Positions 1-64,000 of a DNA stretch of 64,000 nt are shown piece after piece. How positions within the stretch are numbered: the first letter of the stretch is position 1; every line of letters begins with the position of its first letter. The notes beneath the pieces were generated by a model. That model did no database searches, was not told the origin of the DNA, and worked only from the letters and a program-made list of their open reading frames with translations. Made by a program: the position numbers and the translations under genes. Source of the DNA: Streptomyces sp. Tu6071 (GTDB taxonomy: Bacteria; Actinomycetota; Actinomycetes; Streptomycetales; Streptomycetaceae); contig NZ_CM001165.1 in the NCBI RefSeq assembly GCF_000213055.1, positions 992,001 through 1,056,000 of the forward strand, in the 5' to 3' direction.

Positions 1-305
1 AGCGGGACGCCCCGCAGCTCGCACAGGGCGCGGAACTCCTCCGCCGGGTGCACGGCCTCGGCGAGCGCCGCCGCCTCCGCGACGACGAAGAGGTCCGCCT
101 CGCCGCTGTCGACCGGGTCCCACAGCGCCTCGTGCGCGGGCACGAGCCCGTGCGCGAGCACTTCCCGTACGAGGGTGTGCCCGCGCGCGGCGGCCCACTG
201 GGCGCAGTGCGCGAACTGGCTGCGGATGTCGACGAGGTACGGCTGCGTGTCGAGCCGTTCCAGGGGTACGAGTGCGGCGATCGCCACCGCGCGGTGCCCG
301 TTCAC
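1..305 (-). CDS. Resolvase-like hypothetical protein, C-terminus beyond window
   Basis: The frame starts at a GTG at 305 with a GGGGGAG ribosome site about 8 nt upstream and stays open to the window edge, giving about 101 residues. The layout resembles the N-terminal domain of serine recombinases: a first strand AIAALVPLER, a helix IRSQFAHCAQWAAARGH followed by a strand TLVREVL, and a strand ADLFVVAEA. The catalytic serine (usually R-V-S in the first strand) is not present, so recombination activity is unlikely. It diverges from the MBL gene at 473. The fold call is inference from the pattern only, and a plain hypothetical protein is the safe label. Confidence 0.6.
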   Translation of the reverse strand, partial: MNGHRAVAIAALVPLERLDTQPYLVDIRSQFAHCAQWAAARGHTLVREVLAHGLVPAHEALWDPVDSGEADLFVVAEAAALAEAVHPAEEFRALCELRGVP

Positions 306-472
306 AGCACTCCCCCGTTCCGCTCCCGGGCCGTTGGCCCGGCCGTGGCGACGGACGGTGCCCGGACGGGCACTGATCCGAATGAGTGCCGACTCTACTG
401 GAGCCCGTAGGCTCGACGGGAGCCCGCGGACGGTGAAGTGGTCGGCGGCGGTGGCGAGGAGGAGCGGCGACG

Positions 473-1243
473 GTGGAGATCACCTGGTGGGGACATGCGA
501 CCTGCACGGTGGAGGACGCGGGGACACGGCTCCTGACCGACCCGGTGCTCGTGCGGCGGCTCGCTCACCTGCGCCGCCGTCAGGGCGCGCTGCCCACACC
601 CGTCGCGCTGCGCGCGGACGGCGTGCTCGTCTCGCACCTGCACAGCGACCACCTGCACGTGCCCTCGCTCGCGCGCCTCGCGCCCGGCACGGTGGTGCTG
701 CTGCCGCGCGGCGCGCTGCGCGCGGTGCCGGGGCTCGGGCGGCGGCTCGCGCGGCTCGAACTCGTCGAGGTCGCGCCGGGCGACAAGCAGCGGATCGGCG
801 GGCTCGACGTCCGCGCGGTGCCCGCCCGGCACGACGGGCGGCGCTTCCCGGTGGGCCCGCGGCAGGCGCCCGCGCTCGGCTACGTCATCAGCGGCACGGC
901 CCGCACCTATTTCGCCGGGGACACGGGGCTCTTCGCCGGGATGGCGCGCGAGACGGGCCCCGTCGACGTCGCGCTGCTCCCGGTGGGCGGCTGGGGGCCG
1001 GGGCTCGGGCACGAGCACCTCAACCCGGAGCGCGCCGCGCGGGCGCTGAGCGATCTGCGGCCACGCGCCGCCGTCCCCGTGCACTTCGGCACGTACTGGC
1101 CGATCGGCCTGGGCGCGGTGCGCCCGCACGAGTTCCACTCGCCCGGCGTCGATTTCGTGCGGCAGGCGGGGCGGCTCGCGCCGGACGTCGCGGTGCACCT
1201 GCTCGGGCACGGCGAGAGCGTGCGCCCGCGGGTGGCGCGGTGA
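473..1243 (+). CDS. MBL-fold metallohydrolase
   Basis: A 256-residue metallo-beta-lactamase-fold protein of the UlaG/NAPE-PLD-like group. It opens with WWGHATCTVEDAG, typical of this group, and carries the metal motif HLHSDHLH near residues 59-66. Further conserved points are the second-shell His in RHDGRRF, the Asp in YFAGDTG (about residue 145) and the C-terminal PVHFGTYW. The GTG start at 473 has a GGAGGAG site upstream. The stop overlaps the GTG of the DedA-like gene (GTGA), so the two are translationally coupled. A cytosolic hydrolase acting on a phosphoester or lactone is likely. The substrate cannot be read from sequence. Confidence 0.88.
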   Translation: MEITWWGHATCTVEDAGTRLLTDPVLVRRLAHLRRRQGALPTPVALRADGVLVSHLHSDHLHVPSLARLAPGTVVLLPRGALRAVPGLGRRLARLELVEVAPGDKQRIGGLDVRAVPARHDGRRFPVGPRQAPALGYVISGTARTYFAGDTGLFAGMARETGPVDVALLPVGGWGPGLGHEHLNPERAARALSDLRPRAAVPVHFGTYWPIGLGAVRPHEFHSPGVDFVRQAGRLAPDVAVHLLGHGESVRPRVAR

Positions 1244-1992
1244 CCGGGCGCGGCGCGGCCTGGGACCTGGCCGTGGAGAACGCGCGGGGCGCGGCGTGGG
1301 ACGGGGCGCGCGTGCTCTCGCAGGCGGCGGACCGTGTCGCGGACAAGGTGCCGGGGGTGACGCAGCAGGCGGTGGGCTATCCCTCGCTGTTCCTCCTCGT
1401 GCTGCTCGGCGCGCTCGTCCCCGTGATACCCACCGGCGTGCTCGTCAGCTCGACGTCCGTGGTGGCCCTCCACCACAACCCGTTCAACCTGCTCCTCGTC
1501 TTCGTGACCGCCGCGCTCGCCGCGTTCCTCGGTGACGTGGCCCTGTACTGGCTCGGGCAGCGCGGGATGCGCTCGAAGAACGGCTCGCGCTGGCTCGACG
1601 CCCTGCGCGACCGGGCCCCCGCCGACCGCCTGACGCAGGCCCAGCGCGGCCTGGAGAGCCGCCGCATCCCGCTGCTCGTCCTCTCGCGGCTCGTCCCCGG
1701 CGGCCGTATCCCGGTCATGCTCGCGTGCCTCATGGCGGAGATGCCGCTGCGGGTCTTCGTGCGCGGCAACGCCCCGGCGTGCCTCGCCTGGGCCGTGACG
1801 TACCAGCTCGTCGGCATCCTCGGCGGCTCCCTCTTCCCGGAGCCCTGGCAGGGCGTCCTCGCCGCGGTCGTGCTGACGCTGCTGATCAGCGGGGGGCCGC
1901 CGGTGTGGCGGCGGCTGCGCGGCGGACGGGGAGCGGACGACGACGGCGGGGCGGGCGCGGGGGAGGCCAAGGAAGGGCGGGCGCGGGCCTGA
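1240..1992 (+). CDS. DedA/VTT-domain membrane protein
   Basis: A 250-residue integral membrane protein. The start is the GTG overlapping the preceding stop. An amphipathic N-terminus of about 45 residues leads into hydrophobic segments (YPSLFLLVLLGALVPVIPTG, then a second around FNLLLVFVTAALAAFLGDV). The DedA/SNARE-associated signature follows: GDVALYWLGQRG, then SRLVPGGRIPVMLACLMAEM, the conserved arginine/glycine/proline re-entrant motif. A last segment lies around residues 205-225 before a charged, low-complexity tail. Family members are proton-linked lipid scramblases/flippases in the cytoplasmic membrane. Coupling to an MBL hydrolase suggests a shared envelope or lipid-related job, which is inference. 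Confidence 0.85.
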   Translation: MTGRGAAWDLAVENARGAAWDGARVLSQAADRVADKVPGVTQQAVGYPSLFLLVLLGALVPVIPTGVLVSSTSVVALHHNPFNLLLVFVTAALAAFLGDVALYWLGQRGMRSKNGSRWLDALRDRAPADRLTQAQRGLESRRIPLLVLSRLVPGGRIPVMLACLMAEMPLRVFVRGNAPACLAWAVTYQLVGILGGSLFPEPWQGVLAAVVLTLLISGGPPVWRRLRGGRGADDDGGAGAGEAKEGRARA

Positions 1993-2020
1993 GCGGGGAG
2001 GGACGGCGCGGCCTGAGCGG

Positions 2021-2104
2021 GGGACGGCGGCGGGCGGGGCCGGGGGACGGCGGCGGGAGGGGCCGGGGGAGGCGGCGGGCGAGGGGTACGGCGGCGGGCC
2101 GGGG
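2021..2104. repeat. GC-rich imperfect tandem repeat
   Basis: Three to four imperfect copies of a unit like GGGGACGGCGGCGGGCGGGG lie between the convergent DedA and lipoprotein genes. No hairpin with unequal arms stands out, and no gene is visible here. It may contribute to termination or may simply be slippage-prone spacer. Confidence 0.5.
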
Positions 2105-2215
2105 CGTGTCGCCTCCGGCCCGCCGCGCCTGCGGCCCGTACGGCTGGCGCCGCTTCGAGCCGCGCCTCTTCGGCCCGCGAGTTCTCGGACCCGGCCGCCC
2201 CCGTCTTCCGGTCCG

Positions 2216-3547
2216 TCAGCCCTTGGCGGCGGCCTTGTCGCCGAACTGGAGCTTCAGCTGCTCCTGGATCTGCTTCTCGATCTCGTCGCCCATCGGGCCG
2301 TTCTCCCAGTCGGCGCCGAACTGCTTGTCCATCTCCTTCCGGAGCTGCTTCTCGAACTCCTTGCGGAAAAGCGGGTCGTTCGCGAACCCGTCCTCGTCGA
2401 GGGGGCTCTCGGCACCGGGGCCGTCCTTCGAGAGCGCGTCGACGTCCGCCGGGCCGCCGCCGAGGAGGAGGCCGGGGTCCATGCCGAAGATGGTGCCCTT
2501 CTTGCCCTGGGGAAGTTCCTTCGCCCCGGTGGGGGCCGTGATCTTCCCGGGCTCGTCGAAGCGGAGGACGACGTCGAACTTGTCGCCCTTCTTGACCGGG
2601 TCGCCCGGCTCGGCGAGCTGAGCGGCGTCGAAGGTGACCCCGGAGAGGGTGCCGTCCTTGAGCGCGAAGTCCACGCCGAGCTTGCTGTTCGGGACGTCCT
2701 TGAGGTCCTTCTCGGTGGGCGTGCCGCGCATGCGCCACGCCGGAACCTTGTCGGAGACGTCCTCGACGGCGCCGAGGACGTCGGTCAGCAGGGCGCGGGC
2801 CGGGGCCTTGGCGAGGATGTGGTCCGTGCCGTCCTTCTCGCCCTTGTCGGTGAAGGTCACGCGGCGCGCGAGGATGCTCTTGAGGTCGGTCTTGAGCTTG
2901 CGCTGGGTCTTGCTGTCCAGCTTGTCCGCGCCGGACTTCTTCCCCGAGGCGTCCGCGCCGGCCCCCAGCTCCTCCAGCGCGGAGGTGTCGGTCTTGACCC
3001 ACTTCCCCGCGAACAGGTCCTTGAGGGGCCCCATCTCCGGGGGCAGTTCACCGGCACCGGGCATGGGGGTGTCGAAGGTCTTCCCGAAGGCGTCGACGTC
3101 GGCCCGCAGGTAGAGGGTCTTGTCGACCATCCGCACGTCGAGCAGTTCGGCCCCCTTGCCCGAGCCGACCGAGAACGCGAAGGACTTGATGTCCTTGTCC
3201 CGGGCCTCGGCGAGCGGCTTGGACGCCTCGACGGAGAAGGAGATCCGGAGCTTGCCCACCGCCTTCGCGGCCGTGGGCGACAGCGCGTCCTCGGGGTCGT
3301 CCGACTTGCTCGCGCGCCGCAGCACCTTCGGGTCGGCGTCGAGCCCGAACTCGACCGTGAGCGAGTGCTGCTCGCCGAGCTTGTCGGCGGCCTTCTGGAT
3401 CTTCTGCGCGGCGCTCAGGTTCTCGACGGTGCCGCAGGCGGCGATGCCGGTGAGGGCCAGCGCGGCGGAGGTGGCGACGGCCAGAGTCGTACGGCGTGCG
3501 GTATTGATGGTTTTCCCCTGTCTTCGTGGTACACACAGGGGACTCAC
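2216..3547 (-). CDS. Secreted lipoprotein of unknown function
   Basis: A 443-residue exported lipoprotein if it starts at the GTG at 3547, which has GAAGGG just upstream. The signal sequence is clear: NTARRTTLAVATS, a hydrophobic run, then the lipobox TGIAAC-G, so the cysteine is lipidated and the protein sits outside the membrane. The mature part is lysine/aspartate-rich, unlike its arginine-rich neighbours, with segments VEFGLDADPKVL, LYLRADVDAF and a C-terminal helical region (FEKQLRKEMDKQFG) rich in E/K/Q. This matches the general look of LppX/LprG-like or DUF-type streptomycete lipoproteins, but no specific family was recognised. An ATC codon at 3508-3506 has a better-spaced GGGGA site and may be the real start (see findings). 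Confidence 0.85.
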   Translation of the reverse strand: MSPLCVPRRQGKTINTARRTTLAVATSAALALTGIAACGTVENLSAAQKIQKAADKLGEQHSLTVEFGLDADPKVLRRASKSDDPEDALSPTAAKAVGKLRISFSVEASKPLAEARDKDIKSFAFSVGSGKGAELLDVRMVDKTLYLRADVDAFGKTFDTPMPGAGELPPEMGPLKDLFAGKWVKTDTSALEELGAGADASGKKSGADKLDSKTQRKLKTDLKSILARRVTFTDKGEKDGTDHILAKAPARALLTDVLGAVEDVSDKVPAWRMRGTPTEKDLKDVPNSKLGVDFALKDGTLSGVTFDAAQLAEPGDPVKKGDKFDVVLRFDEPGKITAPTGAKELPQGKKGTIFGMDPGLLLGGGPADVDALSKDGPGAESPLDEDGFANDPLFRKEFEKQLRKEMDKQFGADWENGPMGDEIEKQIQEQLKLQFGDKAAAKG

Positions 3548-3608
3548 GGGCCCTTCACACGGTTGTACGAATCCGGGGCTACGAAAACGTAACGACCGGG
3601 GCGGCGGC

Positions 3609-4682
3609 TCAGCCCGTCCGCGCGTCGCCCCCCGTGGCCCGTACGCGCTCCAGGAGGCGCGAGGCACCCACCGGGAGGTCCCACAGGTCCTCGCGGGGGC
3701 GCCCGGCCGCGTGCCAGGCGGCGCGGGTGCGCAGGAGCGGTTCGAGCACGGGCTCGGAGGAGAGCAGGAAGGTGCCCCAGTGCATGGGGGCCATCCGGGC
3801 GGCGCCGAGGTCGTCCGCGGCGCGTACCGCCTCCTCGGGGTCGCAGTGCACGTCCCCCAGGCACCAGCGCGGGTCGTAGGCGCCGACCGGGAGGAGCGCG
3901 AGGTCGATGCCGGGCAGGCGGCGGCCGATCTCGGCGAACGCGGGGCCGTAGCCCGTGTCCCCCGCGAAGTACAGGCGCGGCCCGCCGCCGGGGGCGGTGA
4001 GGACCCAGCCGCACCACAGGCTGCGGCACGTGTCGGCGAGGCCGCGCTTGGACCAGTGGTGCGCCGGTACGCAGTCGAAGCGGACGCCGTCCAGGACGGC
4101 GGCCTCCCACCAGTCCAGCTCGGTGACCCTCGTGAAGTGGCGCCGCCTGAACCACGGGGCGAGCCCGGCGGGGCAGAAGACGGGGGTGGTGCGGGGCAGG
4201 CGGCGCATCGTGGGGGCGTCGAGGTGGTCGTAGTGGTTGTGGCTCAGGACGACCGCGTCGACATGGCCGAGCGAGGCCCACGGCACGCCGACCGGGGTGA
4301 TGCGGGCGGGGGTGCCGAGGATGCGGCGCGACCACACGGGGTCCGTGAGGACGGTGAGCCCGCCGATCCGCACGACGAAGCTCGCGTGCCCCGCCCACGT
4401 GACCGCGAGTTCACCCGCGCGCGGGACCGGCGGCGGCGCGGGCGCGCACGGAATGCGCGGCACGTCCACGAGCCCGGCGGGTCCCGGCCGCACGGCGCCC
4501 TCGCGGACGAGCCGCGCGTACTCCCGGATACCGGGCAGCGGCGCGCTGAGCCGGTCGCTGAAGTCCCGCGGCCAGACCCGGCGCTCGCCGAGCGGCCGGG
4601 GCTCGGGCAACGGGGGGTGGTCCACCGGGCGGGCCGGGGCACCGTGGGACGACGGCCGGGGGCTGAGCGGGGCGGGCGTCAC
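3609..4682 (-). CDS. MBL-fold hydrolase, NAPE-PLD/UlaG-like
   Basis: A 357-residue metallo-beta-lactamase-fold hydrolase. I chose the GTG at 4682, which has GAGGGG 6 nt upstream and overlaps the stop of the upstream small frame (GTGA). Motifs: WAGHASFVVRIGGL and LTDPVWSRR at the fold entry, the metal site SHNHYDHLD, PAHHWSKRG, YFAGDTGYGPAF and the distal MHWGTF. The extra N-terminal lead (PLGERRVWPRDF) is typical of the N-acyl-phosphatidylethanolamine phospholipase D-like branch, so a phosphodiester lipid is a plausible substrate, but this is not proven. It is transcribed after the aminotransferase-like gene and before the lipoprotein. Confidence 0.88.
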   Translation of the reverse strand: MTPAPLSPRPSSHGAPARPVDHPPLPEPRPLGERRVWPRDFSDRLSAPLPGIREYARLVREGAVRPGPAGLVDVPRIPCAPAPPPVPRAGELAVTWAGHASFVVRIGGLTVLTDPVWSRRILGTPARITPVGVPWASLGHVDAVVLSHNHYDHLDAPTMRRLPRTTPVFCPAGLAPWFRRRHFTRVTELDWWEAAVLDGVRFDCVPAHHWSKRGLADTCRSLWCGWVLTAPGGGPRLYFAGDTGYGPAFAEIGRRLPGIDLALLPVGAYDPRWCLGDVHCDPEEAVRAADDLGAARMAPMHWGTFLLSSEPVLEPLLRTRAAWHAAGRPREDLWDLPVGASRLLERVRATGGDARTG

Positions 4683-5041
4683 AGCGGCCCCTCGCCACGG
4701 CCGGCCAGCGTCCCGGCCGACCCGGCCACCGTCCCAGCCACCCCGGACGACCCGGCCACCCCGGCAACCCCGGACGACCCGGCCACCGGGCCGGCTGCCG
4801 ACCCCGACGGCACGGCCACAAGCGCCGTCCCCGTCGACTCGGCCACCATCCCGGCCACCCCGGTCCCGGAACCGCCCCCCGAGCGCCGCGTACTTGCCCC
4901 CGCGCCGAGCGGCCCCTCCTCCCCCACACCCGCGCGCACACGTTTCGCGGGACCACCGCCCGCCGGCCGCCCCACCGCGCCCGGCCACCTCCCCCCGCCC
5001 CAGCACCAGACGGCCGACCTCGCGCGGGGGCCCACGTTCAT
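4679..5041 (-). CDS. Possible small repeat-rich protein, coupled both sides
   Basis: An open frame of 120 residues starts at an ATG that overlaps the stop of the upstream gene (ATGA at 5041-5038) and ends in a TGA that overlaps the GTG of the MBL gene. Codon third positions are mostly G or C, as in real genes here. The product is Gly/Ala/Val/Ser/Thr-rich, with tandem GVAGSSGVAG-type repeats (27-nt DNA units at about 4730-4800), and has no recognisable domain. Alternatively it is a translated spacer that keeps ribosomes moving to the MBL gene, or chance. The double stop-start overlap is the main reason to list it. Confidence 0.35.
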   Translation of the reverse strand: MNVGPRARSAVWCWGGGRWPGAVGRPAGGGPAKRVRAGVGEEGPLGAGASTRRSGGGSGTGVAGMVAESTGTALVAVPSGSAAGPVAGSSGVAGVAGSSGVAGTVAGSAGTLAGRGEGPL

Positions 5042-6375
5042 TCCGCTCCCTCCACGGTGCGGCCACCGGTGCCGGTGCCGGTACCCGCGTCCGTGCCTGT
5101 GCCTGTGTCTCTGCTGTCTCTGCCTGCGTGCGTCGCTGTTCCCGTGCCGTCCTGCCGGTGCCCCGTTCCCGGGGCGTGCGGCGGCTCCGTCGCGGCGAGG
5201 TCGCGCAGGACGGCTTCGAACATGCTCAGGGCCCGGCGCGGGTCCGGCAACGCGAGGGGGTCCGGGGAGGTGAGGGCGGGCTCGCGCGCGGCGGGTGAAG
5301 GGCCGAGGAGTCCCGCGGTCGGCATGCGGACGCGGAGCGCGGGGAGCGGGTCGCCGAAGCGGTGGCCGCCGTGCACGGGGAAGGGGAGCCGCGCGTTGAG
5401 GTCCGCTTCGAGGTCGACGGCGTCGAGTACGCCGCGCGCGGCCAGCGCCTCGCGGAAGGGGCCGAGGTCGACGAGGAGGGAGCGCCCGGCGCGCGGCGGC
5501 AGCGCGAACGCTCCCGCGGCCGTGGCGCGCGCGTGGGCCGCGCGGGCGACGAGGCCGTGCGCGCGGGCGATCGCGCGGGCCCGCGCGCGCAGCTCCGGCG
5601 GTTCCGCGAGGGCGCGCGCGGCGGGCGCGCGGAGCGGTCCGGCGGGGCGGGCGCCCGCCGCGGTGAGGGCGTCGGCGGTACGGGCGCGCAGCGTGAGGCC
5701 GGCGGGGGTGGCGGGGAAACGGGCCAGGGCGAGCGGCCAGTCGGCGGGGAGCAGCGCCCCGGCGAGGTCGGTGAGGACGACGACGTCGTCCGGGTGGGCA
5801 CGCGCGGGGCTCAGGACGAGGGGGTGGTGCGGGGAGTGCGGGGTGTCGCGCAGGCTCTCGTCGACGACGACGGTGAGGCCGCAGCCGGCCGCCGCTTCGA
5901 GGGCCGCGTCGACCGCCTCGGGCTCGGGCACGGTCCCGGTCGGGTCGTCGACGACGCCGAGCACGAGGACGCGCGGGTCGCCGCCCTCGCGGAGCACCCG
6001 CCGTACGGTCTCCATGAGCGCGTACGGGTCGGGGACGCCCCCGTACTCCGCGGGGGTGGGCACGGGGTGCGCGGCGCGCCCGAGCAGCCGCGCCTGCGGC
6101 AGCCACCAGGCGGCGCAGGGACGCGGGACGAGGATGTCGCCGCCCCTGGCCGCGAGCAGGGCCAGCAACAGGGCACCCCCGCCGGGCGCGAGGAGCACCC
6201 CCTCCGGACCGGTCTCCAGGCCCCGTCGCGCCCAGTACCCGCAAGCGGCGGCGACGACGTCGCCGTCCCCCGCCGTCTCCCCGAGCCGTCCGCTCAGCTC
6301 CGCCGGCGCCGCGAATCCGGCCACGGCGTACGACGGCTCCAGGAACCCGGGATCGCGCCCACCTCGACTGCCCAC
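5038..6375 (-). CDS. Aminotransferase-fold protein lacking the PLP lysine
   Basis: A 445-residue protein with the backbone of class I/II PLP-dependent aminotransferases: GVLLAPGGGALLLALLAA (cofactor-phosphate region), then DDPTGTVPEPEAV in place of the usual N-P-T/N-P-H-G-T segment, VVVDESLRDTP (the Asp that binds the pyridine nitrogen) and VVLTDLAGALLPADWPLA where the family has SxSKxxxxxGxRxG. The whole protein contains no lysine, so a Schiff base with PLP cannot form. It ends in a low-complexity Thr/Gly/Asp tail encoded by GTGCCG-type repeats. The GTG start at 6375 is followed without a gap by coupled downstream frames. It may be a non-catalytic or repurposed homologue. Confidence 0.75.
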   Translation of the reverse strand: MGSRGGRDPGFLEPSYAVAGFAAPAELSGRLGETAGDGDVVAAACGYWARRGLETGPEGVLLAPGGGALLLALLAARGGDILVPRPCAAWWLPQARLLGRAAHPVPTPAEYGGVPDPYALMETVRRVLREGGDPRVLVLGVVDDPTGTVPEPEAVDAALEAAAGCGLTVVVDESLRDTPHSPHHPLVLSPARAHPDDVVVLTDLAGALLPADWPLALARFPATPAGLTLRARTADALTAAGARPAGPLRAPAARALAEPPELRARARAIARAHGLVARAAHARATAAGAFALPPRAGRSLLVDLGPFREALAARGVLDAVDLEADLNARLPFPVHGGHRFGDPLPALRVRMPTAGLLGPSPAAREPALTSPDPLALPDPRRALSMFEAVLRDLAATEPPHAPGTGHRQDGTGTATHAGRDSRDTGTGTDAGTGTGTGGRTVEGAE

Positions 6376-6496
6376 GCCCCCACTGTGCCGCGCGGGCCCC
6401 CTCCCCGCGCGGGGAGCCGTCCGGCGGCGCGGGGACGGGCCGTCCCCGTGTACGGCCGGAGTGGCCCCGTACCGCCGGGACCGGCCGCCGGTCGCC

Positions 6497-8125
6497 TCAC
6501 CTCGCGCGCGCGACCCGCCGTTCGTCCCACACCGGCTCGGGGGTCTCGCGGACGCGGCCGTCCTCGCCGAAGACGAGGTAGCGGTCGAAGGCGCGCGCGA
6601 ACCAGCGGTCGTGCGTGACGGCGAGGACGGTGCCCTCGAAGGCTTCCAGGCCCTCCTGGAGCGCTTCGGCGCTCTCCAGGTCCAGGTTGTCCGTCGGCTC
6701 GTCGAGGAGGAGCGCGGTCACGCCCTCCAGTTCGAGCAGGAGGATCTGGAAGCGGGCCTGCTGGCCGCCGGAGAGGCGTTCGTAGCGCTGCTCGGCCTGC
6801 CCCGTCAGCTCGTAGCGCCGCAGTCGTGACATCGCGGCGCCCCGGTCCTTCGCGTGCTCGCTCCACAGGATGTCGAGGAGCGTGCGGCCCTCCAGCTCGG
6901 GGTGCGCGTGGGTCTGCGCGAAGTGCCCGGGTACGACGCGGGCGCCGAGCTTCCAGGCGCCCGTGTGAGCGACGTCCTCGCCCGCGAGGAGGCGCAGGAA
7001 GTGCGATTTGCCCGAGCCGTTGGAGCCGAGCACCGCGACGCGCTCGCCGAAGAACACCTCCAGGTCGAAGGGCTTCATGAGGCCCGTGAGTTCGAGCTTC
7101 TCGCATGTCACCGAGCGCACCCCGGTCCGCCCGCCGCGCAGCCGCATCGTGATCTCCTGCTTGCGCGGCGGCTCGGGCGGCGGCCCCGCCTCCTCGAACT
7201 TGCGCAGCCGCGTCTGCGCCGCCGCGTAGCGGGAGGCCATCGCGTCGCTGTTCTTCGCGTACTGGCGCATGTCCAGAACGAGTTTCTTGAGCTGCGCGTG
7301 CTTCTCGTCCCAGCGGCGGCGCAGCTCCTCGTACCGCTCGAAGCGCTCCTTGCGCGCCTCGTGGTACGTCGCGAAACCGGTGCCGTGCGTCCACACCTCG
7401 GCGCCGTCCGGGCCCGGTTCGACGCTGATGATGCGCCGCGCCGAGCGGTTGAGGAGTTCGCGGTCGTGGCTCACGAAGAGGACCGTCTTACGGGTCTGTT
7501 CGAGCTGTTCCTCCAGCCAGCGCTTGCCCGGCACGTCCAGGTAGTTGTCCGGCTCGTCGAGGAGGAGGACGGCGTCCGGGCCGCGCAGGAGCGCTTCGAG
7601 GACGAGCCGTTTCTGCTCGCCGCCCGAGAGCGTGCGGACCTGGCGCCACTGGGCCTGCTCGTAGGGGATGCCGAGGGCCGCGACCGTGCACACGTCCCAC
7701 AGCGTCTCGGCCTCGTAGCCGCGCGCCTCCGCCCAGTCCGAGAGGGCCTGCGCGTAGGCGAGCTGGGCGGCCTCGTCGTCGACGGTCATGATCGCGTGCT
7801 CGGCCTTGTCGACAGCGCGCGCGGCCTCGCGGACGCGGGGTTGCGCGACGGAGACGAGCAGGTCGCGCACGGTGGACTCGTCGCGGACGGAGCCGACGAA
7901 CTGCGGCATCACGCCGAGCCCGCCGCTCGACGTGACCGCGCCGCCGTGCGGCTGGAGTTCACCGGAGAGCAGGCGCAGGAGCGTCGTCTTGCCCGCCCCG
8001 TTGGGACCCACGAGCGCGGCGACGACGCCCTCGCCGATGCGGAAGGACACGTCCCCGAGCAGCGGCCTCCCGTCGGGAAGGAAGTACTCCACGTGCCCTG
8101 CTTCGAGATGTCCCATGCCGCGCAT
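6497..8125 (-). CDS. ABC-F family ATPase
   Basis: A soluble 542-residue protein with two ABC nucleotide-binding domains and no membrane segment. Domain 1 has Walker A GPNGAGKTTLL (about residue 39), signature LSGGEQKRL and Walker B AVLLLDEPDNYLD. A charged linker with many Arg/Lys/Glu (YEELRRRWDEKHAQLKKLVL) follows. Domain 2 has GSNGSGKSHFL, RLSGGQQARFQ and ALLLDEPTDNLD. This is the ABC-F arrangement of ribosome-associated ATPases (EttA/Uup-like, or antibiotic target protection). The short linker and housekeeping context favour a translation factor over resistance, which is inference. A second in-frame ATG lies 9 nt in. No strong ribosome site precedes either. Confidence 0.9.
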   Translation of the reverse strand: MRGMGHLEAGHVEYFLPDGRPLLGDVSFRIGEGVVAALVGPNGAGKTTLLRLLSGELQPHGGAVTSSGGLGVMPQFVGSVRDESTVRDLLVSVAQPRVREAARAVDKAEHAIMTVDDEAAQLAYAQALSDWAEARGYEAETLWDVCTVAALGIPYEQAQWRQVRTLSGGEQKRLVLEALLRGPDAVLLLDEPDNYLDVPGKRWLEEQLEQTRKTVLFVSHDRELLNRSARRIISVEPGPDGAEVWTHGTGFATYHEARKERFERYEELRRRWDEKHAQLKKLVLDMRQYAKNSDAMASRYAAAQTRLRKFEEAGPPPEPPRKQEITMRLRGGRTGVRSVTCEKLELTGLMKPFDLEVFFGERVAVLGSNGSGKSHFLRLLAGEDVAHTGAWKLGARVVPGHFAQTHAHPELEGRTLLDILWSEHAKDRGAAMSRLRRYELTGQAEQRYERLSGGQQARFQILLLELEGVTALLLDEPTDNLDLESAEALQEGLEAFEGTVLAVTHDRWFARAFDRYLVFGEDGRVRETPEPVWDERRVARAR

Positions 8126-8219
8126 TGTCCGCGTCCGTCCGGGTGCCGGGCAAACTCATTTCGGTCGCCGCGCGCAGGTCGTCAGGGGTGAGGCGGGGCG
8201 GCCGGGGTACGTGTGCGCC

Positions 8220-9707
8220 ATGACCGCAGACGTCACCTCATCGCCCTGGCGGGACCGGCTCACCTCGCTCGACTCCACCGTCTTCCGTATCGCCGCGAGC
8301 CACCGCTGGCCCGGCGCCGAGCAGGTGCTCCCCCGGCTGAGCCGGTCCGCCAACCACGGCGTGCTGTGGTTCGCGGCGGGCGCCGGGCTCTACGCGACGC
8401 GCTCCCCGCGCGCCCGCCGCGCCGCCGTGCGCGGCCTCGTCTCGCTGGGGCTCGCCTCGGCGACCGTCAACACGATCGGCAAGCGCGCGGTCCGCCGCGC
8501 CCGGCCGCTGCGCGACGCGGTGCCGCTCGTGCGGCAGCTCAAGCGCCAGCCGCTCACGACCTCGTTCCCCTCGGGGCACGCCGCGTCCGCCGCCGCCTTC
8601 GCGGCCGGGGTGACGCTGGAGTCGCGGGCGCTGGGCGCGCTCGTCGCCCCCGTCGCCTTCTCCGTCGCCGCCTCGCGCGTCTACACCGGGGTCCACTACC
8701 CGAGCGACGTCCTCGCGGGCGCCGCGCTCGGGGTCGGCGCGGCGCTCGCCGTCCGGGGCCTGGTGCCGACGCGCGACCAGATGCCGGTGCCCGCGCGCCT
8801 CACCGTGGGCGCGCCCCGGCTGCCGCGCGGGGCCGGGCTCGTCGTCGTCGTGAACAGGGGCGCCGGCTCGCCCGACCGCGTACGGAGCCTGCGCGACGCG
8901 CTGCCCGAGGCGGAGGTCGTCGAGTGCGAGGGACCGGCGCTCGCCGACGAGCTGGAGAAGGCCGCGCGGCGGGCGAAGGCGCTCGGCATCAGCGGCGGTG
9001 ACGGCTCGATCAACACGGCGGCGGGGGTCGCCCTGCGGCACGAGCTCCCGCTCGTCGTCCTGCCGGGCGGGACGCTCAACCACTTCGCGTACGACCTGGG
9101 GATAGAGGATGTGCGGGACGCCTACCGGGCCGTCGAGCTGGGCGAGGCGGTCCTCGTGGACGTGGGGCGCTGGCGCACCGAGTGCCGCGACTCCGAGGAC
9201 GGCTGGGTCTCGGGGTTCTTCCTCAACACCTTCAGCCTCGGCGTGTACCCGGAGCTGGTCCAGGAGCGCGAGAAGTGGTCCGGCAGGCTCGGCGGCCGGC
9301 TCGCCGACGTGGCGGCGGCCGTGCACGTCCTGCGCCGCGACCGCCCGCTCCTCGCGGACATCGGCGGCCACCGCGAACCGCTGTGGCTCCTCTTCGCGGG
9401 CAACGGCCTCTACGGCCGCCCGGGGCTCACGGCGGGCCGCCGCACCGACCTGGCCGACGGCCTCCTGGACGTCCGGACGGTACGCGGCGGGGGCCGCCCC
9501 TCGGCCCGCCTCCTCGGCGCGGCCCTCGCCGGTCCCCTCACCCGCTCTCCCTTCCACGCCGCGCGCCGCCTGCACCGCCTGCGCGTCACGGGCATCGAAC
9601 CGGGGACGCCGCTGGCGCACGACGGCGAGGTGGCGGAGGCGGGCAGCGTCGTCGAACTGGACAAGCTGCACGAGGCGCTGACGGTGTACCGGCCGATAGT
9701 GGTGTGA
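8220..9707 (+). CDS. PAP2 phosphatase / diacylglycerol kinase fusion
   Basis: A 495-residue fusion. Residues about 1-190 are a type 2 phosphatidic acid phosphatase: KRAVRRARPLRD (motif 1), TTSFPSGHAASAA (motif 2) and SRVYTGVHYPSDVLAG (motif 3), with hydrophobic helices between. Residues about 200-495 are a diacylglycerol/lipid kinase domain: VVVVNRGAGS, the nucleotide-site GISGGDGSIN and LPGGTLNHFA, then FFLNTFSLGVYP and a C-terminal LAHDGEVAE. The two halves would dephosphorylate and rephosphorylate a membrane lipid. The ATG at 8220 follows TACGTG-N6 and may be read leaderless. The arrangement is known in actinobacteria, but the physiological lipid is not known to me. Confidence 0.9.
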   Translation: MTADVTSSPWRDRLTSLDSTVFRIAASHRWPGAEQVLPRLSRSANHGVLWFAAGAGLYATRSPRARRAAVRGLVSLGLASATVNTIGKRAVRRARPLRDAVPLVRQLKRQPLTTSFPSGHAASAAAFAAGVTLESRALGALVAPVAFSVAASRVYTGVHYPSDVLAGAALGVGAALAVRGLVPTRDQMPVPARLTVGAPRLPRGAGLVVVVNRGAGSPDRVRSLRDALPEAEVVECEGPALADELEKAARRAKALGISGGDGSINTAAGVALRHELPLVVLPGGTLNHFAYDLGIEDVRDAYRAVELGEAVLVDVGRWRTECRDSEDGWVSGFFLNTFSLGVYPELVQEREKWSGRLGGRLADVAAAVHVLRRDRPLLADIGGHREPLWLLFAGNGLYGRPGLTAGRRTDLADGLLDVRTVRGGGRPSARLLGAALAGPLTRSPFHAARRLHRLRVTGIEPGTPLAHDGEVAEAGSVVELDKLHEALTVYRPIVV

Positions 9708-9824
9708 GCGCGGCCCCTCGGTCCCGGAAGGCTTCACGTCCGCATCGCGAGACGCCCGTCTCACCAAGCGACATGCGGCGTAGCGTGAACGCACCGAATC
9801 CTCCGGGACCGAAGGAGTTCCGTC

Positions 9825-10652
9825 ATGCCGGAAACCGCTGAGACCCCCGCCGAAACCGCCGTCTACACGCACGGCCACCACGAGTCCGTGCTGCGCTCGC
9901 ACAGTTGGCGCACCGCCGAGAACTCGGCCGCCTACCTGCTGCCGCACCTCAAGCCGCACATGCGCGTGCTCGACCTGGGCTGCGGGCCCGGGACGATCAC
10001 GGCGGACCTCGCCGCGCTCGTCCCGCAGGGCCACGTCACGGGGATCGACGCCTCGGAAGGGGTGCTCGCCAAGGCGGCGGCGGAGGCGGAGCGGCGCGGG
10101 CTCGCGAACGTGGGCTTCACGGCCGGGGACGGGCACGCGCTCGCGTACCCCGACGACACCTTCTGCGTCGCGCACGCCCACCAAGTGCTCCAGCACGTGG
10201 GCGATCCGGTGGGCGTGCTGCGCGAATTGCGGCGGGTCGTGAAGCCGGGCGGCATCGTGGCGGTACGGGACGCGGACTACGCGGCGATGACGTGGTACCC
10301 CGAGGTGCCGGAGCTCGACGACTGGCTCGACCTGTACGAGCGCGTGGCGCGCGGCAACGGCGGGGAGCCGGACGCGGGGCGGCGGCTGCGCGCCTGGGCG
10401 CACGAGGCGGGCTTCACCGATGTCGCCTCGTCGGCGGACACGTGGTGCTACGCGGCGCCGGACGAGGTGGCCTGGTGGAGCGGGCTGTGGGCGGACCGCA
10501 CGCTCGCCTCGGCGTACGCGGAGCGCGCGACGAGCGGCGGGCACGCGGACGCCGCCGGGCTCGAAGCGATCTCGGCGGCGTGGCGGGAGTGGGGACGGAG
10601 CCCGGACGCGTGGTTCGGGGTGCTGCACGGGGAGATCCTGTGCCGGGTCTGA
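9825..10652 (+). CDS. SAM-dependent methyltransferase, class I
   Basis: A 275-residue class I methyltransferase of the UbiE/Methyltransf_25 type. The SAM site is VLDLGCGPGTITADLA (about residue 48), with the acidic end of strand 2 in VTGIDAS and the motif around GDGHALAYPDDTF. The post-motif is VVKPGGIVAVRDADYAAM. The C-terminal part, with WYPEVPELDDWLDLYE and WCYAAPDEVAWW, is typical of small-molecule O- or C-methyltransferases in streptomycetes. The start has GAAGGAG at good spacing, and a TAGCGT hexamer at about 9779-9784 may be its -10. It stands alone and converges on the transketolase gene. The substrate is not predictable. Confidence 0.9.
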   Translation: MPETAETPAETAVYTHGHHESVLRSHSWRTAENSAAYLLPHLKPHMRVLDLGCGPGTITADLAALVPQGHVTGIDASEGVLAKAAAEAERRGLANVGFTAGDGHALAYPDDTFCVAHAHQVLQHVGDPVGVLRELRRVVKPGGIVAVRDADYAAMTWYPEVPELDDWLDLYERVARGNGGEPDAGRRLRAWAHEAGFTDVASSADTWCYAAPDEVAWWSGLWADRTLASAYAERATSGGHADAAGLEAISAAWREWGRSPDAWFGVLHGEILCRV

Positions 10653-10774
10653 GCCGGGGCGGGATCAGGCCCGGGGACGGGCGTTCGCTGGCTGGCTGAG
10701 AGCGCGGGCGGCCCGTCCCGGGGCTGAGGGCGACGGGGGCCCGGCACAGGGGGCCTCGCGGGGGCGGCGGGACC

Positions 10775-10812
10775 GCGTCGGCTCCGTACCCCCGTGGTAC
10801 CGCCGCCGACGC
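10775..10812. terminator. Bidirectional hairpin between convergent genes
   Basis: Perfect 8-bp arms GCGTCGGC (10775-10782) and GCCGACGC (10805-10812) enclose a smaller GTACC/GGTAC stem. It lies in the 180-bp gap where the methyltransferase and transketolase genes converge, so it can end both transcripts. There is no U-tract, as is usual in streptomycetes. Confidence 0.55.
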
Positions 10813-10833
10813 GCCCCGCGCGAGCCGCCGCCG

Positions 10834-12705
10834 TCAGTTCACCAGCATCCGCACCGAGGCCGTGATCGCGTCCGCGTCGATGCCCGCCGCGGCGAGGCTC
10901 TGCGCGGGGGTCGCGGAGCCGGGCATGTTGCGGACCGCGAGGCGGACCAGGCGCGGGGCGGGGCGGCCGTCGTCGAAGGCGGACGCGACGGCGTCGCCGA
11001 TGCCGCCCTCGGGGTGGTGGTCCTCGACGGTGAGCAGGCAGCCGGTCTCCTCGGCGGCCTTCCACAGCGTCTCGCGGTCCACGGGCTTGACCGAGTACAG
11101 GTCCACGACCCGGACGGCGACGCCCTCGGCGGCGAGCCGGTCGGCCGCGGCCAGGGCCTCGTGGAGGGTCTGCCCGGCGGCGACGACCGTGAGCCGGTCC
11201 TCGCTGCTGGAGCGGAGCGTCTTCGAGCCGCCGACCGGGAACTCCTCGTCGGGCCCGTAGACGACCGCGTTGGCGCCGCGCGTGGTGCGCAGGTAGGAGA
11301 TGCCCTCGATGTCGGCCATCGCCGCGGTCAGGTGCGCGGCGGCGTTGGCGTCGGCCGGGTAGAGGACCGTCGAACCGTGCACGGCGCGCATCATCGCGAG
11401 GTCCTCGACGCCCATCTGCGAGGGCCCGTCCTCGCCGATCGCGACGCCCGAGTGCGAGCCGCACAACGCGAGGCTGACCTGGCTGACCGCCGCCATGCGG
11501 ATGAAGTCGTGGGCGCGCGTGAGGAAGGCCGCGAAGCTCGCGGCGAAGGGCCGCCAGCCGCGCGCCGCCATCCCGACGGCCGCGCCGACCATCTGCTGCT
11601 CGGCGATGTACATCTCGAAGTACCGCTCGGGGTGCTCCTTCGAGAAGAACTCGGCACGGGTCGAGTCGCCGACCTCACCGTCGAGGACGACGACGTCGCG
11701 GCGGGCGGTGCCCAGCGCGGTGAGCGCCTTGCCGAAGGCGTCGCGCGTCGCGACCTCGTCGCCGCCCTTGTCCCAGCGCGGCAGGTCGAGCGCGGCGGGG
11801 GCCGGGTTGCGCTGGCCGGCGGAGCCCTTCGGCTTCTGGACGGAGACGCGGATGTCGCGTACGCCGCCGAGTTCGGCGATGGCGCCCTCGGGGTCCTTGA
11901 GCGGCTTGCCGTGCAGGCCCTCGTGGTCGGCGGCGGCGCGTACGCCCTGCCCCTTGATGGTGCGGGCGAGGATCACGGTGGGCTCGCCGCGCGTGGACTC
12001 GGCCTCGCGGTAGGCGGCGTCGATCTCGTGGACGTCGTGGCCGTCGATCTCGATGGTGTGCCAGCCGAACGCCCGGAAGCGGCGCGCGTAGGAGTCCAGG
12101 TCGTGGCCGTGCCGCGTGGGGCCGCGCTGACCGAGCCGGTTGACGTCGATGATCGCGGTGAGGCGGTCGAGGTGGAGCGCGCCCGCGGCCTCGGCCGCCT
12201 CCCACACGGAGCCCTCGGCGATCTCGCTGTCCCCGCACAGGACCCACACCCTGCTGTCGGTACGGTCCAGATCACGCGCGGTGAGCGCGAGGCCCACGCC
12301 GACCGGGAGGCCCTGGCCGAGCGAGCCCGTCGCGACGTCGACCCAGGGGATGCGCGGGGTGGGGTGCCCGTCGAGGCGGCTGTCCTCCTCGCGGAAGGTG
12401 AGCAGTTCCGCGTCGCTGACGGCGCCTGCCGCCTTGAACGCGGCGTAGAGGACCGGTGAGGCATGGCCCTTGGAGAGCACGAAGCGGTCGTTCGTCGCCA
12501 GGTCGGGGGCGTCGAAGTCGTAGTGCAGGTGCCGGGCGAAGAGCACGGCGACGAGATCCGCCGCGGACATCGACGAGGTCGCGTGCCCGGAACCAGCGGC
12601 GTCGGTCGCTCGCACCGAGTCCACCCGCAACTGCTGACCGAGTTCCGCGAGGGCGTCGAGGTTCTCCGGGTCGAGCGGCGTGGCGGTGCCGGTTTCACTC
12701 GGCAT
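10834..12705 (-). CDS. tkt: Transketolase, short single-chain type
   Basis: A 623-residue thiamine-diphosphate enzyme that transfers two-carbon ketol units in the pentose phosphate pathway. The ThDP domain has GSGHATSSMSAADLVAVLF, DRFVLSKGHASPVLYAAF, DGHPTPRIPWVDVATGSLGQ and GDSEIAEGSVWEA ending in DVNRLGQ (the G-D-G-x-N-like Mg/ThDP loop). The Pyr domain has EMYIAEQQMVGAAVGMA with the catalytic Glu, SFAAFLTRAHDFIRMAA and CGSHSGVAIGEDGPSQM. At 623 residues it is shorter than the usual 660-700-residue bacterial TktA and matches the animal-type branch motif for motif. AAGGAG sits 8 nt before the ATG. No pentose-phosphate neighbours are present. Confidence 0.93.
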   Translation of the reverse strand: MPSETGTATPLDPENLDALAELGQQLRVDSVRATDAAGSGHATSSMSAADLVAVLFARHLHYDFDAPDLATNDRFVLSKGHASPVLYAAFKAAGAVSDAELLTFREEDSRLDGHPTPRIPWVDVATGSLGQGLPVGVGLALTARDLDRTDSRVWVLCGDSEIAEGSVWEAAEAAGALHLDRLTAIIDVNRLGQRGPTRHGHDLDSYARRFRAFGWHTIEIDGHDVHEIDAAYREAESTRGEPTVILARTIKGQGVRAAADHEGLHGKPLKDPEGAIAELGGVRDIRVSVQKPKGSAGQRNPAPAALDLPRWDKGGDEVATRDAFGKALTALGTARRDVVVLDGEVGDSTRAEFFSKEHPERYFEMYIAEQQMVGAAVGMAARGWRPFAASFAAFLTRAHDFIRMAAVSQVSLALCGSHSGVAIGEDGPSQMGVEDLAMMRAVHGSTVLYPADANAAAHLTAAMADIEGISYLRTTRGANAVVYGPDEEFPVGGSKTLRSSSEDRLTVVAAGQTLHEALAAADRLAAEGVAVRVVDLYSVKPVDRETLWKAAEETGCLLTVEDHHPEGGIGDAVASAFDDGRPAPRLVRLAVRNMPGSATPAQSLAAAGIDADAITASVRMLVN

Positions 12706-12923
12706 GGTGACTCCTTTCGTACGCTGTCGTACGCGGGGTGCACGGGTCGTGCACGAGCGCGGCTCTTCGGGTCCCCGGGGGTACGCCGGGCAAACGTGCG
12801 CCCGGGGCGTTTCTCCCAGTTCTCCCAGTATGGAAAGGGACGCGGCATCGCGCGCGGCGAGCGGGCCGGGACCGGGACAGCGGCCTGCGGCCGGAAACGA
12901 TCACCTCGGGCGGGCGCGCCAAC

Positions 12924-12929
12924 TAGGCT
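12924..12929 (+). promoter_or_regulatory. -10 element for leaderless VOC gene
   Basis: TAGGCT lies exactly 6 nt before the ATG at 12936, and there is no Shine-Dalgarno sequence. This places the probable transcription start on the A of the start codon. Confidence 0.5.
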
Positions 12930-12935
12930 CGGCCC

Positions 12936-13304
12936 ATGGAGATTCTGGGTACCACGCTCCGTGTCTGTGTCGATGACCTGGACCGCACGGTCCCGTTCTA
13001 CGAACGCCTCGTCGGCCGGCCCGCCGAGCGTTTCGACCGCGGGAACGTCTCGGTGGCCGCCGTGGGCTGCTTCCTGCTGATGAGCGGCCCGGCGGCCGAG
13101 ATCGAGGTGCTGCGACAGGTACGGGCGACGCTCGCCGTCCCCGACGTGGAGGAGGCGGCCGTCGCGCTCCTGGCCTCGGGCGGGCGCGTGCTGGCGGGTC
13201 CGATCGGCTCCCCGGCGGGGCGCACGCTGGTGGCGCTGCACCAGGACGGGAGCATTTTCGAGTACGCGGACCGGGGTGGGGCGGGCGGGACGCCGGCGGG
13301 GTGA
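12936..13304 (+). CDS. VOC (glyoxalase-fold) small protein
   Basis: A 122-residue single-module vicinal-oxygen-chelate protein. ILGTTLRVCVDDLDRTVPFYERLVG is the usual beta-alpha entry of the fold, followed by DRGNVSVAAVGCFLLMSG and, in the second half, RATLAVPDVEEAAVALLASG, ending in HQDGSIFEYADR, where a metal-ligand Glu and the final strand normally lie. Members range from dioxygenases and fosfomycin-type transferases to binding proteins. With no neighbour to guide it the activity is open. It appears leaderless and diverges from the transketolase gene. Confidence 0.85.
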   Translation: MEILGTTLRVCVDDLDRTVPFYERLVGRPAERFDRGNVSVAAVGCFLLMSGPAAEIEVLRQVRATLAVPDVEEAAVALLASGGRVLAGPIGSPAGRTLVALHQDGSIFEYADRGGAGGTPAG

Positions 13305-13375
13305 GGTGACGGTGGCGTGGTGGGGAGGACGGAGCGGTCACGGTGGCTCACGGGGCGGGGCGCCGGCCCACCCGC

Positions 13376-14398
13376 TCACTCCCCCCGCCGCCCCGCCCCG
13401 TAGGCCGCGCTGACCGCCACCCCCCGGTCCTCGTCCCGCGTGAGCGCGAGCAGGAGCCGCGTCGCGGCGTCGCCGGGGATGTCCGCGAGGGCCTGGGCGA
13501 TCCGCCGCCTCGCCGCCGCGCCCGCGCCCCCGGGCTCCAGCCCCTCGGCGAGCAGCCCGACGACACGGTCCCCCATCCCACCCCCCTCCCCCGCCAGGCG
13601 GCTCAGCGCGTCCGCCGCGTCCACGTCGTGGCGCCCCGCGACGACCATCGCCACCAGCGCGGGCACCGCCTCCGTGTGCCCCCGCGCCCCCAGCGCGAGG
13701 GCCGCGTGGTCGCGGACCTCCGCGTCGGCGTGCCCGAGGGCCCGCCGCAGCAGCGCCGTCACCCCGGTGTCGGCGTCGGCGTCCGCGTCGGCCGGGAGCG
13801 CCGCGAGGGAGCGCGCCGCGCGTTCCCGCACCTCCGCCGCCGGGGAGTCGAGGCCCCGGGCCAGCGGCGCGAGCGCGCTCCCGTCCGTCCGGGCGAGCGC
13901 CCAGCGCAGCGCTCCCGCCACGTACGGGTCCGGCTCGCGCAGCACCGCGTCCGCGAGCGCCTCCGCCGGTACGGGGCCGCCCTCGGCGGCGAGCGCGGCG
14001 CGCTGCCTGTCGTCCGCGTTCCACGCGCCGAGCGCCCGGAGCAGCGCCGCGCCGCGCAGGACGTCGTCCCAGTCGGCCGGTCCGGCGGCTCTGAGGCGGT
14101 CGAGCCTCGTGAGCAGTTCGGTCTCCGCGGCGATGCGCTCCCGGGTCCGCCGGGCGAGTTCCTCGACGAGGCGCGCGGGCGCGAAGTCCGGGTCGTCGAG
14201 CGCGCGCCCCACCTCGCGCAGGGACAGGCCGAGCGAGCGGAGGCTCTCGACGTGGAAGACGCGCCGCACGTCGTCGGCCCCGTACTCCCGGTAGCCGGAG
14301 CCGGTACGGCCGCGCGGGCGCACGAGGCCGAGCGCCTCGTAGTGCCGGAGCATGCGGGCGCTGACCCCGGACCGCCGCGCCAGCTCACCGATCAGCAC
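13376..14398 (-). CDS. MerR-family regulator with C-terminal HEAT repeats
   Basis: A 340-residue regulator. Residues 1-70 are a canonical MerR winged helix: MLIGELARRSGVSARMLRHYE, LGLVRP, then YREYGADDVRRVFHVESLRSLGLSLREV. Residues about 75-120 form the dimerisation coiled coil (ARRTRERIAAETELLTRLDRL). The rest is a run of HEAT-like helical repeats rich in Ala/Leu (YVAGALRWALART, AEVRERAARSLAALPADA, AEVRDHAALALGARGH, AATRLLLALTRDEDRGV) in place of a ligand pocket. It lies 84 nt downstream of a HEAT-repeat gene on the same strand, whose promoter carries the 19-bp MerR spacer, so autoregulation of a two-gene unit is likely. Confidence 0.9.
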   Translation of the reverse strand: MLIGELARRSGVSARMLRHYEALGLVRPRGRTGSGYREYGADDVRRVFHVESLRSLGLSLREVGRALDDPDFAPARLVEELARRTRERIAAETELLTRLDRLRAAGPADWDDVLRGAALLRALGAWNADDRQRAALAAEGGPVPAEALADAVLREPDPYVAGALRWALARTDGSALAPLARGLDSPAAEVRERAARSLAALPADADADADTGVTALLRRALGHADAEVRDHAALALGARGHTEAVPALVAMVVAGRHDVDAADALSRLAGEGGGMGDRVVGLLAEGLEPGGAGAAARRRIAQALADIPGDAATRLLLALTRDEDRGVAVSAAYGAGRRGE

Positions 14399-14482
14399 CG
14401 TCCACCGCTCCTCCCGGCCGCCGTGGCCGTCGTCATGCCTCCCCGCTTCCGGGCGCCCGAGCGCCCGAGCGCCCGGCGGCCG

Positions 14483-15163
14483 TTACCGCTCTTCCCGCCC
14501 CGCCGGGCCGTCCGGTCCCAGCGCGATGACACGTTTCACCGCCTCGATCGCCGAGGCGAAGCCGAGCGAGGGGTCCCGTCGCAGCCGTTCCGTGGCCAGG
14601 GCGTGCGCGCGCACCTCCGGGTCGGCGGCCCTCTCCCGCTCCGCGAGGACCGGCAGCGCCGCCCCGCCGAGCGCGATCAGTGCCCGGCTCAGGCTGAGCC
14701 GCACGTCGGGGTCGCCCCGTCCGAGCTGTGCCGACAACGCTACGGCCAGCGCGGCCTCCCCGCCCTCGGGGACGAGCACCACGGCCGCGCGCCACGCGGC
14801 GCGGGCCACCTCGTCGTCCGGGTCGCCCAGCAAGGCGGGCGTGATCGCCTCCCACGTGCCCGGCGCGGCGATCTTCGAGAGCGTGTGCAGGGCCTGGGCA
14901 CGCGCCTGCGCGGGCTCCGCGCGCGAGGCGGCGACGAGCAGCGGCACGGTCGCCGTCTCCGGGTGCCGGATCAGCGCCCACGTCAGCATCTCCCGTACGC
15001 CGAACTCCGGCTCGACCGCGCACCGCGCCACGAGCGTGCCGACGTACGCCGGGTCGGGGTCCGTACCCGCCGCGAGCGCCGCCCGCAGCCGTACGGACCC
15101 GTCGTCGCTCGCCAGCGCCCGCAGGACCCGCGTCGTGTACGGCACCGCTTCCGGCATGGCCAT
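14483..15163 (-). CDS. HEAT-repeat protein paired with MerR regulator
   Basis: A 226-residue all-helical repeat protein: TRVLRALASDDGSVRLRAAL, VGTLVARCAVEPEFGVREM, TWALIRHPETATVPLLVAAS, PALLGDPDDEVARAAWRAAV and DPDVRLSLSRALIALGG are successive HEAT/PBS-lyase-like units. I chose the ATG at 15163 because GGGGAGG lies about 9 nt upstream and because an in-frame start further up (15238) would lie at the -35 box of the promoter. There is no catalytic motif. HEAT arrays are protein-interaction scaffolds. As first gene of the unit with the HEAT-bearing MerR, it could modulate that regulator or be its target product. Confidence 0.85.
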   Translation of the reverse strand: MAMPEAVPYTTRVLRALASDDGSVRLRAALAAGTDPDPAYVGTLVARCAVEPEFGVREMLTWALIRHPETATVPLLVAASRAEPAQARAQALHTLSKIAAPGTWEAITPALLGDPDDEVARAAWRAAVVLVPEGGEAALAVALSAQLGRGDPDVRLSLSRALIALGGAALPVLAERERAADPEVRAHALATERLRRDPSLGFASAIEAVKRVIALGPDGPAGREER

Positions 15164-15207
15164 GGGAATCCGCCTCCCCGCCCCGCAGGGCTTGTCGTGG
15201 AGTCCCC

Positions 15208-15238
15208 AGTGAAGGGCTTGCCACGGTGTCAAGGTCAA
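15208..15238 (-). promoter_or_regulatory. MerR-type promoter with 19-bp spacer and operator dyad
   Basis: On the minus strand, -35 TTGACC (15238-15233) is separated by 19 bp from -10 TTCACT (15213-15208). The over-long spacer holds an imperfect 17-bp dyad, CTTGACACCGTGGCAAG (15233-15217). This is the diagnostic layout of MerR-activated promoters, where the regulator twists the spacer. It lies 45 nt before the HEAT gene start, upstream of the MerR gene itself. Confidence 0.75.
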
Positions 15239-15342
15239 ACGCCCGGAGACGGGGACCGGGGAAGGCGAAGGGGCGCGGGAGCCCGTGGTCAGCGAGAAGG
15301 CACACCCCTACGAGGGAGAGCCCCCGCACGGAAAGACCCCCT

Positions 15343-16248
15343 TCACCCCTGTGGGAACGCCGCCGCCAGCAGGTCCGCCAGCGTGTCCCCCGCCGTCCCC
15401 TCGGGGTCCTTGTCCGGGTCGTAGATCGTCACGTTCAGGCCGACGCAGCCCGGGTGCGCGAGCAAGGGGCGGAGCAGCTCCGTGAGTTCGTCCGGTTCCA
15501 GTCCGCCCGGGTCGGGGCTGTCCACGGCGGGCATGACGGCGGGGTCGAGTACGTCCGCGTCGCAGTGCACCCAGTACCCGGCCCGTCCCCCGCCGCCCAG
15601 CTCCTCCGCGAGCGCCGCGCCGACCGCATCGGGGCCCCGCTCGCGCAGCGCGGCGACCGTGACGACGCCCATCCCGAGCGAGGTCAGCTCGGGGATGTCC
15701 TCGTCGCCGTCCCTGATGCCCGCGTAGCGGATGTCCTCCTCGCGCAGGTAGGGCCGCAGCCCGTCGATGTCCGCGAGGTCCGCCTGTCCGCGCCCGGTGG
15801 CGATCGCGACCTCCTCGCCCGCGGCGGCGCCGACGGCGGGGGCGTTGCCGAGGTGGCGGAAGTCGGCCGAGGCGTCGGCCGCGAGGAGCCCGTAGCGGCC
15901 CCTGCGGCGCAGCGCGAGCGAGGCGCCGAGCTGGATCGCGCAGTCGCCGCCGAGCACCACGGGGAAGTCTCCCCCGTCGAGGAGCGTGCCGATCCGCTCC
16001 GCCAACCGCCTTGTGTAGGTGGCGAGCTGGGGTGCGTGGAAGACGCCGTCGCCGAGCCGCCAGTCGCCCCGGTCGTACGCGGGGGCGGGTACGGCGCCCC
16101 CGTCGTGGGCACCGATCCGCCGGGGCAGGTCCCGTGCGCGCAGCGCCGCCGCGAGGCCGTGGCAGCCGGGCACCTCGCCGGGTGCCGGGGGCCTGAGGCC
16201 GAGGTTGGAGGGCGCGTCGATTATCACCGTGCGTCGCATGCGGCCCAT
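15343..16248 (-). CDS. Arginase/ureohydrolase-fold protein
   Basis: A 301-residue ureohydrolase superfamily protein. Motifs: VVLGGDCAIQLGASLAL (first metal ligand region G-G-D-C), LLAADASADFRH where arginases have DAHxD, and YWVHCDADVLDPAVMPAVDSPDPGG, the second D-x-D metal pair and specificity loop. ELLRPLLAHPGCVGLNVTIYDPDKD fits the C-terminal Glu/Asp region. The His of DAHxD is Ser here, so the binuclear Mn site is altered and guanidino hydrolysis is uncertain. It may be an agmatinase-, formimidoylglutamase- or deacetylase-like relative. It is a monocistronic gene on the minus strand, diverging from a DUF6204-like gene. Confidence 0.8.
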   Translation of the reverse strand: MGRMRRTVIIDAPSNLGLRPPAPGEVPGCHGLAAALRARDLPRRIGAHDGGAVPAPAYDRGDWRLGDGVFHAPQLATYTRRLAERIGTLLDGGDFPVVLGGDCAIQLGASLALRRRGRYGLLAADASADFRHLGNAPAVGAAAGEEVAIATGRGQADLADIDGLRPYLREEDIRYAGIRDGDEDIPELTSLGMGVVTVAALRERGPDAVGAALAEELGGGGRAGYWVHCDADVLDPAVMPAVDSPDPGGLEPDELTELLRPLLAHPGCVGLNVTIYDPDKDPEGTAGDTLADLLAAAFPQG

Positions 16249-16295
16249 CCTCTACGGTGGCGCGGCACACTTCACCCGATTTCCGAGAAGGCACC

Positions 16296-16676
16296 ATGAG
16301 CAGCCCCACCGCACCCCCCGGCCCGCAGGACGAGCGGCACGAACAGCACACCTACCGCGTGACCCTGCGCGGGGTGTGGGCGCCGGTGGACGAGGCCGAG
16401 CGGGAGACGCTGCGGGCCGGGCTCGCCGAGGCGGACGGTCTCGGCGCGATGCGGTTCACGCCCGAGGGCTCGCTCGCCTACGACCGTACGCTGAAGGCGT
16501 TCTCGTTCCGGATCGAACTGCGCTCGGACACGGAGGACGGCGAGGAGATGGCCGCAGCCCTCGCCGAGGAGCGGCTTGAGCACGTACTGCGTGAACGCGG
16601 CCTGCACTGTGGCGAGTTGCGCGCGGCGGTGACCGACCTGGACACGATGAAGGTCAACCGCAAGCGGCGCGGCTGA
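16296..16676 (+). CDS. Small DUF6204-like protein
   Basis: A 126-residue soluble protein. The ATG at 16296 has GAGAAGG 6 nt upstream, which decides the start over in-frame codons further up. Visible blocks are TYRVTLRGVWAPVDEAERE, a short strand pair MRFTPEGSLAYDRTLKAFSF and RIELRSDTEDGEEMAAALAE, then LHCGELRAAVTDLDTMKVNR at the end. This agrees with my memory of streptomycete DUF6204 proteins, which have no known function. It converges on the acetyltransferase with a 2-nt gap. Confidence 0.75.
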   Translation: MSSPTAPPGPQDERHEQHTYRVTLRGVWAPVDEAERETLRAGLAEADGLGAMRFTPEGSLAYDRTLKAFSFRIELRSDTEDGEEMAAALAEERLEHVLRERGLHCGELRAAVTDLDTMKVNRKRRG

Positions 16677-16678
16677 CG

Positions 16679-17293
16679 TCAGGCGTCCGGTGCCGCCCTC
16701 TCGCTGGTGAGCGCGAAGCGTTCGTGCCCGCGCCAGGCTCCGTCGATGTACAGGAAGTCCGGCGAGTACCCCTCGTGGCGGAAGCCGAGGCGGCGGGCGA
16801 GGGCGCACGAAGCGGTGTTCTCCGGCTGGACGTTGATCTCCAGGCGGTGCAGGCCGAGCGCGGTGAAGGCGTACCGGACGAGGAGGCCGAGTCCCTCGGT
16901 CATGTGGCCGCGCCCCTCCGCTCCCGCGAAGGCGCCGTAGCCGAGCGCGCCGCAGCGGAAGGCTCCGTGCACGATGTTGTTGATGTTGACGAAGCCGGCG
17001 AGGGCGCCGTCCGCGCGGGTACGGAGCAGGAACCCGGCCCGCGCGGGTTCGCCCAGCCGGTCCGCGTAGGCGGCGAAGGCGTTCGCGTCGTCGGGCATCG
17101 ACAGCCAGGGGTGGTGCAGGGCGCGGCTCTCGCGCACCCGCGCCACGAACGCGGGCCCGTCCGCGTGCCGCAGCGCGTGCAGCGTCGTACGGGGGCCCTC
17201 GGCGAGGACGGGGGCGGGAGCCGGGGCGGGAGCGCGCGGGAATTCGGGGAAGGCGGCGGTGTCGGGCGCGGGGTGTACGAGTCCTTCGGTCAC
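16679..17293 (-). CDS. GNAT acetyltransferase, RimJ-like
   Basis: A 204-residue GNAT-family N-acetyltransferase. After a Pro/Ala-rich N-terminus of about 30 residues, the fold is evident: ESRALHHPWLSMP, FLLRTRADGALAGFVNINNI, CGALGYGAFAGAEGRGHMTEG (acetyl-CoA pyrophosphate loop), then LGLHRLEINVQPENTASCAL and ARRLGFRHEGYSPDFLYI. This pattern is that of RimJ/RimL-type acetyltransferases acting on protein N-termini or small amines. The GTG start has no ribosome site but a TAGCGT hexamer 6 nt upstream, so the mRNA is probably leaderless. It diverges from the HAD gene with a 47-nt gap. Confidence 0.88.
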   Translation of the reverse strand: MTEGLVHPAPDTAAFPEFPRAPAPAPAPVLAEGPRTTLHALRHADGPAFVARVRESRALHHPWLSMPDDANAFAAYADRLGEPARAGFLLRTRADGALAGFVNINNIVHGAFRCGALGYGAFAGAEGRGHMTEGLGLLVRYAFTALGLHRLEINVQPENTASCALARRLGFRHEGYSPDFLYIDGAWRGHERFALTSERAAPDA

Positions 17294-17299
17294 CGGCGC

Positions 17300-17305
17300 A
17301 CGCTA
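17300..17305 (-). promoter_or_regulatory. -10 element for leaderless GNAT gene
   Basis: TAGCGT on the minus strand sits 6 nt before the GTG at 17293, in the 47-nt divergent gap with the HAD gene. There is no Shine-Dalgarno sequence. No clear -35 hexamer was seen. Confidence 0.45.
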
Positions 17306-17340
17306 GCAAAGCCCGCGCGGTCCGTGGCAGGCTCACGCAC

Positions 17341-18033
17341 ATGCGCGACGCTCCCCCGGCCCGAGCCGTCCTCCTCGACGTGGACGGCGTCCTCCTCGAC
17401 TCGGCGGCCTCGCACCGTCGCGTGTGGGACACATGGGCGATACGGAAGGGGCTCGACCCCGAGGCCGTGTGGCCGCTCACCTTCGGCAGGCGCCCCGAGG
17501 ACACGGTCCGCGCGGCGGCACCCGCGCTCGACGCGGCGGACGAAAGGCGGGCGCTCGACGCGCTGTTGGCGACGGAGGGGGACGCGGTGCCGCCCGTACC
17601 CGGGGCGGGCGGGCTGCTCGCCGCGCTGGAGGCGGCGCGCGTGCCGTGGGCGCTCGTCACCTCGGGCGGCCGGGCCGCCGTACCCGCGCGGTTCGTCGCC
17701 GCCGGGCTGCCGCTGCCCCTGGTGCGGGTGCACGGCGAGGACGTCGTACGGGGAAAGCCCGCGCCCGACTGCTACGCGCTCGCCGCCGCCCGGCTCGGCG
17801 TGCCGCCGGATGCCTGCGTGGCCGTCGAGGACGCCCCGGCGGGGGCCGAGGCGGCGCGCGCGGCCGGGTGTCACGTCATCGGGCTCACCACCGCGTACGG
17901 CGCCGAGGCGCTCCCGGCCGCGCACACGCACGCCGCGAGCCACACGGAGGTCCGCGCCGCGCTCTCCGCCCTCGGCGTACTCCCCGGCCCCGGCTTGAAC
18001 CCGGCGAAAGGCCCGGCGAGCATGACGGGATGA
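17341..18033 (+). CDS. HAD-family phosphatase, beta-PGM-like
   Basis: A 230-residue haloacid dehalogenase-like hydrolase (subclass I with a helical cap). Motif I is LLDVDGVLLDS (nucleophile and acid/base Asp), motif II is WALVTSGG, and the motif III Lys is in VRGKPAPDCYALAAARLG, followed by motif IV VAVEDAPAGAEAARAAG. This set fits phosphoglycolate phosphatase/beta-phosphoglucomutase relatives that hydrolyse or isomerise small sugar phosphates. Its stop overlaps the ATG of the metallophosphoesterase gene (ATGA), so the two phosphatases are made together. Confidence 0.9.
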   Translation: MRDAPPARAVLLDVDGVLLDSAASHRRVWDTWAIRKGLDPEAVWPLTFGRRPEDTVRAAAPALDAADERRALDALLATEGDAVPPVPGAGGLLAALEAARVPWALVTSGGRAAVPARFVAAGLPLPLVRVHGEDVVRGKPAPDCYALAAARLGVPPDACVAVEDAPAGAEAARAAGCHVIGLTTAYGAEALPAAHTHAASHTEVRAALSALGVLPGPGLNPAKGPASMTG

Positions 18034-18812
18034 GCCTTCCCGTACGCTCCGCCGCCGTGCTCTCGGACCTCCACGGCGTCCTCCCGGTCCTCGAAGCCGT
18101 CCTCGCCGAACCGGACGTGCGCGAGGCAGAACTCCTCGTCTTCACGGGTGACTTGGCGGCGGGACCGCAGCCGGTCGCGGTCCTTGACCGCCTGCGGGGC
18201 CTCGGCGAGCGCGCCGTGCTCGTACGGGGCAACGCGGATCGCGAACTCGTCGCCCTCGCGCGCGGCACGCTCCCCGCGGAGGGGGCCTTCCCCGTCGACG
18301 TGTGGGCCGCCCGGCAGCTCGCGCCCGCCCACCTCGATCTGCTCGGCGGCCTCCCGCACCCCGTGGTGCGCGAGGTGGCGGGCTTCGGGCCCGTCGTGTT
18401 CTGTCACGGCACCCCGCGCGACGACGAGGAGGTGGTGCTCGTGGACACCCGCCCGGCGAAGTGGGCGGAGGTCTTCGCGGGGCTCCCGGACGAGGTGCGG
18501 ACGGTGGTGTGCGGCCACACCCACATGCCCTTCGTGCGGCTCGTCGGCGGGCGCCTCGTCGTCAACCCGGGCAGCGTCGGGATGTCGTACGGCCGCCCCG
18601 GCGGCTCCTGGGCGCTGCTGCGCGACGGGCAGGTGTCGCTGCGGCACACGCCCGTGGACGTACCGGCGGCGACCGACGCGGTGGCGGCGGGTTCCGCGTA
18701 CCCGGAGGCGCGGGCGTGGGCGGAGACGTACGTGCGCGGCGGGGTGGGCGACCTGGAGGCGCTCGCGGCGTTCGGGCCGCGCGACGGCCGAAAGGAGGGC
18801 GGCAGAGAGTGA
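18030..18812 (+). CDS. Metallophosphoesterase, YfcE/calcineurin-like
   Basis: A 260-residue calcineurin-like phosphoesterase. Metal motifs in order: AVLSDLHGVLPVLEAVL (D-x-H), LLVFTGDLAAGPQP (G-D), VLVRGNADREL (G-N-x-[DE]), VVFCHGTPRDD and VVCGHTHMPFVRLVGGRLVVNPGSVG (G-H-T-H). This order is that of the YfcE/MJ0936-type phosphodiesterases. The start is the ATG coupled to the HAD stop. The final 50 residues are an Ala-rich helical tail. The protein ends 18 nt before a MarR operator. Confidence 0.9.
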   Translation: MSLPVRSAAVLSDLHGVLPVLEAVLAEPDVREAELLVFTGDLAAGPQPVAVLDRLRGLGERAVLVRGNADRELVALARGTLPAEGAFPVDVWAARQLAPAHLDLLGGLPHPVVREVAGFGPVVFCHGTPRDDEEVVLVDTRPAKWAEVFAGLPDEVRTVVCGHTHMPFVRLVGGRLVVNPGSVGMSYGRPGGSWALLRDGQVSLRHTPVDVPAATDAVAAGSAYPEARAWAETYVRGGVGDLEALAAFGPRDGRKEGGRE

Positions 18813-18830
18813 CGGACCAAGCATGCAAAG

Positions 18831-18864
18831 ATACGCAAGTAACTTGACAAGGTTACTTGCGTAT
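18831..18864. promoter_or_regulatory. MarR operator palindrome overlapping -35
   Basis: Perfect 13-bp inverted arms ATACGCAAGTAAC (18831-18843) and GTTACTTGCGTAT (18852-18864) surround an 8-bp centre TTGACAAG. The centre holds a consensus -35 TTGACA at 18844-18849. TACCCT at 18868-18873 is an 18-bp-spaced -10. A repressor bound here would block the MarR gene promoter directly, which predicts autorepression. The AT-rich content stands out from the surroundings. Confidence 0.8.
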
Positions 18865-18879
18865 TTCTACCCTTCCGGC

Positions 18880-19350
18880 ATGCCTCCTTCCCCGCCCGCT
18901 TCCACCCCCGAGACCGCTCAGCGCCTCAACGACGCGATCCGGCGGCTCCGCGCCCGCCTGCGCGCCGAGTCGGGTCAGCACGCGACGGGGCTCACCCCGA
19001 CCCAGCTCACCGTCCTCGCGAGCGTCGTGCGCGAAGGGCCCGTGACCGCCGCGCGGCTCGCCGCGCTCGACCACGTCAGCGCGCAGTCCATCGCGCAGAG
19101 CCTCACCGCGCTCAAGGCCGCCGGGCTCGTCCGTACCGAGCCCGACCCCTCGGACGGCCGCAAGAAGCTCACGAGCGCGGCACCCTCGGCCGCCGAGCTG
19201 ATCGAGCGGCTGCTCGCGGGCCGTGCCGCCTTCCTCGCGCGCGCCATCGACGAGGCCGTGCGCCCCGAGGAGCGCGCCGACCTGGACAAGGCCATCGCGC
19301 TGCTCGAACGCCTCGCCCGCGCGGGCCTCGACGACGAGGGTCGGGGCTGA
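18880..19350 (+). CDS. MarR-family transcriptional regulator
   Basis: A 156-residue winged-helix regulator. An N-terminal dimer helix (AQRLNDAIRRLRARLRAESG) precedes the helix-turn-helix TPTQLTVLASVVREGPVTAARLA, with recognition helix HVSAQSIAQSLTALKAAGL. The wing is RTEPDPSDGRKKLTSAAP, and a C-terminal helix LDKAIALLERLARAG completes the dimer interface. The ATG is 6 nt after a TACCCT -10 box, with no ribosome site, so the mRNA is likely leaderless. The operator upstream suggests control of itself. No exporter or enzyme lies beside it, so its other targets and ligand are unknown. Confidence 0.9.
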   Translation: MPPSPPASTPETAQRLNDAIRRLRARLRAESGQHATGLTPTQLTVLASVVREGPVTAARLAALDHVSAQSIAQSLTALKAAGLVRTEPDPSDGRKKLTSAAPSAAELIERLLAGRAAFLARAIDEAVRPEERADLDKAIALLERLARAGLDDEGRG

Positions 19351-19353
19351 ACC

Positions 19354-20292
19354 TCAGACGAGCGCGGGCTCGGCGAGCGTCAGCGTTCCCGCGTCCGCGT
19401 CGAGCACGGCCCGTACCCCGAGCGGCATCGTGAGCGCGCCGCGCCCGTGCCCGAAGCCGAAGTGCTCGACCACGGGCACGCCGAGGCCGCCGAGGCGGTC
19501 GGCGAGCAGCGGCCGGATCTCGCTCTCGTACGGGCCGCACTCCTCCCACGAGCCGAGGAGGACGCCGCGCACCCCGTCGAGCAGCCCCGTGCGCAGGAGC
19601 TGCGTGAGGATGCGGTCGAGGCGGTACGCCTCCTCGCCGACGTCCTCCAGGAGGAGCAGCCCGCCCGCGCCGTCGGGGCGGGCGTGCGGGGTGCCGCGTT
19701 CGGCGGCGAGGAGCGAGGCGCAGCCGCCGAAGGTGATGCCCTCGGCGCGCCCGGGGACCAGCGCGCGGGCGCCCTCGGCGGCGTGCAGGACCTGGACGGC
19801 CTCGGGTGCGAAGAGGCTCGCGCGCAGGTGGGCGCGGGCGCCCTCGTGCTGGAGGAAGTCGACGCCCGCGGCCATCGGGCCGTGCAGCGTGGCGAGGTGG
19901 AGGCGCGTCGCGAAGTCCTCGTGGAGCGCGGTGATGTCGCTGAAGCCGAGGAAGGGCTTGGGCCCGGCGGCGCGCATCGCGTCCCAGTCGAGCAGGTCGC
20001 TCATGCGCTGCGCCCCGTACCCGCCGCGCGCGCACAGCACGGCGGCCACGGAGGGGTCGCACCAGGCCGCCTGCAGGTCCGCCGCGCGGTCGGCGTCCGT
20101 GCCCGCGAGGTACCCGAACTCCGGGTGCCGGTCGAGGACATGGGCGCCGACGACGGGGGCGAGTCCCCACTCGCGCAGGAGGTCGAGTCCGGGCTTGAGC
20201 CGGTCCTCGGGCACGGGGCCGCTCGGGGCGACGACCGCGACGCGCGCGCCGGGCACGAGCCGGGCGGGGCGGGTGAGCGGGACGAGGCTCAC
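19354..20292 (-). CDS. LD-carboxypeptidase (peptidase S66)
   Basis: A 312-residue S66 serine peptidase, which cleaves the L-Lys/DAP-D-Ala bond in murein tetrapeptides or related peptides (MccF group). It opens with ARVAVVAPSGPVPEDRLKPG. Next come VLCARGGYGAQRMSDLLDW and FLGFSDITALHED with the nucleophile Ser at about 116. The Glu and His of the triad fit LLLLEDVGEEAYRLDR and VEHFGFGHGRGA. The GTG start overlaps the stop of the S9 gene (GTGA), making it the last gene of a four-peptidase transcription unit. No signal peptide is visible, so it acts in the cytoplasm, consistent with recycling. Confidence 0.9.
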   Translation of the reverse strand: MSLVPLTRPARLVPGARVAVVAPSGPVPEDRLKPGLDLLREWGLAPVVGAHVLDRHPEFGYLAGTDADRAADLQAAWCDPSVAAVLCARGGYGAQRMSDLLDWDAMRAAGPKPFLGFSDITALHEDFATRLHLATLHGPMAAGVDFLQHEGARAHLRASLFAPEAVQVLHAAEGARALVPGRAEGITFGGCASLLAAERGTPHARPDGAGGLLLLEDVGEEAYRLDRILTQLLRTGLLDGVRGVLLGSWEECGPYESEIRPLLADRLGGLGVPVVEHFGFGHGRGALTMPLGVRAVLDADAGTLTLAEPALV

Positions 20293-22301
20293 CGCTGCTC
20301 CGCCGTGCGCAGCTCCAGGTGCGGGACGCCCGCCGCCTCGAAGCCGAACGTCTGCGCGTACAGCGAGAGTTCGGCCTCCAGCGAGCGGACGAGGGTGTCG
20401 AGCCTGCGGAAGCCGTGGCCCTCGCCCTCGAAGGTGAGGTACGCGTGCGGGACGCCGCCGCCCGGGGCGCTCGCGAGCGCGTCGAGGAAGCGTTCGCACT
20501 GCACGGGCGGGCAGATGGGGTCGTCGAGGCCCTGGAGGAGCACGAAGGGCGCGGCGACCTGCTCGGGGTGGTTCGCCGGGGAGCGCTCCTCGTACCGCGT
20601 GGGGACCTCGGCGAGCGGGCCGATGAGTCCTTCGAGGTACTGCGACTCGAAGTCGTGCGTGCCGCTCGTGGCCCAGCCCGTGAGGTCGAGGATGGGGTAG
20701 AGGATCGTGCCGCAGGCGTAGACGTCGGTGGAGACGAGCGAGGCGCCCGTGGTCCAGCCGCCCGCGCTGCCGCCGCGCACCGCGAGGCGCTCCGGGTCGG
20801 CGAGGCCCTCGTCGGCGAGAGCGCGGGCTACGGCGGCGCAGTCCTCGACGTCGACGATCCCCCATTGCTCGCGCAGCCGCTCGCGGTACTCCTTGCCGTA
20901 GTGCGCGGAGCCGCCGTAGTTGACCTCGGCGACGCCGATGCCGCGCGAGGTGAAGTAGGCGATCTCCAGGTCGAGCATGCACGGCGCGTAGCCGGTCGGG
21001 CCGCCGTGCGCCCACATCACGTACGGCGCGGGCGTCCCCGCGGGCCCGGTGGCCTCGGGGTGGTGCGGCGGGTACAGGTGGACGTGGATGTCGCGGCCCT
21101 CGGGGCCGGTGAAGACGCGTTCCTCGGCGACCGGGTAGTAGGCCGGGTCGACGGCGTCGTGGTGCGGTGCCGCGACGACGCGGGCCCTGCCGGTCACGGT
21201 GTCGAGTTCGACGATCTCGGCGCCGGACGCGGGCCCGGCGGCGACGCCGGTGACACGGCCGCCGTGCACGGCGAGGGTCGCGGACCACTCGGTCCAGGGC
21301 CCGGCGGCGTCCACGAGGGTGCCCGCGGCGGGGTCGAGGACGCCGAGGGCGTTGCCGCCGCGCCCGTGGAGCATCGCGACGAGCCCGCCTTCGAGCGGCG
21401 CGAACCAGCGCAGCCCCGCCTTCCACAGCGGGCCGCCGGTCTCCTCCTCGCGCGGGCACAGGTTGACGGCCTCGCCGCTCGCGGGGTCGACGCGGTGCAG
21501 GTTCCACCAGTTGCCGCGCTCGGTCGCGGCGAGCAGCGCGCCCTCGGGCGTGAACTCGGCCTGCGCGACGGCCTCCCCGGGCCCGCCGATGAGCGTGCGG
21601 GCATCGGTGAGGACGCCTCCGGGGGTGATGCTCGCGTGCCGCAGTTCGGTGCCGTCCCAGGGCATGCGCGGGTGGTCCCACGCGAGCCACACGGCCTGCG
21701 TGCCGTCCGGGGAGAGCTTCGGCCCGGTGACGAACCGGTGCGCGTCGTCTGTCAGTTCGCGTACCGCCGTACGGTCCTCCGCCGCCGATCCGTCGAGCGG
21801 CACGGCCGCGAGGACGCGCCGCAGGTCGGTCGGCTCCTCGCCCGTGAACTCCTCCAGGACGCACCACACTTCGTCGGCCGAGGGCGCGAACACGGGCTCG
21901 CACCAGCGCAGTCCCTCGCCGACCGGCGACAGCGGCGTGAGCGGGCGCGGTGCGCTGTCGGGGGCGTCCGGCTCGACGACGTACAGCCGCTGGTCGCCGA
22001 AGTGCGTGAAGACGACGAGCGGCCCGTGCGCGCCTGTGCGGCCCGTCCACGGGAAACCCCCGTACCCCATCACGCTGTTGCGCACGTTCCACGGTGCGGG
22101 CAGCGCGCTCTCCTCGGTGCCGTCCGCGCGTCGCCGCACGAGCGTCCTGCGACCGCCCTCTGCGGGGCGCGGCGCGGTCCACCACAGCTCGTCTCCGACG
22201 TGGCCGAGGTGGTCGGGCACGCCGTCGTGACTCGCGGCGGTCGCCGCGTCGATCGGCGACGGCCAGGTTCCGTAGGGGAGTTCGGCGGGGGTGCTGCCCA
22301 T
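20289..22301 (-). CDS. S9 family prolyl oligopeptidase-like peptidase
   Basis: A 670-residue S9 peptidase. The ATG at 22301 has AGAGAGG upstream and is preferred over earlier in-frame codons in low-complexity sequence. Residues about 30-400 are a beta-propeller with repeated strand motifs (LRWCEPVFAPSADEVWCVL, GPKLSPDGTQAVWLAWDHP, LLAATERGNWWNLHRVDP). The C-terminal alpha/beta hydrolase has PYVMWAHGGPTGYAPCML, nucleophile RGGSAGGWTTG, Asp in LLQGLDDPICPPVQ and His in FEGEGHGFRR. It belongs to the dipeptidyl-peptidase/acylaminoacyl-peptidase branch that trims oligopeptides. It is cytosolic, since no signal is seen. It is coupled to the S66 gene. Confidence 0.92.
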   Translation of the reverse strand: MGSTPAELPYGTWPSPIDAATAASHDGVPDHLGHVGDELWWTAPRPAEGGRRTLVRRRADGTEESALPAPWNVRNSVMGYGGFPWTGRTGAHGPLVVFTHFGDQRLYVVEPDAPDSAPRPLTPLSPVGEGLRWCEPVFAPSADEVWCVLEEFTGEEPTDLRRVLAAVPLDGSAAEDRTAVRELTDDAHRFVTGPKLSPDGTQAVWLAWDHPRMPWDGTELRHASITPGGVLTDARTLIGGPGEAVAQAEFTPEGALLAATERGNWWNLHRVDPASGEAVNLCPREEETGGPLWKAGLRWFAPLEGGLVAMLHGRGGNALGVLDPAAGTLVDAAGPWTEWSATLAVHGGRVTGVAAGPASGAEIVELDTVTGRARVVAAPHHDAVDPAYYPVAEERVFTGPEGRDIHVHLYPPHHPEATGPAGTPAPYVMWAHGGPTGYAPCMLDLEIAYFTSRGIGVAEVNYGGSAHYGKEYRERLREQWGIVDVEDCAAVARALADEGLADPERLAVRGGSAGGWTTGASLVSTDVYACGTILYPILDLTGWATSGTHDFESQYLEGLIGPLAEVPTRYEERSPANHPEQVAAPFVLLQGLDDPICPPVQCERFLDALASAPGGGVPHAYLTFEGEGHGFRRLDTLVRSLEAELSLYAQTFGFEAAGVPHLELRTAEQR

Positions 22302-22422
22302 AGGGGGACCTCTCTCGGAAGGTGCGTGCGACGGGGACGACGATGCCGCGCGCTTCGGGCGGTGCGGACTCGGCCGCGCGCGCGACGGTGCGGCTCGGGC
22401 GGTGCCGGGCGGGAGTTGCCGG

Positions 22423-23769
22423 TCAGGCGGTGCGCAGGAAGCGGTCCAGGACGCGGACGCCGAAGTGGAGCGCGTCCACGGGGACGCGCTCGTCGACACC
22501 GTGGAAGAGCGCGTTGTAGTCGAGCCCCGGCGGCATGCGCAGCGGCGAGAAGCCGTAGCCCGTGATGCCGAGGCGCGAGAACTGCTTCGCGTCGGTGCCG
22601 CCCGACATGCAGTACGGGACCGGGATGCCCTCGGGCGCGAACTCCCGTACCGCTTCCCGCATCCGCGCGTACGTGGGCGAGTCGAGCGGGGCGGTCAGGG
22701 CCGTCTCGCGGTGGTGGAACTCCCAGGCGACGTCGGGCCCGGTCAGCTCGTCCATCGTGGCGCGGAACTCGTCCTCGTGGCCGGGCAGGAAACGGCCGTC
22801 GATCATGGCCGTGGCGCTGCCGGGGATCACGTTGACCTTGTAACCGGCGTTGAGCATCGTCGGGTTGGAGCTGTTGCGCACGGTGGAGGCGACGAGCGAG
22901 GCGGCGGGGCCGAGCTTGGCGAGGTAGGCGTCGACGTCGAAGTCCGGTGCGTGCAGGTCGGCTTCGAGTCCGTAGACCGCGCCGATGTCCTTGAGCGCGG
23001 CGCTCACGACGGGGGTGAGGCGGACGGGCCAGCGGTGGGCGCCGATGCGCGTGACGGCGGCGGCGAGGCGGCTCACGGCATTCTCCGCGTTGGCCTTGGA
23101 GCCGTGCCCCGCACGCCCTCGCGCGGTCAACTCCAGCCAGGCAGTGCCCCGTTCGCCTGCGGCGATGGGGTACAGCTCGTTGCCCGAGCCGTCGTGGAAG
23201 GTGAAGGCGCCCGACTCGCTGACGCCCTCGGTGACGCCCGCGAAGAGATCGGCGTGCCGCTCGGCGAGGAAGCCGGAGCCGTCCTCGGCGCTCGCCTCCT
23301 CGTCGGCGGTGAAGGCGACGACGACGTCGCGGCGTGGCCGTACGCCCGTGCGGTGCCAGGAGTTCAGGACCGCGAGGATCATCGCGTCCATGTTCTTCAT
23401 GTCGACGGCGCCGCGCCCCCACACGAGCCCGTCGCGCACCTCGCCCGAGAACGGGTCCACGCTCCAGTCCGCCGCCTGCGCGGGCACGACGTCGAGGTGC
23501 CCGTGCACGAGGAGGCCGGGGGCGGTGGGGTCGGTGCCGGGGACGCGTACGACGACGTTGGCGCGGCCCTCGGTGCGCTCCAGGAGCACGGGCTCGTGCC
23601 CGGCCTCGGCGAGGCGGGCCGCGCAGTACTCGGCGGCGGGGCGTTCCCGGCAGTCGCCGCCGCCCCTGTTCGTGGTGTCGATGCGGATGAGGTCCGACGT
23701 GTAGGTGACGACCTCGTCGAGGGAGAGGGCGTCGGGGCCCTCGGCGGCGGGGGTCTGCTGCTCAGCCAT
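22423..23769 (-). CDS. M20 family metallopeptidase
   Basis: A 448-residue M20 (DapE/ArgE/CPG2-like) di-zinc peptidase or deacylase. Zinc and catalytic motifs: LLVHGHLDVVPAQ (His-x-Asp), WGRGAVDMKNMDA (bridging Asp), VAFTADEEASAEDGSG (catalytic Glu pair) and the final zinc His in CMSGGTDAKQFSRLG plus VPVDALHFGV. The lid domain (ELTARGRAGHGSKANAENAV) is in the normal position. The ATG at 23769 overlaps the end of the upstream M55 gene by 8 nt, so translation is coupled. It probably hydrolyses dipeptides delivered by its operon partners. Confidence 0.92.
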   Translation of the reverse strand: MAEQQTPAAEGPDALSLDEVVTYTSDLIRIDTTNRGGGDCRERPAAEYCAARLAEAGHEPVLLERTEGRANVVVRVPGTDPTAPGLLVHGHLDVVPAQAADWSVDPFSGEVRDGLVWGRGAVDMKNMDAMILAVLNSWHRTGVRPRRDVVVAFTADEEASAEDGSGFLAERHADLFAGVTEGVSESGAFTFHDGSGNELYPIAAGERGTAWLELTARGRAGHGSKANAENAVSRLAAAVTRIGAHRWPVRLTPVVSAALKDIGAVYGLEADLHAPDFDVDAYLAKLGPAASLVASTVRNSSNPTMLNAGYKVNVIPGSATAMIDGRFLPGHEDEFRATMDELTGPDVAWEFHHRETALTAPLDSPTYARMREAVREFAPEGIPVPYCMSGGTDAKQFSRLGITGYGFSPLRMPPGLDYNALFHGVDERVPVDALHFGVRVLDRFLRTA

Positions 23770-24604
23770 ACTGCTCCTCCACTGCTCCGGAGGCGATCGA
23801 GCACACCGACTTGAAGGTGCGGTACGCCTCGTACATGGTCGGGCTCTCGAAGGAGACCTTGCGTTCGCCCGCGCGGGAGACGCCGGGGATCGAGGTGACG
23901 ATCTGCGAGAGGTGCGCGGCGTCGAACTCGACCTCGATCGTGTGCGGCGCCGCCGGGACGGGTTCGTGACGGCCCGCGAGTGCGACGGCCTCCCGCGCCG
24001 CCGCGCGGATGTCCTTCGCGGTACGGGTGGGGGTGCGGCAGATCGCGGCGTAGCGCGAGACGTGGTCCTTGACGGCGACCTTGCGGGCCTCGGGCGCGTA
24101 CCCCTCGGCGTCCCGGCAGGCGAGGTCGTCGCCGGTGACGAGGATGACGGGGATGCCGTACTCGGCGACGAGCGCGGCGTTCAGCAGGCCCTCGCTCGCG
24201 CGCCGCCCGTCGAGCCACACGCCGGTGATCTGGTTGGCGAGGAAGGTGTGCGCGAGGACGCCCTCCATACCGGCCCCGGCGTGGTAGCCGACGAAGGCGA
24301 TCGCGTCGGCGGCGCGGGCGCCCTCGTACTGCGCGCCCTCGACCATGCTGAGGTCCTTGTGCTTGCCGGTGAGCATCTCGACGCGCTCGTCCATCCGCTC
24401 GATGAGCAGATTCCGCATCGACCAGTGCGCCTCGTTGACGAGCACGGAGTCCGCGCCGCCGTCGTAGAAACCGCGTACGGCGGCGTCGACGTCGGAGGTG
24501 AACATCGGCCGGCACCGCTCCCAGAGCGGCGTCCCCGGCAGGACGTCCCCGGGCCACGTGACCCCCGTGGCGCCCTCCATGTCGGCGCTGATCAGAATCC
24601 GCAC
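23762..24604 (-). CDS. M55 family D-aminopeptidase (DppA-like)
   Basis: A 280-residue M55 peptidase, a zinc enzyme releasing D-amino acids such as D-Ala from peptides. The GTG start follows an AGGAGGA site. The N-terminal RILISADMEGATG holds the D-x-E zinc ligands. SVLVNEAHWSMRNLL, IAFVGYHAGAGMEGVLAHTF and GIPVILVTGDDLACRDAE are further family blocks carrying His and Asp ligands. It is first of the M55-M20-S9-S66 unit. The repeat-rich 344-nt stretch upstream must carry the operon promoter. Family members form decameric rings in the cytosol. The D-specificity is family knowledge, not shown here. Confidence 0.9.
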   Translation of the reverse strand: MRILISADMEGATGVTWPGDVLPGTPLWERCRPMFTSDVDAAVRGFYDGGADSVLVNEAHWSMRNLLIERMDERVEMLTGKHKDLSMVEGAQYEGARAADAIAFVGYHAGAGMEGVLAHTFLANQITGVWLDGRRASEGLLNAALVAEYGIPVILVTGDDLACRDAEGYAPEARKVAVKDHVSRYAAICRTPTRTAKDIRAAAREAVALAGRHEPVPAAPHTIEVEFDAAHLSQIVTSIPGVSRAGERKVSFESPTMYEAYRTFKSVCSIASGAVEEQYG

Positions 24605-24745
24605 GCGTCCTCCTCTCCTCGGGGGCCGGGCCTGGGCGGGCGGCCCCGTCAGAGTAGATCTTGCGGCAGGCGCGCAGGTCAATGGCCTTTCCCTCGGGGT
24701 GGCGACACCGCCAATGGGCGTACCGGTGACGGGGGCCGGGGGGCC

Positions 24746-24865
24746 GGGGCTGCGCCCCGAGCCCGAGGCGGGGCTGCGCCCCGGCCCCCTGTTCGGGGCT
24801 CCGCCCCGCGCCCCCGTTCGGGGCTCCGCCCCGGACCCCGCTCCTCAAGCGCCGGAGGGGCTGGG
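24746..24865. repeat. Streptomyces-type palindromic intergenic repeat cluster
   Basis: Four small hairpins of the form GGGGCTGCGCCCC or GGGGCTCCGCCCC (24746-24758, 24770-24782, 24795-24807, 24820-24832) are followed by GGACCCCGCTCCTCAAGCGC-CGGAGGGGCTG, a sequence I recognise as a widespread streptomycete intergenic element. It fills most of the 344-nt gap 24605-24948 between kdpC and the M55 gene. The rest of the gap (24866-24948) has several GTGCGGATCGG-like direct repeats and no gene. It may terminate kdp transcription. Confidence 0.65.
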
Positions 24866-24948
24866 GGTTTGGTGCGGATCGGGTTTTGCGTGCGCGTCGG
24901 ATTTCGTGCGCCGATCGGATTGCGTGCGGGGCTGGAATTCGGTGCGGG

Positions 24949-25614
24949 TCAGTGCTGGGCTGCCTGCCGCAGCGCCATGTTCAGCTTCAGGACGTTCACC
25001 CTCGGCTCTCCCGCGAAGCCCAGTGTGCGGTCGCTCGTGTGGGCGTCGATCAGGGTGCGGACCTCGCTCAGCGGCAGGTCGTTGCGCTCGGCGACGCGGC
25101 GGGCCTGGAGGGCGGCGTACTCCGGGGAGATGTCGGGGTCCAGGCCCGAGCCCGACGAGGTGACCGCGTCGGCCGGGACGTCGGCGGGGCGCACGGGGTG
25201 GCCGGGGACGGAGTTGTCCCGTACCACGTCCGCCTTGGCCTCCCGTACCCAGCCGATCAGTTCCTCGTTGTCGCCGGAGCGGTTCGTCGCGCCCGAGAGA
25301 ATGAGCTTGTACCGCGTGTTGACGCTGTTCGTGCCGAGGCCGTTGGACGGGCGCGGCTGGAAGAAGCGCAGGTCGGGGCGGGGGGTGTCCTCGCCCTTCT
25401 TCGGGGGGAGGTCGTAGCGCTGGCCGATGAGCGAGGAGCCGACGACCTTGCCGTTCTCCTTGATCTCGGAGCCGTTGGCCTTACCGGGGAAGAGGCCCTG
25501 GGCGATCCCGGTGATCGCGAGGGGGTATAGCACGCCGGTGACGACGGTCAGGACGAGGAGGGCGCGCAGCCCGGCCCACAGGAGTCGTCCCGTGGTGCCT
25601 GCGGTGGAGTTCAT
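24949..25614 (-). CDS. kdpC: K+-transporting ATPase subunit C
   Basis: A 221-residue KdpC, the single-span subunit of the high-affinity KdpFABC potassium pump. One N-terminal membrane helix (LLWAGLRALLVLTVVTGVLYPLAITGIAQ) leads into an extracytoplasmic domain with GSSLIGQRYDLP, FFQPRPSN, the signature SSGSGLDPDISPEYAALQARRVA and a C-terminal LGFAGEPRVNVLKLNMAL. The DPDIS block is diagnostic. Only 6 nt separate it from kdpB, and it is last in the kdp operon. Length is near the family norm of about 190-220. No kdpD/kdpE genes follow within the window. Confidence 0.96.
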   Translation of the reverse strand: MNSTAGTTGRLLWAGLRALLVLTVVTGVLYPLAITGIAQGLFPGKANGSEIKENGKVVGSSLIGQRYDLPPKKGEDTPRPDLRFFQPRPSNGLGTNSVNTRYKLILSGATNRSGDNEELIGWVREAKADVVRDNSVPGHPVRPADVPADAVTSSGSGLDPDISPEYAALQARRVAERNDLPLSEVRTLIDAHTSDRTLGFAGEPRVNVLKLNMALRQAAQH

Positions 25615-25620
25615 GGCGGG

Positions 25621-27713
<2,093 letters not shown>

Positions 27714-27717
<4 letters not shown>

Positions 27718-29405
27718 GAGGCGAGCCCTTCGGCGAGCGGTCCCAGCGCGAGCGCCGGGAAGTAGGTGAGTCCGGTGACGATGAGGAGGGTGCCGGTGAG
27801 CACCCCGGTGAAGAGGGGCTTCGCGGTACGGAGCGTGCCGGCCGTCTCGGGGACGGGGCGCCGCGCCGCGAAGGAGCCGGCGAGGGCGAGGACGAAGACC
27901 ATCGGCAGGAAGCGGCCGAGGAGCATCGCGAGGCCGGTCGTGGTGTTGAACCACTGCGTGTCGGCGTTGAGCCCGGCGAACGCGGAGCCGTTGTTGTTGG
28001 CGGCCGAGGTGTAGGCGTACAGGATCTCGGAGAAGCCGTGCGGGCCCGAGTTCGTCATCGAGTTGCCGGGCGTGGGGAGGGCCATCGCGGCGGCGGTGAA
28101 GCACAGGACGAGTGCCGGGGTGACGAGGATGTAGAGCGCGGCGAGTTTGATCTCGCGGGGCCCGATCTTCTTGCCGAGGTATTCGGGGGTGCGGCCGACC
28201 ATGAGTCCCGCGAGGAACACCGCGATGACGGCGATGACGAGCATTCCGTAGAGGCCGGAGCCGACGCCGCCGGGCGCGATCTCGCCCAATTGCATGCCCA
28301 GCATGGTGATTCCGCCGCCGAGTCCGGTGAAGGACGAGTGGAAGGAATTGACGGCGCCGGTCGAGGTGAGGGTCGTGGCGACCGCGAAGAGCGAGGAACC
28401 GCCGACCCCGAAGCGGGTCTCCTTTCCTTCCATGGCACCGCCCGCGAGCTGGAAAGCGGGGCCGTGGTGGGCGAATTCCGTCCACATCATGAGGGCGGTG
28501 AATCCGAGCCAGATGAATCCCATCGTGGCGAGGATCGCGTATCCCTGGCGCACCGAGCCGACCATGCGGCCGAAGGTGCGGGTGAGGGAGAAGGGGATCA
28601 CCAGGATGAGGAAGATCTCCAGGAGATTGGAGAGCGGGTTCGGGTTCTCGAAGGGGTGCGCGGAGTTGGCGTTGAAATAGCCGCCGCCGTTCGTGCCCAG
28701 CTCCTTGATCGCCTCCTGCGAGGCGACCGCTCCCCCGTTGAACTGTTGCGTGCCGCCCGAGAACTGGCCGACCTCGTGGATACCGGCGAAGTTCTGGATC
28801 GCGCCGCACGCGACGAGCAGCACGGCGGCGACGGCGGCGATCGGCAGCAGGACGCGGACGGTGCCGCGCACGAGGTCGGACCAGAAGTTCCCCAGCTCAC
28901 CGGTACCCGCGCCGAGCTTGCGGCCCAGCAGGCGGGGGTGCGCGAATCCGCGGACGAGGGCGATCGCGACGGCCATGCCGACGGCGGCCGAGACGAAGTT
29001 CTGCACCGCGAGGCCACCGGTCTGCACGACGTGGCCCATCGCCTGCTCGCCGTAATAGGACTGCCAGTTGGTATTGGCGACGAAGGAGGCGGCGGTGTTG
29101 AACGCCTGGTCCGGGTCGATCGAGGAGAAACCGAGCGAGCCGGGCAGGATTCCCTGGAGGCGCTGGAGCGCGTAGAGGAAGAGGAGGGATACGAGGGAAA
29201 AGGCGAGCACACCGCGCAGATAGGCGGGCCACCGCATCGCGGTGTCCGGATTCGCGCCGATGACCCGGTAGATCCATTTCTCCACCCGCAGGTGGCGGGG
29301 CGAGGAATACACCCGCGCCATGTAGTCGCCGAGCGGCCGGTAGGAGAGGCCGAGGGCGACGACGAGCGCGAGCAACTGGAGTATTCCGGCCAGTACAGGA
29401 CTCAT
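27714..29405 (-). CDS. kdpA: K+-transporting ATPase subunit A
   Basis: A 563-residue, about ten-span subunit that selects and binds K+. It starts [20 protein letters not shown]. The four selectivity-loop regions are recognisable around [55 protein letters not shown] and [20 protein letters not shown], with the conserved Asn/Gly-rich filters. The order KdpF-A-B-C and the 4-nt overlap with kdpB indicate one transcript. Length is in the family range of 550-590. Confidence 0.97.
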
Positions 29406-29413
29406 GTCGCCGC

Positions 29414-29503
29414 TCAGAACCTCTCCGGACGGACCAGGGCCAGGACGAGGTACACGAGGAGGGCGAGGGCCACGAGGAGCCCGGTGACGTTTTCGGCGGT
29501 CAC
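29414..29503 (-). CDS. kdpF: Small Kdp subunit F
   Basis: A 29-residue single-span peptide: [17 protein letters not shown], continuing as a hydrophobic helix and ending in ALVRPERF. The E-N-hydrophobic helix-R-P-E-(R/K)-F pattern is the KdpF signature, a lipid-like stabiliser of KdpFABC. Its GTG start overlaps the stop of an upstream 27-residue frame (GTGA), and it ends 8 nt before kdpA. Confidence 0.9.
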
Positions 29504-29583
29504 AGCTTCGTCACCCCTTTCGCGACGAGGGCCACGAGCGCGAACACCGCGAGCATGGTGGCCACGAAGGCCAGATCGGCCAT
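29500..29583 (-). CDS. 27-residue membrane peptide preceding kdpF
   Basis: The frame ATG (29583) to TGA (29500) encodes 27 residues: [20 protein letters not shown] then AKGVTKL, one hydrophobic helix with a basic end. GGAG lies 8 nt upstream of the ATG, and the stop is fused to the kdpF start (GTGA), so it is the first cistron of the kdp operon. It differs in sequence from KdpF. It may be an extra regulator or stabiliser of the pump, or a leader peptide. I recall similar short frames at this place in other streptomycetes but no assigned function. Confidence 0.75.
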
Positions 29584-29672
29584 CGTTGACTCCAGAGAGC
29601 TAAGCCGTGCGTTTCCACGGGTCTGATCGGTTGGGTACGTTCCGATCGAAACGCGGATTCCGGCGCTCGGGA

Positions 29673-29716
29673 GCGCTGTTGACGCCGTCCATATGGCGCA
29701 CGGGGCGCTCTTGACG
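29673..29716. promoter_or_regulatory. Direct repeat upstream of kdp operon
   Basis: Two copies of GCGCTNTTGACG (29673-29684 and 29705-29716) start 32 bp apart, about three helical turns, in the 5-prime region of the kdp operon. This is a plausible site for a response regulator such as KdpE, but no regulator gene is present and the match is to no known consensus. Confidence 0.35.
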
Positions 29717-29765
29717 GATTCCGTACGCGGGGGGAGTGCGCCGGGGCGCGAAAGGGCGGCAGAGA

Positions 29766-29809
29766 GGCGCCCGCCCCTCTCCCGGCGCTGAGGGAGAGGG
29801 GCGGGCGCC
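29766..29809 (-). terminator. Strong perfect hairpin after the MFS gene
   Basis: 18-bp perfect arms (29766-29783 and 29792-29809) flank an 8-nt loop. The arms begin GGCGCCCGCCCCTCT. It lies 54-97 nt past the stop of the exporter gene and upstream of the kdp promoter region, so it should insulate kdp from read-through. Confidence 0.85.
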
Positions 29810-29862
29810 GGGACGGTCCGGCAGGGGAGGCAACCGGACCGCCGGCCGGGGGAAGCGGGTGG

Positions 29863-32334
29863 TCAGTCCTCGTGGCCGAGGAGGAGATCGCGCTCGGTGC
29901 GACCGCCGCCCGCCACCTGGAGGACCGTGGCGACCGGCGGGTAGCCCGCCGCGATGACCGTGTACTCGCCGGAGGACAGGTCCACGAAGCGGAAGCTGCC
30001 GTCGGCCTCGGTGGTGAGCGAGTCGACGACGTTGCCCGCCGCGTCGAGCAGCGTCACGCGCGCGTCCTCGACGGGGCGCCCGCCCCTGGCCCGTACCGTC
30101 CCGCGGAGCACCGCTCCCCCGGCCAGCTCGATGTCCTGCCGGGTCTCACGGGCCGCCTGCACGGTGAGCGGCAGCGCGGCCGGGCGGAAGGCGGTCGCGC
30201 TCGCGGCGAGCGTGTACTCGCCCGCGACGAGGTCGTCGAGCACGTAGGCCCCGTCGTGCTCCGAGCGCGCGTGCGCGACGACCTCGCCGCGCACGTCCGT
30301 GAGCGTCACAGAGGCGCCCGCGACGGGCGTCCCGTCCGCCGTGACGACCCGCCCGGCGAGCCGCCCCGCGCCCCCGAGCACGACGTCGAGCTCCACCGGC
30401 CGCTCCGCGACGGTCACCGTGACCGCCTGCGGCTGGTGCCCCCCGGCGGCGGCGATGAGCACGTACGAGCCGATGCCGGGCGTCGCGAGCGCGTACCTGC
30501 CGTCCTCGCCGCTCGCGCCGCGCCCGACCTGCTGCCCCGCGATGTCGATGAGCGTGAGCGCGGCGCGCGGGACGGGGCTGCCGTCCGGGTGCTGGACGCT
30601 GCCGCACACCGGGACCCCCGGGCCCGCGTGCGGGGCGCGGCTCGCCGGGAGGCGGACTTCGGTGGTGTCGGCGAGCGCCCCGGGCCCCGGCTCGGCGGGC
30701 TCGGCGGGGGTGTGCGCTGCGGCGGTGGACACGAGGGGGGTCTCCTTCAGGAAGCAGGCGATCAGCAGGCCGAGGGCGAGCACCGGCACGAGGTAGAGGA
30801 AGATCCTCGGCATCGCGTCGGCGTACGCCTGGATGAATCCGTCCCGCAGCGGGGCCGGGAGGTGGTGCACGAGCTGCGGCGTGACGGACTCGGGGTCGGG
30901 CAGGGTGTCACCGGCACCCGCGGGCAGCCGGTCGGCGAGCGCGTCGGCGAGGCGGCTCGCGAAGAGGGTGCCGAAGATCGCGGCCCCGACGCTGCCGCCG
31001 ATCTGCCGGAAGTAGTTGTTCGCGCTCGTCGCCGTACCGAGGTCGCCGGGGCGCACCGCGTTCTGCACGGCGAGGACGAGGACGGGCATGATGAGCCCGA
31101 TCCCGGCGCCGAGCACGGCCATCCACACGCTGTACGTGAACCGCGAGGTGCCGATCTCCAGGCGGGACAGGAGCCACATGCCGAGCGTCGAGAGGACGCC
31201 GCCGAGGATCGGGTAGACGCGGTAGTGCCCGGTGCGCGTGATGAGCTGCCCGGCGACGATCGAGGCGATGACGACGCCGCCCATCATCGGCAGCATGAGC
31301 AGACCGGACTCGGTGGCGCTCGCGCCGTCGACCATCTGGAGGTAGGTCGGCAGGTAGCTCGCCGCGCCGAAGAGCGCGATGCCGACGACGGCGCCGACGA
31401 GCCCGGTGACGTTGAAGGCGCGTTCGCGGAACAGGCGCAGCGGGATGAGCGGTTCGGCGGCGTGGTGCTCGGCGAGCAGGAAGAGCGCCGCACTCACGAC
31501 GGCGCCCGCGCCGAGCCCGATGATCATGCGCGAGCCCCACGCGTACTCGGTGCCGCCCCAGCTCGTGAGCAGCACGAGGCACGCGGAGGCGATCGCGAGC
31601 AGGGTCGCGCCCAGGACGTCGAGCTTCGCCTTGCGGCGCGGCCGGGGCAGTTTCAGGACGAGGGTGACGACGACGAGGGTCAGCAGGCCGAAGGGGACGT
31701 TGAAGTAGAAGCACCAGCGCCACGAGACGTGGTCGGTGAAGAAGCCGCCGAGGAGCGGTCCCGCGACCGAGGCGAGGCCGAAGGCGGCGCCGATGAGGCC
31801 CATGTACTTGCCGCGTTCGCGCGGCGGCACGATGTCCCCGATGATCGCCTGCACGCCGATCATCAGCCCGCCCGCGCCGATGCCCTGGATGGCGCGGAAG
31901 GCGATGAGCTGGTCCATCGAGCGGGACCAGCCCGCGAGCGCGGAGCCGACGACGAAGACGAGGATCGCGAACTGGAAGACGCCCTTGCGCCCGAAGAGGT
32001 CGCCGAGCTTTCCGTAGATCGGCAGGCCGACGGTCGAGGTGAGCAGGTACGCGGTGATCGCCCACGACATGCGGTCGAGGCCGTGCAGCTCGCCGACGAT
32101 CTTCGGGAGCGCCGTCGCGACGATCATCTGTTCGAGGGCCGCGAGGAGCAGCGCGAGCATGAGCCCGAGGAAGACGGTACGGATCTGCGCCCGGCTCAGC
32201 TCGGGCGCCGCCGCCGGGGGCGGCGGGTCCTCGGAGCGTGGGGGTACGGGAGTGGGGGGCGCCGGCTTGGCGAGGGGCGCACCACCCCGCTCGTCGAGCC
32301 CCGGCCAGTTCTCCGCCAGCGTCGTACCGCTCAC
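29863..32334 (-). CDS. MFS (DHA2) exporter with C-terminal Cna-B/carboxypeptidase-regulatory-like repeats
   Basis: An 823-residue protein. I chose the GTG at 32334, which has AGGGGACAAGG upstream. Residues about 60-540 form a 14-helix DHA2 drug:H+ antiporter: [20 protein letters not shown] (motif D1-like), [13 protein letters not shown] (motif A), [13 protein letters not shown] and [20 protein letters not shown] (motif C). The last 285 residues are about three repeats of an Ig-like carboxypeptidase-regulatory/Cna-B fold: [13 protein letters not shown], then [33 protein letters not shown], then [21 protein letters not shown]. With 14 helices this tail would be cytoplasmic, which is unusual for the fold. 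The substrate is unknown. Confidence 0.9.
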
Positions 32335-32543
32335 CCTTGTCCCCTTCGTCCGCCCGTGCGGGGACAGTTCTCGCATCGCTTTCCGTGGCGACGCAAGTAC
32401 GAAGAGTGGGGAGGAAGGGGCGGTTGTGCGCGGGCGCACGGGCATCTGTGCCGGTGAGGGCCTTACGGCGTATGGCGGGAGGGATACGGAGATCCACTCA
32501 TCTCAGTGACACCCGGAGAACCCGCGAGGCGGTGGCGTGTTGA

Positions 32544-32576
32544 CGCCGGAGGGGCGAGGCAACAGCCCCTCCGGCG
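32544..32576 (-). terminator. Hairpin downstream of SRPBCC gene
   Basis: 12-bp perfect arms CGCCGGAGGGGC (32544-32555) and GCCCCTCCGGCG (32565-32576) have a 9-nt loop. It lies 50-82 nt after the SRPBCC stop on the minus strand. A second small hairpin CGGGGCGGAGCCCCG follows closer to the gene at about 32591-32605. Confidence 0.75.
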
Positions 32577-32625
32577 AGTGGGAGCAGGTCCGGGGCGGAG
32601 CCCCGTGAGGCCGCCCCGCGCGGGG

Positions 32626-33069
32626 TCAGCCCCCGAAGTGCGCCGCGAGCTTCGCGAGTTCCGCGTCGTAGATCCGCGCGAGCCCCTTCGGGGCGAACGT
32701 CTTTTCGAAGAAGCCGCCGATGCCTCCGGCCCCGTTCCACGTCGTCGTGACGACGACGCGCGAGGAGCCCTCGCCGCTCGGGGTCACGGTCCACGTCGTC
32801 ACCATCGAGGAGTTGCGGTCCTTCTCGACGAGTTCGCCGTCCTGCGGCTCGCTGACCTCCAGGAGGCAGTCCCTGATCCGCTTGCTCGTCGCCTGGAGCT
32901 TCCAGTGCACGAGGGTGCCCTCGCCGTCGCCGCCCTCGCGCACCTCGTACTCGCTGAACTGTTCGGGCAGGAGCTTCTCGCGCGTGCCGCTGTAGTCGGC
33001 GAGCGCGTCGAAGACGTCCTCGGGGCCGGCCGCGATGATCCGCTCCGTCGTGGCCTCGACCTGCGCCAT
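32626..33069 (-). CDS. SRPBCC-fold lipid/ligand-binding protein
   Basis: A 147-residue START/SRPBCC (polyketide cyclase-dehydrase-like) protein. The ATG at 33069 has a GGAGG site about 7 nt upstream. AQVEATTERIIAAGPEDVFDALADY is the usual entry strand and helix, YEVREGGDGEGTLVHWKLQAT and VVTTTWNGAGGIGGFFEKTF are the curved sheet and loop, and the long C-terminal helix FAPKGLARIYDAELAKLAAHF closes the cavity. The family binds hydrophobic ligands. No catalytic residues can be assigned. It diverges from a radical SAM gene. Confidence 0.88.
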   Translation of the reverse strand: MAQVEATTERIIAAGPEDVFDALADYSGTREKLLPEQFSEYEVREGGDGEGTLVHWKLQATSKRIRDCLLEVSEPQDGELVEKDRNSSMVTTWTVTPSGEGSSRVVVTTTWNGAGGIGGFFEKTFAPKGLARIYDAELAKLAAHFGG

Positions 33070-33184
33070 TGCACTACCTCCAGGGACTTCACCGGGTGTT
33101 CTCGCACGCCCGCCGCTGCGGCGGTGGGGCCCACCCAACCATCGCGGGGCCACGCCGCCAAATCCAGCGTCCCAGCGATCAAGG

Positions 33185-33196
33185 GAACAAATGTTC
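33185..33196. promoter_or_regulatory. SOS-box-like site (GAAC-N4-GTTC)
   Basis: GAACAAATGTTC matches the core of the actinobacterial LexA box (consensus TCGAAC-N4-GTTCGA, from memory). A second palindrome GTTCGAAC follows at 33201-33208. It lies 106 nt before the radical SAM gene and 116 nt before the divergent SRPBCC gene. Confidence 0.5.
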
Positions 33197-33301
33197 TATT
33201 GTTCGAACGCGACCCGTTCGCGACCTGTTCGCGCTCCGTCCGCGACCCGGTCGCGGCCCGCGTTTCGCCCGCAGCCGGTCCGCTACCCCGAGGAGGCCGC
33301 C

Positions 33302-34423
33302 ATGCGCTGGGACAACCTGAACGACACCGCCGACGACGTCACGACCGCGAGGAATGCGCTGTTCTCCGCCGAGTCCGTCACGACCCGCACCTTCGAGACG
33401 CCCGAATTCGCGGGCATCACCTTCCACGAGATACGCGCCCGCTCGATCGTCAACCGCGTCCCGGGCGCCTCGCGGATGCCCTTCGAGTGGACCGTGAACC
33501 CCTACCGGGGCTGCTCGCACGCCTGCGTCTACTGCTTCGCGCGCAAGACGCACAGCTACCTCGACCTCGACACGGGCCTCGGCTTCGACAGCCAGATCGT
33601 CGTCAAGGTCAACGCGCCCGAACTGCTCCGCAAGCGCCTCGCCTCCGCGCGCTGGAACGGCGAGCACATCGCGATGGGCACCAACGTGGACTGCTACCAG
33701 CGCGCCGAGGGCCGGTACGCGCTCATGCCGGGCATCATCACGGCGCTCACCGAGCACGCCAATCCCTTCAGCATCCTCACCAAGGGCACGCTGATCCTCC
33801 GCGACCTCCCGCTGCTCGCCGAGGCCGCGCGCGTGACGCGGGTCGGCGTGTCGGTCTCGGTCGGCTTCACCGACGAGACGCTGTGGCGCACGGTCGAGCC
33901 CGGCACCCCGGCCCCCGCCCGGCGGCTCGACGTCGTGCGGCGGCTCGGCGAGCGGGGCCTGGACTGCGGCGTCCTCATGGCCCCGGTCATCCCGTACCTG
34001 GGCGACAGCCCGGAGCAACTGGAGGCGACGGTGCGGGCCGTCGCCGAGGCGGGCGCCACCTCGGTCACGCCGCTCGTGCTGCATCTCCGGCCCGGCGCGC
34101 GCGAGTGGTTCATGTCCTGGCTCTCCCGCGAGCACCCGCACCTCGTCAGGCCCTACCGGCGCCTGTACGGGGACGGGGCCTACGCGCCGACGTGGTACCA
34201 GCGGCGCATCACGCGCCAGGTCCACGAACTCGCCCGCGCCTACGGCATGGGCGAACGGCGCGCCGCCGCGTGGCGCGCGGAGGAGGGCGGGGGCGGTGGA
34301 CGGCGCGGCGGTACGGAGGACGGCGCGTCGCGCACCGCGCGGGAGCGCGTGGCACCTCCGCACGCCCCGGAGCACACGCGGGGGCCCGAACCGGCGGGCC
34401 CGACCCAGCTCAGCCTTCTGTGA
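33302..34423 (+). CDS. Radical SAM protein, Rv2578c/SplB-like family
   Basis: A 373-residue radical SAM protein. The iron-sulfur motif is GCSHACVYCFARKTH (C-x3-C-x2-C) at about residue 72, inside FEWTVNPYRGCSH, typical of the Rv2578c-like family related to spore photoproduct lyase. MGTNVDCYQRAEG, FSILTKGTLILRDLPLL, VSVSVGFTDETLWRTVEPG and LMAPVIPYLGDS are further family blocks. The last 70 residues are low-complexity, with a terminal PTQLSLL. The ATG follows GAGGAGGCCGCC. A role in DNA repair or nucleic-acid modification is inference, supported by the SOS-like box upstream. Confidence 0.88.
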   Translation: MRWDNLNDTADDVTTARNALFSAESVTTRTFETPEFAGITFHEIRARSIVNRVPGASRMPFEWTVNPYRGCSHACVYCFARKTHSYLDLDTGLGFDSQIVVKVNAPELLRKRLASARWNGEHIAMGTNVDCYQRAEGRYALMPGIITALTEHANPFSILTKGTLILRDLPLLAEAARVTRVGVSVSVGFTDETLWRTVEPGTPAPARRLDVVRRLGERGLDCGVLMAPVIPYLGDSPEQLEATVRAVAEAGATSVTPLVLHLRPGAREWFMSWLSREHPHLVRPYRRLYGDGAYAPTWYQRRITRQVHELARAYGMGERRAAAWRAEEGGGGGRRGGTEDGASRTARERVAPPHAPEHTRGPEPAGPTQLSLL

Positions 34424-34450
34424 GCCGGTGGCGCACGACCCGCACGCCCC

Positions 34451-34590
34451 GGGAACGGGCCGTGGCGGCTCAGGGGAACGGGCCGTCGTGGCTCGGGAAC
34501 GGGCCGCCGCGGCTCGGGAACGGGCGGTGGCGGCTCAGGGGAACGGGCCGTCGTGGCTCAGAGAACAGCCGCCGCGACTCGGGAACAGCC
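34451..34590. repeat. Minisatellite of 21-23-bp units
   Basis: About six imperfect tandem copies of GGGAACGGGCCGTSGYGGCT-C(AG) run from 34451 to about 34590 between the radical SAM gene and the convergent HEAT gene. The last copies decay to GAACAGCCGCCGCGACTC. The stretch is not part of a gene on either strand that I would accept. Confidence 0.8.
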
Positions 34591-34681
34591 CCGCCGTGAA
34601 TCCGGCGAACAGCCCGTCGCGGCCCGGTGGATCGGCGGTCGCGCCCGCGCGAAGCGGCCGGTCCTCGTCCCGGGCCCGGTC

Positions 34682-35320
34682 TCAGCCCCCGGTCCCGGCC
34701 TCCTTCTTGCGCAGTTCCGCGGGACGGCGGTTGCGCGGGGCCGGGATGCGGGCGAGCGCGGCGGAGGCGGCGGCGCCGAGTCCCGGGTGCTGCTCGGCGG
34801 CCTGGAGGACGCGGCGCGCCCGCCGGTCGCCGAGCACGCCGAGCCCGGCGACGCACGCGAGCGCCACGTTGCGGTAGGGGTCGTTGCGCACGAGCCGCCG
34901 CTCCAGCGTCGCGATGAGCGCGGGCACGGACTCGGGCGCGCGGAGCGTGGTGAGGAGCCGCACGGCCTGCCCCGCGTAGGCGACGCGCAGTTCGTTGGTG
35001 GCGAGCGCGGCGGCGGCCCGCGCGGTCCTGGGGTCGCCGAGCGCCGCGAGGGCCTGGGCCGCGGTGGCGCAGCGCTGCGGGTCCCGGTGGTTGAGGAAGA
35101 GGACGAGGGTCTCGAAGGCGCGCGGGTCCTTGGCGGTGCCGAGGCGGTAGGCCGCCAGCTCCCTGGCCCACAGCGGGCGGCCCGGGTCGCTCAGCACCCC
35201 GGCCAGCTCCTCGGGCCCGGCCGTGCGTGCCAGTCGTTCGCACTCCTCGACCGCCCGCTCCCCCTCCACCACCGCCTCGCACCGTAAGCGGTCCGTGAGC
35301 GCACGCAACTCTTTGTTCAT
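34682..35320 (-). CDS. HEAT-repeat protein
   Basis: A 212-residue all-helical protein built from HEAT/PBS-lyase-like units: LAGVLSDPGRPLWARELAAY, DPRAFETLVLFLNHRDPQRC, AQALAALGDPRTARAAAAL, VRLLTTLRAPESVPALIATL, RRLVRNDPYRNVALACVAGL and DRRARRVLQAAEQHPGLG. It ends in a basic tail RNRRPAELRKKE. No catalytic residues are visible. A scaffold or adaptor role is the family norm. It is a single gene, and it is the third HEAT protein in this window after the pair at 13.4-15.2 kb. Confidence 0.85.
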   Translation of the reverse strand: MNKELRALTDRLRCEAVVEGERAVEECERLARTAGPEELAGVLSDPGRPLWARELAAYRLGTAKDPRAFETLVLFLNHRDPQRCATAAQALAALGDPRTARAAAALATNELRVAYAGQAVRLLTTLRAPESVPALIATLERRLVRNDPYRNVALACVAGLGVLGDRRARRVLQAAEQHPGLGAAASAALARIPAPRNRRPAELRKKEAGTGG

Positions 35321-35565
35321 GGCAGCCGAGCGTAGCGGCTGAAGCGGCGCCGGGTCAGGGGGCCAGGGAGAAGGAAAGTCCCTTCCTCGTCGACCAGTTC
35401 ACCCGTCCGGGGACGACGGGCACCCGCGTGCGCTCATCACGGGCGAGCACCGCTCATCGGAGCGGCTCGCGTGGCGAGCGGCGGGCCCGGCGCGGGGTGC
35501 GGGCGAGGGGCGCGCGGGAGGGGCCGCGAGCGGCGGCCAGCGCACACGCGCGCGGCGCGATGCAG

Positions 35566-35571
35566 TACGTT
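35566..35571 (+). promoter_or_regulatory. -10 element for leaderless TetR gene
   Basis: TACGTT ends 7 nt before the ATG at 35579, and no ribosome site is present. This suggests a transcript starting at or next to the start codon. Confidence 0.45.
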
Positions 35572-35578
35572 CGGGTGC

Positions 35579-36415
35579 ATGTCCCAGTCGGCCACGCCTC
35601 CGTCGTCCCCCTCCGCGTCCCGTACCGCCCCGCCCCCGGCCCCGGCGGGTACCGAGAACGGCTCCGGCGGCCGGGCCGCGGCCCAGCGCCTCAAGATGCG
35701 CCGCGAGCTGGCGTCCGCCGCGATGGAACTCTTCGCGACGAAGGGGTACGAGGCGACGACCGTCGACGAGATCGCCGCCGCCGCCGGGGTCGCCCGGCGG
35801 ACCTTCTTCCGCCACTTCCGGTCCAAGGAGGAGGCGATCTTCCCCGACCACGACGACACCCTCGTCCGCGTGGAGGACGTCCTGAAGGCGGCGCCCGCGC
35901 ACGAGCACCCGCTCGACACGGTCTGCCGGGGCATCAAAGAGGTCATGAAGATGTACGCGGCGGCGCCTCAGGTCTCCGTCGAGCGCTACAAACTGACGCG
36001 CGAGGTGCCCACGCTGCGCGAGCGCGAGATCGCCTCGGTCTCGCGCTACGAGCGTCTCTTCACGCGCTACCTCCTCGGCCACTTCGACGAGCACGAGCAG
36101 AACGGCAACGACGAGCCGCTGCTCGCCGAGGTCGCCGCCTCGGCCGTCGTGACGGCGCACAACCACGTCCTGCGGCGCTGGCTGCGGGCCGGCGGCGAGG
36201 GCGACGTCATGTCGCAGCTCGACCGGGCGTTCGCGATCGTACGGGCCACGGTCGGCGCCAACTTCGCGGTCGGCGGCCTCACGCCGGGCCGGCCCGGACC
36301 CGCGGCGACGGCGAGCGCGCGCGGCGAGGTGCTCGTGACGGTGGCGCGCACGGACGCGCCGCTCGACGAGGTCATGCGCACCATCAAGGAAGCGCTGCGC
36401 CCGCAGGGCGACTGA
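35579..36415 (+). CDS. TetR-family regulator of CoA-pathway locus
   Basis: A 278-residue TetR-type repressor. A 35-residue Ser/Pro-rich leader precedes the DNA-binding domain: LKMRRELASAAMELFATKGY, TTVDEIAAAAGVARRTFFRH, FRSKEEAIFPDHDD. The effector region has MKMYAAAPQVSVERYKLTRE and helices ending FAIVRATVGANFAVGGL, then a tail of about 50 residues, longer than usual. It sits before the mutase relic and the CoA ester lyase, where streptomycetes carry the regulator of the crotonyl-CoA carboxylase operon. Two related palindromes downstream are its likely operators. The synteny statement is from memory. Confidence 0.88.
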   Translation: MSQSATPPSSPSASRTAPPPAPAGTENGSGGRAAAQRLKMRRELASAAMELFATKGYEATTVDEIAAAAGVARRTFFRHFRSKEEAIFPDHDDTLVRVEDVLKAAPAHEHPLDTVCRGIKEVMKMYAAAPQVSVERYKLTREVPTLREREIASVSRYERLFTRYLLGHFDEHEQNGNDEPLLAEVAASAVVTAHNHVLRRWLRAGGEGDVMSQLDRAFAIVRATVGANFAVGGLTPGRPGPAATASARGEVLVTVARTDAPLDEVMRTIKEALRPQGD

Positions 36416-36438
36416 GCGCCGCAGAACTGACACCGCGA

Positions 36439-36473
36439 GGGGTGGCGGGCCGCACGGTCCCGCCGCCCCTTTT
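36439..36473 (+). terminator. Hairpin with T-tract after TetR gene
   Basis: GGGGTGGCGGGCC pairs with GGTCCCGCCGCCCC (one mismatch/bulge) and is followed by TTTT. It lies 24 nt after the TetR stop. This separates the regulator from the downstream unit, which must therefore have its own promoter in 36474-36790. Confidence 0.7.
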
Positions 36474-36582
36474 CCGTGTCCCGCACCACCCGACAGGCGC
36501 GGCACGCAGTGCCAAGATCACGCCAGCGTACCCCTTACGTCAGGACCACGTCCGAACGGATGAGCCCGCAGCCTCGCCACCG

Positions 36583-36646
36583 TGATCGATCATCTTGGTT
36601 CACCAGTCGAGAAAATCCCTTGCCCCACTTGGGATGATCGATCATC
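36583..36646. promoter_or_regulatory. Paired GATCGATCATC operator sites
   Basis: TGATCGATCATC (36583-36594) and the perfect 14-bp palindrome GATGATCGATCATC (36633-36646) are 50 bp apart, with an AT-richer promoter-like stretch between (AGAAAATCCCTTGCC). They are the likely binding sites of the adjacent TetR protein and sit in the 375-nt gap 36416-36790. Otherwise that gap holds only the TetR terminator and a leader hairpin. Confidence 0.65.
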
Positions 36647-36740
36647 GCTCATCTGAGCGCTACCTTTGCCAGATCGATACCGGTGAGTAGCAGAACCTCC
36701 TTGCTGACTGACACCGCGTGCCATACGTTGAGGAAGTCCG

Positions 36741-36762
36741 GGCGGCCCTTCCACGGGCCGCC
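36741..36762 (+). other. Leader hairpin before mutase relic
   Basis: GGCGGCCC (36741-36748) and GGGCCGCC (36755-36762) form a perfect stem with a 6-nt loop in the untranslated leader, 28 nt before the GTG start and just upstream of its GGAGG site. It could attenuate translation or be a remnant of a longer leader. Confidence 0.4.
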
Positions 36763-36790
36763 ACGCCACAGCCCCCCGCCGGAGGCACCC

Positions 36791-37555
36791 GTGAAGGACA
36801 CCCTCGACCTCTTCAGGACCACTGGTACGGCCACCCTCGCCCTCGTGTGCGACGCGCCGACGCGCGCGGGCTTCGACCCGGGCGACCCGGCGGCAGCCGG
36901 CGCCTTCGGGCGCGAGGGCGTGGCGCTCGCTCACCTCGGCGACGTGCGGCGCCTGTTCGACGGGGTTCCGCTCGACCGGGTGCGCCTCGCGCTCCCCGGC
37001 GGCCTCACCGGGATATGGCTCCTCGCGCTCTGCCTCGTCACCGCCGAGGAACAGGGGCTCGCGCCGGACGGACTGGGCGGGACCACGTACGAGGAGCGGC
37101 CCGCCGCGACGGCGCTCGCGCTGCGGCTGCGCGGCGACCTCACCGCGTACGTCTCCGCCTCCCTGCCCCGCTGGGCCTTCCGCGCGGGCAGCCTGCCGGG
37201 GCGCGGCTCCCCCACCGCCGGGCCCGGTGACGAGGCGGCGGCCGTCGCGGCGCTCGCGCGCTGGCGGGAGACCCGTGAGGAGTCCACCGACCGGCAGGGC
37301 CTCGCCGACCCGTACCTGTGGCCGAGCGTGCGCCAGAGCCTCGACGGGCTCGCGGACGCGGCCATCGACGGGGACTCCCTCATGGACGCCACGCTCGACT
37401 GCGTGCGCGCCGGGGTCACGACGGGCGAGTGGGCGCACACGCTGCGCGCGGCGCTCGGCGCGTACGAGTCCCCGGCGGCGTACGCGCACGGGGTGCCCGC
37501 GTCCCCCGCCCCGTACCGCACCGGGCGCCACCGCGCCCCCGCCGGAGTGCGGTGA
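36791..37555 (+). CDS. Truncated ethylmalonyl/methylmalonyl-CoA mutase-like relic (MeaA-like)
   Basis: An intact 254-codon frame, GTG start with GGAGG upstream. Residues about 16-110 follow the N-terminus of MeaA-type B12 mutases: DAPTRAGFDPGDPAAAG (for D-x-P-T-Q-x-G-Y-D), VALAHLGDVRRLFDGVPLDR, LLALCLVTAEEQG, then LRLRGDLTAYVSASLPRW. Residues about 150-235 follow the linker near residue 500 of MeaA: VAALARWRETREE and DSLMDATLDCVRAGVTTGEW. The TIM-barrel core (about 330 residues) and the whole cobalamin domain are missing, and T-Q-N-D is replaced by T-Y-E-E. It cannot be a mutase. The first eight residues (VKDTLDLF) recall the start of crotonyl-CoA reductase. It lies 56 nt before the lyase gene. 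Confidence 0.75.
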   Translation: MKDTLDLFRTTGTATLALVCDAPTRAGFDPGDPAAAGAFGREGVALAHLGDVRRLFDGVPLDRVRLALPGGLTGIWLLALCLVTAEEQGLAPDGLGGTTYEERPAATALALRLRGDLTAYVSASLPRWAFRAGSLPGRGSPTAGPGDEAAAVAALARWRETREESTDRQGLADPYLWPSVRQSLDGLADAAIDGDSLMDATLDCVRAGVTTGEWAHTLRAALGAYESPAAYAHGVPASPAPYRTGRHRAPAGVR

Positions 37556-37611
37556 TCACCCCCGTAGGGTCGGGAGGAGCACGTACCCGCCGCTCCCCCG
37601 GAGGTCCCCGC

Positions 37612-38580
37612 ATGACCGGCACGCCCGGCCCGCGTCCCGTCCGCCCGCGCCGCTCCTGCCTCGCCGTGCCCGGCAGCAACCCGCGTTTCCTGGCCAAGGC
37701 GCGCTCGCTGCCCGCCGACGAGGTCTTCCTCGACCTGGAGGACGCCGTGGCACCGCTCGCGAAGGAGGAGGCCCGGGAGAACGTCGTGCGCTGCCTCAAC
37801 GAGGGCGGCTGGGGCGGGAGGACACGGGTCGTGCGCGTCAACGACTGGACGACGCAGTGGACGTACCGCGACGTCGTGACGGTCGTCGAGGGCGCCGGGC
37901 AGCACCTGGACTGCCTCCTGCTCCCGAAGGTGCGCGACGCGGGGCAGGTCGTCGCCCTCGACCTGCTGCTCACGCAGATCGAGAAGGCCATGGGCTTGGA
38001 GGTGGGCCGCATCGGCATCGAGGCGCAGATCGAGGACGCCCGGGGGCTCGTCGGCATCGACGCGATCGCCGCGGCCTCACCGCGACTGGAGGCCCTCGTC
38101 TTCGGCCCGGCCGACTTCATGGCCTCGATCGCCATGAAGACGCTCGTCGTCGGCGAGCAGCCGCCGGGGTACGGCGCGGACGCCTATCACTACATCCTCA
38201 TGAAGATTCTGATGGCCGCGCGCGCCCACGGCCTCCAGGCGATCGACGGCCCCTACCTCCGCATCCACGACGAGGACGGCTTCCGCGCCGTCGCGGGGCG
38301 CTCCGCCGCCCTCGGCTTCGACGGGAAGTGGGTCCTGCACCCGGCGCAGATCGCCGCGGCGAACGAGGTCTACGCGCCCGCGCAGGAGGACTACGACCAC
38401 GCCGAACTGATCCTCGACGCCTACGCCCACCACACCTCGGCGGCGGGCGGGGCCCGGGGCGCCGCGATGCTCGGCACGGAGATGATCGACGAGGCCAGCC
38501 GCAAGATGGCGCTCGTGATCGCGGGCAAGGGCCGCGCGGCCGGTCTCGCCCGCACGACCTCGTTCACGGCGCCGGAGTGA
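37612..38580 (+). CDS. HpcH/HpaI (CitE-like) CoA ester lyase, Mcl1-like
   Basis: A 322-residue CitE/Mcl1-family aldol lyase that splits or forms beta-methylmalyl-/malyl-type CoA thioesters using Mg. The ATG has GGAGG 8 nt upstream. RRSCLAVPGSNPRFLAKARS, DEVFLDLEDAVAPLAKEEAR (substrate/metal acid cluster), LLPKVRD, IGIEAQIEDARGL (Mg-ligand Glu), ALVFGPADFMAS (second metal Asp) and GKWVLHPAQIAAANEVYAP are all in family order. In the ethylmalonyl-CoA pathway this enzyme cleaves methylmalyl-CoA to glyoxylate and propionyl-CoA. Its usual partners ccr, meaA and the mesaconyl-CoA hydratase are absent here except for the relic upstream. Confidence 0.9.
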   Translation: MTGTPGPRPVRPRRSCLAVPGSNPRFLAKARSLPADEVFLDLEDAVAPLAKEEARENVVRCLNEGGWGGRTRVVRVNDWTTQWTYRDVVTVVEGAGQHLDCLLLPKVRDAGQVVALDLLLTQIEKAMGLEVGRIGIEAQIEDARGLVGIDAIAAASPRLEALVFGPADFMASIAMKTLVVGEQPPGYGADAYHYILMKILMAARAHGLQAIDGPYLRIHDEDGFRAVAGRSAALGFDGKWVLHPAQIAAANEVYAPAQEDYDHAELILDAYAHHTSAAGGARGAAMLGTEMIDEASRKMALVIAGKGRAAGLARTTSFTAPE

Positions 38581-38869
38581 GGGGCGCGGGCGCGGAGTCC
38601 CGCCGCGCCGCGCGCCGCCCGTGCTCCGTACCGCCCGGCGAGATCCCTGTCACACAGGAAGTTGGCGTGGGATGATGAAAAGACTGACGGAAGGACTACG
38701 GGTTTACCTCGCACGTACGGAGGTGCCCCTGATCACATCCGGTGAGGGCTGTTCGCCCGTCGACTCGCTTCCTGGCTTGCCCAGTTGCGGGCCGCAACCG
38801 ATACCATCCCCGGAAAGCCGCCGTCCCCCGTCTCGTCCGCGCGGCATTCATCCGCTACGAAGGTCATCC

Positions 38870-39517
38870 ATGCCCGACAGCCACACCCCTGTAACTCGCG
38901 GCCGGGTCCGCCTGGCCCGCGGCGCCTCTCCCTGGCTGCTGCCCACCGTCGCCACGGCGGCCCTCTCCCTCGGCCGCGCCCGCCGCTCCGGGCGCGCGGC
39001 GGCGCTCGCGGTACCGGCCACGGCCCTCGCCGCGGGGATGCTGTGGTTCTTCCGCGACCCCGAGCGCGAGATCTCCGAGGGCAGGGTCATCTCGCCCGCC
39101 GACGGAGTGGTGCAGAGCGTCATGCCGTGGAAGGACGGCCGCACGCGCGTGGCGATCTTCATGAGCCCGCTCAACGTGCACGTCAACCGCGCTCCGCTGG
39201 CCGGCACCATCACCTCCATGGAACACGTTCCCGGTGGTTTCGTGCCCGCCTTCAACAAGGAGAGCGAGAACAACGAGCGTGTCGTGTGGCACTTCGACAC
39301 GGAGCTCGGCGACATCGAGATGATCCAGATCGCCGGGGCCGTGGCGCGCCGCATCGTCCCGTACGTGCCGAGCGGCACCAAGGTCGAGCAGGGCGAGCGG
39401 ATCGGGCTGATCCGTTTCGGCTCCCGCGTGGACCTCTATCTGCCGGAGGGGGTCGAGGTCGCCGTGGAGGTCGGGCAGCCGACGCTCGCGGGGGTGACTC
39501 GCATTGACCGTGACTGA
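38870..39517 (+). CDS. psd: Phosphatidylserine decarboxylase
   Basis: A 215-residue short-type Psd proenzyme making phosphatidylethanolamine. Two hydrophobic stretches near residues 18-60 anchor it. FFRDPEREISEG and VISPADGVVQSVMPW are family marks, and MSPLNVHVNRAPLAGTI carries the conserved His. The self-cleavage site is Gly-Ser in IRFGSRVDLYLP near residue 183, which creates the pyruvoyl group. The upstream frame is also open, but MPDSHTP is the conserved-looking start. A GATACCAT sequence at about 38798-38805 may be the -10. It overlaps pssA by 14 nt. Confidence 0.94.
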   Translation: MPDSHTPVTRGRVRLARGASPWLLPTVATAALSLGRARRSGRAAALAVPATALAAGMLWFFRDPEREISEGRVISPADGVVQSVMPWKDGRTRVAIFMSPLNVHVNRAPLAGTITSMEHVPGGFVPAFNKESENNERVVWHFDTELGDIEMIQIAGAVARRIVPYVPSGTKVEQGERIGLIRFGSRVDLYLPEGVEVAVEVGQPTLAGVTRIDRD

Positions 39518-40385
39518 CCGCGGTACCCACGACCGCGAAACACACGACCCGGAGACCGGGGACCCGTGGGGGCTCGACGCCGACGAGGCGGGCGAGCCCG
39601 AGATGCCTCTGTCGCTGCGCCTCTCGATCGCCGACGCCCTCACGCTCGGTAACGCGACGTGCGGGTTCATGGCGGTGTACTTCACCACCACCGGCATCCT
39701 CATCCCGCACCTCACCGGCAGCGACGAGTTCGGCATGGCGCGCCACTCGGCGGCGACCGCGGTGATCCTCATGCTGTGCGCGGCGGTCTTCGACCTCTTC
39801 GACGGCCTCGTGGCCCGCAAGCTGCGCAGCTCGCCGATGGGTGCCGAGCTGGACAACCTGTCGGACCTGATCAGCTTCGGTCTCGCTCCGGCCTACTTCG
39901 TGCTCGTGTACGGGCTGGTCGCGGACGACGCGCACCAGAGAGTCGCCGCGCTGGGGGCGATCGTCGTGCTCCTGGCGGTGGTGCTGCGGCTCGCCCGCTT
40001 CTCCTGCGTGACGCTGCGCGACGGCGTCTTCCAGGGGATGCCGAGCCCGTTCGGGGCGCTCACGGTCGTGTCCGTCGTGCTCCTGGAGCTGCCGTTCGTG
40101 GCGACGCTGCTCGCGATCATCGGGACGGCGTGGCTCATGGTGAGCCGCGTCGAGTACCCGAAGCCGCGCGGGCCACTCGCCGTCGCGATGCTGAGCTGGA
40201 TCGTCGCGGCGATGGGACTCCTCGCCGCCTGGGCCTTCGACGCCCCGGGCGGGCAGCTCCTGCTCCAGACGGGCTGCGCGCTCCAGCTCGTGCTCGCCGC
40301 CGTCATCCCGCTCTTCGCGACCGCGCGCCGGGTCAACAACTTCCGGGGCAACCGTCGCGAGGCACGGGCGGTACGACTGCCGTAG
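39504..40385 (+). CDS. pssA: CDP-diacylglycerol-serine O-phosphatidyltransferase
   Basis: A 293-residue membrane enzyme that makes phosphatidylserine, the substrate of Psd. The CDP-alcohol phosphatidyltransferase motif D-x2-D-G-x2-A-R-x8-G-x3-D-x3-D is intact: DLFDGLVARKL followed by GAELDNLSD (about residues 98-122). Six to eight hydrophobic helices follow, for example AIVVLLAVVLRLARFSCVTL and FVATLLAIIGTAWLMVSRVE. An acidic soluble N-terminus of about 35 residues precedes. The start is the TTG at 39504 or the GTG at 39510. Either overlaps psd, so the two steps of PE synthesis are coupled. Confidence 0.94.
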   Translation: MTVTDRGTHDRETHDPETGDPWGLDADEAGEPEMPLSLRLSIADALTLGNATCGFMAVYFTTTGILIPHLTGSDEFGMARHSAATAVILMLCAAVFDLFDGLVARKLRSSPMGAELDNLSDLISFGLAPAYFVLVYGLVADDAHQRVAALGAIVVLLAVVLRLARFSCVTLRDGVFQGMPSPFGALTVVSVVLLELPFVATLLAIIGTAWLMVSRVEYPKPRGPLAVAMLSWIVAAMGLLAAWAFDAPGGQLLLQTGCALQLVLAAVIPLFATARRVNNFRGNRREARAVRLP

Positions 40386-40406
40386 CGGCGCTCGCGTGAC
40401 GTGACA

Positions 40407-40441
40407 GGGCCCCGCACCGCCTGCCCGGTGGTGCGGGGCCC
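40407..40441 (+). terminator. Terminator after psd-pssA
   Basis: 12-bp perfect arms GGGCCCCGCACC (40407-40418) and GGTGCGGGGCCC (40430-40441) with an 11-nt loop lie 22 nt after the pssA stop. The following CTTCGCG is only weakly T-rich. It also faces the end of the glycerate kinase gene. Confidence 0.85.
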
Positions 40442-40519
40442 TTCGCGTGCGGCTTTCGCGCTCAGCGCCGTGCTGCCGCGTGCGGCGGTTTCCGCGTGCC
40501 GCCGGCGCTCGCGGGCGGC

Positions 40520-41647
40520 CTACAGACGTTCGCGGACGATGCGGGCCGCCAGGCGCTCCAGGAGCGGCCCCGCCTCGCGGACGCACGTGTCCACGTCGGG
40601 TTCGAGCGAGGTGAGCGAGTACGCGGCGGCGATGCCCGCCGCGCGCAGTTCCTCCGGCGCCAGCGCGAGCCTCCCGCACACGGCGACGACCTCGACGCCC
40701 CGCGCGCGGGCCGCGGCGGCGACCCCGGCGGGCGCCTTGCCGCGCAGCGTCTGCGCGTCGAGCGAGCCCTCGCCCGTGACGACGAGGTCCGCGCGCTCCA
40801 GCGCGGGCGCGAAGCCGAGGACGTCGAGCAGCACCTCAATGCCCGGCCTGAAGCGCGCCCCGAGGCCCACGAGCGCCCCGTAGCCGAGACCGCCCGCGGC
40901 GCCCGCACCCGGCGCCTGGGCCCGCGCGCCCGCCTCCAGGACGTCCGCGTAGTGCGCGAGGGCCGCGTCGAGCGCCGCGACGTCCTCCGGGTCCGCGCCC
41001 TTCTGCGGGCCGTAGACGGCGGCGGCGCCGTGTTCGCCCGTGAGCGGGTTGTCGACGTCGGAGGCGAGCACGAGGTCGACGGCGGCGAGGCGCGGGTCGA
41101 GGCCGCTCAGGTCCGCGCGGGCGAGCGCGGCGAGCCCGGCGCCGCCCGGGCCGACCGGGGCGCCCGTCCCGTCGAGGAACCGCGCGCCCAGCGCCGTGAG
41201 CATCCCCGCGCCGCCGTCCGTCGTCGCGCTGCCGCCGACGCCGAGCACGATGCTCCGCGCGCCCGCGTCGAGCGCGGCCCGCAGCAGCTCGCCGGTCCCG
41301 TACGTCGTCGCGGTACGCGGCGCGAAGCGCCCCGGGGGCAGGTGCTGGAGCCCGCTCGCCTCCGCCATCTCGACGACGGCGGTGTCCGCGCGCAGGGCGA
41401 AGGCGGCGGTACGGGCCTCGCCGAGCGGACCCGTCACGGCCGCCTCGTGCCGCGTGAACCCGGCGGCGACGGCGGCGGCGACCGTGCCGTCGCCCCCGTC
41501 CGCGACCGGCAGCGCCTCGACGGCGAGGCCGGGCCGCGCGGACCGCAGCCCGGCGCCCACGCGCTCCGCCACCTCGACGGCCGTCAGCGAGCCCTTGAAC
41601 TTGTCGGCGGCGATCAGCACCCTCGGGCGCCCCTGCTCCTCGGTCAC
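40520..41647 (-). CDS. Glycerate kinase, GlxK family
   Basis: A 375-residue class II-type glycerate kinase (GlxK/GarK fold), phosphorylating D-glycerate to 2- or 3-phosphoglycerate. The GTG at 41647 follows GAAGGAG and is preferred to the TTG/ATG options upstream. Family blocks: RVLIAADKFKGSLTAVEVAE, LPVADGGDGTVAA, VVEMAEASGLQHL, TTYGTGELLRAALD, IVLGVGGSATTDGGAGMLTA, DVDNPLTGEHGAAAVYGPQKG and LVVTGEGSLDAQTLRGKAP. It is monocistronic, converging on the phospholipid operon and diverging from a NUDIX gene. Confidence 0.93.
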   Translation of the reverse strand: MTEEQGRPRVLIAADKFKGSLTAVEVAERVGAGLRSARPGLAVEALPVADGGDGTVAAAVAAGFTRHEAAVTGPLGEARTAAFALRADTAVVEMAEASGLQHLPPGRFAPRTATTYGTGELLRAALDAGARSIVLGVGGSATTDGGAGMLTALGARFLDGTGAPVGPGGAGLAALARADLSGLDPRLAAVDLVLASDVDNPLTGEHGAAAVYGPQKGADPEDVAALDAALAHYADVLEAGARAQAPGAGAAGGLGYGALVGLGARFRPGIEVLLDVLGFAPALERADLVVTGEGSLDAQTLRGKAPAGVAAAARARGVEVVAVCGRLALAPEELRAAGIAAAYSLTSLEPDVDTCVREAGPLLERLAARIVRERL

Positions 41648-41809
41648 AGCTCTCCTTCTCGCGGCTCGGTCGCGCACGCGGCCCCGTCTCTCCAGGTCGC
41701 GCACGCCGCAGCGACCCTAACCGGCGGGGCGGGCGGGGGCCGGGGCGCGTCCGGGGAGTGGGCCGGAAGGCGGGGCGGGGCCGGGCGGCGGGCGCTAGGG
41801 TCGGTGACC

Positions 41810-42325
41810 GTGAGTCAGAACAATGTGGACAGCGAGTACACCGACTACATCGCGGGCCTGCCCCGCGTGCTCGCCGCGGCGGCGGCGCTCTTCCGGGACG
41901 CGGAGGGGCGGGTGCTGCTCGTCGAGCCCAACTACCGGCCCGGGTGGGGCCTCCCCGGCGGGACGGTGGAGTCGGACACGGGCGAGTCGCCGCGCGAGGG
42001 GGCGCGTCGCGAGACACGGGAGGAGATCGGCCTCGACCTGCCGCTCGGCCGGCTCCTCGCGGTCGACTGGTCACGCGGCCCGGCACGCCCGCCGATCGTC
42101 ATGCACCTGTACGACGGCGGGGTGCTGACCGAGCGCCGGCTCGGCGAGATCCGGCTCCAGGAGTCCGAGCTGCTCTCGTGGCGCATGGTGCCGAGGACGC
42201 GCCTCACCGAGTTCCTCCCCCCACAACTGGCGGCACGGGTGACGGCGGCACTCGACGTGCTCGACCGGGGCGAGGGAACGGTGGAGCTGGTGGACGGGGT
42301 GCTGCCGCGCGGGACGGAGGGCTGA
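41810..42325 (+). CDS. NUDIX hydrolase
   Basis: A 171-residue NUDIX-fold hydrolase of nucleoside-diphosphate-linked compounds. The NUDIX box is nearly canonical: GWGLPGGTVESDTG, then ESPREGARRETREEIGLDL, with the R-E-x-x-E-E-x-G core intact but two extra residues between the first Gly and Glu. The flanking strands RVLAAAAALFRDAEGRVLLV and RLLAVDWSRGPARP fit the fold. Start options are GTG 41810 or 41804. There is no ribosome site, and a TAGGGT hexamer at 41796-41801 hints at a near-leaderless message. The substrate is undetermined. Confidence 0.88.
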   Translation: MSQNNVDSEYTDYIAGLPRVLAAAAALFRDAEGRVLLVEPNYRPGWGLPGGTVESDTGESPREGARRETREEIGLDLPLGRLLAVDWSRGPARPPIVMHLYDGGVLTERRLGEIRLQESELLSWRMVPRTRLTEFLPPQLAARVTAALDVLDRGEGTVELVDGVLPRGTEG

Positions 42326-42394
42326 GCGACCGGCCGGACGGCGGAGCGTCCGCGGGAAGCGCGCCGTGTGCCTCGCCGGGACCCCCGGCGGGAA

Positions 42395-42565
42395 ATGCCA
42401 GCGCCGTTTGCTTTTTCGCTAGGGCTTCCCGACCCCGTCGACGAGATTCTCGCCATCGCCTTCGAGGGCGTTCCTCAGGAGGCGCAGGACCACGCGATCG
42501 ACGTGCTGCGCGCGGCGACCGAGCGGCTGACCGCGCGGCTCCCGGCGCGCCACCCCAGGAAATGA
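42395..42565 (+). CDS. Short conserved-looking hypothetical protein
   Basis: A 56-residue acidic, helical product, with FSLGLPDPVDEILAIAFEGV and EAQDHAIDVLRAATERLTAR, that reads like a real protein rather than a shadow. An in-frame GTG at 42368 is an alternative start. The ATG at 42395 has a GGCGGGA site that is rather close. No domain was recognised. It lies between the NUDIX and epimerase genes on the same strand. Confidence 0.5.
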   Translation: MPAPFAFSLGLPDPVDEILAIAFEGVPQEAQDHAIDVLRAATERLTARLPARHPRK

Positions 42566-42640
42566 CCGGCCACCGGGCCGGGAAGCGTGCGGTCGCCGCT
42601 GGGTGGCCGTGCCTCTGAGAACGTGAAGCGAGGACTCCTC

Positions 42641-43456
42641 ATGACCCTCTTCGTCACCGGCGCGACCGGCCTCGTCGGCACGCGCCTCCTGCCCCGTCTC
42701 GTCTCGGCCGGCCTCGATGTCCGCGCGCTCGTCCGGGCGGGCAGGACCCTCCCCGAGGGCGTCGCACCCGTCCACGGCGACATCCTCGAACCGGACTCGC
42801 TCGCGGGCGCCCTGGAAGGCGTGACCGATGTCCTGCACATGGCCGCGGTCCTGCGCACGCCCGACGCCGACACCATCCGCCGCGTCAACGTCGAGGGCAC
42901 CCGCACGCTCCTCGACGCGGTGCGCGCGCAGGCGCCCGGGGCGCGCTTCCTCCTCGCGAGCACCAGCCTCGTCTACGGGCAGGGCCGCACGCGCCCCGCC
43001 CGCGAGGACGACCCCACGACCGCCGAAGCCCCCTACCCGGCGACGAAGCTGCTCGCCGAGGCGCTGGTCAGGGAGAGCGGCCTGAACTGGTCCGTCCTGC
43101 GCTTCGGCTTCGTGTACGGCGAGGGGGACGGCCACCTCGAAAGCCTGCCGGGACTCGCCGCCTCCTGGAAGACGCACCCGGCGCAGGCACACTCCCTCGT
43201 GCACCACCGCGACATCGCGGGCGCCGTCCGGCTGGCGCTCAGCGGGGCCATGGACGGGCGGACGGTCAACCTCGTGGACGAGGCCCCCGTCACGACGTAC
43301 GAGGCCGCCGCCCTCGTGGGCGCCGAGTACCCTCCGTCCGCCGAGCCCCTGGAGGACCCGTGGAACGGCCGCACGGACGGCGGCCTGCTGCGCTCGCTCG
43401 GCTACGTGGCGCGCGTGCCGACCGTGCACGGGGCGGTGCGCGAGGGGCTGCTCTGA
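42641..43456 (+). CDS. NAD-dependent epimerase/dehydratase (extended SDR)
   Basis: A 271-residue extended short-chain dehydrogenase. The ATG at 42641 has GAGGA 7 nt upstream. The nucleotide motif is LFVTGATGLVGTRLLPRL (G-x2-G-x2-G), followed by VHGDILEPDSL and LHMAAVLRTPDADTI. The active-site Tyr-x3-Lys is in APYPATKLLAEALVRES, with the Ser in LLASTSLVYGQG. RFGFVYGEGDGHLESLPGL and HHRDIAGAVRLAL complete the pattern. It converges on the TetR gene. The substrate could be a nucleotide sugar or another small carbonyl compound. Confidence 0.9.
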   Translation: MTLFVTGATGLVGTRLLPRLVSAGLDVRALVRAGRTLPEGVAPVHGDILEPDSLAGALEGVTDVLHMAAVLRTPDADTIRRVNVEGTRTLLDAVRAQAPGARFLLASTSLVYGQGRTRPAREDDPTTAEAPYPATKLLAEALVRESGLNWSVLRFGFVYGEGDGHLESLPGLAASWKTHPAQAHSLVHHRDIAGAVRLALSGAMDGRTVNLVDEAPVTTYEAAALVGAEYPPSAEPLEDPWNGRTDGGLLRSLGYVARVPTVHGAVREGLL

Positions 43457-43514
43457 GCCGTAGGGGCTCCTCCGGAATCGGATCGGGCGGACGCGGCCTC
43501 AGGGCCCGCAGGGC

Positions 43515-44072
43515 TCAGGGGCAGACGATCGCCCGCAGTTCCCTCTCCGCGGCGCGCAGGAGCGTCTCGTAGTCCGCCGACTCGTCGGCTGCCCACCGCT
43601 CCCCCGCGACCCGCACGATCGCCATGGCCGCGTCGGTCGCGAGGCGGGCGGACGCCGGGGGGTGCCCGCGGTTCTCCAGTGCCTTCTTGAGCGCCGCCGA
43701 CATGGAGGCCGTCTTGATCAGTTCGCGTTCGCGCAGGGGCGGGCTGGTCGCGATGACGGCGGCGCGGGCACGCAGGAACTCGCGGGGCCGGAAGACCTCG
43801 GGGGCCTTCGTGAAGGCGCGCAGGAGGGTGTCGAGCGGGGCCGTGCCCTCGGGGACCTCGGCGACCGCGGCGACGAGCAGTTCCTCCAGTTCCTGGCCGC
43901 CGCCGAACAGCGCCTCCCGCTTGTCCGTGTACCAGCGGTAGAAAGACCGTTCCGTCAGCCCCGCGCGGCGGGCGATCTCCGCGACCGTCGTGCGGTCGTA
44001 GCCCTGCTCCGTGAAGAGGTCGAGCGCCGCTCGTTCGAGCCGCCCGCGCGTATTGCCTTCCCAGCGTGCCAT
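43515..44072 (-). CDS. TetR-family repressor of divergent oxidoreductase
   Basis: A 185-residue TetR regulator. The helix-turn-helix region is RGRLERAALDLFTEQGYDRT then TVAEIARRAGLTERSFYRWY and TDKREALFGGGQEL. The C-terminal effector domain has LRARAAVIATSPPLRERELI and helices ending LLRAAERELRAIVCP. The ATG at 44072 follows TACACT by 6 nt with no ribosome site, so it is probably leaderless. It is divergent from a quinone-oxidoreductase-like gene, with two 23-bp operators between them, the classical arrangement for a repressor of a neighbouring detoxification gene. Confidence 0.9.
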   Translation of the reverse strand: MARWEGNTRGRLERAALDLFTEQGYDRTTVAEIARRAGLTERSFYRWYTDKREALFGGGQELEELLVAAVAEVPEGTAPLDTLLRAFTKAPEVFRPREFLRARAAVIATSPPLRERELIKTASMSAALKKALENRGHPPASARLATDAAMAIVRVAGERWAADESADYETLLRAAERELRAIVCP

Positions 44073-44078
44073 GGGGCC

Positions 44079-44084
44079 AGTGTA
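44079..44084 (-). promoter_or_regulatory. -10 element for leaderless TetR gene
   Basis: TACACT on the minus strand sits 6 nt before the ATG at 44072. The corresponding -35 region falls inside operator 44098-44120, so repressor binding would block it. Confidence 0.5.
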
Positions 44085-44097
44085 GGGAGATTCCCGA

Positions 44098-44120
44098 GTG
44101 ACAGCAGATACTGTCGTCAC
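44098..44120. promoter_or_regulatory. TetR operator 1
   Basis: A 23-bp imperfect palindrome: left half GTGACAGCAG, centre ATA, right half CTGTCGTCAC. It overlaps the -35 region of the TetR gene. Confidence 0.75.
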
Positions 44121-44134
44121 TTTGCTACGGTGGA

Positions 44135-44157
44135 GTGACGACAGCACCTGCTGTCAC
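44135..44157. promoter_or_regulatory. TetR operator 2
   Basis: A second 23-bp copy in inverted orientation: GTGACGACAG, centre CAC, CTGCTGTCAC. It begins 37 bp after operator 1 and lies 26 bp before the oxidoreductase ATG, where it would block that promoter or its early elongation. Confidence 0.75.
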
Positions 44158-44183
44158 TTCGGCGTACCCACCGGGAGACCCTC

Positions 44184-45119
44184 ATGCGTACTCTGCGCTT
44201 CCACACGCACGGACCCGCGCTCGACGTGATCCGGCTCGAAGAGGCCCCCGTGCCCGAGCCGGGGCCCGCGCAGATCCGCGTGGCCGTGACGATGTGCGGC
44301 CTGACACCGGCCGACTGGGCGCTCGCGGGCGGTCTCTTCGCCGGGGAGCTGCCGCGCGGGATCGGCCTGGAGGCCGCGGGCACGGTCGACGCGCTCGGCG
44401 CGGACGTGACCGGCGTCGCGGTCGGCGACGAGGTGTTCGGGCCCGTGCCCTTCACCGGACCGAGCGCGGGAGCGGCGGACCACGCCCTCCTGGACGTGTG
44501 GTTCCCCCGCCCGGAGAAGCTCGACCCGGCCGAGGCCGCCGCGCTCCCGATGGCCGTCGAGACCGCGCACCGGGGCCTCGCCGGGCTCGGCGTCACCGCG
44601 GACACCGCGCCGGGGCTGACCGTCCTGGTGCACGGCGCCGGTTCGACGGTCGGCCACGCCGCCGTGCAGATCGCGCTCCATCAGGGCGCGCGCGTCCTCG
44701 CGACCTCCGGGGAGAGGCGCGCGGAGGAGCTGCGCGGGCTCGGCGCGGAAGTCACCCCGTACGGCGAGGGCATGGCGGCCCGGGTACGGGAACTGGCCGG
44801 CGGCGACGTGGACCTGGCCCTCGACGCGGCGCCGCCCACCGGCGGGCTGCCGGAGCTGATCCGTACCGTCGCGGCACCGCGCGACGTCATGACGATGAGC
44901 GATTTCGCGGCGGCGGAGGAGCTGGGCGTGCGCTACCAGTTCGGCGAGGAGGGCAACACCTACCACCACCACGCCCTGCCGGTGTACGCGCGGCGGGCGG
45001 CCGAGGGACGCTTCGCGGTCCCGCTCGCGGGCGTCCACCCGCTGGAGGACTGGCGCACGGCGGCCGAGCGGAGCCTGTCGGGGAAGGCGGGCGGCAAGCT
45101 CGTGCTGCGGGTGCGCTGA
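44184..45119 (+). CDS. Zinc-type/quinone oxidoreductase (MDR family)
   Basis: A 311-residue medium-chain dehydrogenase/reductase. The GroES-like half has RLEEAPVPEPGPAQIRVAVT, GIGLEAAGTVDALGADVTGV and VGDEVFGPVPF. The NADPH-binding half has VLVHGAGSTVGHAAVQIALH and ARVLATSGERRAEELRGLGA. No structural-zinc Cys cluster is present, which points to the quinone oxidoreductase-like branch that reduces enones or quinones. The ATG is preceded by GGGAGA. Twin operators upstream put it under the divergent TetR protein, so induction by its own substrate is likely (inference). Confidence 0.9.
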   Translation: MRTLRFHTHGPALDVIRLEEAPVPEPGPAQIRVAVTMCGLTPADWALAGGLFAGELPRGIGLEAAGTVDALGADVTGVAVGDEVFGPVPFTGPSAGAADHALLDVWFPRPEKLDPAEAAALPMAVETAHRGLAGLGVTADTAPGLTVLVHGAGSTVGHAAVQIALHQGARVLATSGERRAEELRGLGAEVTPYGEGMAARVRELAGGDVDLALDAAPPTGGLPELIRTVAAPRDVMTMSDFAAAEELGVRYQFGEEGNTYHHHALPVYARRAAEGRFAVPLAGVHPLEDWRTAAERSLSGKAGGKLVLRVR

Positions 45120-45263
45120 GACGGGGTGGGGCGGCTCCGCCTCAGCTTCCGCTTCCGCCGGGGCGCCCGCGTGGGGTCCCCGCCTCCTCGCAAGAGCCCC
45201 CCGGCGTCCGGGCTCCGTCCGGCCGAACCCGCCGGTCAGGACAGACAGCGTGGAACCCGCCGG

Positions 45264-45803
45264 TCAGGACAGCGCGAACAGAGTGTCCTCGCCGAGCGCC
45301 CCGCTCCCCGGCACTCCCGTCGCCCCCGTCCGCCCCCGCTCGAAGGCGAGCAGCGCCTTCTTCGTGCCGACGCCGCCCGCGTACCCCGTCAGGCTTCCGT
45401 TCGCGCCGACGACGCGGTGGCAGGGGACGACGATGCTGATCGGGTTGCGGCCGTTGGCGAGGCCCACGGCGCGGGAGGCGCCGGGGTTGCCGAGTGCCGC
45501 GGCGAGCTGTCCGTAGCTGCGGGTCTCGCCGTACGGGATGCGGACGAGGGCGTCCCAGACGGTGCGCTGGAAGGGCGTGCCCGCCTGGTGCAGCGGGAGG
45601 TCGAACGTCGTGAGGTCGCCCGCGAAGTAGGCGGCGAGCTGGTCGAGCGCGGGCCCGAAGGGGCGGTCGTCGCGCTCGCCGAAGGTCTCCTCGGCGGGGC
45701 GGTGGCGGTGCTGCGGCAGGTAGAGGCCGCTGAGCACGCCGTCCGTGGCGACGAGGGTGAGGGTGCCGTAGGGGCTGTCGGTCAGGGTGTGCTGACGGCG
45801 CAC
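45264..45803 (-). CDS. ogt: Methylated-DNA-protein cysteine methyltransferase
   Basis: A 179-residue O6-alkylguanine-DNA alkyltransferase. The acceptor motif [20 protein letters not shown] is intact, with the Cys that takes the alkyl group and is not regenerated. The DNA-binding helix region [20 protein letters not shown] and [19 protein letters not shown] precede it. I prefer the GTG at 45803, which has GAGGA 10 nt upstream. GTG 45812 is in frame but sits next to that site. It lies about 30 nt after the AlkA-type gene on the same strand, forming an alkylation-repair operon. Confidence 0.93.
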
Positions 45804-45833
45804 GGGAAACACTTCCTCAGGCAGGTGGGGGGA

Positions 45834-47375
45834 TCAGGAACCGGGCATGACGTTGATGGGGTGCGTGGACGTCGCCCACAGGTACTGCGTCGCGTAGGCG
45901 CGCCAGGGGCGCCAGGCGGCGGCGCGGCGGGTGAGCGCCGCCGGGGTGGCTGGCAGGCCGAGCGCTTCGGCGGCCTGGCGGACGCCGAGATCGGTGACGG
46001 GGAAGGCGTCGGGGTCGCCGAGCGCCCGCATGGCGATGACCTCGACGGTCCAGGGGCCGATGCCGGGCAGCTCGGCGAGCCGCGCGCGGGCGAGGTCCCA
46101 GTCGCTGTCCGCGCCGAGCGCGAGCGTGCCTCCGGCGAGCGCGTCGACGAGGCCCGTGAGGGTGCGGCGGCGGCTGCGCGGCATGGCGAGTTGTTCGGGG
46201 TCGAGCGCGGCGAGCGCGGCCGGGCCGGGGAAGAGGTGGGTGAGGCCGCCGTCCGGGTCGTCGACCGGGGTGCCGTACGAGGCGGCCAGGCGTCCCGCGT
46301 GGGTGCGGGCCGCGGCGGTGGAGACCTGTTGCCCGAGCACGGCCCGTACCGCGAACTCGGCCTCGTCCGTCGTCCTCGGGACGCGGCGCCCGGGGGCCTT
46401 GCGCACGAGCGGCGCGAGGTCCGGGTCGGCCGCGAGGACCGTGTCGACGGCCTCGGGGTCCGCGTCGAGGTCGAGGAGGCGGCGGCAGCGGCTGATCGCG
46501 GCGGGCAGGTCGCGCAGCTCGCGCAGCCGCAGGCGGCAGTCCACGTACTCCGGCAGGGGGCTCAGCGCGACGATGCCGGGCCCGTGCGGGAGGTCGAGGG
46601 TGCGGCGGTAGGCGCCGTCGCGCCACTCCTCGACGCCGGGCACGGCGGTCGCGGCGAGGTGGCCGAAGAGGTTGTCGGGCGTGAAGGGGCCGCGCAGCGG
46701 GAGGCGGAGCCGTACGGTGCCCGCGCCGGGCTCGGCGGTGCCCCCGGCGCGGGCGCGCAGGGCGGAGGGGGCGAGGGCGTAGACCTCCTGGACGGTCTCG
46801 TTGAAGGTGCGGATCGAGGAGAAGCCGGAGGCGAAGGCGATGTCGGCCATCGGCAGCGTCGTCGTCTCGACGAGCAGGCGCGCGGTCTGCGCGCGCTGGG
46901 CGCGGGCGAGGGCGAGCGGGCCCGCGCCGAGTTCGGCGTTGAGCTGGCGCTCGACCTGGCGGGCGCTGTAGCCGAGGCGTGCGGCGAGCCCGGGGACGCC
47001 CTCGCGGTCCACGACGCCGTCCGCGACGAGCCGCATGGCGCGGGCGACGAGGTCGGCGCGGTGGTTCCACTCGGGCGAGCCGGGGCTCGCGTCGGGGCGG
47101 CACCGCTTGCAGGCGCGGAAACCGGCCTGCTGGCAGGCGGCGGCGCTCGGCAGGAAGACCATGTTCTCGGGCCGGGGCGTGAGCGCCGGGCAGCTCGGGC
47201 GGCAGTAGATGCCGGTCGACGTGACGGCGGTGAAGAACCACCCGTCGAACCGCGCGTCCCGCGAGCGCACCGCCCGCACGCACCGGTCCCGGTCCGCGTG
47301 CAGACCGCCCTGCGGGCCGCCGACGACGGCGCTGGTCACGGCGGCTTCCGGGGCCGCCCCTGGAGTGGCTGACAT
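45834..47375 (-). CDS. alkA: Ada-N/AraC/AlkA fusion: DNA-3-methyladenine glycosylase 2
   Basis: A 513-residue three-part protein. Residues about 28-105 are an Ada metal-binding domain with four Cys: GIYCRPSCPA and ACKRCRPDA, which in Ada accept a methyl from phosphotriesters. Residues about 108-205 are an AraC helix-turn-helix (LAARLGYSARQVERQL, MADIAFASGFSSIRTFNETV). The rest is AlkA: EFAVRAVLGQQVSTAAARTH, helix-hairpin-helix LAELPGIGPWTVEVIAMRAL and catalytic Asp in FPVTDLGVRQA. It would sense methylation, activate its operon and excise alkylated bases. Together with ogt it replaces a separate Ada. Confidence 0.93.
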   Translation of the reverse strand: MSATPGAAPEAAVTSAVVGGPQGGLHADRDRCVRAVRSRDARFDGWFFTAVTSTGIYCRPSCPALTPRPENMVFLPSAAACQQAGFRACKRCRPDASPGSPEWNHRADLVARAMRLVADGVVDREGVPGLAARLGYSARQVERQLNAELGAGPLALARAQRAQTARLLVETTTLPMADIAFASGFSSIRTFNETVQEVYALAPSALRARAGGTAEPGAGTVRLRLPLRGPFTPDNLFGHLAATAVPGVEEWRDGAYRRTLDLPHGPGIVALSPLPEYVDCRLRLRELRDLPAAISRCRRLLDLDADPEAVDTVLAADPDLAPLVRKAPGRRVPRTTDEAEFAVRAVLGQQVSTAAARTHAGRLAASYGTPVDDPDGGLTHLFPGPAALAALDPEQLAMPRSRRRTLTGLVDALAGGTLALGADSDWDLARARLAELPGIGPWTVEVIAMRALGDPDAFPVTDLGVRQAAEALGLPATPAALTRRAAAWRPWRAYATQYLWATSTHPINVMPGS

Positions 47376-47744
47376 GCCTCAAGCATGCGACATCCCCGGG
47401 GGCGGAGCTGGCGGAAATCCGACATGACGATGCGCGGACCCCCGGCGGACGGGCCCCCGGAGCGGCTGTCCCCGGCCTCGCGGTCCGCCACCCGTACCGC
47501 GCCTCGCCCGCCACCGGCTGACGCGCGGACCCCGCCGCTGTCCGGGCGTCCTCGCACCGCACGGTCCGCCGCGATCCCCCGCGAATGCGTCCTTCTCGCC
47601 CGCGCCCCCGGAACAAGGCGTTCCGTGCTCCCCCCGTCACACGCAGGAAACCCCGCCACCACCTCTTTACAACGATGTAATCCGAGTGCTGACATGTGAT
47701 CCCACCAAGTGATGTCCCAAGTGGTGTCCCCGCGAGGAGAGTTC
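47376..47744. other. 369-nt gap with promoter region of the GH2 operon
   Basis: 47376-47660 is GC-rich spacer with no convincing gene on either strand. The last 90 nt turn AT-richer and carry the operator at 47667-47680 and a spaced GACAT/ATGTC dyad (about 47690-47716), then the AGGAGA site of the GH2 gene. Confidence 0.6.
47667..47680. promoter_or_regulatory. LacI-type operator candidate
   Basis: TTACAACGATGTAA has 5-bp inverted arms around ACGA, close to the TTACAACGTTGTAA-like sites used by streptomycete LacI-family sugar regulators (from memory). It lies 65 nt before the GH2 start. The matching regulator gene is not in the window. Confidence 0.55.
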
Positions 47745-49631
47745 ATGCCCGAGTACGACGGCATCTGTCCGCATCCGCTCGACGCCGGCCCCGACGTGCC
47801 CCGGCCCGAGTACCCGCGCCCCTCGTTCGCGCGTACGGAGTGGCTGAATCTCAACGGCACGTGGGAGTTCGCGCGCGACCCCGGTGACAGCGGCCTCGAA
47901 CGCGGGCTCGTCGGCCAGGAGCTGCCCGAGCGGATCACGGTGCCGTTCTGCCCCGAGTCCGAGTTGTCCGGGATCGGGGACACCGATTTCCTGCACGCGG
48001 TGTGGTACCGCCGTACCGTGACGATCCCCGCCGCGTGGGCCGGGCGGCGCCCGGTGCTGCACTTCGGCGCCGTCGACCACGACGCGACGGTGTGGGTCAA
48101 CGGCACCGAAGTGGCCCGCCACAGCGGGGGTTTCACCCCGTTCAGCGCGGATCTGGGCGGGATCGTCGCGGCGGGCGAGGAGGCGGTGGTCGTCGTACGG
48201 GCGCGGGACGCCGCGCACGGGCCGCAGGCGCGCGGCAAGCAGTCCACCGAGTACGCCAACCACGCGTGCAACTACACGCGCGTGACGGGGATCTGGCAGA
48301 CGGTGTGGCTCGAACCCGTCGCCGACGTGCACCTGCGCCGCCCGCGCGTCACGCCCGACCTCGCGGGCGGCTGCTTCCACCTTGAGCTGCCGCTCTCCGC
48401 CAACCGCCCGGGGCACCGCGTGCGGGCGCGGCTGCTCGACGCCGAGGGAACGGTCGCGCAGGCCGCCGTACGGGCCGATCTCGACCTCGCGCCGCGCCTC
48501 GTCCTCGCCGTGCCGCCCGCGCGGCGGCGCACGTGGTCGCCCGGGGACCCGCACCTGTACCAGGTGCTGCTCGAAGTGACCGACGCGGCGGGCGAGGTCG
48601 TCGACCGGGCCGTGTGCACGGCGGGGCTGCGCGCGGTCTCGCTCGACGGGAAGCGGTTCCTGCTCAACGGCGAGCCGGTCTTCCAGCGCCTCGTGCTCGA
48701 CCAGGGCTGGTACCCGGACGGCCTCATGACGGCCCCGGACGACGCGGCGCTCGTGCGGGACATCGAGCTGTCCCTCGCCGCCGGTTTCAACGGGGCGCGG
48801 CTGCACCAGAAGGTCTTCGAGGAGCGCTTCCTGTGGCACGCCGACCGGCTCGGCTACCTCGTGTGGGGCGAGTTCGGCGACTGGGGCGCCCACACGGGCG
48901 GCGGCACGGCCTGGGACAACCAGCAGCCGACGGCCGGTTTCGTGCACCAGTGGCTGGAGGCCGTCGAGCGGGACCAGGCGCACCCCTCGATCGTCGGCTG
49001 GTGCCCGCTCAACGAGACGCACCAGCTCCTCCACGACCGCCGCACCCAACTCGACGACGTGACACGGGCGATGTTCCTCGCGACGAAGGCCGCCGACTCC
49101 TCGCGCCCGGTCATCGACGCCTCCGGCTACGCGCACCGCGTCGCCGAGACCGACGTGTACGACTCGCACAGCTACGAGCAGGACCCCGCCGCCTTCGCGA
49201 AGCAGATGGCGGGGCTCGCGGAGGACACTCCGTTCGTCAACCCCGAGGACCAGGAGCCGGATCGGGTGTGGTCGCTCCCGTATCGCGGACAGCCCTACTT
49301 CGTCAGCGAGTTCGGCGGCATCTGGTGGAACCCGGAGGAGGCCGCGGCGGCGGGCGAGGACCGCGACGTGTCGTGGGGATACGGGCAACGGCCGCGCGAC
49401 GAGGAGGAGTTCCACGCGCGCTTCACGGGGCTCACGGGCGTCCTCCTCGACGACCCGCTCATGTTCGGCTACTGCTACACGCAGCTCACCGACGTCTTCC
49501 AGGAGCAGAACGGCGTCTACCGCTTCGACCGCTCGGACAAGCTCGACGTGAGCCGGGTGCGGGAGGCCCAACTGCGTCCCGCCGCCTACGAGCTGGGCGC
49601 GACGGCGGACGCCGCCGGAGAGGAGCGGTGA
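47745..49631 (+). CDS. Glycoside hydrolase family 2 protein
   Basis: A 628-residue GH2 enzyme. The sugar-binding jelly-roll has RTEWLNLNGTWEFARDP and YRRTVTIPAAWAGRRPVLHF, an Ig-like domain follows, and the TIM barrel has GFNGARLHQKVFEERFLWHA, the acid/base Glu in VGWCPLNETHQLLHDRR and the nucleophile Glu in PYFVSEFGGIWWNPEEA. Members are beta-galactosidases, glucuronidases or mannosidases. The length of 628 fits short beta-glucuronidase/galactosidase-like types. There is no signal peptide, so it hydrolyses imported glycosides. The ATG has AGGAGA upstream. It is first gene of the operon with the CUT1 importer and overlaps the binding-protein gene by 4 nt. Confidence 0.92.
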   Translation: MPEYDGICPHPLDAGPDVPRPEYPRPSFARTEWLNLNGTWEFARDPGDSGLERGLVGQELPERITVPFCPESELSGIGDTDFLHAVWYRRTVTIPAAWAGRRPVLHFGAVDHDATVWVNGTEVARHSGGFTPFSADLGGIVAAGEEAVVVVRARDAAHGPQARGKQSTEYANHACNYTRVTGIWQTVWLEPVADVHLRRPRVTPDLAGGCFHLELPLSANRPGHRVRARLLDAEGTVAQAAVRADLDLAPRLVLAVPPARRRTWSPGDPHLYQVLLEVTDAAGEVVDRAVCTAGLRAVSLDGKRFLLNGEPVFQRLVLDQGWYPDGLMTAPDDAALVRDIELSLAAGFNGARLHQKVFEERFLWHADRLGYLVWGEFGDWGAHTGGGTAWDNQQPTAGFVHQWLEAVERDQAHPSIVGWCPLNETHQLLHDRRTQLDDVTRAMFLATKAADSSRPVIDASGYAHRVAETDVYDSHSYEQDPAAFAKQMAGLAEDTPFVNPEDQEPDRVWSLPYRGQPYFVSEFGGIWWNPEEAAAAGEDRDVSWGYGQRPRDEEEFHARFTGLTGVLLDDPLMFGYCYTQLTDVFQEQNGVYRFDRSDKLDVSRVREAQLRPAAYELGATADAAGEER

Positions 49632-50938
49632 GCGTGACGACCACCAGACGCGGTCTGCTGCGCGGCGCCGTCGCCGGGCTCTCGGCCGCCGCTCTCGCCC
49701 CCGCCCTCGCCGCCTGCGGCTCGGTGGCGGGCTCGGTGTCCTCCTCGGCGGGCAAGGTGCGCTTCTGGCACCTCTTCCAGGGCGGTGACGGGGCGCTCAT
49801 GCGCCGGATGCTCGCGAAGGTGCGCGCGGACGTCCCCGGCCTCGACCCCGAGGACACCGTCCTGGACTGGGGCGCCGCGTACTACACGAAGCTCGCGATG
49901 GCCTCGGCGGGCGGCCGGGCCCCCGACCTCGCGATCATGCACCTCTCGCGGCTCGCCGGATACGCGCCGGGCGGGCTGCTCGACCCCTGGGACACCGCGC
50001 TCCTCGAGGAGTTCGGCGTCCCGCAGGCGCGCATCAACCCGCGCGTGCGCGCGCTCGGGCGGTTCGAGAAGCAGCCGTACGCGATCCCCTTCGACACGCA
50101 CCCCTTCGTCGTCTTCTACGACCGCACCGTCATGGACAAGGCCGGGCTGCTCGACAGCGACGGGCGGCTCCTGCCGCCCGAGTCACCCGCGCACTTCCTG
50201 GAGATGGCCGAGCGCCTGCGCGAGCGGAAGGGCAAACTGGGCCCGATCATGGGCCTGTTCAACGACACGGCGCAGGCGTGGCGCATGTTCTGGGGCCTCT
50301 ACAGCCAGACCGGCGGCGCCTTCGACCTCTCGGGCCGGAAGCCGGGCGTCGACCGGGACAAGATGGTCGAGGTGGTGGAGTTCTTCCAGAAGGTGGCCGT
50401 CGACTCGCGGTCGATGGACTACCCCGCCGGGGTCGCCGCCTTCACCACCGGGCAGTCGCCCTTCATCTTCTCGGGCGAGTGGGAACTCCCCACGTTCCAG
50501 GGCGCGAAGTTCGACCTCGGGGCCTCCCCGATGCCGACGCTGTTCGGCTCCCCGGCCTCGTACGCCGACAGCCACTCCTTCGTGCTGCCGCACCAGGACA
50601 ACGCCGACGAGGGACGGCGGCGCGCCGCCCATCAGCTCGTGGCCGAACTCCTCAAGGGCAGCATGACGTGGGCGCAGGCGGGCCACATCCCCGCCTACCT
50701 GCCGGTCGTCGGGTCGAAGGCGTACGCGAAGCTCGACCCGCAGTCCTCGTACGCCCCGGCGGCGGAACACCCCGCGATCGACCCGCCCGCGTGGTTCACC
50801 GGCGCCGGATCGGACTTCCAGGCGCGCATGTGCAGCGCCCTCCAGCAGGGGATGCGCGGTGCCGACTCCGCGAAGGGGACGGTGGCCGAGATGCTCTCCG
50901 GCCTCGACTTCTTCCTCTCCAAGCCCAATCCGGCCTGA
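49628..50938 (+). CDS. Extracellular sugar-binding lipoprotein (CUT1 ABC)
   Basis: A 436-residue family 1 solute-binding protein. The signal carries a twin-arginine motif, TTTRRGLLRGAVAGLSAAAL, and a lipobox ALAAC, so it is probably folded, Tat-exported and lipidated. Binding-protein blocks: VRFWHLFQGGDGALMRRML, APDLAIMHLSRLAGYAPGGL, YAIPFDTHPFVVFYDRTVMD, FTTGQSPFIFSGEWELPTFQ and SYADSHSFVLPHQDNADEGR. The start is the GTG that overlaps the GH2 stop (GTG 49634 is an alternative). It captures the oligosaccharide or glycoside that the coupled GH2 enzyme later cleaves. Confidence 0.93.
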   Translation: MSVTTTRRGLLRGAVAGLSAAALAPALAACGSVAGSVSSSAGKVRFWHLFQGGDGALMRRMLAKVRADVPGLDPEDTVLDWGAAYYTKLAMASAGGRAPDLAIMHLSRLAGYAPGGLLDPWDTALLEEFGVPQARINPRVRALGRFEKQPYAIPFDTHPFVVFYDRTVMDKAGLLDSDGRLLPPESPAHFLEMAERLRERKGKLGPIMGLFNDTAQAWRMFWGLYSQTGGAFDLSGRKPGVDRDKMVEVVEFFQKVAVDSRSMDYPAGVAAFTTGQSPFIFSGEWELPTFQGAKFDLGASPMPTLFGSPASYADSHSFVLPHQDNADEGRRRAAHQLVAELLKGSMTWAQAGHIPAYLPVVGSKAYAKLDPQSSYAPAAEHPAIDPPAWFTGAGSDFQARMCSALQQGMRGADSAKGTVAEMLSGLDFFLSKPNPA

Positions 50939-50961
50939 CCGGGACAGAAAGGCGCTCAACG

Positions 50962-51924
50962 ATGAGTACGGTCCCCACCACGGGCCCGGCGAGCCTCGCC
51001 CCCGAACCCGCCCACGCCGCGGACGCTCCCGCCGCGTCCCCGCGCGCCTCCGGAACCCGCTCCCGCCGGGGCGGTTCGGGCGGCCTCTTCGTCGCCCCGT
51101 TCATGATCTTCTTCGGGCTCTTCCTGCTCGTCCCGCTCGTCTACGGGCTCTGGATGAGCTTCACGGACGCGAGCCTGACCGGACACGGCGACAGCTCCTT
51201 CGCCGGGCTCGGCAACTACGCCGAGGCGCTCACCGACTCCGAGGTGTGGAAGAGCCTCGGCAACACCGCCGTCTTCACGGTGCTCTCCTCCGTACCGCTC
51301 GTCGTGCTCGCGCTCGCGATGGCGCTGCTCGTGCACGCGAACCTGCCGGGGCAGTGGCTGTGGCGGTTCGCGTTCTTCGCGCCGTACGTGCTGCCCGTCG
51401 CCGTCGTGTGGCAGGTGTGGTCGATGATGTTCCAGCCGGATCTGGGGCTCGTCAACAACTTCCTGGGCGCGCTCGGCCTGGACAGCGTCGGCTGGCTCGT
51501 CGACGAGAAGTGGGCGATGTACGCGGTCGTCCTCGTCACGGTGTGGTGGACGGCGGGCTTCAACTTCCTGCTCTACCTCGCCGCGCTCCAGGCCGTACCG
51601 GACCACCTCTACGAGGCCGCCGCGCTCGACGGCGCGGGCGCCTGGCGCCGCCTGTGGTCCATCACGCTGCCCCAGCTCAGGCGCACGACGGGCCTCATCG
51701 CCGTGCTCCAGGTCCTCGCCTCGCTCAAGGTGTTCGACCAGATCTACCTGCTGACGCGCGGCGGCCCGAACGGCTCGACGCGGCCGATCCTGGAGTACAT
51801 CTACGACACCGGGTTCACCGGGTACCGGCTCGGCTACGCCTCGGCCATCTCGTACGTCTTCTTCGCGATCCTCGTCATCCTGTCGCTCGCGCAGTTCAAG
51901 ATCTTCTCGCGCAAGGAGGCGTGA
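50962..51924 (+). CDS. Sugar ABC transporter permease (MalF-like)
   Basis: A 320-residue CUT1 permease with a 40-residue basic N-terminus and six membrane helices, starting FVAPFMIFFGLFLLVPLVYG. The EAA loop that docks the ATPase is DHLYEAAALDGAGAWRRLWS followed by ITLPQLRRTTGLIAVLQVL (E-A-A-x3-G-A). It belongs with the next gene, 3 nt downstream, as a MalF/MalG-type pair. No ATPase gene is present, as is usual for streptomycete CUT1 systems, which share MsiK. Confidence 0.94.
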   Translation: MSTVPTTGPASLAPEPAHAADAPAASPRASGTRSRRGGSGGLFVAPFMIFFGLFLLVPLVYGLWMSFTDASLTGHGDSSFAGLGNYAEALTDSEVWKSLGNTAVFTVLSSVPLVVLALAMALLVHANLPGQWLWRFAFFAPYVLPVAVVWQVWSMMFQPDLGLVNNFLGALGLDSVGWLVDEKWAMYAVVLVTVWWTAGFNFLLYLAALQAVPDHLYEAAALDGAGAWRRLWSITLPQLRRTTGLIAVLQVLASLKVFDQIYLLTRGGPNGSTRPILEYIYDTGFTGYRLGYASAISYVFFAILVILSLAQFKIFSRKEA

Positions 51925-51927
51925 CAC

Positions 51928-52869
<942 letters not shown>

Positions 52870-52870
52870 G

Positions 52871-53060
52871 CGCGCGCCGTACGGGGGCGGGGCGGCCCGG
52901 GGATCGCGCGCCGTACGGGGGGGGACGGCCCGGGGATCGCGCGCCGTACGGGGGGGGACGGGCCCGGGGCGCCCGCGCCGTACGGGGCGGGGCGAGGTCC
53001 GGGGGCCGCACTCCGTACGGGGGTCGGAGCGAGCCCGGGGGCCGCGCCCCCTCCCCCGTA
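52871..53060. repeat. 33-34-bp tandem repeat block
   Basis: Four copies of GCGCGCCGTACGGGGG-type units, each ending near GGCCCGGGGATC, begin at 52872, 52906, 52939 and about 52973. Degenerate copies continue to about 53060. It lies between the permease gene and the GNAT gene. It has CGTACGGG cores and is not a CRISPR array, since there are no unique spacers. Confidence 0.8.
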
Positions 53061-53103
53061 CGGCGTTCTCGCTGGTCCCGGGCACCGCCCGCGACCGGTC
53101 GGA

Positions 53104-53109
53104 TAGCCT
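53104..53109 (+). promoter_or_regulatory. -10 element for leaderless GNAT gene
   Basis: TAGCCT lies 6 nt before the ATG at 53116 with no ribosome site, matching the other leaderless candidates in the window. Confidence 0.5.
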
Positions 53110-53115
53110 CCCGGC

Positions 53116-53676
53116 ATGTCGAATGATGATCACACCATCCTCTCCGAAGGCATCCTCCTGCGCCCGCTCGCCGAGGGTGACGCTCCCGCCCTGCGCGACG
53201 CCTACGTGCGCAACCGCTCCCACCTCCAGCCCTTCGAGCCGGTGCGGACCGAGGAGTTCTACACGCTCGCCGGGCAGCGCGAGCGGCTCACGAGCCAGCT
53301 CGCGGCGCAGGAGGCCGGGGCGCTCTTCGGCTGGGTGTTCGTGGACGGCGAGCGGATCATCGGCACGATCACGCTCTCGCAGGTCGTGCGCGGCCCGCTG
53401 AACGGCGCGAACCTCGGCTACTGGGTCGACAAGGAGTACACGGGCCGCGGCCTGACCGGCGCCGCCGCCGCCTTCGTCGTCCGGTACGCGAACGAGGTGC
53501 TCGGCCTGCACCGTGTGGAGGCCGGCACCCTGCTCGACAACTTCGCCTCGCAGCGCGTCCTCGCCAGGACCGGGTTCACCGAGTTCGGCGTGGCCCCGCG
53601 GATGCTCCACATCAACGGGGCGTGGCGCGACCACAAGCTCTTCCAGATCCTCCTGAACGACCTCCCGCCGCGCTGA
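53116..53676 (+). CDS. GNAT acetyltransferase, RimL/RimJ-like
   Basis: A 186-residue GNAT enzyme. It shows ILLRPLAEGDAPALRDAYVR, then FGWVFVDGERIIGTITLSQV, the acetyl-CoA loop GYWVDKEYTGRGLTGAAAAF, VRYANEVLGLHRVEAGTLLD, then NFASQRVLARTGFTEFGVAP and the final INGAWRDHKLFQILL, all typical of ribosomal-protein or small-molecule N-acetyltransferases of the RimJ/RimL group. The second such gene in the window (16.7 kb) shares the same ending style. It is a single gene, probably leaderless. Confidence 0.9.
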   Translation: MSNDDHTILSEGILLRPLAEGDAPALRDAYVRNRSHLQPFEPVRTEEFYTLAGQRERLTSQLAAQEAGALFGWVFVDGERIIGTITLSQVVRGPLNGANLGYWVDKEYTGRGLTGAAAAFVVRYANEVLGLHRVEAGTLLDNFASQRVLARTGFTEFGVAPRMLHINGAWRDHKLFQILLNDLPPR

Positions 53677-53907
53677 GCACCGGGCGGGGGACGGCGTGCC
53701 GCGCGCGTCGCCGGGCGCCCGCAGCCTGTAGGAAAGCCGCAGGCGCGGTTAAGAAAACCTCGATGGACCTGGTGGCGTGCGGGGCGGCAGGATCTTGATG
53801 CCGGTCGTACGCGCCCTGTCGGGCCGCGGCCGTCCCCCACCCCTCCGTACCCGCCGCCGGTCCGCCCGGTCGCGCGGTGCGGCGCGCACAGAAGAGGAGC
53901 CACCGGA

Positions 53908-54936
53908 GTGAAGGCACTGGTCAAGGAGAAAGCCGCGCCGGGTCTGAGCCTCGTGGAGGTCCCGGAGCCCGAGGCCGGTCCCGGGGACGTGCTCATCAAG
54001 GTGCTGCGCACCGGGATCTGCGGCACGGACCTGCACATCCGCGCCTGGGACGGCTGGGCCCAGCAGGCCGTCAGCGCGCCGCTCGTCGTCGGCCACGAGT
54101 TCTCCGGCGAGGTCGTCTCGACCGGCCGGGACGTGGCCGGCATCGAGGTGGGGGACCTCGTCAGCGGTGAGGGCCACCTCGTGTGCGGCAAGTGCCGCAA
54201 CTGCCTCGCGGGCCGCCGCCACCTGTGCCGCGCGACGGTCGGTCTCGGTGTCGGGCGCGACGGCTGCTTCGCCGAGTACGTCGTGCTTCCGGCCTCCAAC
54301 GTGTGGGTGCACCGCAACCCGGTCGATCTCGACATCGCCGCGATCTTCGACCCCTTCGGCAACGCCGTGCACACCGCGCTCTCCTTCCCGCTCGTCGGCG
54401 AGGACGTGCTCATCACCGGCGCGGGCCCCATCGGGCTCATGGCGGCGGCCGTCGCCAAGCACGCGGGGGCGCGCAACGTCGCGATCACCGACGTGAGCGA
54501 GGCGCGGCTCGACCTGGCCCGCAAGGTCGGCGCCGATCTCGCGCTCGACGTCTCCTCGGCGTCCATCGCGGACGGCCAGCGGCTCCTCGGGCTGCGCGAG
54601 GGCTTCGACGTCGGCCTGGAGATGTCCGGCAACCCGGCCGCGATGCGCGACATGCTCGCCAACATGACGCACGGCGGCAGGATCGCCATGCTCGGCCTGC
54701 CCTCGCAGGAGTTCGCCGTCGACTGGGCCCGCATCGTCACCTCGATGATCACGATCAAGGGCATCTACGGCCGTGAGATGTTCGAGACGTGGTACGCGAT
54801 GTCCGTCCTCCTCGAAGGCGGCCTCGACCTCGCCCCCGTCATCACGGGCCGCTACCCGGCCGCCGAGTTCGAGGCCGCGTTCGCGGACGCGGCGAGCGGG
54901 CACGGCGGCAAGGTCGTCATGGACTGGACCGCGTGA
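53908..54936 (+). CDS. tdh: L-threonine 3-dehydrogenase
   Basis: A 342-residue zinc-dependent MDR dehydrogenase that oxidises L-threonine to 2-amino-3-oxobutanoate with NAD. Catalytic zinc: [20 protein letters not shown] (Cys and Asp) and [10 protein letters not shown] (His-Glu). The structural zinc Cys cluster is [20 protein letters not shown] then LC. The Rossmann motif is [20 protein letters not shown]. The C-terminal [20 protein letters not shown] is a strong Tdh signature. The GTG at 53908 has GGAG upstream. The next gene, 65 nt on, is its pathway partner kbl. Confidence 0.96.
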
Positions 54937-55001
54937 GCCGTCCCCGTACGGCCTGAACCGCCTCGTACCGCCCCGCATCCACCCCTCCGGAGGAAACCCC
55001 C

Positions 55002-56210
55002 ATGTTCGGCTCCGTGCGCGACCAGCTGCGTACCACCCTCGACGAGATCACCGCCGAGGGCCTGTACAAGCCCGAGCGCGTCATCGGCACCCCGCAGTCC
55101 GCGACCGTCGACGTCACCGCCGGGGGCCTGCCCGGCGAGGTGCTCAACTTCTGCGCGAACAACTACCTCGGCCTCGCCGACGACCCGGAGGTCATCGCCG
55201 CCGGGCACGCGGCACTCGACCGCTGGGGCTACGGCATGGCCTCGGTCCGCTTCATCTGCGGCACGCAGGAGGTGCACAAGGAGCTGGAGGGGCGCCTGTC
55301 CGCGTTCCTCGGGCAGGAGGACACGATCCTCTACTCCTCGTGCTTCGACGCCAACGGCGGTGTCTTCGAGACGCTGCTCGGCCCCGAGGACGCCGTCATC
55401 TCGGACGCCCTCAACCACGCCTCGATCATCGACGGCATCCGCCTGTCGAAGGCGCGCCGCCTGCGGTACGCGAACCGTGACATGGCCGAGCTGGAGCAGC
55501 GCCTGAAGGAGGCGGGCGACGCGCGCCGCCGCCTCGTCGTCACCGACGGCGTGTTCTCGATGGACGGCTACCTCGCCCCGCTGCGGGAGATCTGCGACCT
55601 CGCCGAGCGCTACGACGCGATGGTCATGGTCGACGACTCGCACGCGGTCGGCTTCGTCGGCGAGAACGGGCGCGGCACCCCGGAGCTGGCGGGCGTGAGC
55701 GATCGCGTCGACATCATCACGGGCACGCTCGGCAAGGCGCTGGGCGGGGCCTCGGGCGGCTACGTGGCCGCGCGGGCCGAGATCGTCGCGCTGCTGCGCC
55801 AGCGCTCGCGCCCGTACCTCTTCTCGAACAGCCTCGCGCCGGTCATCGCGGGCGCCTCGCTCAAGGTCCTCGACCTCCTCGAAAGCGCCTCGGACCAGCG
55901 CGTGCGGCTGCGCGAGAACACCGCGCGCTTCCGTACGGCGATGAGCGAGGCCGGCTTCGAGCTGCTGCCGGGCGAGCACCCCATCGTGCCGGTCATGTTC
56001 CACGACGCGGCACTCGCGGGCCGCATGGCGGAGCTGCTGCTCGAACGCGGCGTGTACGTGACGGCGTTCTCGTACCCCGTCGTGCCGCAGGGGCAGGCGC
56101 GCATCCGCGTGCAGCTCTCGGCTGCGCACTCGGCGGAGGACGTGGACCGCGCCGTCGCGGCGTTCGTCTCGGCGCGCGACGCCTCGGCGACGGACAAGCC
56201 GGCGGTCTGA
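55002..56210 (+). CDS. kbl: Glycine C-acetyltransferase (2-amino-3-ketobutyrate CoA ligase)
   Basis: A 402-residue PLP enzyme of the alpha-oxoamine synthase family, which cleaves 2-amino-3-ketobutyrate with CoA to glycine and acetyl-Co[58 protein letters not shown] and [19 protein letters not shown] precede the PLP lysine in [20 protein letters not shown]. The C-terminal [19 protein letters not shown] is typical. Length matches the family (about 397). The ATG follows CCGGAGGA. With tdh it forms the threonine-to-glycine route. Confidence 0.96.
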
Positions 56211-56294
56211 GCCGAGGGCGACCGGGCGGGCGGCTCCCGGGGCGGTGGATCGCCCCGGGACCGTCCGCTCCGCCGATTTGCGACAATCGTTCCC

Positions 56295-57194
56295 ATGATC
56301 GAGGCACGGCGGCTGCACATCCTGCGCGCGGTGGCGGACCACGGCACGGTGACCGCGGCAGCCGCCGCGCTCTACCTGACCCCTTCGGCCGTCTCGCAGC
56401 AGCTGAGCGCCCTGGAGCAGGAGACCGGGCACCGGCTCGTCGAGCGCGGCGCCCGGGGCGTACGGCTCACGCCGCCCGGCGAGATCCTGCTCGCGCACAC
56501 GCACGCGGTGCTCGCCGAGCTGGAGCGCGCGGAGGCCGAGCTGGCCGCCTACCGCACGGGCGCTTCGGGCACGGTCACGGTGACGTCCTTCGCGACCGGC
56601 ATCAATCTCGTCGTGGCCCCGGCGCTCGCGGTGCTCGCCGGGACGGCGCCGGGGATACGGGTCCGGGTGCGGGACGCCGAGGGCGACGCGAGCCTGCGGA
56701 TGGTCCTCGACCGCCGTACGGACGTCGCCGTGGCCGTCGAGTACCGGGGCGCCCCGGGCGCCGACGACCCGCGCCTGACCCGCGTCCCGCTCTACGCGGA
56801 GCCCTTCGACGCGGTCCTCCCGCCGGGCCACCCCCTCACAGCAGCCGAGAGCGTCCCGCTCGCCGACCTCGCCGCCGACCCGTGGATCGGCCCCTTCCCC
56901 GGGAACCCCTGCCACGACGTCGTCGTCCTCGCCTGCGAACACGCGGGCTTCCAGCCCCCCATCGAACACCTCTCCGACGACTTCCGCGCGGTCGTCGCCC
57001 TCGCGGCGGCGGGCGCCGGAGTGGCACTCGTCCCGCGCTCGGCACTGCGGGGCATGGACCTGGACGGCGCGGTGGTCCGCCCGGTGGACGGCGCGGCCCC
57101 GACCCGCAGGGTCTTCGCGGCGGTGCGGTGCGGGGCGGAGGAACACCCACTGATCCGTCCGGTGCTCGATGCGCTGGGAAAGGCGGCGGGGTGA
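56295..57194 (+). CDS. LysR-family transcriptional regulator
   Basis: A 299-residue LysR-type regulator. The winged helix-turn-helix is RRLHILRAVADHGTVTAAAA then ALYLTPSAVSQQLSALEQET and RLVERGARGVRLTPPGEILL. The effector-binding domain has VTVTSFATGINLVVAPALAV, DVAVAVEYRGAPGADDPRLT and VALAAAGAGVALVPRSALRG. The ATG at 56295 follows CGACAATCGTTCCC, so a GACAAT -10 with a leaderless message is possible. It lies 84 nt after kbl on the same strand. It may control tdh-kbl or a distant gene, and nothing in the sequence decides. Confidence 0.9.
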   Translation: MIEARRLHILRAVADHGTVTAAAAALYLTPSAVSQQLSALEQETGHRLVERGARGVRLTPPGEILLAHTHAVLAELERAEAELAAYRTGASGTVTVTSFATGINLVVAPALAVLAGTAPGIRVRVRDAEGDASLRMVLDRRTDVAVAVEYRGAPGADDPRLTRVPLYAEPFDAVLPPGHPLTAAESVPLADLAADPWIGPFPGNPCHDVVVLACEHAGFQPPIEHLSDDFRAVVALAAAGAGVALVPRSALRGMDLDGAVVRPVDGAAPTRRVFAAVRCGAEEHPLIRPVLDALGKAAG

Positions 57195-57514
57195 GAGCGC
57201 GGACTTGGCACGCGGGACGGGTGGCGCCGAGGGAGGACGGGGGGTGCGGTGTCGCGCGGCGGTTCGGGGCGGGAAAAACCCGTCGCGGCGCCGCGGGCCC
57301 GGTGGTAGACCTCCGGCGTGCGAGAGATCCTGGACCGCCCTGACCCGCCGCGGTCGGTCAACGAGCGTCCGTCAGCCCCCCGGAAGCCGACGTGCCCCGG
57401 CTCGACGTGGTCCCAACCGGTCCAGCGCACGGGCCCGGGACGCGGGGCCCTCCCCGTCGGCGGTAGGCACCGGCGCCCCGACGACCGGCTCGTGGCCGGG
57501 GAACCGGACGAGAC
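57195..57514. other. 320-nt intergenic region
   Basis: I see no convincing gene. A 66-codon frame from a GTG at 57318 ends by overlapping the next start (GTGA at 57515), but its product is low-complexity Pro/Arg with no domain. A GGGCGGGAAAAACCCGTC hairpin-like stretch (about 57268-57285) may end the LysR transcript. Confidence 0.5.
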
Positions 57515-58039
57515 GTGACGGACCTGTTCCTGCTGGTCGGCCTGCCCGGGGCCGGTAAGACGACGCGAGCCCGGCGGCTCGCGGAGGAGCACGGCGCCCT
57601 GCGCCTGACGCCCGACGAGTGGATGCTCCCGCTCTTCGGCGCGTCGGACCCGGACGGGAAACGGGACGTGCTGGAGGGCCGGCTGCTGTGGCTGGCGCTG
57701 GAGACGGTGCGGCTCGGCACGCACGTCGTCCTCGACTACGGATGCTGGTCCCGCGCCGAGCGCTCCGCGATCCGCTGCCTGGCGGAGGCCGAGGGGGCTC
57801 GCTTCCGCATGGTCCACCTACCGCTCGCCGAGGAGACCCGGCGCGCCCGCATCGCCCACCGCTGGGCGACCACGCCCGGCGAGACGTTCCCGATGACGGA
57901 GGCCGAGATCGCCTTCGGCCGAGCGCACTTCGAGGAGCCCGACGCGGCGGAACTCGACGGGACCGCGACGGACGATCCGCCCGCCGGCTGGACGACGTGG
58001 CGGCAGTGGGCGGCATGGCGGTGGCCGTCGTTCGGGTAA
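57515..58039 (+). CDS. P-loop kinase-like protein (AAA_33/zeta-like)
   Basis: A 174-residue P-loop protein with Walker A LLVGLPGAGKTTRARRLAEE at the very N-terminus. Then RLTPDEWMLPLFG, HVVLDYGCWSRAERSAIRCL (Walker B-like D-Y-G with substrate loop) and a lid ARIAHRWATTPGETFPMTEA. The family phosphorylates small molecules such as nucleosides, antibiotics or sugars. The final AAWRWPSFG and W-rich tail recall zeta-like kinases of streptomycetes. The GTG start is supported only by a weak GGGGAA site. The substrate is not known. Confidence 0.85.
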   Translation: MTDLFLLVGLPGAGKTTRARRLAEEHGALRLTPDEWMLPLFGASDPDGKRDVLEGRLLWLALETVRLGTHVVLDYGCWSRAERSAIRCLAEAEGARFRMVHLPLAEETRRARIAHRWATTPGETFPMTEAEIAFGRAHFEEPDAAELDGTATDDPPAGWTTWRQWAAWRWPSFG

Positions 58040-58163
58040 CGAGGTCTCCCGGGTCGGCTTCTGGGGCGCCCGTGGGCCGCCGGGGGCTCGGGCGGGGTGG
58101 GACCGCATCTCGCGGGTGAGCGCCCCGCCGGGCCGGGCCCCTCGGTGTCTCAGTCCCCGGTCG

Positions 58164-59588
58164 TCATTGCGCCGCGTCCCGCGCTCTCAGGGCTCGCCAG
58201 ACCGCTCGTGCCGCGTTGTGGCCGCTCATTCCGTGGACCCCGGGGCCCGGTGGGGTCGCCGACGAGCAGAGGAAGACGGCGGGGTGCCGGGTGGCGTAGG
58301 GGTGCAGGGTGGGGCGGGGGCGGAGGAGGAGCTGGAGGCCGCTCGCGGCGCCGCAGGCGATGTCCCCGCCGACGTAGTTGGGGTTGCGGGCGGCGAGTTG
58401 GGGCGGACCGGCCGTGGCGCGGGCCAGGATCAGGTCGCGGAAGCCGGGGGCGAAGCGTTCGATCTTGCGCTCGATGACGTCGGTGAGGTCGCCCTCCCAG
58501 CCGTGCGGCACATGCCCGTACGCCCAGAAGACGTGCTTGCCCTCGGGGGCGCGGGCGGTGTCGACGAGGCTCGGCTGGACGGTGATGAGGAAGGGATCGG
58601 CGGGCGGGACGCCGCGCCGTGAGACGTCCACAAGGGCGCGGGAGATGTCGCGGCTGCCGGGGCCGAGCTGCACCGTACCGGCGCGGCGGGCCGCCTCGGA
58701 GGCCCAGGGGACGGGCCCGTCGAGTGCGTAGTCGAGCTTGAAGACGGAGGCGCCGTAGCGGTAGTTCGGGTAGGCGCGGGCGCCGAGCCCGGCGATGCGG
58801 GCGAGGGCGTGCGGGGAGGTGTCGAAGAGGTAGGCGCGCGCGGGCGGGAGGTCGTCGAGGCGGCGGACCTCGAAGCCGGTCTCGACGGTGCCGCCGAGGT
58901 CCTTGAGGTACGCGGCGAGGGCGCCGGTGATCGCGCCCGAGCCGCCCGCGGCGACCGGCCAGCCGCGGGAGTGCGCGGCGAGCGCGAAGAGGAGCCCCAC
59001 GGCGGAGGTCGCGGGGCCGCTCAGCGGGGCGATGACGTGGCCGACGAGCCCCGCGAGCATCGCTTTGGCGCGGTCCTCGCGGAAGCGGGCGAGGAGGACG
59101 TGGGCGGGTGGCAGCCCGGCGAGGCCGAAGCGGGCGAGGGCGAGCGGGTGCCGGGGCAGCGCCGTGGACGGGAGCGCCATGAAGTCGCGCAGTACGGCGT
59201 CCCAGTGCCGCAGGAGCGGGGAGACGAGGCGCCGGTACGTGCCCGCGTCGCGCGCGCCGAGGGAGGCGGCGGTCTCGCCGATCGACCGCGCGAGCACGAC
59301 GGCGTCGCCGCCGGGCAGCGGGTGCGCCATCGGCAGGTCGGCGTGGAGCCAGCGCAGCCCGTACCGCGCGAGGGGCAGGGCGCGGAAGGCGGGTGAGGCG
59401 ATGCCGAGGGGGTGCGCCGCCGCGCACGGGTCGTGGTGGAAGCCGGGGAGGGTCAGCTCCTCGGTGCGGGAGCCGCCGCCGACCTCGGACGCGGCCTCGA
59501 AGACGGCGACGGAGAGGCCCCGGCGGGCCAGTTCGACGGCGGCGGTGAGCCCGTTGGGTCCTGCTCCCACGACGACCGCGTCCAGCAA
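58164..59588 (-). CDS. FAD-dependent oxidoreductase, phytoene-desaturase-like
   Basis: A 474-residue flavin amine oxidase/CrtI-like protein. The ADP-binding fold is at the N-terminus: [19 protein letters not shown] then [19 protein letters not shown]. Mid-sequence [20 protein letters not shown] and the C-terminal [18 protein letters not shown] (FAD pyrophosphate contact) are typical. I chose the TTG at 59588 because GGAGG lies 8 nt upstream. GTG 59597 is in frame but sits on that site. The substrate is open: carotenoid genes are not nearby, and many such proteins in actinobacteria are unassigned. Confidence 0.9.
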
Positions 59589-59690
59589 AGTCGACACCTC
59601 CGGACTCCTCACGTCAGCCGATGGCCCGGCGGTCAGGATATGCCGTCCGGCACCGCCCGAAGCCACGCTTTCCCGGCCCTTGACGCTCCC

Positions 59691-60611
59691 TCACGCCCCG
59701 CTGTCCCCCGTCTCCCCCGCCAGCAGCGCGCGGACCCGCTCGGCCGTGGCCGCGTCGCGCGCGGTGGTGAAGGGCAGCGCGTTGCCCCCGGTGATACGGA
59801 ACGGGGCGCCGTCGGTCGTCAGGTGTGCCCCGCCGGTCTCCTCGACGAGGAGGAGCCCAGCCGCGTGGTCCCAGGCCAGCTCCCAGCTGAAGGCCGTGGC
59901 GTCGAGTTCGCCGCGCGCTATCGCGAGGTATTCGAGCCCGGCGGAGCCGCAGTGGCGTGGCGCGAGGCCGGGGACCGTGAGACGGCGGAGCTGGGCCTGC
60001 TGGGGCCCGGTCGTGTAGTCGGGGTGCGAGCAGGCGACGCTGAGCGGCGCGCCCGGCACGGCGGCCGTACGGGTCAGGGGTTCGCCGTTGAGCAGGGCAC
60101 CCCGGCCGCGTAGCGCCACGGCCATGAGGCCGAGGACGGGCGCGTACGTCCAGGAGGCGACGACCTCGCCTTCGAGCGCGAGCGCGACGAGCGTGCAGAA
60201 ACCCGGCTCGCCGCGGACGAACTGACGGGTACCGTCCACCGGGTCGACGATCCACACGGGCGCGGCGCCGCGCAGCGCCTCGTACCGCGCGGGGTCCTCG
60301 GCGACGGCCTCCTCGCCGAGGACGACGGAGCCGGGCAGGAGGGCGGGCAGGCTCTCGGTGAGGAGTTGTTCGGCCTCGCGGTCGGCGACGGTCACGAGGT
60401 CGTGGGGCCCGGACTTCGTGCTGACCTCGCCGTCCGCGAGGTGGCGGAAGCGGGGCAGGACGGCGCGGTCGACGGCGGAGCGGACGGCGGCCTCGACGGC
60501 GGCGACGCGGTCGGCGTCGAGCGCGGCGGCGAGCGCCGTCACGGCGTCGGGGACGGCGAAGGCGCTGGTGGCGGGGTGGGCCGGGGCGGAATCGCGCAGG
60601 TCTTCGAGCAT
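59691..60611 (-). CDS. Inositol-phosphatase family enzyme, histidinol-phosphatase-like
   Basis: A 306-residue Mg-dependent phosphatase of the IMPase superfamily. Metal motifs: DLVTVADREAEQLL, VVLGEEAVAEDP (Glu), APVWIVDPVDGTRQFVRGEP (D-P-V-D-G-T) and SWELAWDHAAGLLLVEETGG (last Asp). This set fits inositol-1-monophosphatase or the HisN type of histidinol-phosphatase used by actinobacteria. The active-site region F-V-R-G favours HisN, but I could not confirm it. The ATG at 60611 is preferred; earlier codons lie in Pro/Arg-rich spacer. It diverges from the lipoate-ligase gene. Confidence 0.88.
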   Translation of the reverse strand: MLEDLRDSAPAHPATSAFAVPDAVTALAAALDADRVAAVEAAVRSAVDRAVLPRFRHLADGEVSTKSGPHDLVTVADREAEQLLTESLPALLPGSVVLGEEAVAEDPARYEALRGAAPVWIVDPVDGTRQFVRGEPGFCTLVALALEGEVVASWTYAPVLGLMAVALRGRGALLNGEPLTRTAAVPGAPLSVACSHPDYTTGPQQAQLRRLTVPGLAPRHCGSAGLEYLAIARGELDATAFSWELAWDHAAGLLLVEETGGAHLTTDGAPFRITGGNALPFTTARDAATAERVRALLAGETGDSGA

Positions 60612-60734
60612 GGGTTCATGAGAGCACGTGCCACTGACATCGGGGGGAGCGAGGGGAAACGGGGGCTTGCGGGGAGGGGAACGGACGGGGTGGGCGGAGC
60701 GCGAGGGGGTACGGGCGCCGGGTCGCCCGGCCCC

Positions 60735-60845
60735 GCCGCGTACGGGTGGCACCGCCTCGCGCCGCCGCGTACGGGTGCCCGCCGCGTACCGATGGCATCC
60801 CCCGCCCGCCGCGTACGGCTGGCACCGCCTCGCCCCGTACCGGCG
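60735..60845. repeat. GCCGCGTACGG direct-repeat cluster
   Basis: GCCGCGTAC recurs at 60735, 60764, 60781 and 60808, mostly followed by GGGTGGCACC- or GGCTGGCACC-like words (spacing 29, 17 and 27 nt). It lies in the 371-nt divergent gap 60612-60982. The rest of the gap holds GC-rich spacer and the promoter at 60912-60917, with no gene. Confidence 0.65.
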
Positions 60846-60911
60846 CGGCGCCCCGCCACGTCCCTTCCCGACCCGCCCGCACCCCCGCCACGGGAATCGC
60901 GCACCCCCCGC

Positions 60912-60917
60912 TAACGT
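60912..60917 (+). promoter_or_regulatory. -10 candidate for lipoate-ligase family gene
   Basis: TAACGT lies 66 nt before the GTG start at 60983. The sequence after it has no competing signal. No convincing -35 was found. Confidence 0.35.
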
Positions 60918-60982
60918 TGCCCTGTCCGCAGGGAAATGACCGAAGTGCCCGTCCCGGGCGCGAACAGTGGGAGGCGGCGGCC

Positions 60983-62047
60983 GTGCACGGTGAGTACAAG
61001 ATCCCGGGCGGGAAGCTCGTGGTGGTGGACCTCGACGAGGAGGGCGGGGTGCTGCGCAACGTCCGCGTGGCCGGGGACTTCTTCCTCGAACCCGACGAGG
61101 CCATCGACGCGATCAACGCCGCGCTCGAAGGCGCCCCCTCCGGCACGGACGGTGGCGGGCTCGCCGCGCGGGTGCAGGCCGCGCTGCCGCCGGGCACGGT
61201 GATGTACGGGCTGACCCCCGAGGGCATCGGGGTCGCGGTGCGGCGGGCGCTCGCGCGGGCCACCGACTGGACCGACTACGACTGGCAGCTCATCCACGAC
61301 GGCCCGCAGCCGGTGGGCCTGCACCTCGCGCTCGACGAGATCCTCACGCAGGAGGTCGCCGTCGGGCACCGTCCGCCGACGCTGCGGGTGTGGGAGTGGC
61401 AGGACCCGGCCGTCGTGATCGGCAGTTTCCAGTCGCTGCGCAACGAGGTGGACCCGGACGGCGCCGCGAAGCACGGCGTGACCGTGGTGCGGCGCGTGAC
61501 CGGTGGCGGGGCGATGTTCATGGAGGCGGGCAACAGCATCACGTACTCGCTCTCCGTGCCGAGCGCGCTCGTCGAGGGCCTGTCCTTCGCCGACAGCTAC
61601 GCGTACCTGGACGACTGGGTGCTGTCGGCGCTCGGCGACATGGGCATCAAGGCGTGGTACCAGCCGCTCAACGACATCGCGACCGAGGCGGGGAAGATCG
61701 CGGGTGCCGCGCAGCGCCGCGTCGCCGCGCCGCAGGGCGGGGTGCCCGCCGTACTGCACCACGTCACGATGGCGTACGACATGGACGCCGACAAGATGAC
61801 CGAGGTGCTGCGGATCGGCAAGGAGAAGCTCTCCGACAAGGGCACGACGAGTGCCAAGAAGCGTGTCGACCCCCTGCGGCGGCAGACCGGTCTGCCGCGC
61901 GAGACCGTCATCGCGAACATGGTCGCCTCCTTCCGCAGCCGGTACGGGCTCGAGGAGGGCTCCGTGACGGACGAGGAGATGGCGCGCGCGCGCGAACTGG
62001 CGCGCACGAAGTTCGACTCGCAGGAATGGACGGCGCGAGTTCCCTGA
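60983..62047 (+). CDS. Lipoate-protein ligase A family protein
   Basis: A 354-residue protein of the biotin/lipoate ligase superfamily. Residues 1-90 form an N-terminal domain (YKIPGGKLVVVDLDEEGGVL, FFLEPDEAIDAINAALEG) resembling the accessory domain of LplA. The catalytic fold then has LRVWEWQDPAVVIGSFQSL, VVRRVTGGGAMFMEAGNSIT and the nucleotide-site lysine in DIATEAGKIAGAAQRR. It joins or transfers lipoate or octanoate to carrier domains, or binds a related acyl group. The GTG follows GGGAGG at good distance. It converges on the GH65 gene. Confidence 0.9.
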   Translation: MHGEYKIPGGKLVVVDLDEEGGVLRNVRVAGDFFLEPDEAIDAINAALEGAPSGTDGGGLAARVQAALPPGTVMYGLTPEGIGVAVRRALARATDWTDYDWQLIHDGPQPVGLHLALDEILTQEVAVGHRPPTLRVWEWQDPAVVIGSFQSLRNEVDPDGAAKHGVTVVRRVTGGGAMFMEAGNSITYSLSVPSALVEGLSFADSYAYLDDWVLSALGDMGIKAWYQPLNDIATEAGKIAGAAQRRVAAPQGGVPAVLHHVTMAYDMDADKMTEVLRIGKEKLSDKGTTSAKKRVDPLRRQTGLPRETVIANMVASFRSRYGLEEGSVTDEEMARARELARTKFDSQEWTARVP

Positions 62048-62064
62048 GGTCGTCCTGCGTTCTC

Positions 62065-62105
62065 TTTCGCGGAGTTCCCTTTCCGGAGTTCCTTTTCCGG
62101 AGTTC
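62065..62105. repeat. Three short direct repeats CGGAGTTC
   Basis: Three copies of a 13-15-nt unit, TTTC(G)CGGAGTTCC-like, start near 62065, 62080 and 62093, just after the lipoate-ligase stop. They are short and of unknown role. Confidence 0.5.
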
Positions 62106-62160
62106 TCTGACGGGTTCCGCGCGGGGGCCGTGGCCGGGGCGGGTGACGGGCGCGGCGAAG

Positions 62161-62193
62161 GGCCAAGTACGGCCTGTTGCGGCGTACTTGGCC
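62161..62193. terminator. Bidirectional terminator
   Basis: Perfect 11-bp arms GGCCAAGTACG (62161-62171) and CGTACTTGGCC (62183-62193) with an 11-nt loop lie between the convergent lipoate-ligase-family and GH65 genes. The stem is symmetric and usable from both sides. Confidence 0.85.
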
Positions 62194-62212
62194 CCGGCAC
62201 TGTCGGGGTCCC

Positions 62213-64000
62213 TCAGTCGCCCTCCGGCAGGGTCAGGTGGAAGGAGTCCCCCGGCCGCAGTGTCACCGTACGGTCCACGAGCCGGATGTCGAGCGAGGGG
62301 CGGTTGCTCTCGGGGAGGCTGATGTCGAGGCCGCCCGAGCGCATCCGGAAGCGCACGCCCCACAGGTGGCGGTAGTGGATCGCGAAGTCGTATCCGGACA
62401 GCTCCGGTTGGGGCACGGGGTCGAGACCGAGGGCGCCGTCGGAGCGGATGCGCAGGCCGGTGAGGCAGCGCTGCACGAGGTCGAGGGTTCCCGCCATGGC
62501 GCCGAGGTGGATGCCCTCGCCGGTCGTACCGCCCTGGAGGTCGGCGACGTCGCCGCGCAGCGCCTCCTGGAAGAAACCCCACGCCTGCGTGGGCCGCACG
62601 CGGGCCAGGACCCAGGCGTGCACGAGGCCGCTGAGCGTGGAGCCGTGGCTCGTGCGGGCGACGTAGTAGTCGACGGTGCGGCGCCAGGTCTCGTCGTCGA
62701 GCCGATGGCCCAACCGGGCGAAGAGGGCGCGCAGTTCGCGGGGCGGGAAGAGGTAGCCGAGCATCAGGGTGTCGGCCTGCTTGGACGCCTGGTAGCGGTT
62801 GACGCTGTCGCCCTCGGCCTCCAGGACGCGGTCGAGGCGGCGGATGTCGCCGTACTTGGTGGACATGCCGACCCAGTCGAGTTCGCGCAGTTCCCCGTAG
62901 CCCTCGAACTGGCTGACGACGCCTTGGTGGAAGGGGACGTGGAGGCGGCGTGAGATGTCGTCCCAGTGGGCGAGTTCGGTGTCGTCGAGACCGGTGTGCT
63001 CGGCGAGTTCGGCGCGGCGTTCCTCGGGGAGCGCGGCGAGGGATTCGAGGGTGCGCTGGAGGACCCAGGCGGCGGTGACGTTGGTGTACGCATTGTCGTC
63101 GAGGCCGGGTTCGGTCGCGTCGGGGTAGGCGTCGTGGTACTCGTCGGGGCCGACGACGCGGCGGATGCGGTAGCGGCCGAGGTCGCCGTCCCACTCGGAC
63201 TTCGAGGCCCAGAAGCGGGAGATCTGGAGGAGCATCTCGGCGCCCTCGTGCTCCATGAAGCGTGCGTCGCCCGTGGCGCGCGCGTAGCTCCACACGTTGT
63301 ACGCGACGGCGGAGCCGATGTGGTGCTGGAGCCGCGAGTTGTCGGGGAGCCAGCGTCCCGAACTCGGGTTGAGGTGGAGTTCCTGGGTCTCCTCGCGCCC
63401 GTCGCTGCCGGACTGCCAGGGGTACATGGCGCCGTCGAACCCGGCGTCGCGGGCGAGGCGGCGGGCGCGGTCCAGGCGGCGGTGGCGGTAGCGGAGGAGG
63501 CCCTTGGAGACCTCGGGGAAGTGCAGGTTGAGGTAGGGCAGGACGAAGAGTTCGTCCCAGAAGACGTGCCCCCGGTACGCCTCCCCGTTGAGTCCGCGCG
63601 CGGGCACACCGGCGTCCAGGTCGGCGGTGTGCGGGGAGACCGTCTGGAGCACGTGGAAGAGGTGGAAGCGCAGGATGTGGCCCGCCTCGTCGGGGACTTC
63701 GAGGAGCGCGCGGTGCCACAGGCGCTGCCAGGCGAGGCGGTGGTCGAGGAGCAGTTCGTCCCAGCCGGGTACGTTGCGCACGCCGTCGAGCGCGGCGTCG
63801 AGCGGGTCGCTGATCGCCGAGTCCCGCGAGGTGTGCAGCGCGACGATCTTGTCGACCGCCGCCGTCTCGCCCTGCTTGAGCGTGAGGTTGATGCGCGTCG
63901 CCGGTCGCGTCGGGGTGCCGGTGGAGGGGCGCGGTTCGCACGCGGGGCCCCCGCTGCTGTACGTACGGGCGGCAACGGCCACGGTGATGCCCGAGTTGAC
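62213..64000 (-). CDS. GH65 glycoside hydrolase/phosphorylase, N-terminus beyond window
   Basis: The open frame runs off the window edge, leaving about 595 residues of an enzyme usually near 780. The (alpha/alpha)6 barrel is clear: AYRGHVFWDELFVLPYLNLH (substrate-site F-W-D/E), GFDGAMYPWQSGSDGREETQ, the general acid Glu in RRVVGPDEYHDAYPDATEPG, then KQADTLMLGYLF, YYVARTSHGSTLSGLVHAWV (phosphate-site His-Gly-Ser-Thr) and GIHLGAMAGTLDLVQRCLTG. GH65 covers maltose, trehalose and kojibiose phosphorylases and a few hydrolases. The phosphate-binding Ser/Thr/His suggests a phosphorylase. It is cytosolic. Which disaccharide cannot be decided here. Confidence 0.9.
   Translation of the reverse strand, partial: VNSGITVAVAARTYSSGGPACEPRPSTGTPTRPATRINLTLKQGETAAVDKIVALHTSRDSAISDPLDAALDGVRNVPGWDELLLDHRLAWQRLWHRALLEVPDEAGHILRFHLFHVLQTVSPHTADLDAGVPARGLNGEAYRGHVFWDELFVLPYLNLHFPEVSKGLLRYRHRRLDRARRLARDAGFDGAMYPWQSGSDGREETQELHLNPSSGRWLPDNSRLQHHIGSAVAYNVWSYARATGDARFMEHEGAEMLLQISRFWASKSEWDGDLGRYRIRRVVGPDEYHDAYPDATEPGLDDNAYTNVTAAWVLQRTLESLAALPEERRAELAEHTGLDDTELAHWDDISRRLHVPFHQGVVSQFEGYGELRELDWVGMSTKYGDIRRLDRVLEAEGDSVNRYQASKQADTLMLGYLFPPRELRALFARLGHRLDDETWRRTVDYYVARTSHGSTLSGLVHAWVLARVRPTQAWGFFQEALRGDVADLQGGTTGEGIHLGAMAGTLDLVQRCLTGLRIRSDGALGLDPVPQPELSGYDFAIHYRHLWGVRFRMRSGGLDISLPESNRPSLDIRLVDRTVTLRPGDSFHLTLPEGD

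Follow-up and report, generated by a model that had tools for sequence, protein, structure and literature searches.

The open reading frame that runs from a GTG at 36791 to a TGA at 37555 on the plus strand of the window (the whole 64-kb stretch of Streptomyces sp. Tu6071 DNA that was analyzed) is probably a pseudoenzyme that arose by deletion. What is left of meaA appears to have been joined to the ccr promoter, ribosome site, and first codons, yielding a protein of 254 residues (here called the relic) without an active site or a B12 domain; it would be transcribed with the neighboring lyase gene and would work by binding. Its origin, the fusion, the lost residues, and selection on its amino acids across strains are documented below at the level of sequence, and the selection suggests a new, non-enzymatic role. 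The features of the locus are collected in Table 1.

Table 1. Features of the relic locus, in window positions.
Feature	Positions	Strand	Basis
TetR-family regulator gene, upstream of the former ccr-meaA operon	35579..36415	+	PF00440 1.1e-17; start by eye from protein
Two near-identical palindromes, GTGATCGATCAT (36582-36593) and ATGATCGATCAT (36634-36645), probable operator	36582..36645	.	2 matches in 64 kb
Core promoter TTGCTG, 17 bases, TACGTT, probably inherited from ccr	36701..36729	+	Outgroup ccr leaders; promoter reading by eye
Ribosome site GGAGG	36781..36785	+	CCGGAGGCA common to relic and ccr in 5/5 outgroup loci
Codons 1-9 (VKDTLDLFR); about the first five from the ccr start (VKEILDAIQ)	36791..36817	+	DNA alignment of relic and ccr starts; junction approximate
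N-lobe, codons 10-128, barrel start of MeaA	36818..37174	+	Alignment to MeaA; omega (see text)
C-lobe, codons 145-230, linker before the B12 domain of MeaA	37223..37480	+	Identity to P0022; omega (see text)
Variable tail, codons 231-254, plus stop	37481..37555	+	Omega (see text)
Intact malyl-CoA/beta-methylmalyl-CoA lyase-type gene	37612..38580	+	PF03328 2.9e-39; PDB 5ugr 5e-70; omega (see text)
Phosphatidylserine decarboxylase (psd)	38870-39517	+	PF02666 2.9e-44; flank fixing synteny
CDP-alcohol phosphatidyltransferase (pss)	39504-40385	+	PF01066 2.7e-10; flank fixing synteny

An earlier note on this DNA had derived the frame from MeaA, the Streptomyces ethylmalonyl-CoA mutase, and this was borne out by profile, structure, and alignment comparisons. 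PF01642 matched the relic in two stretches (1.3e-16, 60.8 bits, cut-off 22.1), the best of which spans 71-159 of the 512 model positions; the relic is thus a homolog of the B12-dependent acyl-CoA mutases (MeaA/MCM). TIGR00641, a model of the mutase N-terminus, gave 2.2e-22 but 79 bits, far under its full-length cut-off of 303.8, and a search of the PDB returned methylmalonyl-CoA mutase at 6e-17. Full-length MeaA P0022 of Streptomyces sp. NPDC049954 served as the reference for the block alignment. Relic residues 10-105 correspond to MeaA 33-128 (42/96 identical), 106-128 to 139-161 (9/23), and 145-230 to 425-510 (55/86); the C-lobe is the best-conserved part. The N-terminal and linker ends of MeaA are therefore joined, with the B12 domain missing, as the note had described. 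Deleted from the relic are MeaA residues 14-32 (19 residues near the N-terminus), residues 129-138 (a separate 10-residue gap), and most of 162-424, and the substrate barrel is incomplete. The main barrel gap amounts to about 250 residues; the earlier figure of some 330 missing barrel residues was overstated.

The catalytic features of the family are also gone. The B12-domain motif DxHxxG (searched as D.H..G) was absent from the relics P0001, P0003, and P0005 and from P0008 and present in P0022, P0024, and P0067. The YAG.ST arm, present in MeaA, was absent from the relics checked, and the TQND segment was absent from the relic in the alignment to MeaA. At the positions matching S114, S164, Q197, and R207 of the P. 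shermanii enzyme, the relic has either another residue or a gap. The arm with Y89 and the segments with R207 and H244 are deleted and Q197 is replaced, such that none of these four residues is retained; we take all six positions to have active-site or catalytic roles in methylmalonyl-CoA mutase. Because these catalytic parts are lost, catalysis by the mutase route is excluded as judged from the alignment, and binding is left as an option. A small protein with no link to the lyase that still binds acyl-CoA as a sensor or carrier, or that catalyzes some other reaction, would fit an N-lobe derived from the first part of the mutase barrel (presumably the substrate barrel) in which many residues are almost invariant with respect to MeaA; however, the arm and methylmalonyl-CoA mutase positions 114, 164, 197, and 207 have been changed or deleted, and we consider this alternative unlikely.

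The deletion is best appreciated by comparison with five outgroup loci (G209, G002, G012, G021, and G005) in which TetR, meaA, lyase, and pss occur together. There, meaA lies between ccr and the lyase gene, the same locus as the relic; ccr precedes meaA in all five as judged by the ccr start, and by family score in the four that were searched (G209 was outside that search). In G002, the only locus with its genes scanned, a MaoC-type mesaconyl-CoA hydratase and an acyl-CoA dehydrogenase were located between lyase and psd; this hydratase had a match in 0 of the 4 relic genomes. The order TetR-relic-lyase-psd-pss was found in the window, NRRL F-5630 (L027), and SPB074 (L058), and in SID11385 (L028) the relic's end is followed by the same downstream genes as in the window. 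TetR is 97-98% identical in the two relic-bearing relatives whose loci reach it and 75-78% identical in the outgroup loci. Both ccr and the meaA core are missing from the relic locus. The search for Ccr covered the Tu6071, SPB074, and NRRL F-5630 genomes and four outgroups, with SID11385 outside it; the profile scored 632-637 bits in the outgroups, while the best score in the three relic genomes was 78-83 bits (cut-off 378.55). The earlier proposal that an ethylmalonyl-CoA operon had collapsed to a remnant plus the lyase gene agrees with these observations, as does the genome search that it called for: Ccr is absent, and PF01642 finds the relic alone in its own genome. A deletion would have joined the ccr start to the meaA remains. 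Isocitrate lyase was found in all four relic genomes, and growth on acetate may therefore survive without the ethylmalonyl-CoA pathway. The converse case is argued for S. lividans, which is without isocitrate lyase and presumably relies on the ethylmalonyl-CoA pathway (PMC3017869).

The leader identifies the source of the gene's start. GTG[CT]CATACGTTGA, CCGGAGGCA, and GTGAAGGA are common to the relic leader and the ccr leaders of all five outgroups, and GTGCCATACGTTGA or GTGTCATACGTTGA, matching the relic's core promoter, stands upstream of ccr in each. The leader at the meaA start in the outgroups differs from that of the relic. Since the relic agrees with ccr in its promoter region, ribosome site, and first codons, and the meaA leader differs, the relic is, on this comparison, a fusion by deletion of a ccr start and a meaA remnant; the alignment of DNA with the ccr starts also upheld, for about the first five residues, the suggestion that the beginning of the protein (VKDTLDLF) was possibly left from ccr. 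The two palindromes were the only matches (at most one mismatch) in 64 kb, against 0.02 expected, and GATCGATCATCGCTCA, which overlaps the second of them, occurs upstream of ccr in 4/5 outgroup loci (not G005). The TetR gene and the operator-like palindromes suggest that the former regulator continues to control the remnant; relic and lyase would then be transcribed together from the old ccr promoter under TetR control. In the leader stretch compared, one ATGATCGATCAT-like element precedes ccr in those four outgroups and two are present in the relic window; the relic clade may have doubled its operator. Palindromes resembling GGCACnnnGTGCC were also observed near the promoter (36501-36513 and 36710-36722), with similar elements, seen by eye, before outgroup ccr; they showed no clear enrichment over the window as a whole.

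Conservation of the palindromes, promoter, and ribosome site would likewise be found if only the DNA or RNA mattered, i.e., if the remnant served as a leader from which, with its promoter and operator, the lyase gene is transcribed. Such a leader would have no use for the amino-acid conservation reported below, however; moreover, 56 bases lie between the relic stop and the lyase ATG, the lyase has its own upstream GGAGG (37600-37604), and no RNA family exceeded its gathering score in 36300-37700. This explanation is very improbable.

Selection on the pseudoenzyme was assessed using codon models on a star tree with F3x4 frequencies, repeated with F1x4 and with equal codon frequencies. Under F3x4, omega was 0.110 for codons 1-111 and 0.133 for the middle (three strains each), 0.123 for the C part (four strains), 0.067 for a 71-codon C core starting at residue 157, and 0.37 for 20 shared codons of the tail; the p values for the N part, C part, and C core were 3e-15 to 5e-13. 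Neighboring genes had values of 0.019-0.052, with the lyase at 0.052. With F1x4 or equal frequencies, omega of the N part, middle, C part, and C core rose to 0.16-0.39, still below 1 (p <=0.0072); equal codon frequencies gave 0.22-0.37 for the N part, C part, and C core. Since GC-rich third positions are put down to base frequencies in the model, 0.1-0.4 is the range we consider honest for the relic. Same-strand shifted frames had omega of 1.35-6.4. One antisense frame was also low (0.13-0.20), as expected for a frame sharing third positions, and therefore the homology to MeaA decides the strand. By the Nei-Gojobori method, dN/dS was 0.24-0.51 for the relic (ten overlapping comparisons) versus 0.03-0.29 for TetR, lyase, psd, and pss, placing the relic above most neighbor values; its evolutionary rate exceeds that of the lyase roughly two- to threefold. 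The dN/dS comparison advocated earlier thus indicates a protein under selection (omega 0.07-0.13 in the main parts, below 1 under the other frequency models), and the omega near 1 of a dead pseudogene was not observed.

These data bear most directly on the idea of a slowly decaying pseudogene, which would have suffered successive in-frame deletions, would be open by chance in GC-rich DNA, and would have come under relaxed selection lately. The relic does evolve faster than its neighbors, and the stem between the relics and P0008/MeaA is very fast, at 2.8 changes per column (2.10 + 0.73) compared to relic tips of 0.02-0.10 on the shared columns; the lyase tree, whose outgroups were different, has 0.26 on the equivalent branch and 0.018-0.045 on its tips. 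The frame is indeed open, as first claimed, but openness by itself says little: when the GC-rich gene was simulated under neutrality, 14-66% of the runs stayed free of stops, the share varying with distance and composition. The SPB074 relic has a one-base frame change near codon 111, and the gene may be dispensable there unless the change is a sequencing error. The DNA-level sample comprised four strains, one partial (SID11385) and one frameshifted (SPB074), and further strains are known as proteins only; the relic is open in Tu6071 and NRRL F-5630 and, over the part covered, in SID11385. The earlier note would have taken random stop codons in close relatives as a sign of plain decay; the disruption observed in this sample was the SPB074 frameshift. 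A stop was also flagged in the NRRL F-5630 relic, but we read it as the normal terminator of the gene; the match extends two codons past that point. Against decay, omega is well below 1 among the relic-bearing strains, a comparison that postdates the loss of the core; p reaches 3e-15, the dependence on frame is the correct one, and the C core is constrained nearly as much as the lyase. Fast change on the stem and constraint afterward would be expected if the role had changed; a gene in plain decay would keep up its pace. Because omega is below 1 while that of same-strand shifted frames is above 1, the relic is, by the codon evidence, a conserved pseudoenzyme, and plain decay is quite unlikely.

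About 8,000 candidates were scored, and 20 proteins were found: five relic clusters, the SPB074 fragment, P0008, and 13 other mutase-related proteins, 10 of which carry a B12 domain. The clusters (254-271 residues, 75-97% identity) hold 20, 2, 2, 5, and 1 member sequences, 30 in total; the short form that the earlier note had sought in related strains therefore occurs in several Streptomyces. It was present in 2/392 whole genomes drawn from the genus and in 2/395 relatives, draws that overlap; a third match among the relatives, in G209, was a full-length meaA frame. A scan of genome contigs yielded 30 loci, 2 of the relic kind. The clade's lyase was found at E 1e-175 in the same 2/392 genus genomes as the relic, and this co-occurrence in two related genomes is a weak tie between the two.

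PF01642 finds the relic alone in the Tu6071, SPB074, and NRRL F-5630 genomes (G000, G010, and G549). SID11385 (L028/G550) has two near-complete, adjacent PF01642 matches with MeaB on the same contig, and the other 35 same-genus genomes in one search had 4 to 8 matches to P0001 each. True MeaB scored 317-387 bits in G002, G209, and the relic-bearing SID11385. Full-length MeaB is missing from the other three relic genomes: Tu6071 had one match of 22.0 bits (cut-off 23.1). SPB074 and NRRL F-5630 had two apiece, which scored 22.8-24.5 bits, near or slightly above that cut-off, and spanned no more than 32-60 of 273 positions. B12-binding domains gave four matches in Tu6071, four in SPB074, and two in NRRL F-5630, and other B12 proteins probably remain in these genomes; since PF01642 finds the relic alone there, none of these domains belongs to another protein of that family. 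A decoy or chaperone acting on a PF01642-family mutase was considered and is removed for these three genomes because they show neither another such mutase nor full-length MeaB; SID11385 has both. The new role envisaged earlier consequently stands insofar as the protein is kept and its amino acids are under selection, but not as a decoy or chaperone of a mutase in three of the four relic genomes.

Of the old pathway, the intact lyase gene is what has been kept next to the relic, and for this reason the adjacent malyl-CoA-type lyase is our best guess at a target, with the relic as a small partner or modulator; this assignment is tentative. More doubtful is its fullest form, in which the relic, a rest of a B12 mutase with two non-adjacent lobes placed on a lost neighbor's promoter, would serve beta-methylmalyl-CoA/malyl-CoA lyase exclusively, as a non-catalytic subunit or an allosteric modulator, in a Streptomyces clade where most examined members gave up all acyl-CoA mutases of this family. 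An acyl-CoA sensor is the next guess. AlphaFold performed poorly with relic-family rows alone (mean pLDDT 46.6), and the model with the better score (61.0) leans on MeaA rows.

Compared to MeaA (P0022, P0024, and P0067; 683-686 residues), to which its N-lobe and linker are homologous, the relic is without the arm, most of the barrel, and the B12 domain. P0008 (397 residues) likewise has neither the B12-domain motif nor the arm and shares the RT-x-G-x-A-x-LA junction, but it keeps more of the barrel; it is a single sequence on a long branch, known from protein alone, and looks like a second, less eroded mutase remnant. It fell on the relic side of a 98/96 branch (the bootstrap is unsettled and the branch long), with P0022 next, and is a possible intermediate. 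MutA, the beta chain of methylmalonyl-CoA mutase, is a catalytically silent mutase fold that pairs with a large subunit. Both it and the relic are silent and mutase-derived, but MutA keeps the whole fold, and the PF01642 search found no large-subunit partner for the relic in three of the four relic genomes. Pseudoenzymes are enzyme-derived proteins kept after catalysis is lost; this one differs from them in general by its large deletions, rather than active-site substitutions alone, and no B12-mutase example was found in the literature searched.

Public sources name the product "methylmalonyl-CoA mutase family protein", an annotation that could wrongly credit relic-bearing strains with a mutase. 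In this locus one can trace how a large metabolic enzyme lost its core by deletion while selection went on acting on the protein that remained; the full-length relative (P0022), a possible intermediate (P0008), and the inherited regulatory DNA can all be seen.
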